A program made the translations under genes and the position numbers. From NCBI GenBank assembly GCA_033439265.1, contig JAVTVX010000004.1, positions 24,313,201 through 24,377,200 on the forward strand: a stretch of DNA of 64,000 nt, read 5' to 3'. Below the pieces are notes generated by a model, which saw nothing but the letters and a program-made list of their open reading frames with translations, had not been told where the DNA came from and ran no database searches. Source of the DNA: Dillenia suffruticosa. Its lineage: Eukaryota > Streptophyta > Magnoliopsida > Dilleniales > Dilleniaceae. This document shows, piece by piece, positions 1 through 64,000 of this stretch (its first letter is position 1; every line of letters starts with the position of its first letter).

Positions 1-1924
1 AAAAATCGATTTGTGTGGTCAACCAAGGACATTCATCCAAAGCTAACATGAGAGATGAGATACAAACCCACCCCAACACACCCAAAAAAAAAAAAAAAAA
101 GAAAAAGACGGAGTGCTTTTTGTGAAGAAAGATAAAGAAATAAACACAATTAAGCACATATTATTAATTTTACTCCCCATAACAAGGATTTCCCAATGAT
201 TCACTAGAAAAATGTGCTAATCTCTGTTACATTTAATAGAATTTTCCCCTCAAATTTTAGGGGGCGGGAATAAGGAACGAGAATGAAATATAAAACCGAA
301 TGAAAATTTTGAAATCAATTTTAAAAATAAAAAGTAAATAGGTCTTATTCAAAACTCATCTCTGATTCCTAATAAATATTTTATTTCCCAACACTATCCA
401 TTATTCTCCGCTCCTCGCACTTTCCCTGTCTTTTCACATTCTCCTCTCTCTCTACATCTCCTCCCTCAAGCTAGGGTTTCAAATGGTAAAATAAATCCAT
501 CGTCCCCAATATGATCCGTTAAAATAACTCACTCACACAATTTTTTTTGTCTCACAACTCTTTCTCTATAGTTTTGCAGATCTCAAAAACTTAAAATTTC
601 ACAAAAAGAAAAAGCAACCGTAGAGGTTAGAGTACCCGAGTAGGAGCACTATTTCAAGGCATAAATAGTGTCCGTTTAATTGGGTTTTTTTTTACTTGTC
701 TTCCTATTTTTAATGAGAAGTAAAAATTAATTACTTAAAAAAAAAGTTAAAAATCTTATTTGATAGGAGTTCTAGAAGAGAAATTAAAAAAAAATCATAT
801 CAAACGAGCACTAAGTGTAGGAGACTAAGAAAAGAAACATATTGAAATACACCCAAAGAGGGAGATCAGAAAAATTGGGGTGGGAACAAGAATATAAGAA
901 AGATAGACAAAATATATTTAGTTTACATGATGGATCAAAATTATCGATTTTTCGTTTTGTCTAACTAAGCCACTCAAAGCAGAACTCAAAACATATTATT
1001 ACCTTTGGATAACTTTACATAACATGCAAGTGCATGTGTGAGATTGATATTCACAAGTCATTTGATAAACATTTTTTTTTGACATCCATCTTTGTCATGT
1101 CATAATCATGTAATTTTTCATCACTTGTTCATGAACTCGGGAGATAGGACCAAAGCAAGGCCGCAGTGCCAAGAGTAATGGTGGTCGCAACTGAGCCCCA
1201 AACTCACCCTCTTTTACCTGCTTTCAAACTGAAAATTACTGTTGTTGTTTAAATAATTATTTTTCTTGAATTAATTTCATATAATATTTTTAAACAATTT
1301 ATTTTAAATTATTAAATTTTTTATTATATATTGGAGTAGGGATAAAATTGAAAAATCATGAATTTTTATTCTGAAAGAATCAGTTAACCAAACACGAGAT
1401 ATGATAATGATACTCATTCTAGTATACTGAACTAAACAGATGAATTAGACTGATTCTGTCAATTTCGATTCCAGAAATTATGATTTCGATTCTCCAAACG
1501 CCCCCTTATTTCTTATTATGAAACATTTTTAACAATCAAATAGAAACATCTCTTAATTTTATTTGCGTTTAATAGAATTTTTTGCTTTTAATACGAATTA
1601 ATGGTCAATCTCCTATATAATTTATTTCATTTTTATTTTACTCTATTTATTATAATTTCTAACATAAATGAAATTTTTTTATAGGATATACGGTGGATGG
1701 AAAAAAAATTCAAAATTTCATAAACTATTATATTATTAATTTTTATTTTAAAAAATCATCTAATTTCAATGAGTTTAATCTTCATTTTTTTTTCAATCAG
1801 ATGGAGTATGAGAAAAGTCTTTTATTCTTTGTGATTGCCGAAAATTCAAGATTCAAAACTCTTATTCATGTTTCATTAGTTTTCATTTCCAACCAATGCT
1901 TTTGATGGTATATAACCTAAATCG
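1..1924. other. AT-rich intergenic DNA, no gene seen
   Basis: Homopolymer A/T runs and stop codons occur in all frames. A CT-rich stretch followed by a telo-box-like AGGGTTTC lies near 420-485 and resembles a plant promoter or leader, but no open coding exon follows on the plus strand. No protein family was recognised. Confidence 0.6.
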
Positions 1925-2541
1925 TGTTAGACCCAGGTATGTCGGGCCCATGAATGTCAATAAATTCCATCGGTACTCACTAATCAATTACCTTTTGTGA
2001 TAATTGATTGTTCGACACCTCGACCGATTAGTTCATAAGCCTCCTCGGCACTCGGTATAAGTCACCCAATCCACCATAGAAGAGAGATCTACAATTGTAA
2101 TCAATAAGAAAAAGAATTTTTATGACGATCCGAATTTCCCAAACCGGCAAGATTTTATAATTTTTTAGAGTTCTATAATTTGATCTCCCGAAATCTTGAG
2201 ACACTTTCATAAGAAAACTAGAGTTTTATCATATCGTATGCATATGACTCTCACAAACGAAAGATATATAAGTTTTAATGTGCCTACCACTCATGTAAGT
2301 CCTCTAAACCTACACAAAGCACACGAGCAAACATGATCCTTTGACTCTCTCTCTCTTTTGATATCGGTATGTTTCTTTCCCTTTGAAAACTGCTCTCTAA
2401 TTTGAGTATCGGAACCTCCCCCACCGGAGCACCCTCTGATAGTTTTTTTGCAAATTTTATCGATCAAGATCACCATATGGTAAAGTCATCCCGTTTGAGT
2501 TAGTAGAAATATCATCTATGGAGTCAATCTCACCTCCAACA
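1925..2541 (+). repeat. Putative 5' LTR of the gypsy remnant
   Basis: The segment begins TGTTAGACCC and ends CCTCCAACA, giving the usual TG...CA termini. Near its end (about 2400-2440) is a 'TTGAGTATCGGAACC ... CACCGGAGCACC' motif of the kind often seen at the 3' end of plant gypsy LTRs. A primer-binding-site-like sequence follows within 3 bases. Only one copy was found, so the 5' boundary is inferred from the TG start and is not proven by an LTR pair. Confidence 0.45.
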
Positions 2542-2543
2542 GA

Positions 2544-2562
2544 TTGGCATCGTCCATAGGAA
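2544..2562 (+). other. Primer-binding-site-like sequence
   Basis: TTGGCATCGTCCATAGGAA is a mutated form of the TTGGCGCCGTCTGTGGGAA type sequence that follows the 5' LTR of many plant Ty3/gypsy elements. Its position directly after a CCAACA terminus supports the LTR call. Confidence 0.5.
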
Positions 2563-2894
2563 CAGATTGATTTTCCGATCTGATTAACCCCTGTTGCCAT
2601 ATTCTTCTCTCTACCATGACATCAGCCAAGAGAATGAGACCAACAATTGGTTTCGATGATAATGATCTGACGAGGGTTGATACTTGTTGAAACGATCTAC
2701 TAATTATCACAGCAAGTATTGGCTTTTATCTCGTCAAGAGGACTTTCGTGGATCAAGAAATAGAACATGATATCCTATTCTGGGACGCATTTCAATAGAT
2801 GGATTTCATCCCATCTCAATTTCAACCTTTCGATTAGCCCATTAGAGGACTCGCTAGTGAATGTATACAACCAAAAGGCTTTATCTCATTCATT

Positions 2895-3104
2895 ATGTCA
2901 CTAGGAACCACTCCGTATCATGTTATTGCCAGAACCACTTTCTATGTGGTAAAACTTCAGTCCCCCTACAATGCCATCTTGGTCCATCGAGGCCTAAATG
3001 GCCTTGAAGCACTACCGAGTATTAGACACGTGAAAGTCAAATTCAAAACGCCCTTGGAGATTGCGATACTTTACGGTGGCCTCGATTCATTGACCGTCTA
3101 TTAA
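2895..3104 (+). pseudogene. Gypsy pol fragment, protease-RT linker
   Basis: The 70-codon frame includes VVKLQSPYNAILVHRGLNGL, ALPSIRHVKVKF and related residues. This matches the conserved 'SPYNAILGRPxLNxLxAVPSTxHLKxKFPT' block between the aspartic protease and reverse transcriptase in plant gypsy elements. GRP is changed to VHR. The frame is closed on both sides, so this is a broken fragment. Confidence 0.65.
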
Positions 3105-3538
3105 TAGGGGAGAATGGGAAATGCAAACACTAGATACTATGGAACTCTGACATGACACTGAACAACAATCAAAATCTCAACATGGAGAGGAGGTAATCGA
3201 GATTCCTATCACCAATATATCCAGTTAGACTGTTCAGATTAGTGCCCACTTACTAACACCCTGTCAAAAGGCAATCGTGGATTGTCTGCGATACCATTCC
3301 AAAATCTTCGCATGGTCCCTAAAAGCATTCTAGGCATTTATCCTTTGGTCATAATCCATAAACTGACTGTGAACGCCAATTACAAGCCCATCAAGCAAAA
3401 GAAAAGAGTGTTTAGTGCCAACATACGATACAAGAAGAGGTTTGAAAGTTTTTAACGGCAGGGTTCATCCGAGAGGTAAAATATTCTGAGTGGTTAGTCA
3501 ATATGGTTATGGTGAAAAAAACAAACGGAAAGTGAAGG

Positions 3539-4128
3539 ATGTGCGTAGATTTCATAGATCTCAATAAAACATGTCCGAAAGACAGCTATTCGCTCCCTAA
3601 TATCGATAAACTAATCAACAATTCATCTGGTCATCAGCTCTTGAATTTTATGGATGCATACACCGGTTACAATCAAATACGTATAGCTTCTGAAGATGAG
3701 AAAAAAATCAGTTTCATTATAGAGTTCAGTATCCACTGTTACAAGTCATGCCGTTCGGTTTCAACAATGTTGGGGCAATCTTTTAACGCCTGGTTAATAT
3801 GGTATTTAGTGAACAATTCAATAAAAACATGGAGGTCTATGTCAACGATATACTTGTTAAAAGCTCTGATGCTAACGACCATATCGTGGACCTAAAGAAG
3901 ACATTTCAAACATTAGAACGATATAACAGGAGGTTGAACCCCCGCAAAGTGTACTTTTGGGATCACATCTGGGAAGTTCCTAAACTTTCTAATTACCCAC
4001 TGGGGATTGAATTGAATCCAGAAAAAATTCAATTCATACTAGATATGATACCATCGAGAACAATAAAAGACGTGCAATGTCTTATAGGTAAGATTACAGT
4101 TTTGAATCGATTTATATCAAAAGTATAA
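3539..4128 (+). pseudogene. Gypsy reverse transcriptase, frameshifted
   Basis: The first frame (3539 to about 3780) carries VDFIDLNKTCPKDSYSLPNI and a 'MDAYTGYNQI' catalytic block. The product then continues in another frame (3799-4128) with EVYVNDILVKS and KCxF-like and LxPEKIQ-type residues of the RT thumb. At the YxDD catalytic box the sequence reads YVND, so one of the two metal-binding aspartates is lost as well as the frame. Upstream in-frame similarity (3230-3340, around 'IVDCLRYHSKIFAWS') is interrupted by stops. It is dead pol sequence. Confidence 0.8.
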
Positions 4129-5250
4129 AAAAAGTATAAACCTTTCTACGATATTCTGAAAAAGTGTCAGAAGTTCGCATAGACGCCTAAGTGCCACGCC
4201 ACGTTTGAAAAACTTAAAAAGTATTTCTTGTCACTTCCGCTCCTCTCTCGACCGGTCTCTAGTGAGACATTGTATCTCTATCTTTTTATTTCTGACCACA
4301 TGCTCTATTCTATCCTTATAAGGTAGGAATCCACCGTATAAAAACCGGTTTACTATGCTAGTCGTATGCTCCATGAGTCCAAAGTGATAGCTTTTGCCTT
4401 GATAATCACTATCAAGCGTTTTCGGCCTTACTTCTAAATCCACACTATCATGGTACTGATCAACCAGCCCCTGAAACAAATCTTGTAGAAGAGGGATACC
4501 TCAAATCGACTCATTAAGTGGAGCATCGAATTCGACGAGTTCGACATTGAATATCAACTATGATCGACTATCAAAGGTCAAACCCTCGCAGACTTTATCC
4601 TTGAGTACACATTACCGGCATCCATTAAGTAACCCTTTTGCCAATGACAAAGAAGAACGCTTGCAGCCCAAGTGAACCCTCCATGTCCATGGGTTGTCCA
4701 ACTTTTTAGGAAGCAGATCCGAGCTCATTTTAGTAGGATTAGATAATTTTAAATCTGAATATGCCATTTGTTTTAACTTTCGGACAACCAAAAACCATGC
4801 CAAACATAAAGCCTCCTGATTGGATTGCGGATCGCAACATCATTAGGGCTTGAGAGTTTACGGGTCTTCATCGACAGTCTGTTGATCATCAAGTAGATCG
4901 AAGGGGTCGACGAGATCAGAGAACTAACGATGTCAAAATATCTATCAAAGATATACCAAACGTTCGATACATTCGATAAAGTAAATATATAATAGATTAT
5001 TTAGTCTGAGAACGCAGGAGCCGATACGCTCTTGAAATTAGCAAATTTTGACTCAATGGCTACTAGCCACAATATTTATATAGAGAGCCTACAATGCTCC
5101 AATATTAAAAAGTCCGAATAGGTCTTGTCGATGAATAGTTCATCAAGTTGGAAAGATCTCATAGAAGACTCTCTGAAACACGAGCAATTACTGAGATCAC
5201 CTTCTGGAGCCAATAGATTTGAACTAAAAAGCCACACAATAATTTCTGTC

Positions 5251-5254
<4 letters not shown>

Positions 5255-5285
<31 letters not shown>
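5255..5285. repeat. (TC)n microsatellite
   Basis: About 15 perfect TC dinucleotides. No gene model includes it. Confidence 0.95.
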
Positions 5286-5287
<2 letters not shown>

Positions 5288-7012
5288 ACAATAATTTCTC
5301 TCCCCCTGTACACCGTCTTCTTTCTACATTGATAATAGGAGACCCTGAGAATGTGGGGCAAGGAATTGGGAGCTTACGCCTGCAATGACATAGATTGGTG
5401 ACTCGAAGAGAAGGATCCTTTGAACACTTGGCATATGTGATGGCCGATCTTCAAACGTCACACCCTCCACATGTTTCTTCTAACTTTCTTTTTTGTTTTT
5501 GATGTTCATTGGTTCCGATGAGGTCTCATAAGCCTTCACTTTCAACATTTGGAACTCCCAATTGGATATTTCATTTTTCCCACCCCCACTTTACGGAGTG
5601 CATAATGTCAAGCAGGTAAATCTCAAGTAGTCTTTACTCATGGTGTTTCTTAAATTCGTCTAGATGAGTTTAAGGTTTCACAACTAAAGGCTGTTTTAGC
5701 CTCCAAAATTACAAAGGATCAAGTGAGTGCTTTATTTTCTTTAATTCAAATCAATAATAAATAATGTCAAAAAAATAAGTAATTTAAAACTCAAACAATT
5801 TGAATTTTATTTAACAATTTAAATTAATATAATTCAAACAAAATTTTTTATTTGATTTAAAAAGTTTTTGATCAATTAAAATTATTAAAATTTTAAATTT
5901 TAATTTCTATCGATAAGAATTATTATATTTAAAATTTATTTTGTTTAATTTTTGAATTATTTGGTCCGGATAGTATTACTCGTGATAGTATTTGATGAGT
6001 TTATTCAGAGTATTACGGAATATTAATTAATATCATTTAATGCAAATTAGGGAATTAATAGCCTAAAAAATTGTCACCGTCAAAAATTAAATTAAGGGTG
6101 GTGATACCCTTAGGTAGGACAATGGGGGGCCAAGAAAATGGGTGGCTGAGGTGGGCCGGTGACCATCAACGGGTATGACCATTGAGTCATAAAGGGTAAT
6201 GGGTAGACTCATTTATTTTAACAATTTTCTTTTAAAAATTATGATATTCCTGTTTTACTATTTGATGCAAACAACCAATCAAAGATTGCCTTTAACCCCA
6301 CCAGAAGGGCTCTTGAACTCTTCCGGGAACTTTGCAATGTCATGTGAGATGAATGCTTCTATGGTTGGTTTGGAGGATTTTTCTCTTGAAGGATCGCTGC
6401 AAATGTTGACTCGCCTCATTGAATTCTCCTATTGAGTTGTTGCGGATTCAACTCCTTCCCGCAGGCCACGGCAAATATTCACTGCACAAGGTTTCTCACC
6501 TTGCATGATTAGTATGGTGTGCTCGCTCAGCACCATGGGGTCGAGCTGACTGTAGGGCTGACCCAAGAGTCGGTGGGGCACATGCCACTATTTTGATTTT
6601 GGTTACCAAATTGGGACTTCCAATATTTTGATTTGCTTCTGCAAGCTGCACCTGCACTGCACACACTTCCGATTTTGTAGATCGGAATAGGACAGAGTTT
6701 GTCTTTGTAAATATATATATATTAAATTCTTGGGAAAGTCAGTCCCTTCACGTTCTTGGACTTTTTAAAATAAAAATAAAAATAAGCAGAGCCTTTCATA
6801 TTTTTTACTTCTCAGATCAATTTCATGCCTATGAGCTTGCAGTTTTTTTTTTTTTTTTTTAATCTCAATTTATATTATTGCGTATAATTTTATTTATAAC
6901 ATATTTAATTAAAATAAAATTCTTTTAATAAGAATTGAAAATTGAAAATTAATATCATATTAATAATTTTGGAATTAAAAATTTCAATATCAACCTTTTC
7001 AAGTAGCTTTAG
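5286..7012. other. Intergenic DNA, no gene seen
   Basis: AT-rich sequence with poly-T at about 6843-6860. A short open frame at 6199-6435 has no recognisable family and no splice-supported extension. Nothing else stands out. Confidence 0.55.
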
Positions 7013-7099
7013 ATGACCAATCCTGCGCCACGGGGAAATCTGACTCCACAATCCTCCACCGCCGTCGAAAAACAGAGACCGCCTAAATCAACTCTCCAG
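7013..7099 (+). other. Orphan exon-like open segment
   Basis: An ATG opens 29 codons of coding-like composition (begins MTNPAPRGNL, rich in P, S, T and Q, ends KSTLQ) and stops exactly at CAG|GTTTCT, a usable splice donor. The base composition is clearly richer in G+C than the flanks. I found no downstream exon that continues it, and I do not recognise a family. It could be the first exon of a decayed or very long-intron gene, or chance. Confidence 0.25.
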
Positions 7100-7454
7100 G
7101 TTTCTAGAAATTGTTAGCTTAGATCCAAACCCAAAATTTCCCTTTTACTTTTACCTAGGGTTTAATTAAAAAAAAAAAAAAGAAATGTTTTTTTGAATGT
7201 GAAAAGATTGAATACCCATGATTCCGGTTACTGAATGTGGCAGTCAATTGTAAGAAATAATGATTACAATTGCTTATACCTCTTCCGAATTCATCAGACA
7301 TTTCGCGCCTTTTTTGTTTTTATTAATAAGTATGTCTTGTGCTTTAGATTCAAGCAAGTTCAGATAGTGTGTCGGATGTATGAATTTATGATTGATTTCG
7401 CCATAACACGTGCGCGTGTTTGATTAAAAGATATGGGTTTCGGGGATTCTGTAA

Positions 7455-7725
7455 ACCCTAAGCAAAAAGATGGATTTCAGCTGAAACCATCTCTCAAACC
7501 CAACAAAAATTTCTTGCACGATTGTTTGCCCTTCCATCTCTCTCTCTCACAATTTCTAAAACTCCCCCGTCACTTTCCGTCTCTCTCTCTTCCCTTTTTG
7601 TGGTGAACCCTCGCCTGTTTCTTTCTCTCTAGCGATCAGGGGTCGCCTCTCTCTCTCTCTTTCCAAAATCCAGAAGAATTAACCCTAACCAAAAACCCAA
7701 AAACCCTAAAACCAGGTGAAGTAGC
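7455..7725 (+). promoter_or_regulatory. Leader-like CT-rich region with telo-box motifs
   Basis: Several (CT)n runs alternate with AAACCCTAA and ACCCTAAA telo-box-type motifs (about 7459, 7681 and 7703). The segment ends in a donor-like AG|GTGAAG. This is typical of plant promoters and 5' leaders of growth or translation genes. No coding exon was found downstream on the plus strand before 19.5 kb, so it may be the promoter or first non-coding exon of a lost gene. Confidence 0.3.
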
Positions 7726-8770
7726 CACGTCGGAGATATATTTTTCGTTTTTTTTTATCCATTTATGTTTTTTTAATAAAAATAATTATTTAGTCATTGT
7801 TTCATTTACTTTAATTTTTTTAGTAAACTTTCTATCTTATAATTATGTATTTTTTTTTATAAAGGAATCTTAAGATATATTGAAATATTACCCATCCGAA
7901 TTTTTATAGATTCTGTGAGGGAATTTCTTTTTCATTATTTTTCCTCAGAAAAATAAATTTAAAATCGAAAATAATCTTAAAAAATTGTAAGAAACTGAAG
8001 TGACTTTGACCCAGAAAAATTTCTGAAAAATACCTTGTAGTATTTTGGAAAAAGGAGGAAGGAGCATGCTTTTGTATTACAAAATAAAAAAAAATAAAAA
8101 AATTAAAGAAAATAAAATAAAATATATCTGATAATTTTAATTTTAAAAATTGAAATAAAAATTTAAAAATGCTAATTAAAAAAAAAATTTATTCGACAAT
8201 TGTATAATTCCTATTCCAAAATATATACAAACCAAACATAAACAATAATAATCATACCCATTTAAAAATTTAAACCAAACAGTTATAACAGAATTCAAAT
8301 ACGACTTCAATTCTTAAAATTTTTTATTCCGATTCCTCAGCGCAAATCAAACGACACCTCATATTTTGGGGGAGTGGTGTACTAGGTTAGAGCAGAATCT
8401 AGTTAAGGTTAACAGCCTCAAATATCACGGTCTAGCAACTTTATTGCATAAACCTGGGCTGAAGTTTAGTAGTCCTAACAACAACTACCAAATCATCTAA
8501 TTTATTTTATTGGAAGATCGAATTTGAAGCAAACATAGAATCTTAGTTTATAATCATTGTTTGATGTAGAATGCGACTTCTGGGTTTGTTTGGGTCTAGC
8601 ATTTGAGTTTGAAATTTCCTCTCATTTCATCACTGACATCAAGAGAGGCTATTCCCATTCGAGCTGATATTAATGCATAGGCGTGAGGAGAAGCGGGATC
8701 TTAACTAAAGCTCACTCCAAATTTATATATGAAAAGCATCCTTGTACCTTAATGCTACAAGGTCTTAAGT

Positions 8771-8953
8771 TTATGATGCATCAATGTCTTCCTCCAACTT
8801 CAAATTACAGATGGCTTGCAAGCAGTCCGGAGAAAATTTGGTTGGACTTTTTGTAACTTTTTCATTGTCAGTCTTCAAATCGGGATCAGTAACAAGATGG
8901 TTCTTGCGATCCACCACGAGCTCAAGAAACTAGATTTCGTGCTTTTCCTCCAT
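8771..8953 (-). pseudogene. Possible coding fragment, unknown family
   Basis: Read on the minus strand, an ATG is followed by seven codons, an in-frame TAG, then 52 open codons of protein-like composition (contains DRKNHLVTDPDLKT, ends KLEEDIDAS and TAA). The charged, low-repeat composition differs from the AT-rich flanks. No family was recognised. It could be the last exon of a dead gene or a chance frame. Confidence 0.2.
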
Positions 8954-9124
8954 CATCAAAGCATGTCATGTGTTGTCTAGTAGTTTGGCTTGCATGCCGG
9001 TTCGGATGGTGTCTCTTTTCCATCTTTTCGGTCAAAAGAATACTGGAGTGGTGATCCAAATCATATTTGATCCTGCCTAAGCCCTTCTGTTGTATTTTGG
9101 ATTAGGATTTTGTTTTATATATAG

Positions 9125-9133
9125 ATATATATA

Positions 9134-9169
<36 letters not shown>

Positions 9170-9215
9170 TGTATGTATGTATGTATGTATGTGTGTGTGT
9201 GTGTGTGCGCGCGCG
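9125..9215. repeat. Compound microsatellite (AT)n-(GTAT)n-(GT)n-(GC)n
   Basis: An (AT) run grades into about twelve GTAT units, then (GT)8 and a short (GC) alternation. Alternating purine-pyrimidine sequence of this kind can adopt Z-DNA, and the (GT)n/(GC)n part is the strongest candidate. Confidence 0.95.
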
Positions 9216-10704
9216 AGCACGTGTGCTAATTGTTTGAAATTTAAAGTTTAATTGATTTTCTTTTTTGGGAGATTTTGTTTTTCGAATTTAACAAGTGGTA
9301 TCAACATTTTTTAATGGTTTCAACAAAGTTTTCAATCACACATCTGCTTTCATTCTTTTGGTAAAGGTTAAAACGAAGGTTTTTAAGATGGGTTGCAAAA
9401 AGATTTGTCAGAAAACTTGATATTTGGGAGATTTTGTTAAAAACTTTAAATCAAGATGAAAATATGTTATATATTCTTGCCATCACCTATTTTTGTTTTG
9501 GAGGAGAGATTTTACTATTTGATCCGGCCAATAAGCTTACTTGTTATATTTTGGGTTATGGTTTTGTTATTGTGTATGTGTATAAATATATAGTGTTATT
9601 AGGATATGGTTGAAATGCATTTAGTTACTATTAAGTACTATATATATATGTATGTGGCAATCGTTTAGATTTTATTTGGTTTTCATTTGTTAGAAATTTC
9701 AATCAATATTATTTTAAAATATTTTGTATTTAAGTGAAATTATATTGTTTCTGCTCGCGGATGTAGGCATGTCAGCTGAACCAATAAATCTTGTTTATAT
9801 CTTATTTGATCTGATATTATATTGATTTTGTTGATTACGTGTTGTTTTTCTATTTTAACAAGAGATTATAACAATCTGTCTGCAATTTATAATCCCCCCC
9901 CCCACCCCATATTATTGTCACCTTGATATACCCTGCTTGAAATTCAGGAGGAGACAGCATGCTCCTTCATCCATCTTCCTTTATAGTATCTGTCCACCCA
10001 CAACTTTTTCTTCCAAGGGAAAACTTCTAACAGCATTTAGGGTGTTTAAGAATAGTCTCAAAATCTTGAGATTTTCTGTTTCTGCATGTCCTGCGTAGGA
10101 AGTTCTATCAGTCTTTTAAAGCAAAATTGTAAATGCGTGATAAGGTCATGTGTTTAGCATGACCTTCTGTGGACAGTAGAGGAGAGTTTTCTTCTATCGT
10201 CCTTCTGGCACCAACAATGCTAATGGAGCTCAAGGGAGAAAGGCTATTGGCCACTTGTCTTGTCCACCAACAAGCCTTCGCCGAGGCAAAGTCCAGATCG
10301 ATAATTTGAATCTCCAGTTGCACGTGATTGAAGCGAGAGCATCTGGTCGATCTACTGCATCTCTTGTTTGGGTATGCCCATGTAATTTTGAGCTGAGATG
10401 CAAGCCTTCGTTTCCCATTGGCAGAACTCTTTTAGGAATGTCACACATAAATACATATGGCACAAATTTAGATGCCCAATGCATAAATTGACTGCATTGC
10501 ATTAATCGAACTATTAAGTGCCTTTAATCATTGGGCCATTGGCCATTCCATCACATCGTAGAAAAGAACACTCAAACTGCTAGGACTAAACGAAATACAC
10601 AATTTCTGAACATGGGGTTCTTTAATTTTTTGCCCCCACATCGTAATTTTAGAACACCATCGAGAAAAATCAGAATCAGATCAGAAAATTCTAGGAATTT
10701 TTCT
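9216..10704. other. Intergenic DNA, 3' flank of the trihelix gene
   Basis: Contains a C-run near 9894-9902 and mixed-composition sequence at about 10.1-10.5 kb with overlapping short frames on both strands, none recognisable. Part of 10.5-10.7 kb is probably the 3' UTR of the trihelix gene. Confidence 0.5.
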
Positions 10705-11790
10705 CTAATTGCTGCTATCACTGTTATTATTGTTGTTATTACTGTGATGGTTATTCCCAACTCTCCTTCCATGTTTCAGCTGTGAAAGTTCCAACTGGGT
10801 CTTCATAAAGAACTGCATTCTCTGCAACTCTAATTCCTTTGCAAACTTCATCCTCTGCTTCTCCATCTCCATCATTTGCTGCAACTTTGAGCTCTCTGCT
10901 TGCTCATACGCTTCCCCGAACTTCAATATGGCCTGCGTCAGCTCCCTTACCGAATTCCTCCAACCTCCTTTCTTCTCCTTCTCCGGCGCACGCGGAGGCG
11001 GTGCCGGAGGAACCACCACCGCAGGTCGACTCAAACTTGAATTTATTTCCCTAATTCTCGGTCTTTTCCTTTCGTATCTCCCGGCTTGATAACTATCGGT
11101 TGAATCCGGCGACGGTTCGGGCTCCGACGACTCCGAATCGTCAACCCGCGCGCGGCGCCTTAGCGGTTGTTTCTGTTTCTGTTTCTGTTGAGTTTGCTGG
11201 GATTTCTGTTGCGGTTGTTGGAACTGATTGTGCAAAGATCTGCTGATTCCTACTGGGATTCCCATGGGGACTTTGCCTATGGGTGTGGCGGTTGTGATTT
11301 TGGCGGTGGGGCCGATAAGGAGGTCGAACCGTGGAAAGAACGGCCATTTGCTAGGACCACCGCCGGCGGTGATCTTCGCCTTCTCCAATTTGTATTTCTT
11401 CTTAACGGTGTCGATTCTATTCTTGCACTGAATGTCGGTTTTGGGGGTTTTGGTGTAGTCCTCTCTGCTGCTTACAATATCCGCTACTTCCTTCCAGTGC
11501 TTCTGCTTTAAATTCCCTCTGCTCAGTTCTAAATACCGTTCTCCCCACGCGTCGATCAGCACCGCCGTCGCGCCTTCGCTCCAGCAGTCTTCTCTTCCTC
11601 CACCTCCGCCGGTTCCCGTGGTGGTTTTCGGCTGTTGCTGTTGGATCGGGAGAGCTAGAGTGAGAGCGTTCTGCGGCGGCGGTGGAGCGGAGGCGACAGT
11701 TACGGTTATTCTCCCGTTGTTACGAGGCGAGTCTTCTGGGGATCCGGTGTCTGGCGACGGATGTGACTGGATTTCTTCGTCGTCTTCCAT
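10705..11790 (-). CDS. Trihelix transcription factor, ASIL1/ASIL2-like
   Basis: A single-exon protein of 361 residues. The N terminus (MEDDEEIQSHPSP, then a P/Q/G-rich linker) is followed by a trihelix (Myb/SANT-like) DNA-binding domain at about residues 68-156, with regularly spaced tryptophans (W70, W82, W99, W149) and the block WKEVADIVSSRE. A basic, S/P-rich middle follows (RRRAR and RKRPRIR, likely nuclear signals). The C terminus (about 285-345, with repeated M/Q/L/K heptads such as MEMEKQRMKFAKELELQRM) should form a coiled coil. This order is that of the Arabidopsis ASIL/ENAP group, nuclear repressors that bind GT-type elements and restrain seed-maturation genes. The gene is distinctly GC-richer than its flanks. 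A GA-rich 5' leader lies just upstream at about 11820-11880. The start is the first ATG of a frame closed upstream. Confidence 0.93.
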   Translation of the reverse strand: MEDDEEIQSHPSPDTGSPEDSPRNNGRITVTVASAPPPPQNALTLALPIQQQQPKTTTGTGGGGGREDCWSEGATAVLIDAWGERYLELSRGNLKQKHWKEVADIVSSREDYTKTPKTDIQCKNRIDTVKKKYKLEKAKITAGGGPSKWPFFPRFDLLIGPTAKITTATPIGKVPMGIPVGISRSLHNQFQQPQQKSQQTQQKQKQKQPLRRRARVDDSESSEPEPSPDSTDSYQAGRYERKRPRIREINSSLSRPAVVVPPAPPPRAPEKEKKGGWRNSVRELTQAILKFGEAYEQAESSKLQQMMEMEKQRMKFAKELELQRMQFFMKTQLELSQLKHGRRVGNNHHSNNNNNNSDSSN

Positions 11791-12661
11791 TTTTAACTGT
11801 CGGAGATTTGAGATCGGAGATCGAGAGAGAGAGACAGAGAGAGGCGGGCGAGAGAAAAGAGGAAACTTTAGAGAGAGGGGGGAAGTTAGGGTTTTGGTTG
11901 ACCGGCGAATTGAATTTATTGACGGACGTTTGTATTATTTATTTTTTATAGACGGAGAAAACGGATTAGACGGCGTCGGTGAAAGAGAGTACACGTGGAA
12001 GGCATTGGGAATGGAGATTGGATTAGGACCGTAAAATTCCGTTACCGGAGGAAAGCCGTCACGTTGTTCCCGGCCTGTTCGGGTTTAGTGGGACTGTGAG
12101 TGGACATCACCCCCTGTTTTTCTTTTATCGGCTTCTGTCCTATTTTGACCATGGATACCCTTCTCAAATCCTTTATTTACATCGATTTGTTTTTTAACAC
12201 CCTTGGGCTGAGTTATGTGTGTGGGGGTAAAATGGAAAATAATGAGGGGATTAGTTCGGAGTTGTAGTGTTGTACTTCGATGACTTTGAGGTAAAAAACG
12301 TGTGGGGGTTACTACGTTTGTTTTTTGTTTTTGCTGGGAAATGACCGGATCTTCGACGGTTGCCAAATCGGCGGGTAACCGACAGGTGTGGGGCAGGACT
12401 CACTCATGTTGGGTCTGGGCGCATGTCGGGGGAAAAGTAATTGGGTAACGGTGACGTAACGTTGCCGGTGACCACGCAGCTTTTTCCCGGAGGGATGACG
12501 TCTGATCACTATAAGTGCCGTGATGACGGAGCACTGGCAGTCTGCCCACAACATCACTGGGCGGCTGAGGGTTGGATTGAGATTAAGATTTACTCCTGAA
12601 TTGGACTAATCCATCACACACCGTGCCCGTACATGGGTTGTCTCAGTTTACGGTCTTCGTC

Positions 12662-12697
<36 letters not shown>

Positions 12698-13647
12698 AAG
12701 CAGAATAATAATGCGGACCTAAGGAGGCAGGGGTTTGACTTTGGATTGGAGTTCGTGAACAAAAATTATAGCTTCCAAAATTAAAAAGCAAAATTTTTCT
12801 TTTGTAATATTCAATAGTTGAACTCAAGGGTTTGTTTGAGAAATTGGACCGATTGGACATCAATGACAAAAACTAACAACGGGTATCATGATGAAAGAAT
12901 CAAGACAAAGGAGGTCAAAGGGTGGCTGGTTTTGCCAATAATGTAAGTTGGGCTTCTTCAGTTCTAGCTAGACATTGGGTCCCCGGTGGGTGTAATTATC
13001 CTTGTTTTTTTTTTTTTTTTTATATTGCGTTGCGCCTTTATTAGCAAGAAAAAGTGGGTCGATGGTTTCCTATTGACTCCATTTTAGAGGCCACTACGAG
13101 CGGTATCCCTCACGCCACACTCTCCCCCAGAGAAAATGTAGACCAACTTCAATTCAACCTCCAAAAAGATAATTGAATAAGAGTGCTATCAAGATTGCAA
13201 TACAATAAACTGAGATCATTTATAGATTCAATATGATAAATATTTTTTTGGTTTTGACCAACCGTGTCTAGATTATTCAAAAAATAATTTCAAATATTTT
13301 GATCCAAATTTTGAGATCTGTAGTTTAGGAGACGAACATAGGAAAAAAGAAAATCAAATAAAGTCAGCTGTGCTAACTTGGAACGAGTGATGCTATGATC
13401 CATCTAAGCAAGAGCTTCTTGATGTCTGAATGCCTCGTGCTCTGCACCACCCACTCAAGCTTAGCCAGAGCAATCAGTCGTTCTACTTTGTTTCCGAAAT
13501 TATTTATATTCATACACCAACTACTTTTACAAGTCTCACTCTCCCCCTCATCTGTCCACCAAAAGATGGAGCTGCTAAAAAACTGGTACAGTCCATCATC
13601 CTCAAAAATGAAACACATAATTTTGCTGTATTCCTGACAAACCTATT
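11791..13647. other. Intergenic DNA between trihelix and ferredoxin genes
   Basis: Includes the GA-rich trihelix 5' leader, an (AT)n microsatellite at about 12666-12695, a T-run near 13003-13021, and probably the ferredoxin 3' UTR in the last few hundred bases. No further gene was seen. Confidence 0.55.
12666..12695. repeat. (AT)n microsatellite
   Basis: About 15 AT units, intergenic. Confidence 0.95.
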
Positions 13648-16600
13648 TCAGTGTGGTTTCGGTACAAAACCATCAACTGCAAAATTCCTTGTGGCAGCTG
13701 GAAGTGCCAAGCGGAGTCCATCCAGTTCTGGTTTTGCAATCACTTGACAACCTAAACGGGACCTGCATAAAGAAATAATGTTGGGTTAAAGCAAAGGTTG
13801 GCTGGTTAGGAATCTACTTGTCAGCTTGAGGATGAGACACCTACGTTTCTGTAAGCCCGAAGGCGAGATCCAGCATGTCATTCTCCTCGTCCGTTGGATC
13901 CTCAAGTTTATTGTAGTACTCCATATCCTGGTCAATAACGTCATTTATTATCCTCAAATCCTAGCCGATAAGCACCTCGGCATTATGCAGCCACTAGGTT
14001 AAATCAGCATCTTAGAAATTAAAAAAAAAAAAACATGCTAGCATTCTCTGGGCACGAGCCAAGCAAGAAAAGGCATTCTTGCCTTATGATGCCTATACCA
14101 GTATAAATTGTTTAGCAAATTTAAGCATCAGAAGAAAAATGGAAACTACTGGATAGCTTTTTCCCTTTCTTTTTTCCTCGTTTTAAAATCACATAAAAGG
14201 TTCCAATGGCATACCATCACAATCAGATGACATGTGGAACAAGCAAGTGATCCCTCACAAGCGCCTACAAATTAGGAAGAGAAGTTAGCATTCCATATGG
14301 AGGAACAGATCAAAAAGATATCATTCTCATTGTTGCATATCCACCGATTGCAATAAATTTTAAAAGATGCTATTAAAGAACTGCATTCGGTTCATGAATC
14401 TAAAGAAAATCTACAATCCAATTTACCCCATTTTAACCACTTAGTAGAAGAAGGAAAAATATATAATTCAAAGAAGTTTAGCACCGAGAAAAGCATAGAA
14501 CTGCAAAGCCAGGCCACTGATTTATATATATTTTATTTTTTTACCTTCAAGTTCTATGTCATTTTCATGTGCAGCTTCTAACATTGACATTCCAACAGGT
14601 ACCTTTATATGCTTCTCCTCCCCATCCTTCTCAACAAAGGTGACAGATATCCTACAAAACCAAGCCACTAATGAGAGGACATTTAAGTACCAAATGTGGC
14701 CCTTGTATGTTGATGGAAGAATAATGCTGTGTATCAAAGATGGTGGCATTTGTATAATTCATGGGATAACTTCTATGGGATTATATAATTGCATATGTAC
14801 ACCTCAAGTCCCACTTGATATAATAAATATATGTTGACAAAAGAAAGAGCTGTATAGATTGTGTGTGTTGGTTGCACAAATACTGAGTTAGTAACTCCAT
14901 AGACAATCATTCCTTTTAGGGATGGCAAGAACTTACGTCTCCTTTTCTTTACTCCCTTCCTCATTAGACTTTTCCGTAGATGATGTCGAAAATGCCCTGT
15001 GCATCTGAAAATTACATCCAAATGAAAGTACTTAAATTCAATAATCAAATTACATCCAAATGAAAATACTGAAATTCAATGATTAAATATCATTTGAACT
15101 AGTTTTGCCAATATCATCTAAACTGACACTCAGATGTTTTGGATGTGCTAAACAGAAAGCTTCCATGTACCAGGAGAAAATGGACTCAAACTACACAAAT
15201 AGTCCAATCAACTCCCACCTCTTAATGTTCATGCCTATATCACCTACGTTCATTTGTACAACAACCCCTTCATAAAAGGACATTGTAGGATCACTCAATT
15301 ACTCATTCTAGTTTCAGAAGTTCAAGTGTGATGACACAGCAAAACAATCACCAATAAAGTGGGAACATAATAAAGGCCAAAGCATGCTCTGTTGACCTCC
15401 TAGTCAAACTCGTGCATTTTTTGAAAGAAAAGATATTGTAATAATAGAGATTGACAAAATATATGTAGATATATCCTTCTAGAAGAAATGAAAAAAATTA
15501 AAAGTATAAAGAGATGACTTTACAAAAGATCATAATGCCAATTCTCAAAAATGTGAAGCAACTGGACAGGCTTATGTTTGAATCGCAGCTCGGAGATACT
15601 CATTCATCATAGAAATTATTGGAAGTACACAAACTATGATTGAAAGCTTTGTCACTTTAAACAATTTGTGTAACAGAAACTAAGAAAGCCTCGAATGCAA
15701 ACTTCTTGAGTAAGCTAAATGAACACCCTACTGCTCATCTAAATTATACAAGAGGTAAGCTTTCCCTAGGTACTAATTAGTAACTTATACAGATGACTTA
15801 AGGTCGAAACATTGGCACCAACCTAGAGAGTACTTGCAGGAACTAAATAATCAAGAAAAGGGACTTACATGAGGCTGCCAATAAGGGCGAGATGAAAAGT
15901 TCAAGCATTTTTCTCTTTGTGGCGGCGATGCCAATGTACCTGCTGATAACAAAATGTTGTCTCCAATGTAGATGTTAAACAAAACATCTGTGAAACAGAA
16001 ATAAAGACGACGAAAAAAGGACATGACATGTTAACACAGCAATACAACAATTTCAATTAACTCTAATAATGTAAAGTATCTCTTGATTGTCCAACAAATA
16101 TACAAGAAGCATTCAGTGTTTAAGAATCGAATGTCTCAGCCACAAGACATTTTCGCCATGTACCAATCCAATGGCATGTCCAGTTTAGTGTAGACTACAT
16201 CAAGACTTTCATTTTCAAGCATCAATGGCTCATTCGTATACCTTCATTGCATGTCCCCACAAGAAACTAGAATCTAGTTATAGACCATAATGCCAATGTA
16301 TGATGACTCTCTAATTTAAATAGAATAAAGAAACACGAGTTAACACAAACACAGACAAGGAGACACACATCCTACAGAAACACAGGGTCCACCTCACTTG
16401 TTAGCTTGGGCACAAATCTGGTTAATCACCATTCTGCGTACTTGAGTGAGTTCCTCTATGGATGTCAAATGATTTTGCATAAGGTGGTGTCCAATTTAAC
16501 CTATAAATCTCCTGGTTTTATCCTTCAATATGCACTTGAGATGACATGGGTGAGACACTGCTTATAAGCCAAAGTTTCTCTTAGAAATGGCATTAGCCCT

Positions 16601-17377
16601 CTTTTTGGGTATCTTCTGTTAGCAACAACATATAGTTACCAAAAGCAGATAGAAAACCATCAATACCGCATAGCATGTTAGCTGTGATTACTTGTCACAA
16701 GGATATGAACACTTTTGAAGACTTATTGGGATCATGTGTGGGAATTAAGATATATTCTCTACAAGTTCTAATATGGCATGATGGTGGCTAAGGTGGCTGA
16801 ATCATCATACCAACCATTCAGTTTAAGCCAAGGCAATTTGAAGAAAAGATGATTAATCCCACAGTCTAGCAAGTAACAAAGCCTCTCAAGAGCCAAGCAA
16901 TCTCCTTCTCCTCAACAAATAATACCAGGTCCTGTCCGCAACCCCAAGTTCCAAAAAATTAATGGCTTTCACAATGAGGAACCAATCTCAGCGTTTAGCA
17001 TTCCACACAAAGACAGAGTAAATGAAAAGTACCAGGATGGTTATACAACCCAAGCCCTAGAGCCTGTATTTTAGTATGTTTTGTAGTGGGACACTGCCTT
17101 GTCCTGTCGACCCATATCATCACGTGCATAATAATAGAAATTCTAATTAATAAGCAAATAACAATTAATGAACAAACACGGTCCTTCTTGACACGCAATG
17201 CAACTCTTTCCCAACCGTAGCAGCTACAAAATGTTGAAGATTCTTAACGAAGATTAACCATGTAGAAACTAGAAAAGAAAACACAATGGACTCTTCTAAA
17301 CAACCAGAAGACATACCTATAGTAGTTAGGCCGCGAATAGCCCGAGCTCCAAACCTTGAAAACTTGGATATGAACAT
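13648..17377 (-). CDS. Mitochondrial [2Fe-2S] ferredoxin (adrenodoxin-like, MFDX)
   Basis: Seven exons (17377-17317, 15939-15869, 15004-14937, 14651-14545, 14264-14215, 13927-13845, 13762-13648) join in phase to 184 residues. All introns have GT-AG ends. The first about 60 residues are basic and Ser/Arg-rich ([16 protein letters not shown]), as expected of a mitochondrial targeting peptide. The ferredoxin domain follows with [20 protein letters not shown] and the adrenodoxin-type cluster ligands C105, C111, C114 ([10 protein letters not shown]) and C152 (SRLGCQ). The family C-terminal [15 protein letters not shown] is intact. Known role: this ferredoxin takes electrons from mitochondrial ferredoxin reductase for Fe-S cluster assembly and biotin synthesis in the matrix. 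Length and exon pattern match plant MFDX1/2. The first intron is about 1.4 kb. The ATG sits at the start of the targeting-peptide-like exon. Confidence 0.96.
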
Positions 17378-17727
17378 TATTGTTCGCAGCAACTCAAACA
17401 ATCTAAACCGCGAAAAACAAAACAGAAAAACCTTTTTAGCGACAGTAGCATTTACACGAACAGTTGGTGTTCGAGATATCGCACATGAACAAAAGGTACT
17501 TCGAGGATTGGTAAGAAAGTTGAGAAATAACTCACAATTAGGGGAGGCGAAAAAAAAAAAGAAAAAGGAACAAAGAAAAAAAGAGAAGCAAAGTGTATGG
17601 GGGAAATTCTTGTTGGAAACCTTTGACAGAAAAATGAAATCTCGGGACAAGTCTCCGTACCTTATGAAGTTTCAGATGGAGAACATAAAGGGGTATTTCA
17701 AAGGTCGGTTCGAATTCAATTGGGGGG

Positions 17728-17729
<2 letters not shown>

Positions 17730-17764
<35 letters not shown>
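17730..17764. repeat. G-run plus (AG)n microsatellite
   Basis: A run of nine G (17722-17730) leads into about 17 AG units. It lies upstream of the ferredoxin gene, between it and the tRNA gene. Confidence 0.95.
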
Positions 17765-17769
<5 letters not shown>

Positions 17770-17911
17770 AGGTATTCGACTTTGATATCTCAGACTCAGA
17801 TTTTCAAAAGCTTACGTGTTCTCCAATTGCAGTAGCACCGCGAGCCGGGTCCAACAAAAAAGAAAAACGACGCCGTTTGATTGGACAAGGTAATCCCGAG
17901 TTTAAAATAGT

Positions 17912-17915
17912 AAAA
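17912..17915 (-). terminator. Pol III T4 terminator of tRNA-Ala
   Basis: The first run of four T on the minus strand after the tRNA 3' end, 13 bases downstream. A T4 or longer run is the normal RNA polymerase III stop. Confidence 0.6.
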
Positions 17916-17928
17916 GAGTACGTGCGTG

Positions 17929-18001
17929 TGGAGATGCGGGGTATCGAACCCCGTACCTCTCGCATGCAAAGCGAGCGCTCTACCGTTTGAGCTACATCCC
18001 C
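17929..18001 (-). tRNA. tRNA-Ala (anticodon TGC)
   Basis: A 73-base cloverleaf without intron. The acceptor stem GGGGATG pairs with CATCTCC (one G-T pair) with discriminator A. The D arm contains TAGCTCAAACGGTAGAGC (A box), the anticodon loop reads CTTTGCATG with anticodon TGC, and the T arm carries GGGGTTCGATACCCC (B box). CCA is not encoded, as expected for a nuclear gene. It matches the standard plant nuclear tRNA-Ala closely. It lies about 0.55 kb upstream of the ferredoxin start, on the same strand. Confidence 0.97.
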
Positions 18002-19446
18002 AAGCAGTTGTCTGCCTCATCACTTTTCTAAACAATAATAACATCATGTCTCATATAATCGTATGTTTTGTTCATTAAATTGGTTATCGTTTAAATTAAA
18101 TATACCATATGTAAATAAATTATATATTATAATTCATTGATATTTATATTCAATACCTTGACATATTTAAATAAAGTCATAATAAAATGAATTTATAATG
18201 ACAAAACAACTAATAAATAAGAAAAATAATATGTAAAGTTCTGAATACTAATAACAATAATTCAAAACTACAAATATAAGTAGATAAAGAGAGAACAAAA
18301 GTTCCTTCCATAAATTAAGCAATTCCTTCCATTGTGCTCAACAAAAGTGGACTTCATACAGTACTTATATAGTGTTTTAAATTTGATTAAACAAGGTAAC
18401 CTCTTTAGTCATATATGCATTGTTATGTTTAAACACGTTAGATACAAATATAATATGAATCCGGTAATTGTTTGGTCCATCAAACATAAAGGATCAAGAC
18501 TCAAGAGGGAACTTCACCCCTCTCCCCTAGGTCTGTTATGATAGTTAGGTAGTGTCATGAATACCCGTGACACTACCCGATCAAAGTTCGACTTGAACTC
18601 GGGTTAAGGTAGCTTGATATCGAGTTCGACCACAAGCCCAACTGTATCGAGTTTAAAAGATCGACAAATTATCCGAAATCTATTAATTATATTTTTGAAA
18701 AATAATTTTTATATGTAAATATATTTTTAAAAATAAATTTTATATATAAAATTACGTTTATAAATATATTTTTTAAAATATATTACTCACACTATCTAAG
18801 TATACTATTCGACGATACTTCAAACTCAAGCGAGCTTGAGCTCAATCTCGAAAATTGCAAAGTTCACCTAAATAACACTTGAGCTGAGCTCGAGTATCAA
18901 CACTACCCAACTCAATCTGGGTGTCATAACACCCGTACCTCCCCCCACCCCCTAAAAAAAATGAAACATCTTTCCCTTCCCGAGTTGTAAATCTAAACTA
19001 CACCAACAATCTACCACCAATATCATACATACTTGAAATAATCATTATTTCATATTATGGAAAAAAGAGTAATGTCATAAAGAATACCGAATAAAATCAC
19101 AATATATTTTTTTATTGAAAAATATTTTGATAAATTTAAAATATTCTTATCTTTGTTAGTAGTATTACCGGATAAATTTTAATTCATTTGGTTTTGGCTC
19201 TTTTAATCTGTTTAGTATATAATATAATTAGTACAATATTGGATTCAGTTTTTGCTTCATAGGTATGTAGTTGATTTGGCATGTTGGGAATCAATGGTTA
19301 TTGGCCCATCATTTTCCTTGTTAGCATTTAGCAACATTAGTGTTGGCATTTTGTTAATTAGCAAATAGCTAGCAGAAGCATGGTACTCACCGCCCATTCC
19401 CTTGGCCTAAGATGCAATCCTTCCCTCATTATTATCGCTGCATAGC
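18002..19446. other. Intergenic DNA with a repeat-like segment
   Basis: AT-rich, with a 'GAGCTCGAG'-type segment at about 18540-18945 that has the look of a decayed transposable element. It starts with a strong hairpin and contains related 'CACTACCC' and 'ACACCCGTACC' stretches at both ends. No protein was seen. Confidence 0.45.
18548..18577. repeat. Perfect 10-bp inverted repeat
   Basis: GGTAGTGTCA (18548-18557) and TGACACTACC (18568-18577) are exact reverse complements separated by a 10-base loop. A related GTATCAACACTACCC lies near 18894-18908, suggesting that this is one end of a degenerate element. Confidence 0.7.
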
Positions 19447-19457
19447 TTTATATATAT
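19447..19457 (+). promoter_or_regulatory. TATA box of the acyl carrier protein gene
   Basis: TTTATATATAT lies about 100 bases before the ATG, leaving room for a 60-75-base leader. It is the best TATA candidate in the upstream region. Confidence 0.55.
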
Positions 19458-19554
19458 CCTTCTCTACATTGGAGAAGAACATATTTTCTCTCATCATTTA
19501 TCTCCTGTTTTAAGTACTTCGACTTCTTCTTTTGCTTCTTCCAAATTAGCATCC

Positions 19555-20575
19555 ATGGCTTCTTTTGTTTCATCTTCATTCTCTCCTGTGGCTACTCTTC
19601 CTAGCATTCCTAAGGTCCGCTGTGCGGTTTCTAAACTCAATACCCTATCTCCCATTGTAAGTCTTCACTTTTGTTTCTTCTGGTTGATTGTAACTTCTTT
19701 TTTGGGGTGAATATAACGATGAATTATTATGCAGGGAGCTCCTAAGTTGTCTGCACTAAGACTTGTTCCCAAGATAGCTGCAAAAAAGGCATTTTCAATT
19801 CCAAGCTCTTACAAGACCACAATTTCATGCTCAGTTGTAAACATTTCTTAGCCCAATTTTTCTTTAATTATAGTTTTCTTGTCTAAAAGGAATACAGTTT
19901 TTAACATGGGCTTTGCTCCATTTTTGCAGGCTCAACCAGAAACTCTAAAAATTGTGCAGAGCACCATAGCAAAGCAACTCTCCACTGATGAGTGCACCGT
20001 GACTCCTGAAACCAAGTTTGCTGATTTGGGTGCCGATTCTCTGGACACCGTAAGTTTTACATTGCAGGCTTAGACTACCATTAAACAAAGAATAATTTTA
20101 GATGGAACAACCAAATTTTATGTGACAATTGATATGAACATATATTGACCAACTCTCAGTTTAATATAGAAGTATCAACATCCTAGTATAGTGGTCGGTC
20201 TCAAGTTCTAATCTTGGGAGTAGATAAACAGGCGCTCGGACCTTACAATACTCAGATCTGGTAATTCGGATACCGGTTGGTTGTAGATACACCTGCGCCT
20301 AAAAATATATATATATATATATAGGAACTCTCAAGCAGCCGTAATAATCATATGCTCTACCAAGTCAACAAGAAATTTTTGCTTCAGTCGTATTCGATGA
20401 CATGTTTGAGTTATGGAAGGAAATGAGGATTCGATGATTAATATTGTAGGTGGAAATTATGATGGCTTTGGAAGAGAAGTTTGGAGTTTCAATTGGAGAA
20501 GAAGGAGCTGAGAACATTGCAACAGTTCAAGATGCTGCTGATTTGATTGAGAAAGTGAAGGCTGCTTCAGCTTAG
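19555..20575 (+). CDS. Plastid acyl carrier protein
   Basis: Four exons (19555-19656, 19735-19836, 19930-20049, 20450-20575), all phase-0 GT-AG junctions, give 149 residues. The first about 65 residues are Ser/Thr/Lys-rich with almost no acidic residues ([20 protein letters not shown]), a chloroplast transit peptide that ends near TISCSV. The mature ACP domain contains [20 protein letters not shown] with Ser105, where 4'-phosphopantetheine is attached. It then continues [20 protein letters not shown] to the C terminus. Known role: carrier of growing acyl chains for type II fatty-acid synthesis in the stroma. Length and four-exon structure match plant plastidial ACPs. Intron 3 is the longest (400 bases) and holds a SINE-like insertion. 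Confidence 0.96.
20180..20312 (+). mobile_element. tRNA-derived SINE-like fragment in ACP intron 3
   Basis: The start contains TAGTATAGTGGTC, close to a Pol III A box (TRGCNNAGTGG), followed about 18 bases later by AGTTCTAATC, a degenerate B box (GGTTCGANNCC). A unique body and a terminal (AT) stretch follow. This layout fits plant SINEs such as the Au-type. No target-site duplication was clear. Confidence 0.35.
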
Positions 20576-20870
20576 GCTAAATTAAATTACAAATAACATG
20601 TATGTCTTGCGAGTATTTGATGATTTGAATCTCAGAGTTTGAAGAGACCCTCTTCCCATCAATGGTCTCTATTTTTCCATTTTTCCTTGGAGGAGAATTT
20701 GTTGAAATTTTGAGAAGGCCGTTCAGCTTTCTAGCCTTTTCTTTCTGATAGTGAAAGGAAAAAATAATTTAAGATCAATCTTTTCTCTGTTTTCGGGTAT
20801 TTAAACCCAAGTAAAGAACAATCCTATCATCTAGTCAACACACAATCCATGTTTATGGGTCTTGGAGTGA

Positions 20871-20930
20871 TAATTTTTAATTTTTTTTTCAGAAAAAACT
20901 TAATTTTTAATTTTTTTTTCAGAAAAAACT
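20871..20930. repeat. Perfect tandem duplication of a 30-bp unit
   Basis: Two identical copies, each TAATTTTTAA, a T9 run with C, and AGAAAAAACT (20871-20900 and 20901-20930). They lie about 300 bases past the ACP stop, beyond its likely 3' UTR. Confidence 0.9.
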
Positions 20931-21427
20931 TAATTTTAATGTTACTTAAATAATAAATATATGTACATATAATATATATATAGAGAGAGAGAGATGGCTT
21001 CAAGCAAGTTTCATTGAAAGAGGATGTACAATATAGACAAGACAAGATCATATTTACAAGCACATACAAAACCTAAATGCAAAACAAAGGAAATCAAATC
21101 CCAGAAATAAAAACAAGTATGTACAAAACAAAAAACAAAGACACAAACAATCGATGGCCGTTGGAAAGGCAGTGGAGGAGGGGCCAAGGTCCTCTTCTCT
21201 ATCAATTTTTCCTCTTTCGTAAACTCCAAGAAGCATTTCTGTTCATTCCGAAATTGTTTTGTTTGTTATCCGAAGCATCTTCAATCTTATTGTTGCCAAA
21301 TAACTACTACTGAATACGTATCTTATGTTGGACTTCCATGGAAGGGTTGTCCTATGTACAAACAAAGAGGATGTTAATGGTCATTTGCGAAGTCTCCATA
21401 CTCTGTCACTTGAAACTTCTCTCTGAC

Positions 21428-21845
21428 TCAACGATCCAGAGCACTCATCACAATCCTGAAATGCAATATCTATACATCGGTAACCAATTTCAAATATCAA
21501 AAATCATAATAGTAAAATAAAAATCAAACAAATATGGTCCAACTCAACTCATTTTCTTGATTTATTAATGTTATTATTGATTAAAGAATGTTTTATATTG
21601 TGTACCTATAAATATATTTTTCCAAATATATATGATTGTTTGATTAAACAGACAAATTCATGGGATCATTTGGGAGAGAGGGAGGAAAAGATACCAGTCA
21701 TAGACTTTGGCATCAGAAAGTTCTGCGTGCTCAAATGCGTCCGCCCTTGCTACCGTCTTCTTCCTTGGAAACCTCTTGAAATCCCCACGTGGTGTCCCCG
21801 CTGCATGCACAAAAATTACAAAACAAAGGTCACATGTAATCAAAT

Positions 21846-21879
<34 letters not shown>

Positions 21880-22172
21880 CAAGAAGAATGGGTACGTGAA
21901 AAAGGGGAGACAGGAGTTGTAGATGTAGCAGGAGAAGAGGGATTAGAATCGGGAGCAGCAGCAGTAGCAGAACGGTTGCGGAAACTGGAGTTGGAGCGGA
22001 GAATGGTAATGGTGCGAGAGACAAGGTGGTCGTCATCAGCCGTGGCCGGGATGGAGACGGGAGAGGGTCGGTGTCGAAGAGAGAAGGAGTCATATTTGCG
22101 GAGTTTGGCGAGGCCGGTCTCTGGCGCGGGACCGGCAAGCGTTTCGTCCCATAGCTTGTGTAGAAAACCCAT
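21428..22172 (-). CDS. Dormancy-associated / auxin-repressed protein (DRM1 family)
   Basis: Three exons (22172-21896, 21800-21695, 21455-21428) join in phase to 136 residues. The N terminus MGFLHKLWDETLAGPAPETG followed by GLAKLRK is the signature of the family. The C-terminal half keeps SPGTPRGDFKRFPRKK and ends VYDWIVMSALDR, as in DRM1 homologues. The middle is S/T/P-rich and probably disordered. Family knowledge: small plant proteins high in dormant or non-growing tissue and lowered by auxin and sugar; biochemical role unknown. An in-frame ATG nine codons upstream exists, but the family starts at MGxLxKLWD. Intron 1 contains a (GA)n tract close to its donor. The tiny last exon (28 bases) is conserved in family gene structure. 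Confidence 0.93.
21849..21876. repeat. (GA)n microsatellite in DRM1 intron 1
   Basis: Fourteen GA units, read as (CT)n on the coding strand, beginning about 20 bases inside the 95-base first intron. It makes up nearly a third of that intron. Confidence 0.95.
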
Positions 22173-25100
22173 CTTGTATGTAACAACCAGCAAAATCAAG
22201 AGTGTCTGTCGATTTTCTTTTGGCTTTTTTTTTTTCGCAGAACTATTTACAAAGGCATAAGAGGGGTATTGTTACCAAGTCAGGTTCACCTGGGACGTGA
22301 ATATGGAACGAAACGAATTCCTCAGAAGATGTCGGATTTTGTATATACAAACCTCAAAAACAAGAGTTTGCATCATTCACATTTCCCTCTATCTTTATAG
22401 ATTGAGAAAGAGAGAGAAGTTGGATGGATAAGCTTCTGCTAAATCCGGCTTTTCTTTTGAGCCATCAATTATTCAAGGTCTATTACTAGCTTTGTACCTA
22501 TTTTCTTACTTCCTCCGTTCGTAAACTCCATAGTTTATCCATAACAAAATTTCTTGAAAGGTTAATGATGTGGATGAATTATGGTCATTTAAAATTTTTT
22601 ATTTTTAATAGTAAAATTTTAAATAATCTAAATTTAAATAATTTTTCAATAAAAAATAGAGAGATAGAGACTCTTATACTACATCATACTAAATGGAGTA
22701 ATTATGGAAATTTGGAGGGGGGAGGGCCGGAACTGGATAATGAGCCCAGCGGTGGCAGGGGTTTAGAAGGAAAGAAAAAAGAGCAATTGACTCGGTAGAT
22801 TTGACTTTTGGGAGAAATTCGTGGCCCACATTTTTAAACATTTCTCCACGTCATCGGATAAGATCGAAATATAATACTGACGTTTTGTGGGTCCTATCTA
22901 TTACTCTCATGTGATTGGGAGGGTCCACCATTTTTGGTCGTATCCAAGAATCGCTCTCTCCACTGACACGTCACCACCTGACGTCTTCTAGTCAACCTGT
23001 AAGATAACCTTCGGCTCTCCGCTGGAATGCCCCCTGGTAGTTTTGATCGTTAATACCCGATTCATTAATTATTATTTTCTATTAAATAAATTATAAAATA
23101 ATCGATAATTATTAAATGATAGTTTAAAAATAAATAACTTATGTATTTTAATATTTATAAATTTTGAAAAAAGATAATTTCTTTTACAATAAAAAAATAA
23201 AAGGTATCACATTCTGAATAAAACAAAAGTTATTTTCTTTAAGGAAATGGCGATCTACACTGTTATTTTTTTAAAATATTATTTTCACAATAGTGTCTTT
23301 TAATAAAATAATTTAAAGAAAAATTAATATTCGATCACTAAACTAATTAGAGGTTAATGAGTGCTTAGTGTTCTGATTGGTGATATTGTTTTTTTTTTAA
23401 TAATGAGATTTGAATATAAAATCACTGAATTGATAGAGAGGGATTATGACGATACTGAGAGGTTATAGTGATTTGTGCAAAAAACTGGGCTCCCCTACCA
23501 AAAAAAAAAAAAAAAAAAAAAAAATCAGAAGATGGACTGGCCTCCATCTAAGTTCGAGCTGGGACCTGGTCCAACCTCCTAAATTTAAACCCGCTGAATT
23601 TAGATGCGACTTCCATGGTTAAGCCCCAATGCTCCGGTCCACGCGGGTTGGACAATGAATTTGTGGGACTCCCATGTGGTCCAACCACTTTTAAAGGCCT
23701 TGGCCTTGCCCAAACCATCAAGCTTACAGTTTCCTCTTGCTTTAAAAATTGAGAATTAGGAGACTAGACAAAGAAATCAAATTTTGTAGATGAGGTGGGA
23801 CAAAGGTTGTGGGGGTCTATTAAGACAGCTTTTCTTAGGGGAGGTTCTTAGGGGAGGTCTTGTGCATGTCGTCCCCCCTCCCCTTTTCACTTATTCAAAT
23901 TAAGCCAACTTGTAGTCCTTTTATACTCCAACCTGTCCCTTTTTTCTATTATATCTACTTTGTGTTTGTCTTCAACGTCTTGCAGGCTTTAGTCTCTGGC
24001 AGCTGTTGCCGTGGTGTCAACTTCCCCACTTCTGCTTATCCTTTACTCTTTCAAGCACCCATCTTTTATATCTCATCCTATGGTAACTATCCCATAGGGG
24101 CACATAGAAGAACCCCATTTCCCTTTCTCCTTTCCAACAATCAAGGCTTGTGGCCTTTTGTTTCTTTGCTAGTTGCTTAGTTGCAACCATTTCCCATGAC
24201 AGCGGATTTCGTAATAAAACATAGATCCTCACACATGTATATTTGGAAATGGATTTTCATGTGTTCCCCATGAGAAATGAGATTAGAATCACTTACAAAA
24301 GTGATTAACAATGTAATTACTGAGACATCCATGCCAATCATCAATCTTTAATTCAAAGGGGATTCGGGGAATCAAAGCGGCTGCTACACAATATGGGAAG
24401 AGAAAATCAATTTTGGGTGCATGCATTTGCAAGTTGATTCTCAAAATAATTCTATGTTAATGCACAAGTTGGCCAAGTTGCAACCTTTTGAGCGTGTGGA
24501 GAGGTGGTTGTGATTGTCTATTAGTTTAGTTTGATATAAATTAGCAGGTGAAGAAATGTAGGACCCACTCCCCAAAAGGGCTCCCAAAATTTGGCAACTT
24601 GTCCAGTTTGGTGGACCATGACGCATTTGCATCTGCTGTATCTATCCATTTTCTACATCCTTCTTATGGTGGTAGCTTCCAATGTTTGATGCCCAGCACC
24701 CAAACCCAAAAGTCGAACAAATGTCCTCAGAAAGGTTGGTGGGACTCCCCTACTCTCTCTCTCTCACACATAGTCTATAGTAATTAACGTATCCACTGTC
24801 CATCATTTAAGCCCAAAAGCAGAAATGACATCTGCCTTTTTAGGTTCATCAAAGCCGTTATCATTCTATTCTTAATGCAGGTGACCTTTTGGCAAACAGT
24901 CTATGAACTCTTAACATGTGTAATTTATTCCAAATAATTCCATGTTTTTAACTATTTTAGTATTAGTTACCATAAATAAATCATTTTATTTTTCATTTTA
25001 AACCAATACTTTTTAAATATCTATTTATTGATTTATTTATCTATTTTTCATTTTATTTTATTTTATCTTTATTTTTTATTTTATTTTTCTCTCTCTTTCA

Positions 25101-26141
25101 AGTTTGTCTCTCAAATGGTCGACCCCAACTTATTGAGATTAAGGCTTAATTTGTTGTCGTAGAATTAGTTACCATAAAAATCTTAAAAAATATATGTTAA
25201 TGCAGAACAGAGGTAGACCCATTATAGATTTGTCATGATATTTTTTTAATTATTATTATTATCATGTGTATATTGATTTAGACAGAATTGATAACTATTA
25301 ATCATCATTAAATGACTCTCAATTACTTTATTATCCCTATATTATTATTCTCCTCTCCCAATATTCAGAGAATGGTAGATGATTGACCAACAACTGATGG
25401 AAGATCTCATCATTTCACACCTAAATTCATAAGAAATTTTTAGAACTCTTGCTTATTTATTTTCCTCCTATCATTGTGCATCCAGATCCTATTACTCCCA
25501 AGTTATGCCTGAGGGTGTTTTTTCATTTGTAAGTAGCCATTTCCTCTATTATGGATTCGTTTCTTGCACATTTGTAGGACCATTATCAAGATCAAATTCG
25601 TATACACAAACAACATAGGTTTTGATTTGAACAAAAGCGGTCATAAGGCTTAAGAATGCCCTTATTTTGAAGGGGCATTATCCTATTTCAAAACACAAGT
25701 AACAACTCTAGTCATTGAAAACAGGACAGCCAAAATGGCCAAAGAGGTAACACTCTCTGCAATGCAACTACAAATGGTAAGATAAAATCAAAGTAGAAAT
25801 TCTTAAATTGAAAGGAAAACTCCAGCTACAAATCGAAAGGCAAGGAAATAAGAAAAGTAATCATTTGGCTCACAGGCCTGCCTATGTTGCAAGGAGCTTT
25901 CGTTCTTGAGTTGAAAAACGTAGCAAGCTAAACCAATTTTGATCACATTTCCAAACTGTTTGCTTCCGATGTAATCTGCGTATCACCTAAGGCAAAGCAG
26001 GCACCTTTCTTCATCCGTTCATAGAATTGCCTCACAACACAGTAGCATTTCATCTTTGGATTGATCAAAATCAGGAGGTGAAGCATTGCAACATAATCAA
26101 GCACAAAATGCCTGAATTCTAGACATTAGAGGAAGACATCA
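22173..26141. other. Intergenic DNA, no gene seen
   Basis: The first about 100 bases probably hold the DRM1 leader. An A-run lies at about 23500-23524. Mixed-composition sequence at 23.8-24.8 kb has only short unrelated frames, and a repeat-family member lies near 25.02-25.17 kb. No coding exon was recognised on either strand. Confidence 0.55.
25020..25170 (-). repeat. Member of a dispersed LINE-like tail family
   Basis: Read on the minus strand, about 25170-25100 contains ACAACAAATTAAGCCTTAAT, then CAATAAGTTGGGGTCGACC and GAGAGACAAACTTG, followed by an A-rich TAAAATAAAAT tail. It aligns by eye with about 41620-41680 on the plus strand (CAACAAACTGAACCTTATCC, CAATAATTGGAGTCGACTA, AAAGATAAATTTG). 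The 'TTGGGGTCGACTA' block is common in plant retroposon 3' regions. Confidence 0.5.
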
Positions 26142-28524
26142 TTATAACCAGATGAAACCTCTAGTGTCCTGGGACGGAACATCATGACCGTATGAAACCC
26201 TCTGTTTCCTACCATTCCTACGCTTATTTGCTTCTCCTTGAACTCCTCTTGCCCCTCCCCCAGTCCTGCAATTTCCCTTGGCTTCCACCTGTCTTCACAG
26301 TACCAAAGTGCAGTACCATGTTAACTCAATCCAACAAAAAGGACAAAAAGAAAAGCCTACTTTATTATGGCATATAATAACCCTTATTGTGCTTCCTCAT
26401 TTTTGGGCACAAAGTGATCACGAGTCACCCCAACCCTACCAATAAAAGTGTTGGTCAGACTTGATCCCAATTCTCAAGTATTACTTCTAGGGCATCCTCT
26501 CTTTGTCCTCACTGAAGTAACTATGACGCAAAATGTAATTACATAAGAGGACGTGATGAAAAGGTTCGACTTACCCCTAAACAGAAACCAGAAAAGTTGG
26601 TGTCAAAGGTAGGGAAGCTATCCATGCGGCCCATTCCTGAGATCATATCCGAGGAATTTCGCTTGTTGCTACTTCCTGAAACTTCACTACTATGAGTGTA
26701 AGAAGTTGAAGAAGAACACGAAGGCATGGTCACCGTATGTGAGCCTAATGCCTCAATGTCCATATGAAACATCTCTTTGAATAGCTCTTGCAACTCCTCA
26801 AAGCTCTCCTCTCCATTTTCCTGTAAAGCCATATATTTATCACTATATTTCACAAGACCCAGAAGAATTTCTAGAGGTAAAAGCCAGACACTTATATTAG
26901 GGGGCGAAGTATAAGGGAGGAGATTACAATTTGAAGGAACAAACAGCATTCTACAAGATTTAGCAGTAAATGAAGATGAAGGCAGATAATGCTATATCAA
27001 AAGGGAGCAAGCCAGAGATGAAGCAAAGAACCAAAGACTAAGCCAACAGTACTACCAAGTTTCCAATAAAAGCTACAAATTTTCATCTTATCCCGCACAC
27101 TGACATGGCATATCACTACATGGTTGTGGTGATTGAAATTCATAGGGACAAATGGAGTCTGCTTAGAGGCCCGGATATGGCACATGAAACTCAGGGACGG
27201 CGGGTCGTGGTGGGCTCCACCAAAAGTCCATGTTCGGAATAATTCTACAGCACTCCAATTCCTGACTTTGACTTCCACGGTCGAACCTCTTTATCGGGTT
27301 GTGGGCCGGGCCCATTAACTTCATTAGACAACCCAGCTTTCCCAAATCCTATTTTTCATATTCTAAAATCAGAGCAATAATCATACATATGTTCCCAAAT
27401 AAAATATAATATTAGATCAAGAAGATGGTACCAAACTAAATGCATACCTAGGATTTTCGAACCATAATGTTGAACATTTCTCTCATGGTTTCTATCATAA
27501 TTTTAGCCACCAAATTTAAATCAAGAATTAAATTATTTCCAGGCTAAATTTTATTTTTTATTCTTAAAAAAAGGAAGGACTTACACCAGGCTTTGTTTGG
27601 GTCATCAGAGCTGCCATATCGTTCAAAAAATCACCCATCCCCTGCACATTATGAAACCCAAAAATAACTTAATTTTAGAAACTAAAAAAAGAAAAAATAA
27701 ATCAGAAATTAAAATTTTCAATTATCTTTTTACTGTGGTCACATGGGTCAGACAGAAAGTGAAAATTTTTTACATTTTCGTCATCATCACTGTCGTTGAC
27801 TCCCACGTCGTACAAAAATCTTTTGTTCACGTCGGAAAGTACTGTCAATCATTTAAAAAATGTTAAGAGCATACCCGTGAATCCAACTGCTACAATAATA
27901 TCAAAAACCCATAAAAGTAAGATTGTTCCCCCTCCCCAAAGAAGTCTATGAGTAAATAAATTATAAAAAATAATTAATTAGAGGGAGGTGAAATTACCAG
28001 CATAGGCATGTTGAATGGCCTGAAACTTTGTTTTGGCTTCTTCCACGAACTTTGAATTTCCCGACGCTGAACATCGATCTGGATGCCATCTCTAATTTTC
28101 CCAATACAAAAAAGAAAAGAAAAGAAAAGAAAATCAATAAAATTTCCAAATTTCTAATTCTTTCAAAAGAAAATTTAAAAAAGGGGTCCCGGCCAAAATT
28201 TGTGAGAGCCCGGTTAGAAGAAGTCGAGATTTACTTCAATTACCATTCGTGAAGGATTACCCAGTAAAATTCAATTTCCAAATTGGTTGAAAAGAAACGA
28301 AATTTTGAATTAAATTGGGGGAAAACAGGACTATCCTATTTAAAAAAAAAAAAAAAAAAAACAAACAGAGTCGTCGAAAATTGGATTTCGGAAAGATAAT
28401 TGGGGTTGCTGACCAGAGCGAGTTTCTTGTAAGCATTCCTGAGTTCCGACGCAGTGCATTCCTTTTTCAGACCCAATACAGCGTACAAGTCTAAGTTCTT
28501 CCTATCATCATCCTCTGAAGACAT
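26142..28524 (-). CDS. J-domain (DnaJ/Hsp40) co-chaperone, class III type
   Basis: Six exons (28524-28414, 28091-27998, 27841-27774, 27641-27585, 26820-26575, 26288-26142) join in phase to 240 residues with GT-AG introns. The N-terminal J domain (about residues 10-75) runs LDLYAVLGLKKECTASELRN, the catalytic HPD triad at 40-42 (RWHPDRC) and FQAIQHAYAVLSD, ending with KRFLYDVGV. After it come an acidic DSDDDEN linker, a GMGDFLNDMAALMTQTKPG block, an acidic ELQELFKEMF segment, a Ser-rich stretch and a basic C terminus (NKRRNGRKQRV). There is no Gly/Phe-rich or zinc-finger region, so it is a class III (C) J-protein that stimulates Hsp70 ATPase. The NGEESFEELQxLFxEMF block is shared with a small family of plant J-proteins of unknown client. 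Location is probably cytosol or nucleus. The very C terminus is the least certain part. Confidence 0.93.
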
Positions 28525-28721
28525 TGTTCCAAACAGAGGGAGAGAAAACCAGAGAGAGAGAGAGTGAGAGGAAAAGAGAGAGATAGACCCAGAAAGGGAA
28601 ATTGGGTTTTATCGACGAATTGGTGAGAGTATTTAAACCCCCTTTTAAATCATGAGAGACAAGAAGGAAAAGGGATTCTGATACATCTTCGAGGTTTAGT
28701 ACACGGAACCATTTTACCCCC

Positions 28722-28755
28722 GGGGGGGGGGGGAGAGAGAGAGAGAGAGAGAGAA
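28722..28755. repeat. G-run plus (GA)n microsatellite
   Basis: Twelve G followed by about 11 GA units, some 200 bases upstream of the J-protein ATG, so in its promoter or leader. Confidence 0.9.
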
Positions 28756-31423
28756 GAGATGATCTTCCCCCAAACGCCAACGCCACAAGAACCCTCCAGA
28801 ACGCGGCTTTTAAATATTGCCCTATGCACTTACTAGGAGGAGTCCCATTTATTGTTTTGATTGTTCTTTTTATTTAACGAGGGATGAGAGAGAAAATGAG
28901 AAAATTGAGGGCTGTTGGATGGAAAATGATGCGAGGTTGAACGGTATGGATGAGAGGAAGGGGATTAGATATTTATGGTGGAAGTGTGTCCAGAAGGTTC
29001 TGTGTTTTTAAAGGAAAAGGTCTTTCATGACGGCATTGAGGGGGTGGCGTGGGGGGGCTCCTTTTATATTTGTATAACGAGTTGCTTGTCTTGAAGGGTG
29101 GGCGGTCATTTTTTTTAGAGGCACGTGAACCATCGAAGCTTACACTAAAATGTCCCCCTAGGAATAGGAGACACCTGACCTTACCTGACCTGTCATGGTG
29201 TAAGATACGAGGTCGAATGCAAAACTAAAATTCAAGTTTGAAAGCATCCTAATAAGAAACAAACCTTAATGAACATATTAGTGGTAAACCTATACCATAC
29301 TCTGGGCTCCACAAGTATATCGCCCTTGCCTGAAAATTTGTTTCTATTGAAAAAGTTAAAAGAGCAAATGATGAAAGATTTATTAAGCATTGGTAAAAAT
29401 GTTGGAAGGGTGCAGTGGATTTGCTATAAGTGTCACAATGAGGCCACATGCAGGCATACTGTTGCTTCCAGAAGAAACATTGTACATGCAATATGATCAA
29501 TATGATCCACTTGCATGTTAGCCCATCATCATCATCATCTCTCTCTCTCTCTCTGCTTTTAACATAAAATTGAAAAAATAAAACATAAAATAAGAAATGG
29601 GGTTTGTCAACGTCGAGGGATAAAAGCAACGAAATGCCAATTTGAGGTTAGTGAAGGGCCCAACGCTGTTGTCGCGTCAGATCCGAGTCCGTGTGCCTTC
29701 AAATTTTGGCCAATTACAGTTTGCTCCCGTCAGGTTGTCGCTTTTCAAATTCCCACCCCCCGGGTTGGGCCCCGGGGGGGGGGGGGCGGGGGGTTATTTG
29801 TTAAAGTTCGTGCTCTGTTTTATAATAATAATAATAATAATAAACAAAATTCACTCCTTTCTTTTCATAATGTCAGATTCAACCTAATTGAATTTTGTGT
29901 TTCTGAAATTAACAAATAAAATACATGATAAATAGATTAAAAGAATAAACAAGTAGTAAAAAAATATAACTCAATATATATACACACACTGTATAAATGG
30001 AAAGACCAAAGTTTACTCATTGTGGTTCGCATGCTTGTCAAACGGTTCCCCAATTTTAGAAACTCAGAGAACCTGCTAATAGGGAAAATTGCAATTTTTC
30101 TTAAAAGAAAAAAAAAAATTGTTCATATTGTCGTCGTACATTCACGAGGCTGCCGTCTGCGCCGTACGACATGCTCAATGCCTGCGAAGATCCAGCTAAT
30201 GGAGTCAGAGGTCGAAAACTCACTTGGTGGAACCTCAGAAATTGCCAAGCCAGATTCCAATAGATTTCCAACTTTTCTCATGTTTAGACCCCAGACTCAG
30301 CCGAGCCACATCAACAACTAATAACACGCAAAAACACTTAAAGATGGCCAACACCCAGCTGGCGTTCAAGTCAAACCAAAATCAGATAGGCCAACAAGTC
30401 CTTTTGGAACTTTTGGCTGGCTCAAGGTTAGGCCTCCAAGCCAAGATAGTTGCCCAAGTGTCATGGTGTGCCATTTCTACACAAACTTTAACAAGCTGCC
30501 ATACCCCAAGCACAACGAGTTTCGATGACGACAGACAAAAGTATTCATGTTTGAGACATGGTGGCTTTAACAAAATTGGTGTAAATATGATGGATCGCGA
30601 AACCAAGCCCACAGAATGGGCGAGCTGGAAGGCGCTGGTCATGCTGAGTCTAATTTTCTCAACCCCACACCCGGATGACCAGATTAATTGTCTTTTTATC
30701 CGAGCCTGGGGCACACCATCCATTGGTTCCTTCTTGAAGCTTCCGAACTGAGATTACTACAAAGGGATCAATTCAAGCAGACCAATCTTCAACATCCAAC
30801 CAATACTCATCCTCATTCCCGGCATCTACAGTCTTCCAACTACTAATAAGACCCAGCATTATTTCTCATCAAGCAACAATTAACTTTTGTAACTTCCAAC
30901 CACATGACAATTGTGCACTTTTTTTCTCCACTTAAGGTTAACAAGAACAAGATTGCACGCAATGCAAAGGTTTGAACATATCTGAGATAAAAATAAAAAG
31001 AACCCAGCAAACCAATCACAAAAGCTGCAGGAAAGCCCCCTTTAACAACTACAAAGTTGCTAGTGTCATTAGTTCAACCTGTTTTGACATGAACTAAAGA
31101 TGCAGGGGCGGTGCAATTTTGAGAAAAAGGATTCACCAATTAATGTGTTCAGCTAGTGCCAACAAGAAGTATTATGAGTCAAAATCAATAACATTTATCC
31201 ATAATTTTATTCTTCTGATTATTTTCATTCATTTCTTTGGAGAAAACTAAAGATCAATGAACTGAGAGCTTAGTTTTTGAGATATTTTATGCCGATGTTA
31301 ACGATAATCATGGTTGAACTTGGGAAAAAAGATCCGTGCATATATGTATGAGGATAGTTAAACCTCACATATTTTCAAGCTTTTAGTACAGAAAACTTAC
31401 ACTGACATATAATATACATTGAC
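28756..31423. other. Intergenic DNA, no gene seen
   Basis: Holds a (TC)n tract near 29540, a very GC-rich island at about 29752-29793, an (AAT)n run at about 29822-29842 and non-repetitive sequence at 30.0-30.8 kb with overlapping frames on both strands that match no family I know. About 31.0-31.4 kb may include the 3' UTR of the CIA30-like locus. Confidence 0.5.
29752..29793. repeat. GC-rich palindromic, G-quadruplex-prone island
   Basis: CCCACCCCCCGGGTTGGGCC is followed by a run of C and about 13 G, then CGGGGGG. It contains CCCCCCGGG and GGGCCCCGGGG self-complementary parts and more than four G-tracts of at least three G, within an AT-rich background. Confidence 0.7.
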
Positions 31424-33647
31424 TCACTGTGTTGTTCTCAAGGCTTTGATCCAATCAATTTCCAGCTTGAAATCACCAGGTCCAGTTCTGGCACCTGGGA
31501 CACCACCTTCTGCATTGACAAAGAAAGACATACCAAGGATTCGAGACTGATTCATTTCTAGGTTTGCATCTATGACATTGCCTCTCCAAGTTGGTAGATA
31601 TAGTGCCAGAGGAATCCGAGAAACCAAAATTTCAAAAACCATGAGGAATGACCAGATGTTTTCTCACAAATATTCCTGGACCAATGCAAAAAACATCAAG
31701 TAAGCGCAAACCTGAGGTTGCTTAGTTGTTTGCGATAGTGACCTTTTGAAGCAGCCTACTCAGTAAACTCAGTTCTTGGAAATATGTGTACCATATGAAC
31801 AATATATTGTACTGTAAATGCCAAGCCAGCTTTGCAATGATTTGACATTGAAGACCAACATCAATTGCAAAGCCATATTCTTTGATGACAGAAAATAATA
31901 TAAGCCATGATATTGAAAGCTTCCACTTTTCCCTTTCTTAGTTACCAGAGTTTAATGCAGAATATTCATGATTTAAGCATTGATTCTATAGAAATTATAC
32001 GTGGCATAAAGCCCTATGCACAAAGTGAATAAAGTTCAAAGAAAAGGCACACTAACAAACAGCAACGGCTTTACATTTTGCCGTCATTTACTTATGAATC
32101 TAGATCACACAGAAATAGTTTTAGAAGAGATCTATTTCTCAAGACAACAGAGGCTAAGAAACCCACAGACTTTAAATGTATTAGAAATAGAATACAGAAC
32201 TTGCCTTTGCAATATACCAATTGTCTTCAGGAACAAAAATAAATGCTTGCCATGAATTATCTTCCAATTGTCCAGGTGAATTCACCCAATTATCTGTGTA
32301 AATCTGGGATGCAGAAGATAACACTTAGTATGAAAGGCCAAGGTCGACAACACAAAGAAAAAGACATGAAGAGTATTCCTAAACAACAGAATTAAAGCAT
32401 CTACTTTCATGACACACTAAATCAGTAGAAAAATACTTACAGGAGATTTGTAACATCTCCCATCTCCTTTCATCTTCAGAGCTATCTTATCATACGCTTC
32501 CAGGTCAATGAATCCATCAAACTGAAACATGCGCATGCAAGTAAGAGAATGACATAAAATATTCTATGATGGGCAAGGAATCATCACTGGGAAAAACACT
32601 CAAAGCAAGAAGAATTCAAGGAATAAAGTCTTCTTCGAGTGGTTACTACCGTCAAAAGAATTGGACTTCTCAAAATCTAAATACTTGTCCTCAGGATGAG
32701 ACAAAAATTGACTCTGTGATGTACTTTCCATTAGTAATTGACACTAAAAGTCAAACAAATTGTTGACTTCTGAGACCTGCAAAGTCTTTTATTTTACTGA
32801 ACTAAAATGGTATGAGCAAACATTAAGGGCAACGAGAAGTTTTACTTTTTTGGCCCTCATGCCACAAAACCCACTCCTGGCAATGTTCCCGCCCGAATCT
32901 TCACTTACATCCAAGGAGAGATTTCCGGAGAAAAGCAATTAAGAGTTGTATTAAAAAAGAAAAAAAAAAGATATGGATGACATACCATTTGCAAATCACA
33001 TTTCTAGTAACTAATTCAAGATTCACTAGAACTGTAATTGACCAAGATATGTTTATTTTTCTTTCTATACACTGCTTAAAGTAAAAAAGATTAAGTAGAT
33101 AGATAAACCAGATTGAGTAGATAGATAAACCCCCCTCCCCCTCCCCTCCCCCCAAAAAAAAAGGAGGTGGCGAATTTTGAACCAACAAGGCCCGCCAATC
33201 AAAGCATAAACTTTCACCAATATAACAAGCCCCAGACAGTCCCTTTCATCATTTTCTCATAAAGTAAATTTAAGTGCAGATGTCAGTACACCAACTTCTC
33301 AACCAACCAAAGAGCGTTTCAAAGAAAACCCACCAACCACTAGGATGTCCACATTCAAAGGACTGGGCAGGACCATGCATGCGTCAAAAATAAGCACGGG
33401 AAAATTTTCACATAAGGAAATTTATACTTCGTGCAGTTCTGATGTTCATACTTGAAGAAAGAATGTTATGTGCACACACATTTAGTCTTATAAATATTTC
33501 GAAATAAAAAGTTGGAGAGGGTGTGCATTATATTAGTGCCGCAGGGTCCATTTCCAGCATCTGTGATCTCCAACGATGCTGAAGAATGACCTAAAACAAA
33601 ATGCCCCAAAGAGGGAGAACAAGGTCAGCATCATCTCAGGAAACCCG

Positions 33648-33652
33648 ATTAA
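33648..33652. repeat. Left target-site duplication of the Copia element
   Basis: ATTAA directly precedes the 5' LTR; ATTAG directly follows the 3' LTR at 38310-38314. Four of five bases match, consistent with a 5-bp duplication that has since mutated. Confidence 0.6.
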
Positions 33653-33866
33653 TGTTGGAAACGTAAACTTGTTTTAATTAGAATAAATAATATGTATTTA
33701 GTTGCGAATATTAAAGGTCATTTTGTAAGTTTTAAAGTGTTTCAAGTTCCAATAAGTGTCGGTTATAAAATATTATATTTCTATAAATAATGTTCAATTT
33801 AAATGAATAAAATGTGTGAAAAATATTTTATAAGTTGAAAAGTCACTCCTCTATTCTACACTAACA
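33653..33866 (+). repeat. 5' LTR of the Copia element
   Basis: Runs from TGTTGGAAACG to CTAACA, 214 bases, with AT-rich U3/R. Paired with 38100-38309. Confidence 0.93.
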
Positions 33867-33869
33867 AAG

Positions 33870-33880
33870 TGGTATCAGAG
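33870..33880 (+). other. Copia primer-binding site
   Basis: TGGTATCAGAG, complementary to the 3' end of initiator tRNA-Met, three bases after the LTR. This is the usual primer for plant Copia elements. Confidence 0.9.
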
Positions 33881-34021
33881 TCTTTTCATTTTCTCAAAAA
33901 AGACGCACTCACGTTACTTTATAAAAAAATCAAACCCTCCTCTTGAAACAAGATGAATGGAATATTTTCCTTCTAATTTCCAAAACTCACCACAGAAAAT
34001 TATGATAACTAGTGCATCAGA

Positions 34022-37000
34022 ATGAAAGCACTACTTGGATCCCAAGATGTATGGGACATTGTTAAGAAGGGCTATGATTTGCCCGAGAATGAGGGAGCAA
34101 TGACTACTACACAAGAGACGCTTTGCAGGAGGCTAAAAAGAAAGACCAACAAGCTCTTACTCTTATCCATATGTGCTTGGATGAGAGTATGTTTGAAAAA
34201 GTTTCTTCTGCAACAAGTGCAAAGGATGCATGGAAGGTCCTTCAAAATTCCTTTAAAGGGAAATACAAAGTCATTAAAGTGCGCCTACAAATCATGAGAG
34301 GTGAATATGAAAATCTGAAATAAAGGACTCTGAATCTGTTGAAGAATATTTTAATAGAGTTTTGGCAATTGTTAATCAACTAAGAAGATATGGAGAAAGG
34401 ATGGATGATATTCGTGTGATTAAAAAAATTCTCCGTTGATTCCAAATTTTGATTTTGTTGTGATTGCAATCGAAAAGTTACATGATTTGAAACAAATGTC
34501 AATTGATCAATTTTTTGGTTCTTTACAAGCCCATGAAGAAAGATCGAAGAAAAGAGAAGAGTTTGTCACCCAGACATTACAGGCTAAATTAAATATCAAT
34601 GAAAAGGAGGATGTACAACAACAATTTGCTGGTAGACGTAGCAGAGGCCGAAGCCGAGGAAGACTGAGTGGAAGAGGTCGAGGCTGAAATCAAGGAGGAC
34701 GTGGAAGAGGCAGAGAAGGCAGAAATTTTACTAATAATGAGGAACCAGATGTTCAGCAACAAAAATCAAGAGGACACGGTAGAGGTGGCCGGTTTCAAAG
34801 AGACCGTGGTCGAGCATTAGTATACAGTGTTACAATTGTTAAAGATGGAATTACTTTGCTACAGACTGTAAAATGCATTTCAACAAAAATGAGAAGGTAA
34901 ATTTTGTTGAGGCCGAGAAAGATGAAGAGTCCACCTTACTAATAACTTGTAACAAAAATAACGAAAGAAATCTGGAATTTTGGTATTTTGACTCTGGAGC
35001 CAACAATTATATAATAGGTAACGAAGATTTATTTTGTAGTCTTGATAAATCTGTTAAAAGCAACATTTTTTTTGGCGATAAAACTACTATTCCTGTCATG
35101 GGCAAAGAAGATATTTTTATACGATTGAAGAATGGAGATCACTAATTTATCTCTCATGCTTTTTATGTTCTAGCATTAAAAAAGTATTGGACAGCTTTTG
35201 ACAAAAGGATATGGGATAATGATGAACTAGAATGGGCTTGCTATGAAAGATGGAAAATGAAGACTGATTGCAAAAGTACTATTATCAAAGAACAACATAT
35301 TTAAACTGAAAATTAACACTAATATTCTCAAGTATTTAAAGGATACTGCAGGTGATATATCATGGCTGTGACATCTTAGGATGGGTCACTTGAATTTTGG
35401 TGGATTGGAGCTACTGTCCAAGAAACAGTTTGTGTATGGTAAACCATCCCAATCAAATATGTGAAGGTTGTATGTACGATAAGCAAATCAGGAGGAGTTT
35501 TCCGAAGAAGTCTTTCTCTCGACCCTCACAACCACTTAATTTGATACATGTTGATATATGTGGACCTTTCAACCCAAATTCGTATGGGAATAGTAGGTAT
35601 TTTTTTATTGTTTGTTGATAACTATTCTTGTAAAATTTGGGTTTATTTTTTGAAAGAAAAATCTAAGACATTTGAAAGTTTCAAAATATTCAAAACTAAG
35701 TTGAAAATGAAATGGGCTACTTAATTAGAGTCATTCGAACTAATCGAGAAGGAGAATTCACATCACAAAAGTTTAATCAATTTTGTGATTATCATGGTAT
35801 CCGACACTCATTGACTATTCCAAGGTCACCTCAACAGAACGGTATGGTGGAACGAAAAAACAGAACCATCCTTAACATGGCTCGCAATATGCTGAAAGGC
35901 AAGAAGATGCCAAAAGAGTTTTGGGCTGAGGCAGTTGCATGTACAATTTATCTTATAAATAGAAGTCTCACAATGAAATTGAAGCAAATGACTCCACAAG
36001 AAACATGGAGTGGGAAAAAGCCAAATATTTCACACTTAAGAGTGTTCGGCAATATTGATTATATTCATGTTCCGGATGAGACAAGAAGTAAATTGGATGA
36101 TAAAAGTGAAAGACTCTATTCATAGGATACGCAAAACATTTTAAGGGTTACAAATTTTAAAATTCTCAAAGTGAAAAAACTATCATCAGTAGAAATATGG
36201 AGTTTGATGAAGATGACTTTTAGGAATGAAATATTACTCAAGATGAAAATTATAATTTTCTTCCTTTGTTTGATGATTTTGTTTCTACAGATCAGTCTCC
36301 AGACCAAGTTGTTGCTGTTGCTACTACATCACAAACTCCTCCATGGGCACCTCAAACAAATCAAGCTACTGCCACAATGCCACAAACTCCTCTACGTGCA
36401 TCTCAATCAAATCAAGCAGATTTTTTCCCTCAAAACTCCTCCGAGAGGCCTCCTCGTATGCGAAGTTTGGAAGAAATCTATACAGAAATGGAAGAACTCA
36501 ATGATTCCACTCTCTTTTGTTTATTTGCAGACACAGAGCCAATAAGTTTTGAAGAAGCAATCCCAGATGAAAGATGGAGATTAGCCATGAATGAAGAAAT
36601 AAAAGCCATTGAAAGGAATGATACTTGACAGTTGACAACACTCCCAATAGGAAAACGACCTGTTGCAGTAAAATGGATTTACAAAGTAAAGAAAAATGCT
36701 AAAGGAAATGTGAAAAAATACAAAACCCGACTTGTTGCAAAGGGAATCACCCAAAAAGCCATAATCAATTATGATGAAGTTTTTGTACCAGTAGCTCGCT
36801 TGGAAATTATCAGGCTAATTATTTTTTTGGCTACTCAACAAAATTGGAAGATTTTTCAAATGAATGTAAAATTTGTCTTCATGAATGGCATGCTGGAAGA
36901 AGAAGTCTTTATGCAGTAACCATTGGGTTACATTGTTAATCGTCAAGAAGAGAAGGTGCTAAGGTTGAAAAAGGCTTTATACGGCCTCAAACAAGCTCTA

Positions 37001-38070
37001 AGAGTATGGTATACGTGTATTGATGAATATTTTCAAAAAAAAAGGTTTTTTTAAGTACCCTTATGAACATGCTTTATATGTGAAGAAGTCACAGGTTGGA
37101 GAGATTATGTATGTGTTTATATGTTGATGACTTGATTTTCATAGGTGGAAATTTGATGATATTTGAAAAATTCAAAAGGAAAATGTCTGAAAAATTTGAA
37201 ATGACTCATTTGGGGCTTATATCCTATTATTTTAGAATTGAGGTTAGACAAAGTGAAGAAGGATTTTTCTCTTTCATAGGACTTATGCAGAAGCAATCTT
37301 GAAAGAGTTCAAAATGATACAATCAATTAAGTTACTGTACCTGTGGAATGTGGAGTATGGAATCAAGTTCTCAAAATCTGACAATGTCGAAAAGGTAAAT
37401 TCAATGATGTTTAGAATATTAGTTGGAAGGCTACGGTTTTTGACTTGTACAAGACCAAATATTTTGTATGGTGTTGGTGTCATTAGTCGATACATGGAAG
37501 CTCTAACTCTAACTTATATAAAGGCAGCCAATAAAATTTTTCAATATATTAAAGGGACATTGAATTATGATTTATTTTATACTGCTGCAAATAATTTCAG
37601 ATTATATAGGTTTAGTAATAGTGATTGGGGAGGAGATATTGATGAACGAAAAAGTACGAGTGGTTTTGTTTTCTTTAAAGGTGCGTCTACATTTGCTTTG
37701 ATTTAAAAAAAAAAAAAAAAAAAACCAATTGTCACTCTTTCAACTTGTGATGCTGAGTACATTGCAGCAACTTTCTGTGTTCGTCATGCCATTTGGATGA
37801 GGAGCCTTCTAAAGGTTCTAACTTTTGAATAAGATGGAGCTACTGATATTTTTGTTGATAATAAATCAACAATAGTCTTGAAAAAAAAATCTAGTTTTTC
37901 ATGATAAAAACAAACATATCGACACCAAGTACCCTTACATCCAAGAATGCATTGCGAAAAACGTAATTCAGCTCAAGCATGTGACGTCTAAGTATCAAGT
38001 TGCTGACATATTTACAAAAGCTCTAAAGTTTGAAAATTTTTGCAAATTGAGAGCTATTCTTGGAGTTATC
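34022..38070 (+). pseudogene. Copia gag-pol remnant
   Basis: Gag-like sequence appears in two overlapping frames (34022-34323: MKALLGSQDVWDIVKKGYD, then [20 protein letters not shown]), then 34436-34687 with a basic RGRSRGR tail. The protease keeps YFDSGANNYI (about 34981-35010) with its DSGA active site. Integrase (about 35397-36125) has HVDICGPF, TNREGEF and SPQQNGMVERKNR. Reverse transcriptase (36632-37302) has AVKWIYKVK and LYVDDLIFIGG, but the first catalytic block reads MNVKFVF, with Asp replaced by Asn. The RNase H end (about 37540-38060) includes HIDTKYPYIQE and ADIFTKAL. Stops separate nearly every domain, so no polyprotein can be made. Confidence 0.92.
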
Positions 38071-38090
38071 AAAGGTTGAATTACAAGTTT

Positions 38091-38099
38091 AAGAGGGGG
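38091..38099 (+). other. Copia polypurine tract
   Basis: AAGAGGGGG immediately before the 3' LTR; it primes plus-strand synthesis in LTR elements. Confidence 0.85.
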
Positions 38100-38309
38100 T
38101 GTTGGAAACGTAAATTTATTTTAATTAGAATAAATAATATGTATTAAATTGCGAATATCAAATGTTACTAAGTTTCAAAGTGTTTCAAGTTCCAATAAGT
38201 GTCAATTATAAAGTATTGTATTTTTATAAATAATGTTCAATTTAAATGAATAAAATGTGTGAGAAATATTTTGTAAGTTGAAAAGTCTCTCCTCTATTTT
38301 ACACCAACA
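38100..38309 (+). repeat. 3' LTR of the Copia element
   Basis: Runs from TGTTGGAAACG to CCAACA, 210 bases, about 91% identical by eye to the 5' LTR. Confidence 0.93.
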
Positions 38310-38711
38310 ATTAGTGCATGCATCACAAAACTTGAAAATGCATATCATCTCCATACTCGGAATCTGAATAAAGATGCCACCTTCTGAGGTCATCTTTTGA
38401 ATTGAAATTGAAAACATATCTCTCTCTTGGAGGGATACATTCTTCAACATTACATGTCAGTGCTAGCAAATTTCAGCAATCAAAAATACTTGTCTTAGGG
38501 TAGAAAAACCCAACAGTTATTCCGGGTGGACTTAAACAAAGCAAGAACATATTTACTTATGCAGCCAATTCTAGTAATAACAACATAAGATTAAACAGAA
38601 GTGAAGAAATTATTAGACAAAAATAAAGGAATTAGAGAAATTGTGAAGTGGGCACCTACATTTCTTGGCAGCGTTCAGAGAGGCTTGCCAGATTCCTCGA
38701 AACCTCGACAT

Positions 38712-40060
38712 TTCCCGCTTTCTGATCTCCTCCCCTAAAGCCCCAACTCCATGCATTCCTTGTCGGGCGGAGAGAGAGAGAGAGAGAGCGCGCAAGTCAT
38801 TTGGGGACTACGGGCTGGGCTTCCGCATCAAGCCCATCGTAAAAAGTAGTACAAAGTAATTGGGCTTAGAGCAGTGAAAAAGATGTTTGAAATTTGACCC
38901 CTAGAAGTTTTATAAAATGAAATGAGGAATTTTTATTTTTTTTATTATTCTAAAGTCCAGGTAGAATACGATTGTTGCACCTTCATCCAAAATTTAGGAA
39001 TATGTATGTAAATTTGTGAGAATGGAAGGGAAGAGAAGTTGAAGCACAGCAGGACGTGACAAACACTTCGTCCCTAGTTTCTGTTTTGTCTTTTTATTTT
39101 ACTATTTGACACAGAATCCGTAAACAAATATCATTATTTATGTTTTTGATGAAAAACATTTTTTATTTTGGCATCTTCCTCTACAAACAATAATCTTCAG
39201 CTTTCTTTGACGAGTTTATGTAAAACTATGGTCACTTACTCTTGACTAGCAACCCATTATTACTATTATCATTATTCAGAGACAATGAGCTATGACTCAA
39301 TTCGTATTGTTTCACTTCTCTTTCAAAAATCTCGAATTAAAATCTTTTCATAAATAAAAAAAATTATTATTATTATTTGGATAATTACATATAAACTCTA
39401 AAATCTTTTATCCATTTTCTTATGTAGTTCTAATTTTTTGATTACAAAATATTATCATATTATCAAAATTGTAAGAAAATCTAAACATCTAGAACTTAAA
39501 AAAAAAATTAAAAAAGTTTAAAACTAAATGGAAAAATAAATAAAAGATTTAGAGTTCTGATTAATGTGTATTTTTTTACTACAAGTTTTAACATTCTTTT
39601 TGATTAATATCATGGAAAGTATTATATTAGTAAAATCATTGAAAGCTGTCCAAAAATGGTAAACGACTGACTCGTTCCCCCTTGGGAGGGACACTAAACT
39701 CAACTTGAATATTATTAAATACGCATGACTTTTCTAGAAATAAAATGATTCAAGGTCATGAATATCGAGAAGATTTGACTCAACAGAGCATAAAGAGTCA
39801 CTGCAGGCAGCAAAACAAACAAATGGGGACAAAAATTTGTTCATAAACAAATGGAATTCAGAACCAAAAAAAAATAAAAAACTCAAGTAACAACAACGTT
39901 GTTGGCACGGCATGCAGCTAGGTTCCTTCAAAAGGTACCCATTTGGATTATATATATATCACACTTGGAGTAAACACAACACACAAACTCACAACACAGT
40001 TAGTTATAGCGCAAGAAAGACTTCTATCATTTGAGGCATTTGAAGAAAGAGAAAAAAAAA
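38712..40060. other. Intergenic DNA between the CIA30-like locus and SAUR
   Basis: A short (GA)n tract with GCGC at 38768-38792 lies in what would be the CIA30-like leader. The remainder is AT-rich, with no exon seen. The last about 110 bases are the SAUR promoter and leader. Confidence 0.55.
39949..39959 (+). promoter_or_regulatory. TATA box of the SAUR gene
   Basis: TATATATATAT about 100 bases before the ATG. A CATGCA-type motif lies about 40 bases upstream of it. Confidence 0.6.
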
Positions 40061-40387
40061 ATGGGATTGAGGGCTAGCAAGTTAAGCAAAATGGTTGTGG
40101 GAGTTGGCGGATTTAAGAGATTGGACGAAGTTGGATCGTCTCATTTGATGACACCCAGAGGCTATGTTCCGATTTGTGTTGGGATGAACAATGATACTAA
40201 GTACTTTATGGTGCATACAAGGGAGCTATGCGATGCAGATTTTCTGCAGTTTTTGTATAAGTCTGCAGAAGAATACGGTTTCAGAAACCAGGGCGTTCTG
40301 AGGATTCCCTACGATGCTAAAGAATTTGAAGATTGGATGATGAAAAAATCAGCTAAGAAAAAGATGCTACTCAGATCATCAAACTAA
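40061..40387 (+). CDS. SAUR family protein (small auxin up RNA)
   Basis: An intronless 108-residue protein. The SAUR domain (about residues 35-98) reads TPRGYVPICVGMN, KYFMVHTRELCDADFLQFLY, SAEEYGFRNQGVLRIPYD, the family's usual order with the conserved GY/FG...GxLxIPC-like end (here IPYD, with Cys replaced by Tyr). The N and C termini are basic (RASKLSKM, KKSAKKK). SAUR proteins are short-lived auxin-induced regulators; many inhibit PP2C.D phosphatases to activate plasma-membrane proton pumps and promote cell expansion. The first ATG of the frame is used. The context is A-rich (A9 before ATGGGA). A TATA box lies about 100 bases upstream. Confidence 0.94.
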   Translation: MGLRASKLSKMVVGVGGFKRLDEVGSSHLMTPRGYVPICVGMNNDTKYFMVHTRELCDADFLQFLYKSAEEYGFRNQGVLRIPYDAKEFEDWMMKKSAKKKMLLRSSN

Positions 40388-41099
40388 GCATCTAATTCCC
40401 CACCCCCTTACTCAGAATTCTGTGTTTATATAGTTTTGTGTAGTCAATTGATGTCCCATTTGCAGCTTAACTTTGTTGGTCCAATCTGAAGCAAGGCATC
40501 GGTACCTTTTACCTCATAGCTGCTTCTCGAGGACTATAGATAAAGAATGTAATTTTTTTTTTGGTATCTTCATATATGAACTGGTTGAAATTAATTGAAT
40601 TAAATTATTCTGAACATGCTTGGCTATATCAGCTGTACTGGGAAAAGCAACAAGGAGTTTGCCAAGTAAATAAGTAAAAAATCATCAAAGAGTTTGCAAA
40701 AATTATGCCGCGGCTTATGGGCTAATGATCATACTGTCTTCAACGTCTCCATAACAATGTGATCGAGTGCAGCTATTTGAATATTAAATTTTAAGTATAT
40801 GACTTTGAAATCTGATCTCTTTGATCCCCAACCCCTGTTTTTCTTTTCCTTGTTCTGTCCGGAAGCAGGGCTAGGCAAGCTGAAAATTAATTGCGACATA
40901 CACTCAGGTAGCGTAGGTGAGAGCATCTTTCAAAGAGCTGCTTCTTACCTTCCTACTTTCCCACTGAATGCCCTATGAGATGCTGAAGCATGAATTCCTA
41001 GGACAAATGATTTCCCTTGGGGGTGTGTGCATTTAGCATGAATTCCTAGTAAAATTGGCAGTTGATAGATACAACACTTTACAGCCTAGACCTAGATCA

Positions 41100-41141
41100 G
41101 TGCAAAGTGCAAAGTGCAAAGTGCAAAGTGCAAAGTGCAAA
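41100..41141. repeat. Six perfect tandem copies of GTGCAAA
   Basis: A 7-base unit repeated exactly six times. The flanks (AGATCA before, ATGGAGTC after) are unique. Confidence 0.95.
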
Positions 41142-41599
41142 ATGGAGTCAAGTGGGGAAGAAAAGTGTAGGGCTTTTGGGGCAGATATTACGCAAACATC
41201 AAAATCATTGAGCTGTTGTCAGGATGTAAGAACAACTTGGCCCAAATGGGTATGTGTTGCGTTCCATATTCCATGAATTGTGCATAAAGATTCATAACAA
41301 AATAAAAAAAATATTTGTCCTCTGTTCTCTTCTTTCCTTTGACTAAATAATCTTCCATGCATCTTAGGCCCCCCGCATTCATGTGCGTTCATAAATGTCG
41401 TGCCTGATCACAGTTAGGGAGCCCATCTTTCTATTTTGATTGTGTAAAATCTTCTTGTGGTCCACTCCACAATTTTCTTTTTCATACCCCTTTCATTTTT
41501 ATACTTGTTGGACACCACATTCATGGATTATTTGGTGTCACTGATCCTTGTGCTTCTTGTCCTCCATTTCTTATTTTTTTTGCTAAAAATAACATTATA

Positions 41600-42300
41600 A
41601 TTTCTAAAATCAATGAAAATAACAACAAACTGAACCTTATCCTCAATAATTGGAGTCGACTATTTAAAAGATAAATTTGTAAATGAGAAAAGATTAAAAA
41701 ATAAAAATATAAAAAAATATATATAATAAAAAGATAATATAAAAATAAAAAATAAAATAAAATAAAATGAAATGCAATGAAATAAAATAAATAAATAAAT
41801 AAAAATAAATAAATATGTAAAATATGGTGGTTTAATTTGTGTGAATTTTTCTACGCTATTTATTCATATCCAAAACAATTTTTTAGTCTAAACTCTTGAT
41901 TTATATGTGTTTACAGATAATTTACATCCAAGTTTTTAGCGGTTTACCCCTACGTTTTACTAGATCTCCTATATTTAAGATTTCGATTCTTTTACTCGGT
42001 GCATCTTTTAGTCTTCTTTACACATATCCGAACTATCTCAGATGATATTCTCACATCTTATCTACAATTGAACTAATTTCCAACTTGTTACTGATCTTTT
42101 CATTTTTAATTATATGTATTCTCGTTTTACTACACATCCATCTAAATATCCTTTTTTACTTTTGTTGTTGTTTAATAGTCCAACTATCTCGAAATATGTT
42201 TATATTTATATTTACTATGAATAAAAATAATTACACTCATCCATTACATAATTCCCTTTTTTCTTGTATTTTGCCTCCGACTAGTTTCTAGGCAGTGGCC
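41600..42300 (+). mobile_element. Degenerate LINE-like retroposon fragment
   Basis: The block begins with CAACAAACTGAACCTTATCC and CAATAATTGGAGTCGACTA, has an A-rich middle, then continues with GTTTACAGATAATTTACATC, CTTATCTACAATTGAACTAA and a block at 42132-42190 (CACATCCATCTAAATATCC, then CCAACTATCTCGAAATAT). The latter resembles the antisense of the reverse-transcriptase region of plant L1-type LINEs. It ends near GTGGGAGTGCACTACT. I infer a highly decayed LINE or LINE-derived repeat; the coding sense would be the minus strand. Confidence 0.45.
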
Positions 42301-45300
42301 AATGGTGGGAGTGCACTACTAATTTTTTTACATAAAAAAATATTTATATATTAGTGGTATTTTAATAAATACAATTAAAATTCTTAAAAAAATTTGTAAA
42401 AATTCTCTATAAATATAGTTAAGGGGTCTTAAAAAATTACTACTAAATTTTCTTTTTTAAATCTCACTTATTTTTTAAAAATTATAATCCTTATCTCTCT
42501 ATTATTATCCCTGCATCTTGTATTTTACTTCCCCAATATAAATTTTTAATTTTGTCCATATTTATAAGACATAAAAAGATAACAATGATAATAGTAATAA
42601 AAATTATGGTATATGCTTAAAGTTGAACATAAAGAGCAAGATGGTACTATAGAGTTTTGGGAATTATGTGCTTAATTAATTCTTTCTTTTTCTCTTTCTT
42701 GTTGGGAAACTGAAGTCACATTTATATCATTATGTACGCAGCTCAGCCTAGCAAAATTGGAACCAGTAGATGTCTCTGTCTCTCAACCTCTAGACAAGTA
42801 TACTTTATAAGCATTTTTAGGTGATGGGGTGTGCATGCACAAGCCAAAAGAAGCCCGCACGTTCAACAAGGTATGCATGTTGATTTGGATTTTGGAGAAT
42901 GTAATTGTAGTGTCCTTTGTGCCCTAATACATTCACTTTTAATTAGGTAGGATGAGATCCAGACATGGGGGGTTCCCCAACCTAACTATACCACCTCCCA
43001 ACAAGACCAACTTTGGATTGAGGTTTTTTTTAAAGAGAGAAATAAAGGATGGAGTCGTGCTACTTCTCAACGAAACTTTCTTTTGTTAGGACAAGTCGCA
43101 TTCGCCATGTTATTGCATGAAAATAAAAATGTAGGCCAACTCCAAAGTCCTCATCCTCTAAATATTATAATTTGACAACTTTATAAACTTTTTATATATT
43201 AATCTTATTAATATATAGTTTTAGATAGAATAATGGATGAGAAAGCATATCCGGTGGAGACTAAATAGACTGAACTTTATGCAATCGTGCGATGAATACG
43301 TAACGAACTATCCTTTCGCCTTATACTGAATAGACTGAACTTTATGTAAAATATATAATTCACCTTAATATGTTTTTATTTTTTATTTAATTTAAAATAT
43401 TTTGATTACTTTAAATTATTCATCTTTAAAAGATGTAATTCTTGAGTCTGCATAGTATTACTATCCTAGATATGAAAAATAAATACCAAAATGTTACCAA
43501 AAAAATGGCACAATTTTGATGATATGGTATACGAAATATAGATGTAGGTCCTCACCAAATATATATATATATAGATGTAGGTGCATGCATACAAAAATGT
43601 GTAACTCATTTCTTTGTGCTAAGGTAGTATTTTGAAATGGTATAAATAATAAAACAGAAATATTATATTTAAACGACTTAAATTTTTGAGAGAACAAAAG
43701 AATATAAATAGAAATAGAAAGATTGAATAATTTTTTAAACTTTTCTACGTATATATATTTTTAAAAATTTATCAAACTCTTTTGGATTGAATAATCAGAC
43801 ATTTTATCCCCTTAATCAGAGGTCTCTTAAGTCCTAAAATGATAAAAAAAAATGATTTAGGAAAATAACTCCTAAATTATATTTCACAGTATTCAAATTA
43901 GATTAATCGGATAGAGTATAAATATATATATATATTCTTAAAAATTCGTATCCCACTTTTTCTATCCGATATTATCTTTACTCTCTCTCCTTTTTTGTTT
44001 TGTACTCCGAACCAAATACGCACAAACAAAGCATAGGGGAAGAAGAGGGAAACAGTGGGCGGAACCCATAGGACGGTGGTGGGAAACAAGAGTCGGCCCA
44101 CCATTCACATGGGCTGATGATGCTAACCAAATGACTGAATTTGAAAAACATCTGCTTCAGAGACTCGCATCTCGCATCAGACACACATAAAAATTGGATT
44201 GGACCCCTCCACCCAATTTTTCTCCCACCTCAAAAAGCCACACCATACAACTAATATTACATAAATCAAATTAAATTTTATACATAATAATTTAAAAATT
44301 AAATTTTATGATCTGCCCATTTAATTTTTAACATATTTAATCTCTTTAATATTATTCCACACAAATACTACAAAAAAAAAAAAAAAAAGACAAACACACA
44401 AAAGAAAGGGATTCCGCCGACCATCTGAATCCACCCTTTACATGGTTGTACATATAGTGTAGCCAGTGAGTCTAGTCTTTGGTGATGATGATGAAGATGG
44501 TGGGAGGACAAGCACCGATTGAATTGGATTGGATTGGATTGACCCATCATAGAAAACCAGGGGCAGATAAGAGGGTTATGTGGTTTTGTTGATCATTGAT
44601 GATTATAACAATAGCAAGATAGAATGGAGAGAATTTCAAAGGCAATTTGCTATCATGCCAGACATGTTGTGTTCCTTGATAACAACAAAAACAATAGACA
44701 ACACTTCCCCATTTCCTGAAAATTTCATGATTGTCTGCGACCCATAATTGGTAGAACTATAGTCTAGTCATAAAAAAGTTTCAAATCAAATTATATATAT
44801 ATTTTCTGGTTTTTCACAAATCAAGTCATTTAAAGCTTCAACAGAAAGATAATCATTATGGGAATTTTGAGCCCACAAAAAAGAAAGATGCATGCTTTTC
44901 TCTAATTCTTTCGATTATTTATTAAACATATATTTTGTCAACCATTCCATAGGAATGATTATTCATGTTTATGAAATTATAATATTTTTTTATTTATAAT
45001 GAGACTCAAATTCGATTCTATTAAAAAAAAAAAAGAGGGATTAATATCATTTGAGCTGAAACTCATTAACTTAACTTATGAAATTATAATATGATGGTTT
45101 TTTTTTTTTCAATAAGAATTTGTAGGGATAGTTATACAAAGAGACTAAAATTAACTTTGCCAGTCACTATTATAAATTAGAGTTATTATAAAAATTTAAA
45201 ATTAATTTTTCAAAAAAATTGACAAATATATTAAGTAAATTACCACCATTTACTATGTTAGTATAATTCTATACAAGAGATTACTAGATTCTTGACTCAC

Positions 45301-45976
45301 TTTTTTTATAATAAATCATCGATATTTAAAAATATGTTAAATCTAAATCTACCTATTAAAAAAATAGAAATTGAACAATTCTTTTATTATTTAAAAAGAA
45401 TATTTAATAAAACTTTTTTACACCATAGAAGATCGTAGCGCTCAAACTCGTATGAAGTTTTTTGTTTGGCAAATTGGAAGCAAATCACTACTTTTTTTTT
45501 TTATTTATATCGAATCAATATCTGAATTCTTATTATAACCAATTCGGTTTAAATATTATCATATCTAATTTAGGAGAACTTATCCAATATAATATTTTTT
45601 ATTTTTAAATTTAAAATTAGAGATTTAATTAAATAATCTAATATTCTTATTCATTAAAACTATACGCCGATATACCATTGGTCTCGATGAAAGCTGATCA
45701 TCAAATTATTTATAATAATATGAAAAAAAAGAATTAAAAATGCATTTCTCCGCATCTAAATGTTGTGCAAAATCAGGTCTCTCTTCTCTGCGCTTTAACT
45801 GGATGGGAGAAGAATGGTGAGAGTAGGGACAAAGACAAGCACAAGGTGTGTGGTCACTAGGCGGGCACTTGGATCTCTCAATCACCAAGTCATGAAGAAT
45901 GTGATTCTCGATTACCAAAATAAATTAATTAATTCTTGGGAACAAAAGGAGACGTGTGATCAATCACATTTCTCAA

Positions 45977-45978
<2 letters not shown>

Positions 45979-46021
<43 letters not shown>
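45979..46021. repeat. (AAT)n microsatellite
   Basis: About 14 perfect AAT/ATA units. Confidence 0.95.
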
Positions 46022-46023
<2 letters not shown>

Positions 46024-46575
46024 TGGCCAAATACTACATATGTGCTGACATTATTTGTTTGAATTTGCAGAAATACAACAAAAGAAAATAATGATCTTTG
46101 AGATGAGAACCCTCTCTTCTCCGATATCAGTCAAATAAGAAATTTAATCAAAATAAAAAATAATATTATCTAAATATTAATATTCAAATAGATTAAATTT
46201 TACATTCATATTATTATTATGAAATTTTAATCAAATTAAAACTAATTAAAAATAAATATTAAATTAAAAAGTAATTTAAATTATATTAACATAAATTGTC
46301 ATGTAAATTTAATTCTAAATTCTTTTTATCTATGTAATATTAGTAAAAAAAAAAAAAAAAAAAAAAAAATCCTTCCCCAACCAAAAATAGATATCACAGT
46401 CTAATGGAAAAAGGAAAATCTCAACTGTTATTACCTTAACCTCAACAAAAATCTACAAGTCATTGATTTTTTGAAACCTTAAAAAAACCAAAGCCGACTC
46501 TAAGTAGAACAACAACAACAATTAATGACGAGATTAACAATTTCAATCAATCCATCCCTTGTTATTAGGGAATTA

Positions 46576-47001
46576 CTAGTAAGCGTAGAAGTGGACGAGA
46601 TCATGGAGAGTCTCTGCTTGAGGGTCAGCGTTTTGGAGCATCCACAGTAAGTGCTCGAACATCACCACCTCGCACGACGACACCGTTATATCCCCGATGA
46701 CGTCGTCAACGTCAAGGGACTCGACGTCCTCGGACTTGTCGACTAACTTTTTAAACAGAGGGTGGTTGACGACGTCAGAGCCGAGGAGATATTTCCGGCG
46801 TGACTTTCCAACGTAGACGGTGTGAAGAAGTTGCGAGTTATTGCTGTGCTTGTCATTAATCTCCATGTCGTTTTGGTGGTTAGTGCCGTTGTCGTCTGCC
46901 GCCACGGAGCTTCTGCTGGTGGTGGTGCGGCCTAGCTTGCCGAAGGAAGGCCACTTCTTCAGTGCAGACTTCAACTTTGTTAGCTTTCCACTTTTTGCCA
47001 T
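46576..47001 (-). CDS. SAUR-like auxin-responsive protein, SAUR76-79 type
   Basis: An intronless 141-residue protein. The N terminus MAKSGKLTKLKSALKKWPSF is the hallmark of the SAUR76-79 clade. A variable Ser/Asn-rich linker (about 28-57) is followed by the SAUR domain: LHTVYVGKSRRKYLLGSDVV, HPLFKKLVDKSED, then VSSCEVVMFEHLLWMLQNAD, ending near LVHFYAY. It is more divergent from the 40-kb SAUR than a tandem duplicate would be, so the two are not recent copies. Members of this clade have been linked to growth and ethylene-auxin responses; the molecular target is not certain. The frame has a high G+C third-position bias compared with its flanks. A (GA)n tract occupies the likely 5' leader. Confidence 0.92.
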   Translation of the reverse strand: MAKSGKLTKLKSALKKWPSFGKLGRTTTSRSSVAADDNGTNHQNDMEINDKHSNNSQLLHTVYVGKSRRKYLLGSDVVNHPLFKKLVDKSEDVESLDVDDVIGDITVSSCEVVMFEHLLWMLQNADPQAETLHDLVHFYAY

Positions 47002-47013
47002 AAGAATGAATGA

Positions 47014-47035
47014 AGAGAGAGAGAGAGAGAGAGAG
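47014..47035. repeat. (GA)n microsatellite in the SAUR leader
   Basis: Eleven GA units beginning 13 bases upstream of the SAUR76-like ATG, so (CT)n in the transcript leader. Confidence 0.9.
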
Positions 47036-49671
47036 ATTTGGCGGAGAAAGGGTTTAGGAGGGTTCCATTTTTATAACGAAGAGAGAGAGGTGGGGCCACA
47101 CGTGACGGGTCCAGGGGGGGCGAATCGATGCCAGCATGGAAAAACCAGGTGCGCCTTTTATTTTGTTTTTTGGTGAATGTGGGCCTTTTATGCTGAAGGC
47201 GAAGTTTTCCGGATGAAAATTGAACATTCTTTAAATGAAAATATTTTAATTTTTGTTCGGAATTAAGTATTTTAAATTGAAAAAAAAAAAGTGCTGCTAA
47301 CACTTGTTATTAACATTTGTTAGCTTATTTATTTATTTATTTATTTTTGCCTGCCTTCCCTTTGAGTGGGGTGGGCGATCATTAGCACATTAACGAAACA
47401 AATCGGGTCAGAAATGATTATCCTTTTGAATCTCGTTTGATTTTGGGAAATGGGTGGCTGGCTTGTTAAGACTTAAATAACAAACAAATGGCTGCTAACT
47501 AGCGCGCACACACACACACGCTATCATTCTCAAGTTTGGACGGTGATGGAAGTCCAAAATTTTCGTTTGGCTCCAGATTGCAGGAATTGACTTTGATCCT
47601 TTCCAAAAGGTCCCACTATCATTTCTTTCATTATTTGTAATAAAAGGAAATTGCCCACGTTGGCTAATTCTTCTTAATGCTCTTTTCATTTCGTGATTAA
47701 AGGGCAGTTAGCCTTGATGTGAAACATTTCATCGCAAGCATAAGTATAGTTTATGCCCGCCGGCTTTCTTCTTTTGAAAAGATGTAAATTGGGATGAAAA
47801 TGCATTTTGAAACACTCCAATATGGTCAAGTGAAACATGAGTTGCGTCACTCAAGCAAGGAAAATTAGCTTTAACCTATCCCCATCCTAACCTAACTCAA
47901 TTAATCTATACTTGGATTGGGCATAATCAATCCTAAATATATAAAACCATTCGCAAAGTTGGTGAGAGCTTGACTAGTTCTAATTTATGGAGTAAAAATG
48001 ATCTGAGTCAAGACTTGCCGATGATTATATCTTTGGTATCTAGTCCGCAAAACTTAGACCATGACAAGCTCCGACATACAAGGCCAGTAATATCCAAGAA
48101 CAGCCGATCAATATACACAGGCATGTTTTTCCTTTATTTATTTATTTTTAATATTTTTTTTTGTATCATGACTAAGCCACCAACTCAATATCCGAGATTT
48201 CCCCCGATTAATCTGGATTAACCGCTTACAGGGTTCAATTAAGGGACAGGCCTTCCGGTGTTGATTTTTTCTTTATTTTTAATATTTAACTTATTTAATA
48301 AAGTCAAAATTAACTCAGTTGATTTAAATAAATTTTATAAAATATAAAATATATTAATATAATAATAATTTAATTTTAAAAAAATATATTAAAATTTTAT
48401 TTGAATAAAAAATATTATAATTAATTAAAGTATATAAAAGGTGGTTACGTGGTTTGGCTACTTTTTAATCCTCCAAATGGGCAAGCAATCAAGAATTGGA
48501 GGGCAGCAAGCAAGCAAGCAAGCAAGCACAAGACGACTGGGCCCCATTGCTAGCTAGGTTGTCAGTGACCGTGCAAAGTTCAAAAGCCCAACACTTACCG
48601 TGTCAATTCAAAGTATGTTAGGATGATAGGGTCCGATATGGAAGCTTACCTTATGACAAATGAGCCGCCATTGCCCTTTGGTCATCTGTTTTGTCAAATT
48701 CACAGCTTCCTTTTCCGTTTTTGGGTAAAATGGCGTTTCCTTTTCTTGATAAAAAATGAGAAATTAGTAATCATATCTAAAAAAAAAACCCATGAGAATT
48801 CTCATATAAAACATTTTTTTACTTGGATATACATAAGAGTTCTTATATACCGATTAATCCAGATTCAATTACTGTCGTACTTTCTTTTAAAAGAATTTTC
48901 TAGTATAATTATTTTTATTTATAACATTCGAATCAGATTTTTGATTAAACGGTATAATATTCTTTCTTTTGACCCAATTATTAGTTGATTCTAAAATAAA
49001 ACGTTTAAATAGAATCATAATTACCGGTTTTAATGAAATTTATTGAATAATCCCACCTCCGAGGAATGGCTCAAAAGCTCGCAATACCGCGTGACTCGTT
49101 TGTTTAATAACAAAACACGGTTCTCGGCAAAAATACCTATTTCTTCTCCTTAGTTTTTGGGCCAAAAAAAAAAAACTACTTTTTCTCACCGCATCCTCTT
49201 TCCAACTTTTTTCTCCTAGTGTAAGGGAAACATCTTTTAATTTATAGTTAAAATAATTCTAATTTTTTTTTCAAAAAAAAAAATGAATACGATAATTTTT
49301 TATTAATAATTTAAATAGATGCGTCCAATGCTGAGTTTCTGCAGTTCGATTGGTGCCCCAAATACACATGTTGTTAAAGCTTATAAGATCATTTGGTTGC
49401 AAATTGAGTCAGCCGCGATGTAGATGAGTCCACGTATACGTGCAAATGTGAAAAAGAAAAAGACAACAAATGGAAGGGCCAGTAGAGTTCCGACTCAGTT
49501 ACTACGTGTCAGCAAAAATGAAGACGAAGAGAATGGTCCTACACCTGTCTAACTTGGGCCCTGATCCTTCTACATCGTTTCAGCAGGTCCCTCCATTATC
49601 TGCTCTTAATATCCCAAATTTTTCCTCAACTGATAACGAAAAAGAAACCGAATGGCCCAACACCCAAGAAG
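47036..49671. other. Intergenic DNA, no gene seen
   Basis: Mostly AT-rich. An (AAGC)n run lies at about 48504-48528. No coding exon was recognised. The last about 300 bases lie upstream of the broken sHSP and show no convincing TATA box or heat-shock element array. Confidence 0.5.
48504..48528. repeat. (AAGC)n microsatellite
   Basis: Six copies of a GCAA/AAGC tetranucleotide. Confidence 0.9.
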
Positions 49672-50239
49672 ATGAGCCATGGAGACTTGACTACTGCAAC
49701 AACGAATTATCTTCTTCACTTCCCCAAACACTTTGAGAAATATGGCTTCTCTAGTGTGAGGTCTCAAGACACCCATCAAACCAAGGGCAAGGGCGTGTCT
49801 TCAATTCTTGCTGATATTATGGACACTCCTAAGGAGTACATTTTCTTGCTTGTCCAAGTCTGATATTCAGGTGGGTACTATGAAATTGCAGCTACTGGTG
49901 GGTCTATGTACTTTTTAGCGTGCCAGGAGAGTGAGTGAATATTTATAATTACATATATGCTTCTTGTGAATACCAATACAGATAACTGTGGAGGATGAGA
50001 ACACGCTGGTGATTCGAAGCAACGGGAAGAGGAAGAGAGACGATGGAGAAGAAGAAGGGTGCAAGTATTTGAGGCTGGAGAGAAGGGCTCCTCAGAAGAT
50101 GCTCAGGAAGTTCAGATTGCCCGAAGATGCCAATGCTTCTGCAATCGCAGCCAAGTGCGAGAATGGGGTCCTGACTGTTACTATTCAGAAGCATCCTCCA
50201 CCCCCCATGTCTAAGACTGTTCTAGTTACCATGGCTTAA
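49672..50239 (+). pseudogene. Class III small heat-shock protein, frameshifted
   Basis: The locus keeps the two-exon structure of class III sHSPs (exon 1 49672-49870, GT-AG intron of 111 bases, exon 2 49982-50239). Exon 1 shows NYLLHFPKHFEKYGFSSVRS and SSILADIMDTPKEYIF. After EYIF, the family's 'LDVPG' segment is missing about 11-14 bases, and the remaining codons for LSKSDIQ continue in another frame, so the first frame hits TGA at 49861. Exon 2 is intact: ITVEDENTLVIRSNGKRKRD, CKYLRLERRAPQKMLRKFRL, NGVLTVTIQK, ending near VLVTMA. These are the strands of the alpha-crystallin domain. The deletion removes part of the first half of that domain, so no normal chaperone can be made. A retained intron points to DNA-level duplication, not retroposition. 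Confidence 0.85.
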
Positions 50240-50253
50240 AATGGGGAGAGACT

Positions 50254-50261
<8 letters not shown>

Positions 50262-50288
<27 letters not shown>

Positions 50289-50289
50289 T
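50262..50289. repeat. (GA)n microsatellite
   Basis: About 12 GA units shortly after the sHSP stop codon, in its former 3' UTR. Confidence 0.9.
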
Positions 50290-51748
50290 TGGTGCGAGTA
50301 TTTATTAGGGTAGGTGCCCATGTGTAGACCGGCATGAATATGGTTAGGTTCTCTCTTCTGTAACCGAGTGTGGTCTCATTTGATCACTATCAGTGTATGA
50401 TTGAAGAATCAATTTCACATTCTTGATAAAGGTTAACTCTTTTGGTTCTACACCAAGGGCATAGCCCTGTGGGAGAAGGGGGAGGGGGAAATGCCCCAAC
50501 CCTAGACCAATGGTAATAGGGTAAGAGCTTGTACCACTCAACCTACATCTAGTCACATTTTTCATGGCTCAACGAGTTTGGGCAGTAAGATTGCCCCCCC
50601 CCCTCCCCCCCAACTTGCAAGACATTTTGAATCTACACAAGACAAAAACTCCCACATCCCTTTCCTCAACTGAATACCCACATTTGGATGAATTTTAAAC
50701 AAAACAAAGTTATGTATCTCACCTGTATGCTCAGAGAAAATGCAGACAGGGTTGAGAATCTGATTGTTGCTGCTTCTTCAGCTTCTTTCTTTTGAATAAT
50801 TTCAGCTGAGGGTGTCTTGCATACCAAAAGCTGCACACCCCACCACGGTGTAATGGGTAGCAGAGGAAACAACAGTGTCCGGGGAGAAGTTGCTACCTTT
50901 GAAGACAGCACAACATCTAGTTTTCTAAATGGCCCAAAGAGTGTATATGAATCGAAATGACCACAGAAAACCCTTCAGCATAGTATGAGATCGACAATTA
51001 CGAAGTAACCACTCCACTGGCCTGAAATCCAACACCAACCGGGAAAGGGAAGATATTACTTTTCAACTGTATTAAAAAAATTATATGCAATTAACATGAA
51101 GATTACAAATCCTTTTCCACTCAACAAGTTTGGAATGGAGAAGCAATAGGGGTCCAAATTCTTAAGAGGTTAGTACAAGGAGAAAAGCCAAGACTAGGAA
51201 CATGTACAATGGACTACCAATGCTTAAAGAGACCATAATCCTTTTTTTTTTGGGTTATATGGATGTTAGAATTCGAGACTTTTAAAATAAAAAATAAAAA
51301 TAGTACTAGGCAAAGACACTATACTCTTTTTTTTTTATTGTAAAAAAAATTGAATTGAGATCTCCAAGTTAGGGAATGGGGGTTTGTAACGCTAGACTGT
51401 CCCCTTAAGGACAAAATATCATACTTTTTTTTGTTATACAAAAATTTGAATTTGAGATCATCAGGTTGGGAGAAGGGGATTTATATCACTAGATTGTCAT
51501 ATCGGGGGACACAAGACACTATACTCTTTCACTACATTATTAATTCTCTTTCCCAATTTTGCTAAATTCATGTGTACAAATTGAAAGATAATAATGACAA
51601 TAACAAACTCCCTCTAAAGCCCACCAGCTCCTCCCAAAACTAATTAGTTGGCAAATTCTTATCGTGGTTAGAGTAAGTTATTTTGCATGGAGGACGGAGG
51701 ACTTCGAGCCCAAATGATGACGAGGCTAATGCAGAAAAGGCCAGGGAG
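50290..51748. other. Intergenic DNA with dispersed-repeat fragments
   Basis: A C-run (50594-50610) and repeat-like blocks at about 50440-50560 and 51240-51530. No gene was seen. Confidence 0.5.
51310..51525. repeat. Degenerate tandem repeat, unit about 110 bp
   Basis: A pattern of 'ATACTxTTTTTTTT', 'AAATTTGAATTGAGATC', 'GTTxGGxAxxGGGxTTxxxACxCTAGACTGTC' occurs twice (about 51320-51410 and 51420-51510), and 'GACACTATACTCTTT' returns at 51515. The two units are clearly related but diverged. Confidence 0.6.
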
Positions 51749-51853
51749 TGGGCTTAACATGGGCCTAGCCCGTGAATCCCGATCTGTCACAACACCACGT
51801 GGGGGCAAGGGTGGGAGCGGCATTTAAAGCACTAGGGTTTCGGCTCTATATAA
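51749..51853 (+). promoter_or_regulatory. Ribosomal-protein promoter: site II, telo-box, TATA
   Basis: Two TGGGCY site II elements (TGGGCT at 51749, TGGGCC at 51760), a reverse telo-box TAGGGTTT (51833-51840) and TATATAA (51847-51853) stand in the order typical of plant translation-machinery genes. In these, TCP factors bind site II and Pur-alpha/TRB-type factors bind telo-boxes. The ATG is about 130 bases further on, after a purine-rich leader. Confidence 0.75.
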
Positions 51854-51981
51854 GCGAATTTCTTTCTCTCACGCCAAAAACCCCAGAGAGAGCATAAAAA
51901 TCGAAGAGCGCAGCACTCTCTGCCCTAAAGCCAGAAGGAGAAAGAGAGTGGAACAGCTCTGTCGCAAACCTTCACTCGACA

Positions 51982-54680
<2,699 letters not shown>

Positions 54681-57600
54681 GCTTGTTTTTTCCAAGTTCG
54701 TATTTTTTTGGTTGTTACAAGTAATTTTGAGTTTCTCTTTTCGGGAGGGAGTATACTGATGATGTACTTGCAACCTTTTTGTTAGCCAGTAGTTTTACTG
54801 AAAGATATTATTATTTAAGTTGGAATTTGTTAGTTGCAATGCGGATTGATATTGTGTTTACTCTACTTGACATGCTATTTCCCCGATAAGACCTGGTTCA
54901 TGATCTTTTGACATTTCTTGTCTCAAAAGTAGTCAGTTCTGGTAGAAGCTCAAATCCTTGGCAAATCTTTGTTATCCAGAATGGTTGAGATTTCTTCCAC
55001 TGCTTTGGCTACCCCAAGTAAAATATAAGTAGTTTGTAGCATCGATCAGTTTTGGTTATTTGATTTTGAATGGTTTGTTAAGCTTGAGATTAGCAAGTTG
55101 TGCTGGGTTGTGGTGCTTATATCGTTTACCTCAATCTCAATATGGTTAACGGTTTTCAGATTGGATTAACAAGTTAAGCTTGGGAGTTTTTTTGATTAAT
55201 GATAATAATAAAAGTGATTTCTTGTAGAATGAACATGCTTGCTCACCCCATATTTGTTGATTTTTAGATTGAACTCCATTTTAGTAATGGGCGCTGTGAA
55301 CACGTGTGATTGCATGATGTTACTCGGGCTTCCATTCGATTGATTTATGTATCTGTCGAATTAAGATTTTGTGCTAGTCCAGATTGATTTATGTATCTGT
55401 CGGATTAAGGTTTTGTTCTAGTCCATATTAGTGGAGCAAAGAAGTTGCTAGTAACAAGATCTTCCCCCAAAATGGATCGATTTTGATGGACGAGATCTTA
55501 CAATCAAATTGTTTTTTGACCAACTGGGAAAATGATAAATTTTGGCAAAGGGGTTGGAAACCAGGGTGCATAATAAGCAGTGAAGCCTAGACCCTTAAGA
55601 CTTGAGGTCGAGGGTGCAAAATTCCTTATGCACTCAAATAACAATGGTGCCCCAGGACAGGCAAACTCTCAATCACGAACCCCATGATTTATTCAGATTA
55701 TACGTACCCAGTAGGATGCGTACTGTTGTGAGTTGTGTATCAAAGCATACCCTAATCGACCTTTTTATGTGTTTAGAAAATTTAGATTGTTGAAATCTGG
55801 AGCAATCCTAGCCCTCCATGAAGATGAACACTTGCACCTCTTCATCCTTGCCGTCCGTGTGGTTTCTCAACTTCAACCCGCTATATGTGCTATACCAGTT
55901 GGTTTGCCTCTGTGTAATCTTTGATATTTGCGAATTGATTAATTTGAAAGTGATGTTTTCAGATAATTCATAAATTTGTCCAATTAAGAGTTTGATATTA
56001 TGATAAGTCGCAACTTTTTTTTTCTTTTTTTTTTTTTTTTTTTTTTTGGGTGTGTATTACCTAATGTTTCCCTCACCTTGTGATAAGGAATGGCTATTTG
56101 GGTCGTTTGATGTTTTATCATTTTATGCATTTTTCATGTTTATTGAAATAATATATGCATTTGAGTATTGTTTATTTATCGGGATAATTTGTTTGATTTT
56201 TTATAATAAGATTTGAAGATAAAGAAGCTATTCTATTAATTTTTAGATTTTTGTAAATCTTTGTTTTATGCTAATTTTAATTTTCAATTTTTTTTTTATA
56301 GTATTTGGACTCTCGCGAGTCTTTAAATTTTTATATTTCTATTGATTTTTGGATTTTTGGATTTTTTGTAGTCTCTAGGCTTTTAAATATCAAGTGAAAC
56401 TATTATTTTCGAAATTTTCTATTTTCTAAATATTAAGTGGAACTATTATGGGTACAAGTTAAATTTGAGTTTTTGATATTTGTGGAGTCTTATGAAATAT
56501 TTATCTGATATTATATACAATTTTATGATTTTTGTTTAAGATTTTTATAATTAGAATATTACCGCTTAACTATGCTCTAAAGATGCTTCTTGTGAGATAC
56601 GGTGATGATGCTATAATTAGAATATTTATCTGATTTGTTTAAGCTTATGCATAATTTTGTGTTATTTTAAACTTACTAAGTCTTAATGTTTTATTCTGTA
56701 TTCTCCTTTTTCACCTATGTGATTGAGGAATTTGTTAGATGCATGCACAGATAGGATGTGAGAACTTGAATTTAGAAGACCCAGAGTTTTTGAGTAGATC
56801 TAATTGGGAGATCTTTTAGTTACACAACTGGTTTGAAGAAAAATTTCTTTATTTTGGTTATCGGAGCCTCGTATGTGAATCAAAAAACTTCTTCATAATC
56901 AAAAAAGATTTGGGAGTGATCAAAAGTATTCTACCTCTTAACCAGAGATCTCGGGTTCAATCCCCATAAAAATAATGAAAAAGGATATGGGAGAATCAAC
57001 TCCTAAAAATGGATCTTACAATGTTTAAACTAAATTAGTCACAAAGGATCAAAATAGATTTTTTGTTGATAGAGTTTTTATAGTGACGTCTGTTTCGTAA
57101 GACCTTTGTTTATTTTTGTAATAAAATTTTCATTTTCTTGTTTAAATTTATGTGATATGGCTGTAATTTCTATGCTCTTATACACAGCATCGATACAGGA
57201 GGCAACCATCATGCTTCTGAATACGTATTCCATAAGATCTTTGTACTTACACCCAAGGAAAAAACCATCTCGGCGAGCGTTTCCTCAGAGAGCAAGACCG
57301 AGGATCAACACGGGCCATTACCTCCAAAACACTCCATACATACTCTAGTAGACCCAAATTCCAATCTGGCAACTAGTTAAAACTTGTTGTCACTTGAGCT
57401 TAGCTGAGATTAACAATAGAAACCAAGGTTTTACAATTGCATTACCATCTCTATTTTAGCTATTCTTGTCATCATCGAAATCTTATCTATTTCACTTATC
57501 CATGACCCCGCATCCACCACCATCATCATCATCAATGTCACTCTCTGAAACACAACCCCTGCTTTCTTCCTTTCCCGCTACCTGCGAAGTTCTCTCCCTT

Positions 57601-59547
57601 CCCCCCCCCCCCCCAACCCTCTCTCTCTCTCAAATTAATCTTTGAACATCACACCATTAATAATCCTATTCCTTGGTCAATTTAATACCCTTTCTGCGAG
57701 AAACGTTATCACCTTCTTGCTCTACAAAACCATGAAGAAACTCTTTTATCTCATCAATTCAAGCCAATTTTCGTTTAAATGCATCTTCATCATCATAAGT
57801 AATCCAGTTTCTTCTTTCTACTACTTTTGATTTCATTGATTTTCGCTGGCATTGTCACTATCTTGACGCCAACCCACCAACAGTGATCCCTTATCCGTTA
57901 AGTTCAATACGAGAATCCAACATATTTTTATCCTCTAGGTCTAATTAGAGCATGAATTCATCACGTTGTGTCTCGTATGACTTCAATTTTGAGTCACCGC
58001 CTCTGTTTTTTCTCCCTCCACCATGATTGCCGACCATCTGCTTCAACCTTCCCCACAATCTCTCTCTCTCTCTCGTGAGTCAAAAATAAATAAATAAATA
58101 ACAGTTGAATTTCTTCTATTTTATAAAAACATCACGAATCTTATCAAATGTCCCAATATTGTTCTAGCAATTTTATAAATCCAAAATTAGAAACCCCAAA
58201 AATGAAAGAAATTAAAATTGGGGGGGGGGGGGGAAGAAATTGAGAGATGGGGTACGTATTGAGGGGCTGAAAATCTTGCAATGCGTTGATTATGAGCTTT
58301 AACTATTGGAAATGAAAAACTAAATTTGAATCTTTATAAAGAGAAAAAATTTAAGTGCTTAGAGATAGATTTTAAAATAAATTGATTTAAATAATGGAGA
58401 ACTAATATATTTAAGTTTTAGATAATAAATGCATTTGGAGAGAAGATATAAATTAAATTAATATGTTTTTAAAAAATAAATCTCTTTGAAGGAAATAATC
58501 TAAATCAAATATATTTTTTAAATAGAGAACAATAAATTTGTTTAGAGGTAGAGCGCAAAAACCAAGCATTCACAATTTTAGTACAAAGAAACCTAAGGTG
58601 TTTAGCTTGAAAAAACAGAGAAATTTAAACACCAACGAATTTAATTTTAAAAAGAGAATAAAAAATATTGTTCTTTTTTAAAAGGATAAAAACTAATATA
58701 TTTAGTCTTTAATAAGAGAGAATCTATATGTAGTTTATTTTCTAGAAAAAGAAAAAGAAAGACAATAGTTAAGACCATAAAAGGCATAAAAGGCAACATT
58801 TACTATTAATGCCAAATACAAATAAGTGAAAAAAAAATTAACCCCTACCCATAAGAAATGGCTACTTACACACCTTTACAAATAAATCAATGTTTGTGAA
58901 TTCATAAACCTTGATAAGTAGGAGGAGGGAGGTAATCACTACCTTCAGCTCACCATCATTGAGGCTGTAGAAACTTGGCAAGGGCCATCAAAATATAGCA
59001 TTCCATAGCATCAACATCAACACTACACTTAACTTAGAGAAATAAAATTAAAAAAGCATCTCTGTTTTTTTTTTTTTTTTTGTGTTCAGGCATTTGAAAA
59101 TCCAAAATATGAAAAATAAAATAAAATAAAGACAAGATCCTCAATTTTTTTGGGGGGGGGGGGTGGGGTTGGAGGGTAGAGGGCGGTGATGTTCAGAGAA
59201 CTGATAATGATGATAGGGATAAGGAACTCGGGTAGCAGAATGTACATGTAAAAGAATATTTACAGGTTCATCCTGAATTACAACCTTATCTAGGATAGAA
59301 GGGCAGCCCAAAATGAATTAGAATTTTGGTACTTACTCCTGTATATGCAGTATTCGGAGGCTAAAATTAAGTCTGCAAATCATACATGATAGGCCATGTA
59401 TTAGTTGAGAGACTATCCTCAAGCTAAGTATGAATATCGCCTGGTCAATCTCTTTACCACTTTATTCTGTTGAGGGTCCACATCCTTTGGATGGGATGAA
59501 TTGGATGATAAAGTAGCTGTGAATGACAAAAATGGTTGCTCTAAATA
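54681..59547. other. Intergenic DNA, no gene seen
   Basis: The first about 250 bases are the RPSA 3' UTR. Then come a 44-bp tandem duplication at 55.34 kb, T-runs at 56018-56047, C-run 57602-57615, G-runs 58220-58232 and 59153-59162, and long AT-rich stretches. Short frames near 55.6-55.9 kb and 57.1-57.3 kb have protein-like patches but no family I know. No convincing exon was found. Confidence 0.5.
55341..55428. repeat. 44-bp tandem duplication
   Basis: TGATTTATGTATCTGTCGAA at 55341 recurs as TGATTTATGTATCTGTCGGA at 55385, and the rest of the unit (TTAAGATTTTGTGCTAGTCC versus TTAAGGTTTTGTTCTAGTCC) also matches. Only about three substitutions separate the copies. Confidence 0.9.
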
Positions 59548-62500
59548 TCAAGGGAAAAACGTCTCTCCATTAGTAACCCATTCGATGAAGCTATCGGAAA
59601 ATTCATCAAGGATGTCATAGTTCTGCAGGTAAGTGTAAGCCGATGGTGTTCCAGCCTGCTCTCTTCCCTAAAGAAGATTAGCATAATCATGAACCAGTTA
59701 TAGCAAAACAAGAAGCAAAGCCCATTAAATGTGTGACCTTCAAATTGATTCAAACAGCAAAAGATATAGTCATCGTATGCATGGATTGTAATGGCAGTCA
59801 CAACATTCTTAATAGAAACAGATAATTGCATGTACTTGGAGCCTAAGACAAGTGGTTTCATGGTAACATGACTAGCTATGTGGGATTATCACGCCCTCAT
59901 GAATCCAGGTACAATAACACCAAACTGGGCTTTAATCCCAAGTTTGAGTACGTTCGTTCAAGAGACTAATATAAGATAGAGGAAAAAAAGGTATGAAAGT
60001 TAAAATAGAGAAAATAAAACTAAAATAATAATAATAATAAAAAAAAAGAAAAAAGAAATAAAGATAAACTATCCATAAAAACTTAAAATAATAATAATAA
60101 TAATAATTCGACTTGTTTGGATTCTCTTACACCAGTCATTCCTATCTAAAGTCATCTCCTCTACTAAACCTTCACACTCATATCTTTACAGATAACTTGC
60201 ATTCAAAATTCTAACAGTCTACACTTACCTTTCACTAAATCTCCTAGCTACCTGGAATAACAATGCAAGAGTGTTGACATATTTTGATTCGTGTTTGTAT
60301 TATCAGCTGAAATTTCTCCAAGCAAAAACAAAACAATATCCAAGTTGAGTTTGCTAAATATGTAACTTATCAAAGTTATAAGTGGGAAAACAACAATCTC
60401 TATGGGTCCTGATTTTGCACTGATAGGTAATCACATACTTGGACAAATCACAGTTTGCATAATATTCAGGCTTACAACAATCCATATTTGGATCCGGAAT
60501 GAGATAGTATTTAGCAAATGGCTAAAGAAGACACAAATGAGATTCTGCATACGGCTTTCTTTATGCAATTGTATCGAAGTAGAGAAATCAATTATGACCG
60601 CACCAAGTGGTTAAAGTCCATGCTACATTGTGTAGTGTGCACCAAAGCACTAAGCACAAAAAAATTACTAACCTTTGAACTGGAGCCACTCTCAGATCTG
60701 GTCATATCTGCAGCTAATCCATTTAGAACATTTTCAGATGAGAGACCAGATGCAGGAGAATTTATAAGAGAAGACCTGTAGCCACGCAAGGCACTTCCAT
60801 CATTTCTTGGCAGAAAAAATATAAATTTCTCAAACCTTGTGGCTATAAATTTAAAATAAGAACATGCAACTTGGTATTGGGTATGAATAGCTCCCCAATG
60901 TTGTTATATCACTTCATAAGTCTGGAAGGAGTTACAAGAAACAAAACAAACCATGAATCAGGAACCACTATTGAAATCTGGTTCATGGTATTTCCAAGCC
61001 TGTATAGATAACTGTTGGCATGGTTCGTTACATAAAGGGATACCCAATTATTTTGCATCATGTTCTAAACCCATGATTGATCCCCAGATACATATTTACC
61101 AAGAATTGTCTCAAATAAATCTAGCATCTCCAATACTCAACTAAGAACAGTTTGCTAACACATTGCATACAACCTTACACATCCCAAGTCCTAATCCTCT
61201 TCGATGTTTACACTCAGCATATCATGCAAAACATATTGAAGTTAAATTATAACATTGCCTGTGTCCAGCTAATTTGGACTTGTGCACATCAGTGAAGAGC
61301 CACAAACTCCTGGTTAGGTTCGGGGCGGAAATTTGGAAATGCTGTCTCCAGTTAGATATTCATGTCATGAATATAATGACATGCTTTTCAAGAATCAATT
61401 ATACATAACTAGGAATTACCTTTCATATGTTTCTTCTTCACACGAATTTCCAGAAGATGATAGCCTTTCAAAATCCAGAAAATTCGAGTAGTTAAAAGAA
61501 TCCCCAGCTCTGATCAAACAAATTTGATCACTGTCAAAACATTGATCCTCTAGCAAATCAGTGAAAATCTGCTTCTTTGCCATTGGGGGAGTAGACCTAT
61601 GCCAAAGAGTAAGTGAAATAGATTTTATCATTTGGGATCATGGTAGACTTGAGCTTGAACAGATAAACTTTTTGACCAAAAAATCCAATACTTTTAAGGA
61701 CAACAATGGCAAAAAAAAATATAGCAAGGCAGGGTTATAAGCAAGCACACGAAAAAGGATAAGTGTGGTAGGGCCTCAGGTACAACTACTTCCAAAGTTT
61801 GCAATTACATTACAAATTCAATTCCATCACAGAATCTCATGCACCACAAGCAATACTGCAATTAAACAACTGCTTCTATCTGAAACAGAATAGAAGGACC
61901 TTACTAAACTAACCAGCAATACTGGAGAAGCAACTAGATTGATCCCTAACGGTCAGAGGATTAGAAGATTGTCCTAGTGACAGAACTAATAGGGTTCCAG
62001 CCAACTGATGGGGTTCCAGCTCAACAAGAAGCTATCTAAGACTCTACAAGCAAACTCAAATTAGCCACTAAATAATTGTGAGATTGGCATACCTGGAGTA
62101 AGAGATCTCATTGTCACAAGATGAGATTTCTGGTGAAGACTCTGATAGGCCCTTTTTACCTCCTTGTGGCTTTTCTGGCAAAGGTTGATTATAGACTTTC
62201 TGCTGAGTAACACCAGTGGCTGATTCCAGTGTCTTGCTTTCACAAAGAATGTTACCATCAGATAATGATCTTTTAAAAAATGACCTGGGCAACAGAAAAA
62301 GGGTCTTGTAAAACTCTGCAGATAGCACTTGTGCTTCTGAATCAAGGCAAACTATGTTAGATTATATGGTTTTAACTTGATCAGCATACGACCACAGCAG
62401 AAAAAGATTGAAGCTTTAGGTTCCAAAATCTAACAGATGAACTGGAAATGAAACTTAAGTAATTCAACAACCAGAAAATTTATAATAGTAAGCTGAAAAG

Positions 62501-64000
62501 AGTTTTGAAAAACTTGGGAGATCTGGAATTGCAAGAGGGGTTTTAATATGCAGTTATAACTCTTGTAGGATTTGCAAGCTGTCATCTCATTGATGGCCTC
62601 AACTAAGAAGCAAATTACAACACCATGTTTAGGGACCTACAAAAGTTGTCCACTGTAAAAAATGAATGAATTATACCTATAATCTTCATCTACAAGGTTA
62701 GGACTTCGTCTCCCAACATTGTAATGCTGATCTGAGTCCAGTTCCCAAAGTGCTGGTTTACCCCGTTGGGGCTGGAAGTGCCCCAAGAACCTGGTCAAAT
62801 AATCAGCCGAAGGCAGAGAAATTAATTCTACAAGGATATATCACAACGCAAAGCTGCTATGGCCAAGAGAAATTTGCAAGGGTTTGAGATTTCTACAACA
62901 ATGTATTCTACAAGAAAGTAAGGCTTAGTAGACATACACATTGATCGCATCTTGTTTCTCAGCATCCATATAGGCATTACTATAGTATCGTTGAATAGTT
63001 CTGAAGAACTCTTGAGACTGAGTGGCAGCCTTCCATTGCCCTCTTCTCTCGGAGAATATCTGTTATTCACACCACAAAAGTCAAGAAGAAGTAAGAATTT
63101 ATTGGTTTTCCACTAAAGAATCTCTGTAGAATCTACATTGAGAAGCAAAACCCAAAATTCTAGAAATTTAGCATCTCCATGCAAACAGCACAGAGTGGAG
63201 AAAGATAATGGTCTAGGTAAATGGTGGGTGCCCCAGACAATCAGCAGCTCTAATCAAATAGCCAAAAAAGTGACAGGCAATATACAATTTTGAGACTTTA
63301 AAATCTATTATTTTGAAAATTTTAGCTTTCATTTATGATTCTAATCTTTTTGCTTCTACATGCTCTGGTGTATTCCTAAGGTTATAAGGCTATTGACAGG
63401 CCAGCACTCTACATGGAAAAAAAAAACACTGTGGATTGTCATTTCTTCCTTCTGTCAACCATCATCAGACATGTTAATCATGCTGACCAACTAAAAAGAA
63501 ATTCTTTAACAAACTAAAATCATTTGCTTATTATACTTGGACCTTCAGGTCTCAGAATGATTGCCATCCTAAGTCCAAATGGTTGACCAGTGAGTCTGTA
63601 AAATATCAGTCACAACCTCATTCAAGGGGAAACTAATCTAGCTGAGACAATATCTCAATGGAGATGCCCAGCTGAAAGAATAAAATTAATGAATTTTCAT
63701 AAGCAAACAAGACAAGCAGACACATTACATCAAGCTAAGGATAGAAATGTTCCTAAATGCCATAACACAAAAGTTACCTTATTGTGAGCGGCAGATCCAC
63801 CATATTGCAATGCAAGTGTGTCACCCATTCTCTCATAAATTCCCATTAGATCATCAGCTAAGGGGGCTTCAAGATCAATCTTTGGCTCATCTAGGTATCC
63901 TAGAGCATGCAACTGATGTCCAAGGGCAACCAAACCATATGCAAATTGTGCAACATTAGTGCGATCCAAACAGTCAATGCAATTGGTCCTCAGCACCCCT
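59548..64000 (-). CDS. SAC-domain phosphoinositide phosphatase, 3' part (SAC2-5 / Fig4-like)
   Basis: Seven 3' exons are visible (>64000-63778, 63059-62938, 62790-62677, 62284-62093, 61596-61420, 60775-60673, 59667-59548), joining in phase to the last about 349 residues. The first visible exon carries the SAC catalytic motif RTNCIDCLDRTN (RxNCxDCLDRTN with its nucleophilic Cys), then VAQFAYGLVALGHQL and LALQYGGSAAHNK. Next come FSERRGQWKAATQSQEFFRT, QRYYSNAYMDAEKQDAIN and FLGHFQPQRGKPALWELDSD, then a long Ser/Asp/Glu-rich plant-specific tail. It ends AGTPSAYTYLQNYDILDEFS, SFIEWVTNGETFFP. The order matches Arabidopsis SAC2-SAC5. By family, it removes the 5-phosphate of PtdIns(3,5)P2 on vacuolar/endosomal membranes. 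The 5' part, with most of the SAC domain, lies outside the window. The last intron contains a dispersed repeat. Confidence 0.95.
60000..60250 (+). repeat. Dispersed repeat in last SAC intron, related to 41.9 kb
   Basis: ATCTTTACAGATAACTTGCA (60182) and TTTCACTAAATCTCCTAGCT (about 60231) align by eye with GTTTACAGATAATTTACATC and TTTTACTAGATCTCCTATAT near 41.92-41.98 kb. Preceded by an A-rich (AAT)n zone, as in the other family members. Confidence 0.5.

Follow-up and report, generated by a model that had tools for sequence, protein, structure and literature searches.

Duplicated (non-processed) pseudogenes are a well-known kind of locus, and the duplicated plant pseudogenes treated in PMC7935947 retain the parental exon-intron structure, lie in a duplicated block and carry disabling changes. 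The same three features are found together in a CIA30-like locus of Dillenia suffruticosa, which lies in a window (the whole stretch of DNA analysed, 64,000 nucleotides, C4:24313201-24377200) that we compared with a genome assembly of 596 Mb in 37 contigs. We assign a probability of roughly 0.87 to the reading that this locus is a duplicated CIA30 pseudogene, or has all but become one.

The minus strand carries seven CIA30-like blocks in order from window position 38711 down to 31424, which corresponds to C4:24,344,624-24,351,911, and their frame is open over 226 codons when they are joined, just as the preliminary description had claimed in recognising seven blocks without in-frame stops. Exon 1 (38660-38711, 52 nt) begins with an ATG at 38711 and is followed by exon 2 (38349-38462, 114 nt), exon 3 (33540-33590, 51 nt by homology), exon 4 (32846-32937, 92 nt by homology), exon 5 (32441-32521, 81 nt), exon 6 (32205-32303, 99 nt) and exon 7 (31424-31615, 192 nt including the TGA). 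The translation matches the Pfam CIA30 profile (PF08547) over its entire length (positions 1-157 of 157), with a score of 134.0 bits against a curated cut-off of 24 when the exon borders are corrected, and of 133.2 bits with the borders first proposed. Among solved structures, two CIA30 chains were reached (7zkq and 7zkp, E about 2e-6). Judged from the family name only, the product would be a complex I assembly factor of mitochondria.

A second CIA30 copy was identified at C18:23,087,701-23,090,285 (locus L013, 6786 to 4202, minus strand). The protein search of the whole genome returned 13 matches (E up to 1), all of them at two places, the C4 window and C18; the best 14 candidates were scored in this search, and a very diverged third copy could lie outside these. 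The exon lengths of the C18 copy (52, 114, 51, 92, 81, 99 and 192) equal those of the window blocks once the two are aligned, and all six introns and seven exons of the window copy stand at the C18 positions, so that the parental introns have been retained. Intron 1 of the window copy is shorter at 38499-38500, being without 65 bases that are found in the corresponding intron on C18. The two proteins are 87% identical, with 29 of 226 amino acids differing, including W21C, W26C and W89G; the first two are the exchanges of Trp for Cys in exon 2 that had been noticed from the window alone. The Pfam score of the C18 copy is 136.9 bits. The proposal that the window holds a dying CIA30 copy thus gains support, since a second, canonical copy was sought in the genome and found on C18. 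A Pfam CIA30 search of the genome gave two matches, on C12 and C31, which we take to represent another type of CIA30-domain gene, HCF173-like, and which were accordingly set aside as sister copies of the window gene. These form a CIA30-domain pair of their own, with two similar copies on different contigs (L001/L003 at C12:36.21 Mb and L002/L004 at C31:18.87 Mb).

The similarity between C4 and C18 extends far beyond the CIA30 gene. A BLAST comparison of the window with the 79.9 kb of C18 that surround the CIA30 copy gave 64 matching pieces; 63 of these had the same orientation, and 59 of the 64 fell into one ordered chain running nearly from end to end of the window. The apparently intact copy on C18 is therefore situated in a duplicated block, which most simply would have originated from a whole-genome duplication. 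Window positions 1620-64000 are collinear with about 23.059-23.124 Mb of C18, which points to large-scale duplication in the distant past of this genome. Two auxin-responsive reading frames (Pfam PF02519; 40010-40384 and 46579-47070) each have a counterpart on C18. Moreover, three stretches of the window (25012-25161, 41621-42152 and 59916-60246) all match C18 near 23,121,123-23,121,634, one of them inverted, and such matching of three stretches to a single one makes a dispersed repeat likely.

Comparison of the two copies, intron by intron, locates the disabling changes of the window copy at its splice sites. On C18, all 12 splice dinucleotides are acceptable, 11 being GT or AG and one a GC donor (intron 6). 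Four of the 12 differ in the window copy, and three of these four (an AT donor, a lost AG and a GG acceptor) are unworkable by ordinary splicing. Intron 1 is GT-AG in both copies, its donor GTAGGT being intact in the window, with T as the final exon base as against G on C18. The donor of intron 2 is AT in the window and GT on C18, and its acceptor is AG in both. In intron 3 the donor is GC instead of the GT of C18, and hence weaker; alignment with the C18 copy places the end of exon 3 at 33540 (CTGCG/GCACTA). At the other end of the same intron, the AG of C18 and adjoining bases are gone from the window copy, in an indel-rich and poorly alignable stretch, and the homologous start of exon 4 lies near 32937. 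Intron 4 is GT-AG in both copies (GTAAAA being the intact donor in the window), with A as the final exon base in the window against G on C18, and intron 5 is GT-AG in both. The donor of intron 6 (AAG/GCAAGT) is common to the two copies, whereas its acceptor is GG in the window and AG on C18. GC-AG is one of the two major non-canonical splice pairs, according to PMC7072748, and because the GC of intron 6 is identical in both copies we regard it as a normal GC-AG site and not as a lesion.

Of the five abnormal junctions listed in the preliminary description, two hold up as described against the C18 copy, namely the AT donor of exon 2 and the GG acceptor of exon 7, while the other three had to be modified. 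Exon 3 had been described as ending with no GT and exon 4 as having a TG acceptor; the donor is indeed not GT and the AG is indeed lost, but both borders were a few bases off, and the exon 3 end that we had accepted at first was dropped after the C18 alignment. The GC donor of exon 6, listed as a further irregularity, is present, but the interpretation as a damaged donor was rejected, GC being the same in both copies. The changed exon-end bases (G>T in exon 1, G>A in exon 4) and the retrotransposon at 33653-38309, discussed below, had no place in that description. Taken against C18, the changes at the splice sites probably occurred on the C4 side.

One may ask whether these sites are real and whether they are used as they stand. 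Assembly errors would be an extremely improbable explanation of the lesions, which sit amid ordinary divergence from C18 (K2P 0.16 in introns); furthermore, the window copy of a neighbouring ribosomal S2-family gene (Pfam), the sole neighbouring-gene control, shows canonical dinucleotides at all seven splice sites (4 donors, 3 acceptors) that were readable by eye. We also consider it highly improbable that splicing uses the changed sites in their present form (AT-AG, GC without AG, GC-GG) and still yields the full protein. Plants do have GC-AG and rare minor dinucleotide pairs, as stated in PMC7072748, but intron 3 lacks an AG at the position homologous to that of C18, with an in-frame TAA directly before exon 4, and the in-frame AGs further upstream run to stops. 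Indeed, when only the donor or only the acceptor of an intron was moved, each of the two in-frame AGs ahead of exon 4, and each of the four ahead of exon 7, led to a stop codon, and the first in-frame AGs within exons 4 and 7 removed 13 and 23 codons, respectively. Several odd sites in a single gene whose sister copy has ordinary ones argue for decay.

From that one-sided search it had seemed that the protein could be rescued by no site in the vicinity, a conclusion which was overturned when donor and acceptor were moved jointly. Allowing GT or the homologous GC together with AG, a donor within 150 bases, and an acceptor from 250 bases upstream to 190 downstream, we obtained raw counts of 9, 10 and 20 open, frame-keeping pairs for introns 2, 3 and 6, respectively. 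One of the pairs in intron 6 leaves the coding bases complete and inserts 17 further codons; the smallest loss is 23 bases in intron 2 (17 added) and 34 bases in intron 3 (64 added), where a loss of 39 bases without any addition is also available. Exons 2 (114 nt) and 3 (51 nt) could in addition be skipped, since their lengths are multiples of three and their phases are equal. On paper, therefore, such splicing could give a protein in which some domain residues are altered and others missing, though the original protein would not result from such pairs.

These possibilities bear on the suggestion that the window copy is alive and yields an altered CIA30-like protein by using cryptic splice sites or by skipping exons, which would fit with frame-keeping pairs at all three broken introns, with the two skippable exons, with the open frame and a dN/dS of 0.21 (see below), and with a Pfam score little different from that of C18. 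We nevertheless consider it unlikely. Frame-keeping pairs are expected to be common by chance in so wide a search, and the products at introns 2 and 3 would drop or rewrite domain residues, among them an 11-residue block that partly aligns with the fungal CIA30 chains; moreover, C18 has a full-length copy, and the window copy has lost Trp residues. Decay of the window copy, with no full-length mRNA being made, accordingly seems to us the better reading.

Besides its splice sites, the window copy differs from its sister by a decayed Copia-type LTR retrotransposon of 4.66 kb at 33653-38309, within intron 2; this intron is 95 bases long on C18 but 4758 in the window. The element is recognised by its TG...CA LTR ends (LTRs at 33653-33866 and 38100-38309, 92% and 91% alike by block), by a target-site duplication (ATTAA/ATTAG, 4 of 5 bases alike, with C18 as the empty site) and by an integrase lying before the reverse transcriptase. 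The domain scan, which took in two pieces of the element, placed SH3_retrovirus over its cut-off and rve below its own, both at 35700-36122, and RVT_2 at 36629-36916. In the stretch that covers the coding region (34013-38079), the three forward frames contain 84, 78 and 75 stops, counts which have to be read with the reservation that no single frame need span the whole of it. The LTRs differ from one another by a K2P of 0.098 over 211 sites (16 transitions, 3 transversions; the comparison took in one base past each LTR), whereas the introns of the two gene copies differ by 0.161 over 1811 sites, which implies that the insertion is probably younger than the duplication. By how much it is younger is uncertain, since the excess of transitions suggests faster change in the LTRs.

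The coding blocks themselves have been well preserved. Over 681 aligned coding bases, 62 differences between the two copies were counted, with dS 0.27, dN 0.057 and a pairwise dN/dS of 0.21 (bootstrap 2.5-97.5%: 0.13-0.34), and no stop codon or frameshift was found in these bases of the window copy. Had the window copy been neutral since the duplication, between 44.6 and 84.7 amino-acid changes would be expected under the settings tried, against 29 observed. The best-fitting neutral fraction of the history of the window lineage was 0 to 0.3 with a clock based on dS and 0.3 to 0.5 with one based on introns, in a fit on a coarse grid that assumed a background dN/dS of 0.05 to 0.2; a fraction of 0.75 was nearly as good at the lowest background. 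The dN/dS of 0.21, together with the clean frame, indicates a fairly late decay, which most likely came well after the duplication. An outgroup was sought in bacterial and archaeal genomes, where 35 pattern matches were obtained and none was confirmed, and the chains 7zkq and 7zkp were dismissed for this purpose, being too distant to polarise changes; since an outgroup is lacking, differences between the window and C18 are not assignable to one copy.

Early splice-site loss, put forward in the preliminary description together with a comparison of dN/dS between the exon blocks and a second copy, fits the splice lesions, the clean frame and the value of 0.21, and is plausible; it is, however, unproven, and it may have preceded or followed the Copia insertion and any loss of expression. 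At a neutral distance of 0.04 and with intron rates, 1.2 stops and 2.0 frameshifts would be expected, the chance of none being 0.04, and about one substitution at splice sites, the chance of at least three being 0.07. With indels at the intron rate, the probability that all three or all four disabling changes fall at splice sites is about 0.016 or 0.004, and it is 0.09 for the three substitutions alone. The test was made post hoc, and intron indel rates probably overstate coding rates. The excess of splice over frame lesions gives a weak hint and is only suggestive, because it was judged post hoc and because GT>GC, one of the four changes, may not disable. A rather speculative and improbable extension would be that selection held the frame during the loss of the splice sites, the copy having moved to cryptic sites from which it makes a changed but useful product; one example would be a variant extended by 17 codons at intron 6, another a transcript of the complex I assembly gene with a dosage or regulatory role.

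According to the pseudogene reading, a large-scale duplication would have produced two collinear blocks, on C4 and C18, and purifying selection would then have continued on both CIA30 copies over a substantial part of the period that followed. On C4, the gene would have lost the donor of intron 2 and the acceptors of introns 3 and 6, the donor of intron 3 would have been weakened, and a Copia element would have entered intron 2, in an order that may have differed from the one given here. The C18 copy, with 12 of 12 workable splice sites, presumably supplies the function and would be the working gene. Apart from the route through splice sites, this would be routine, one of two duplicates being lost in the wake of a large-scale duplication. 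The window copy would nonetheless illustrate clearly how a duplicate can decay at its splice sites when its frame is still open, and a screen based on stops and frameshifts alone could overlook copies of this kind and record them as live genes.

With the CIA30 gene on C18 (NDUFAF1-type, PF08547), the window copy has in common its seven exon lengths and the GC-AG donor of intron 6, and it differs from that gene by 4 of 12 splice dinucleotides, by the Copia element in intron 2 and by the exchanged Trp residues, among other substitutions. Compared with the duplicated plant pseudogenes of PMC7935947, it is set apart by the kind of its disabling changes, which affect splice sites and include neither a stop nor a frameshift.
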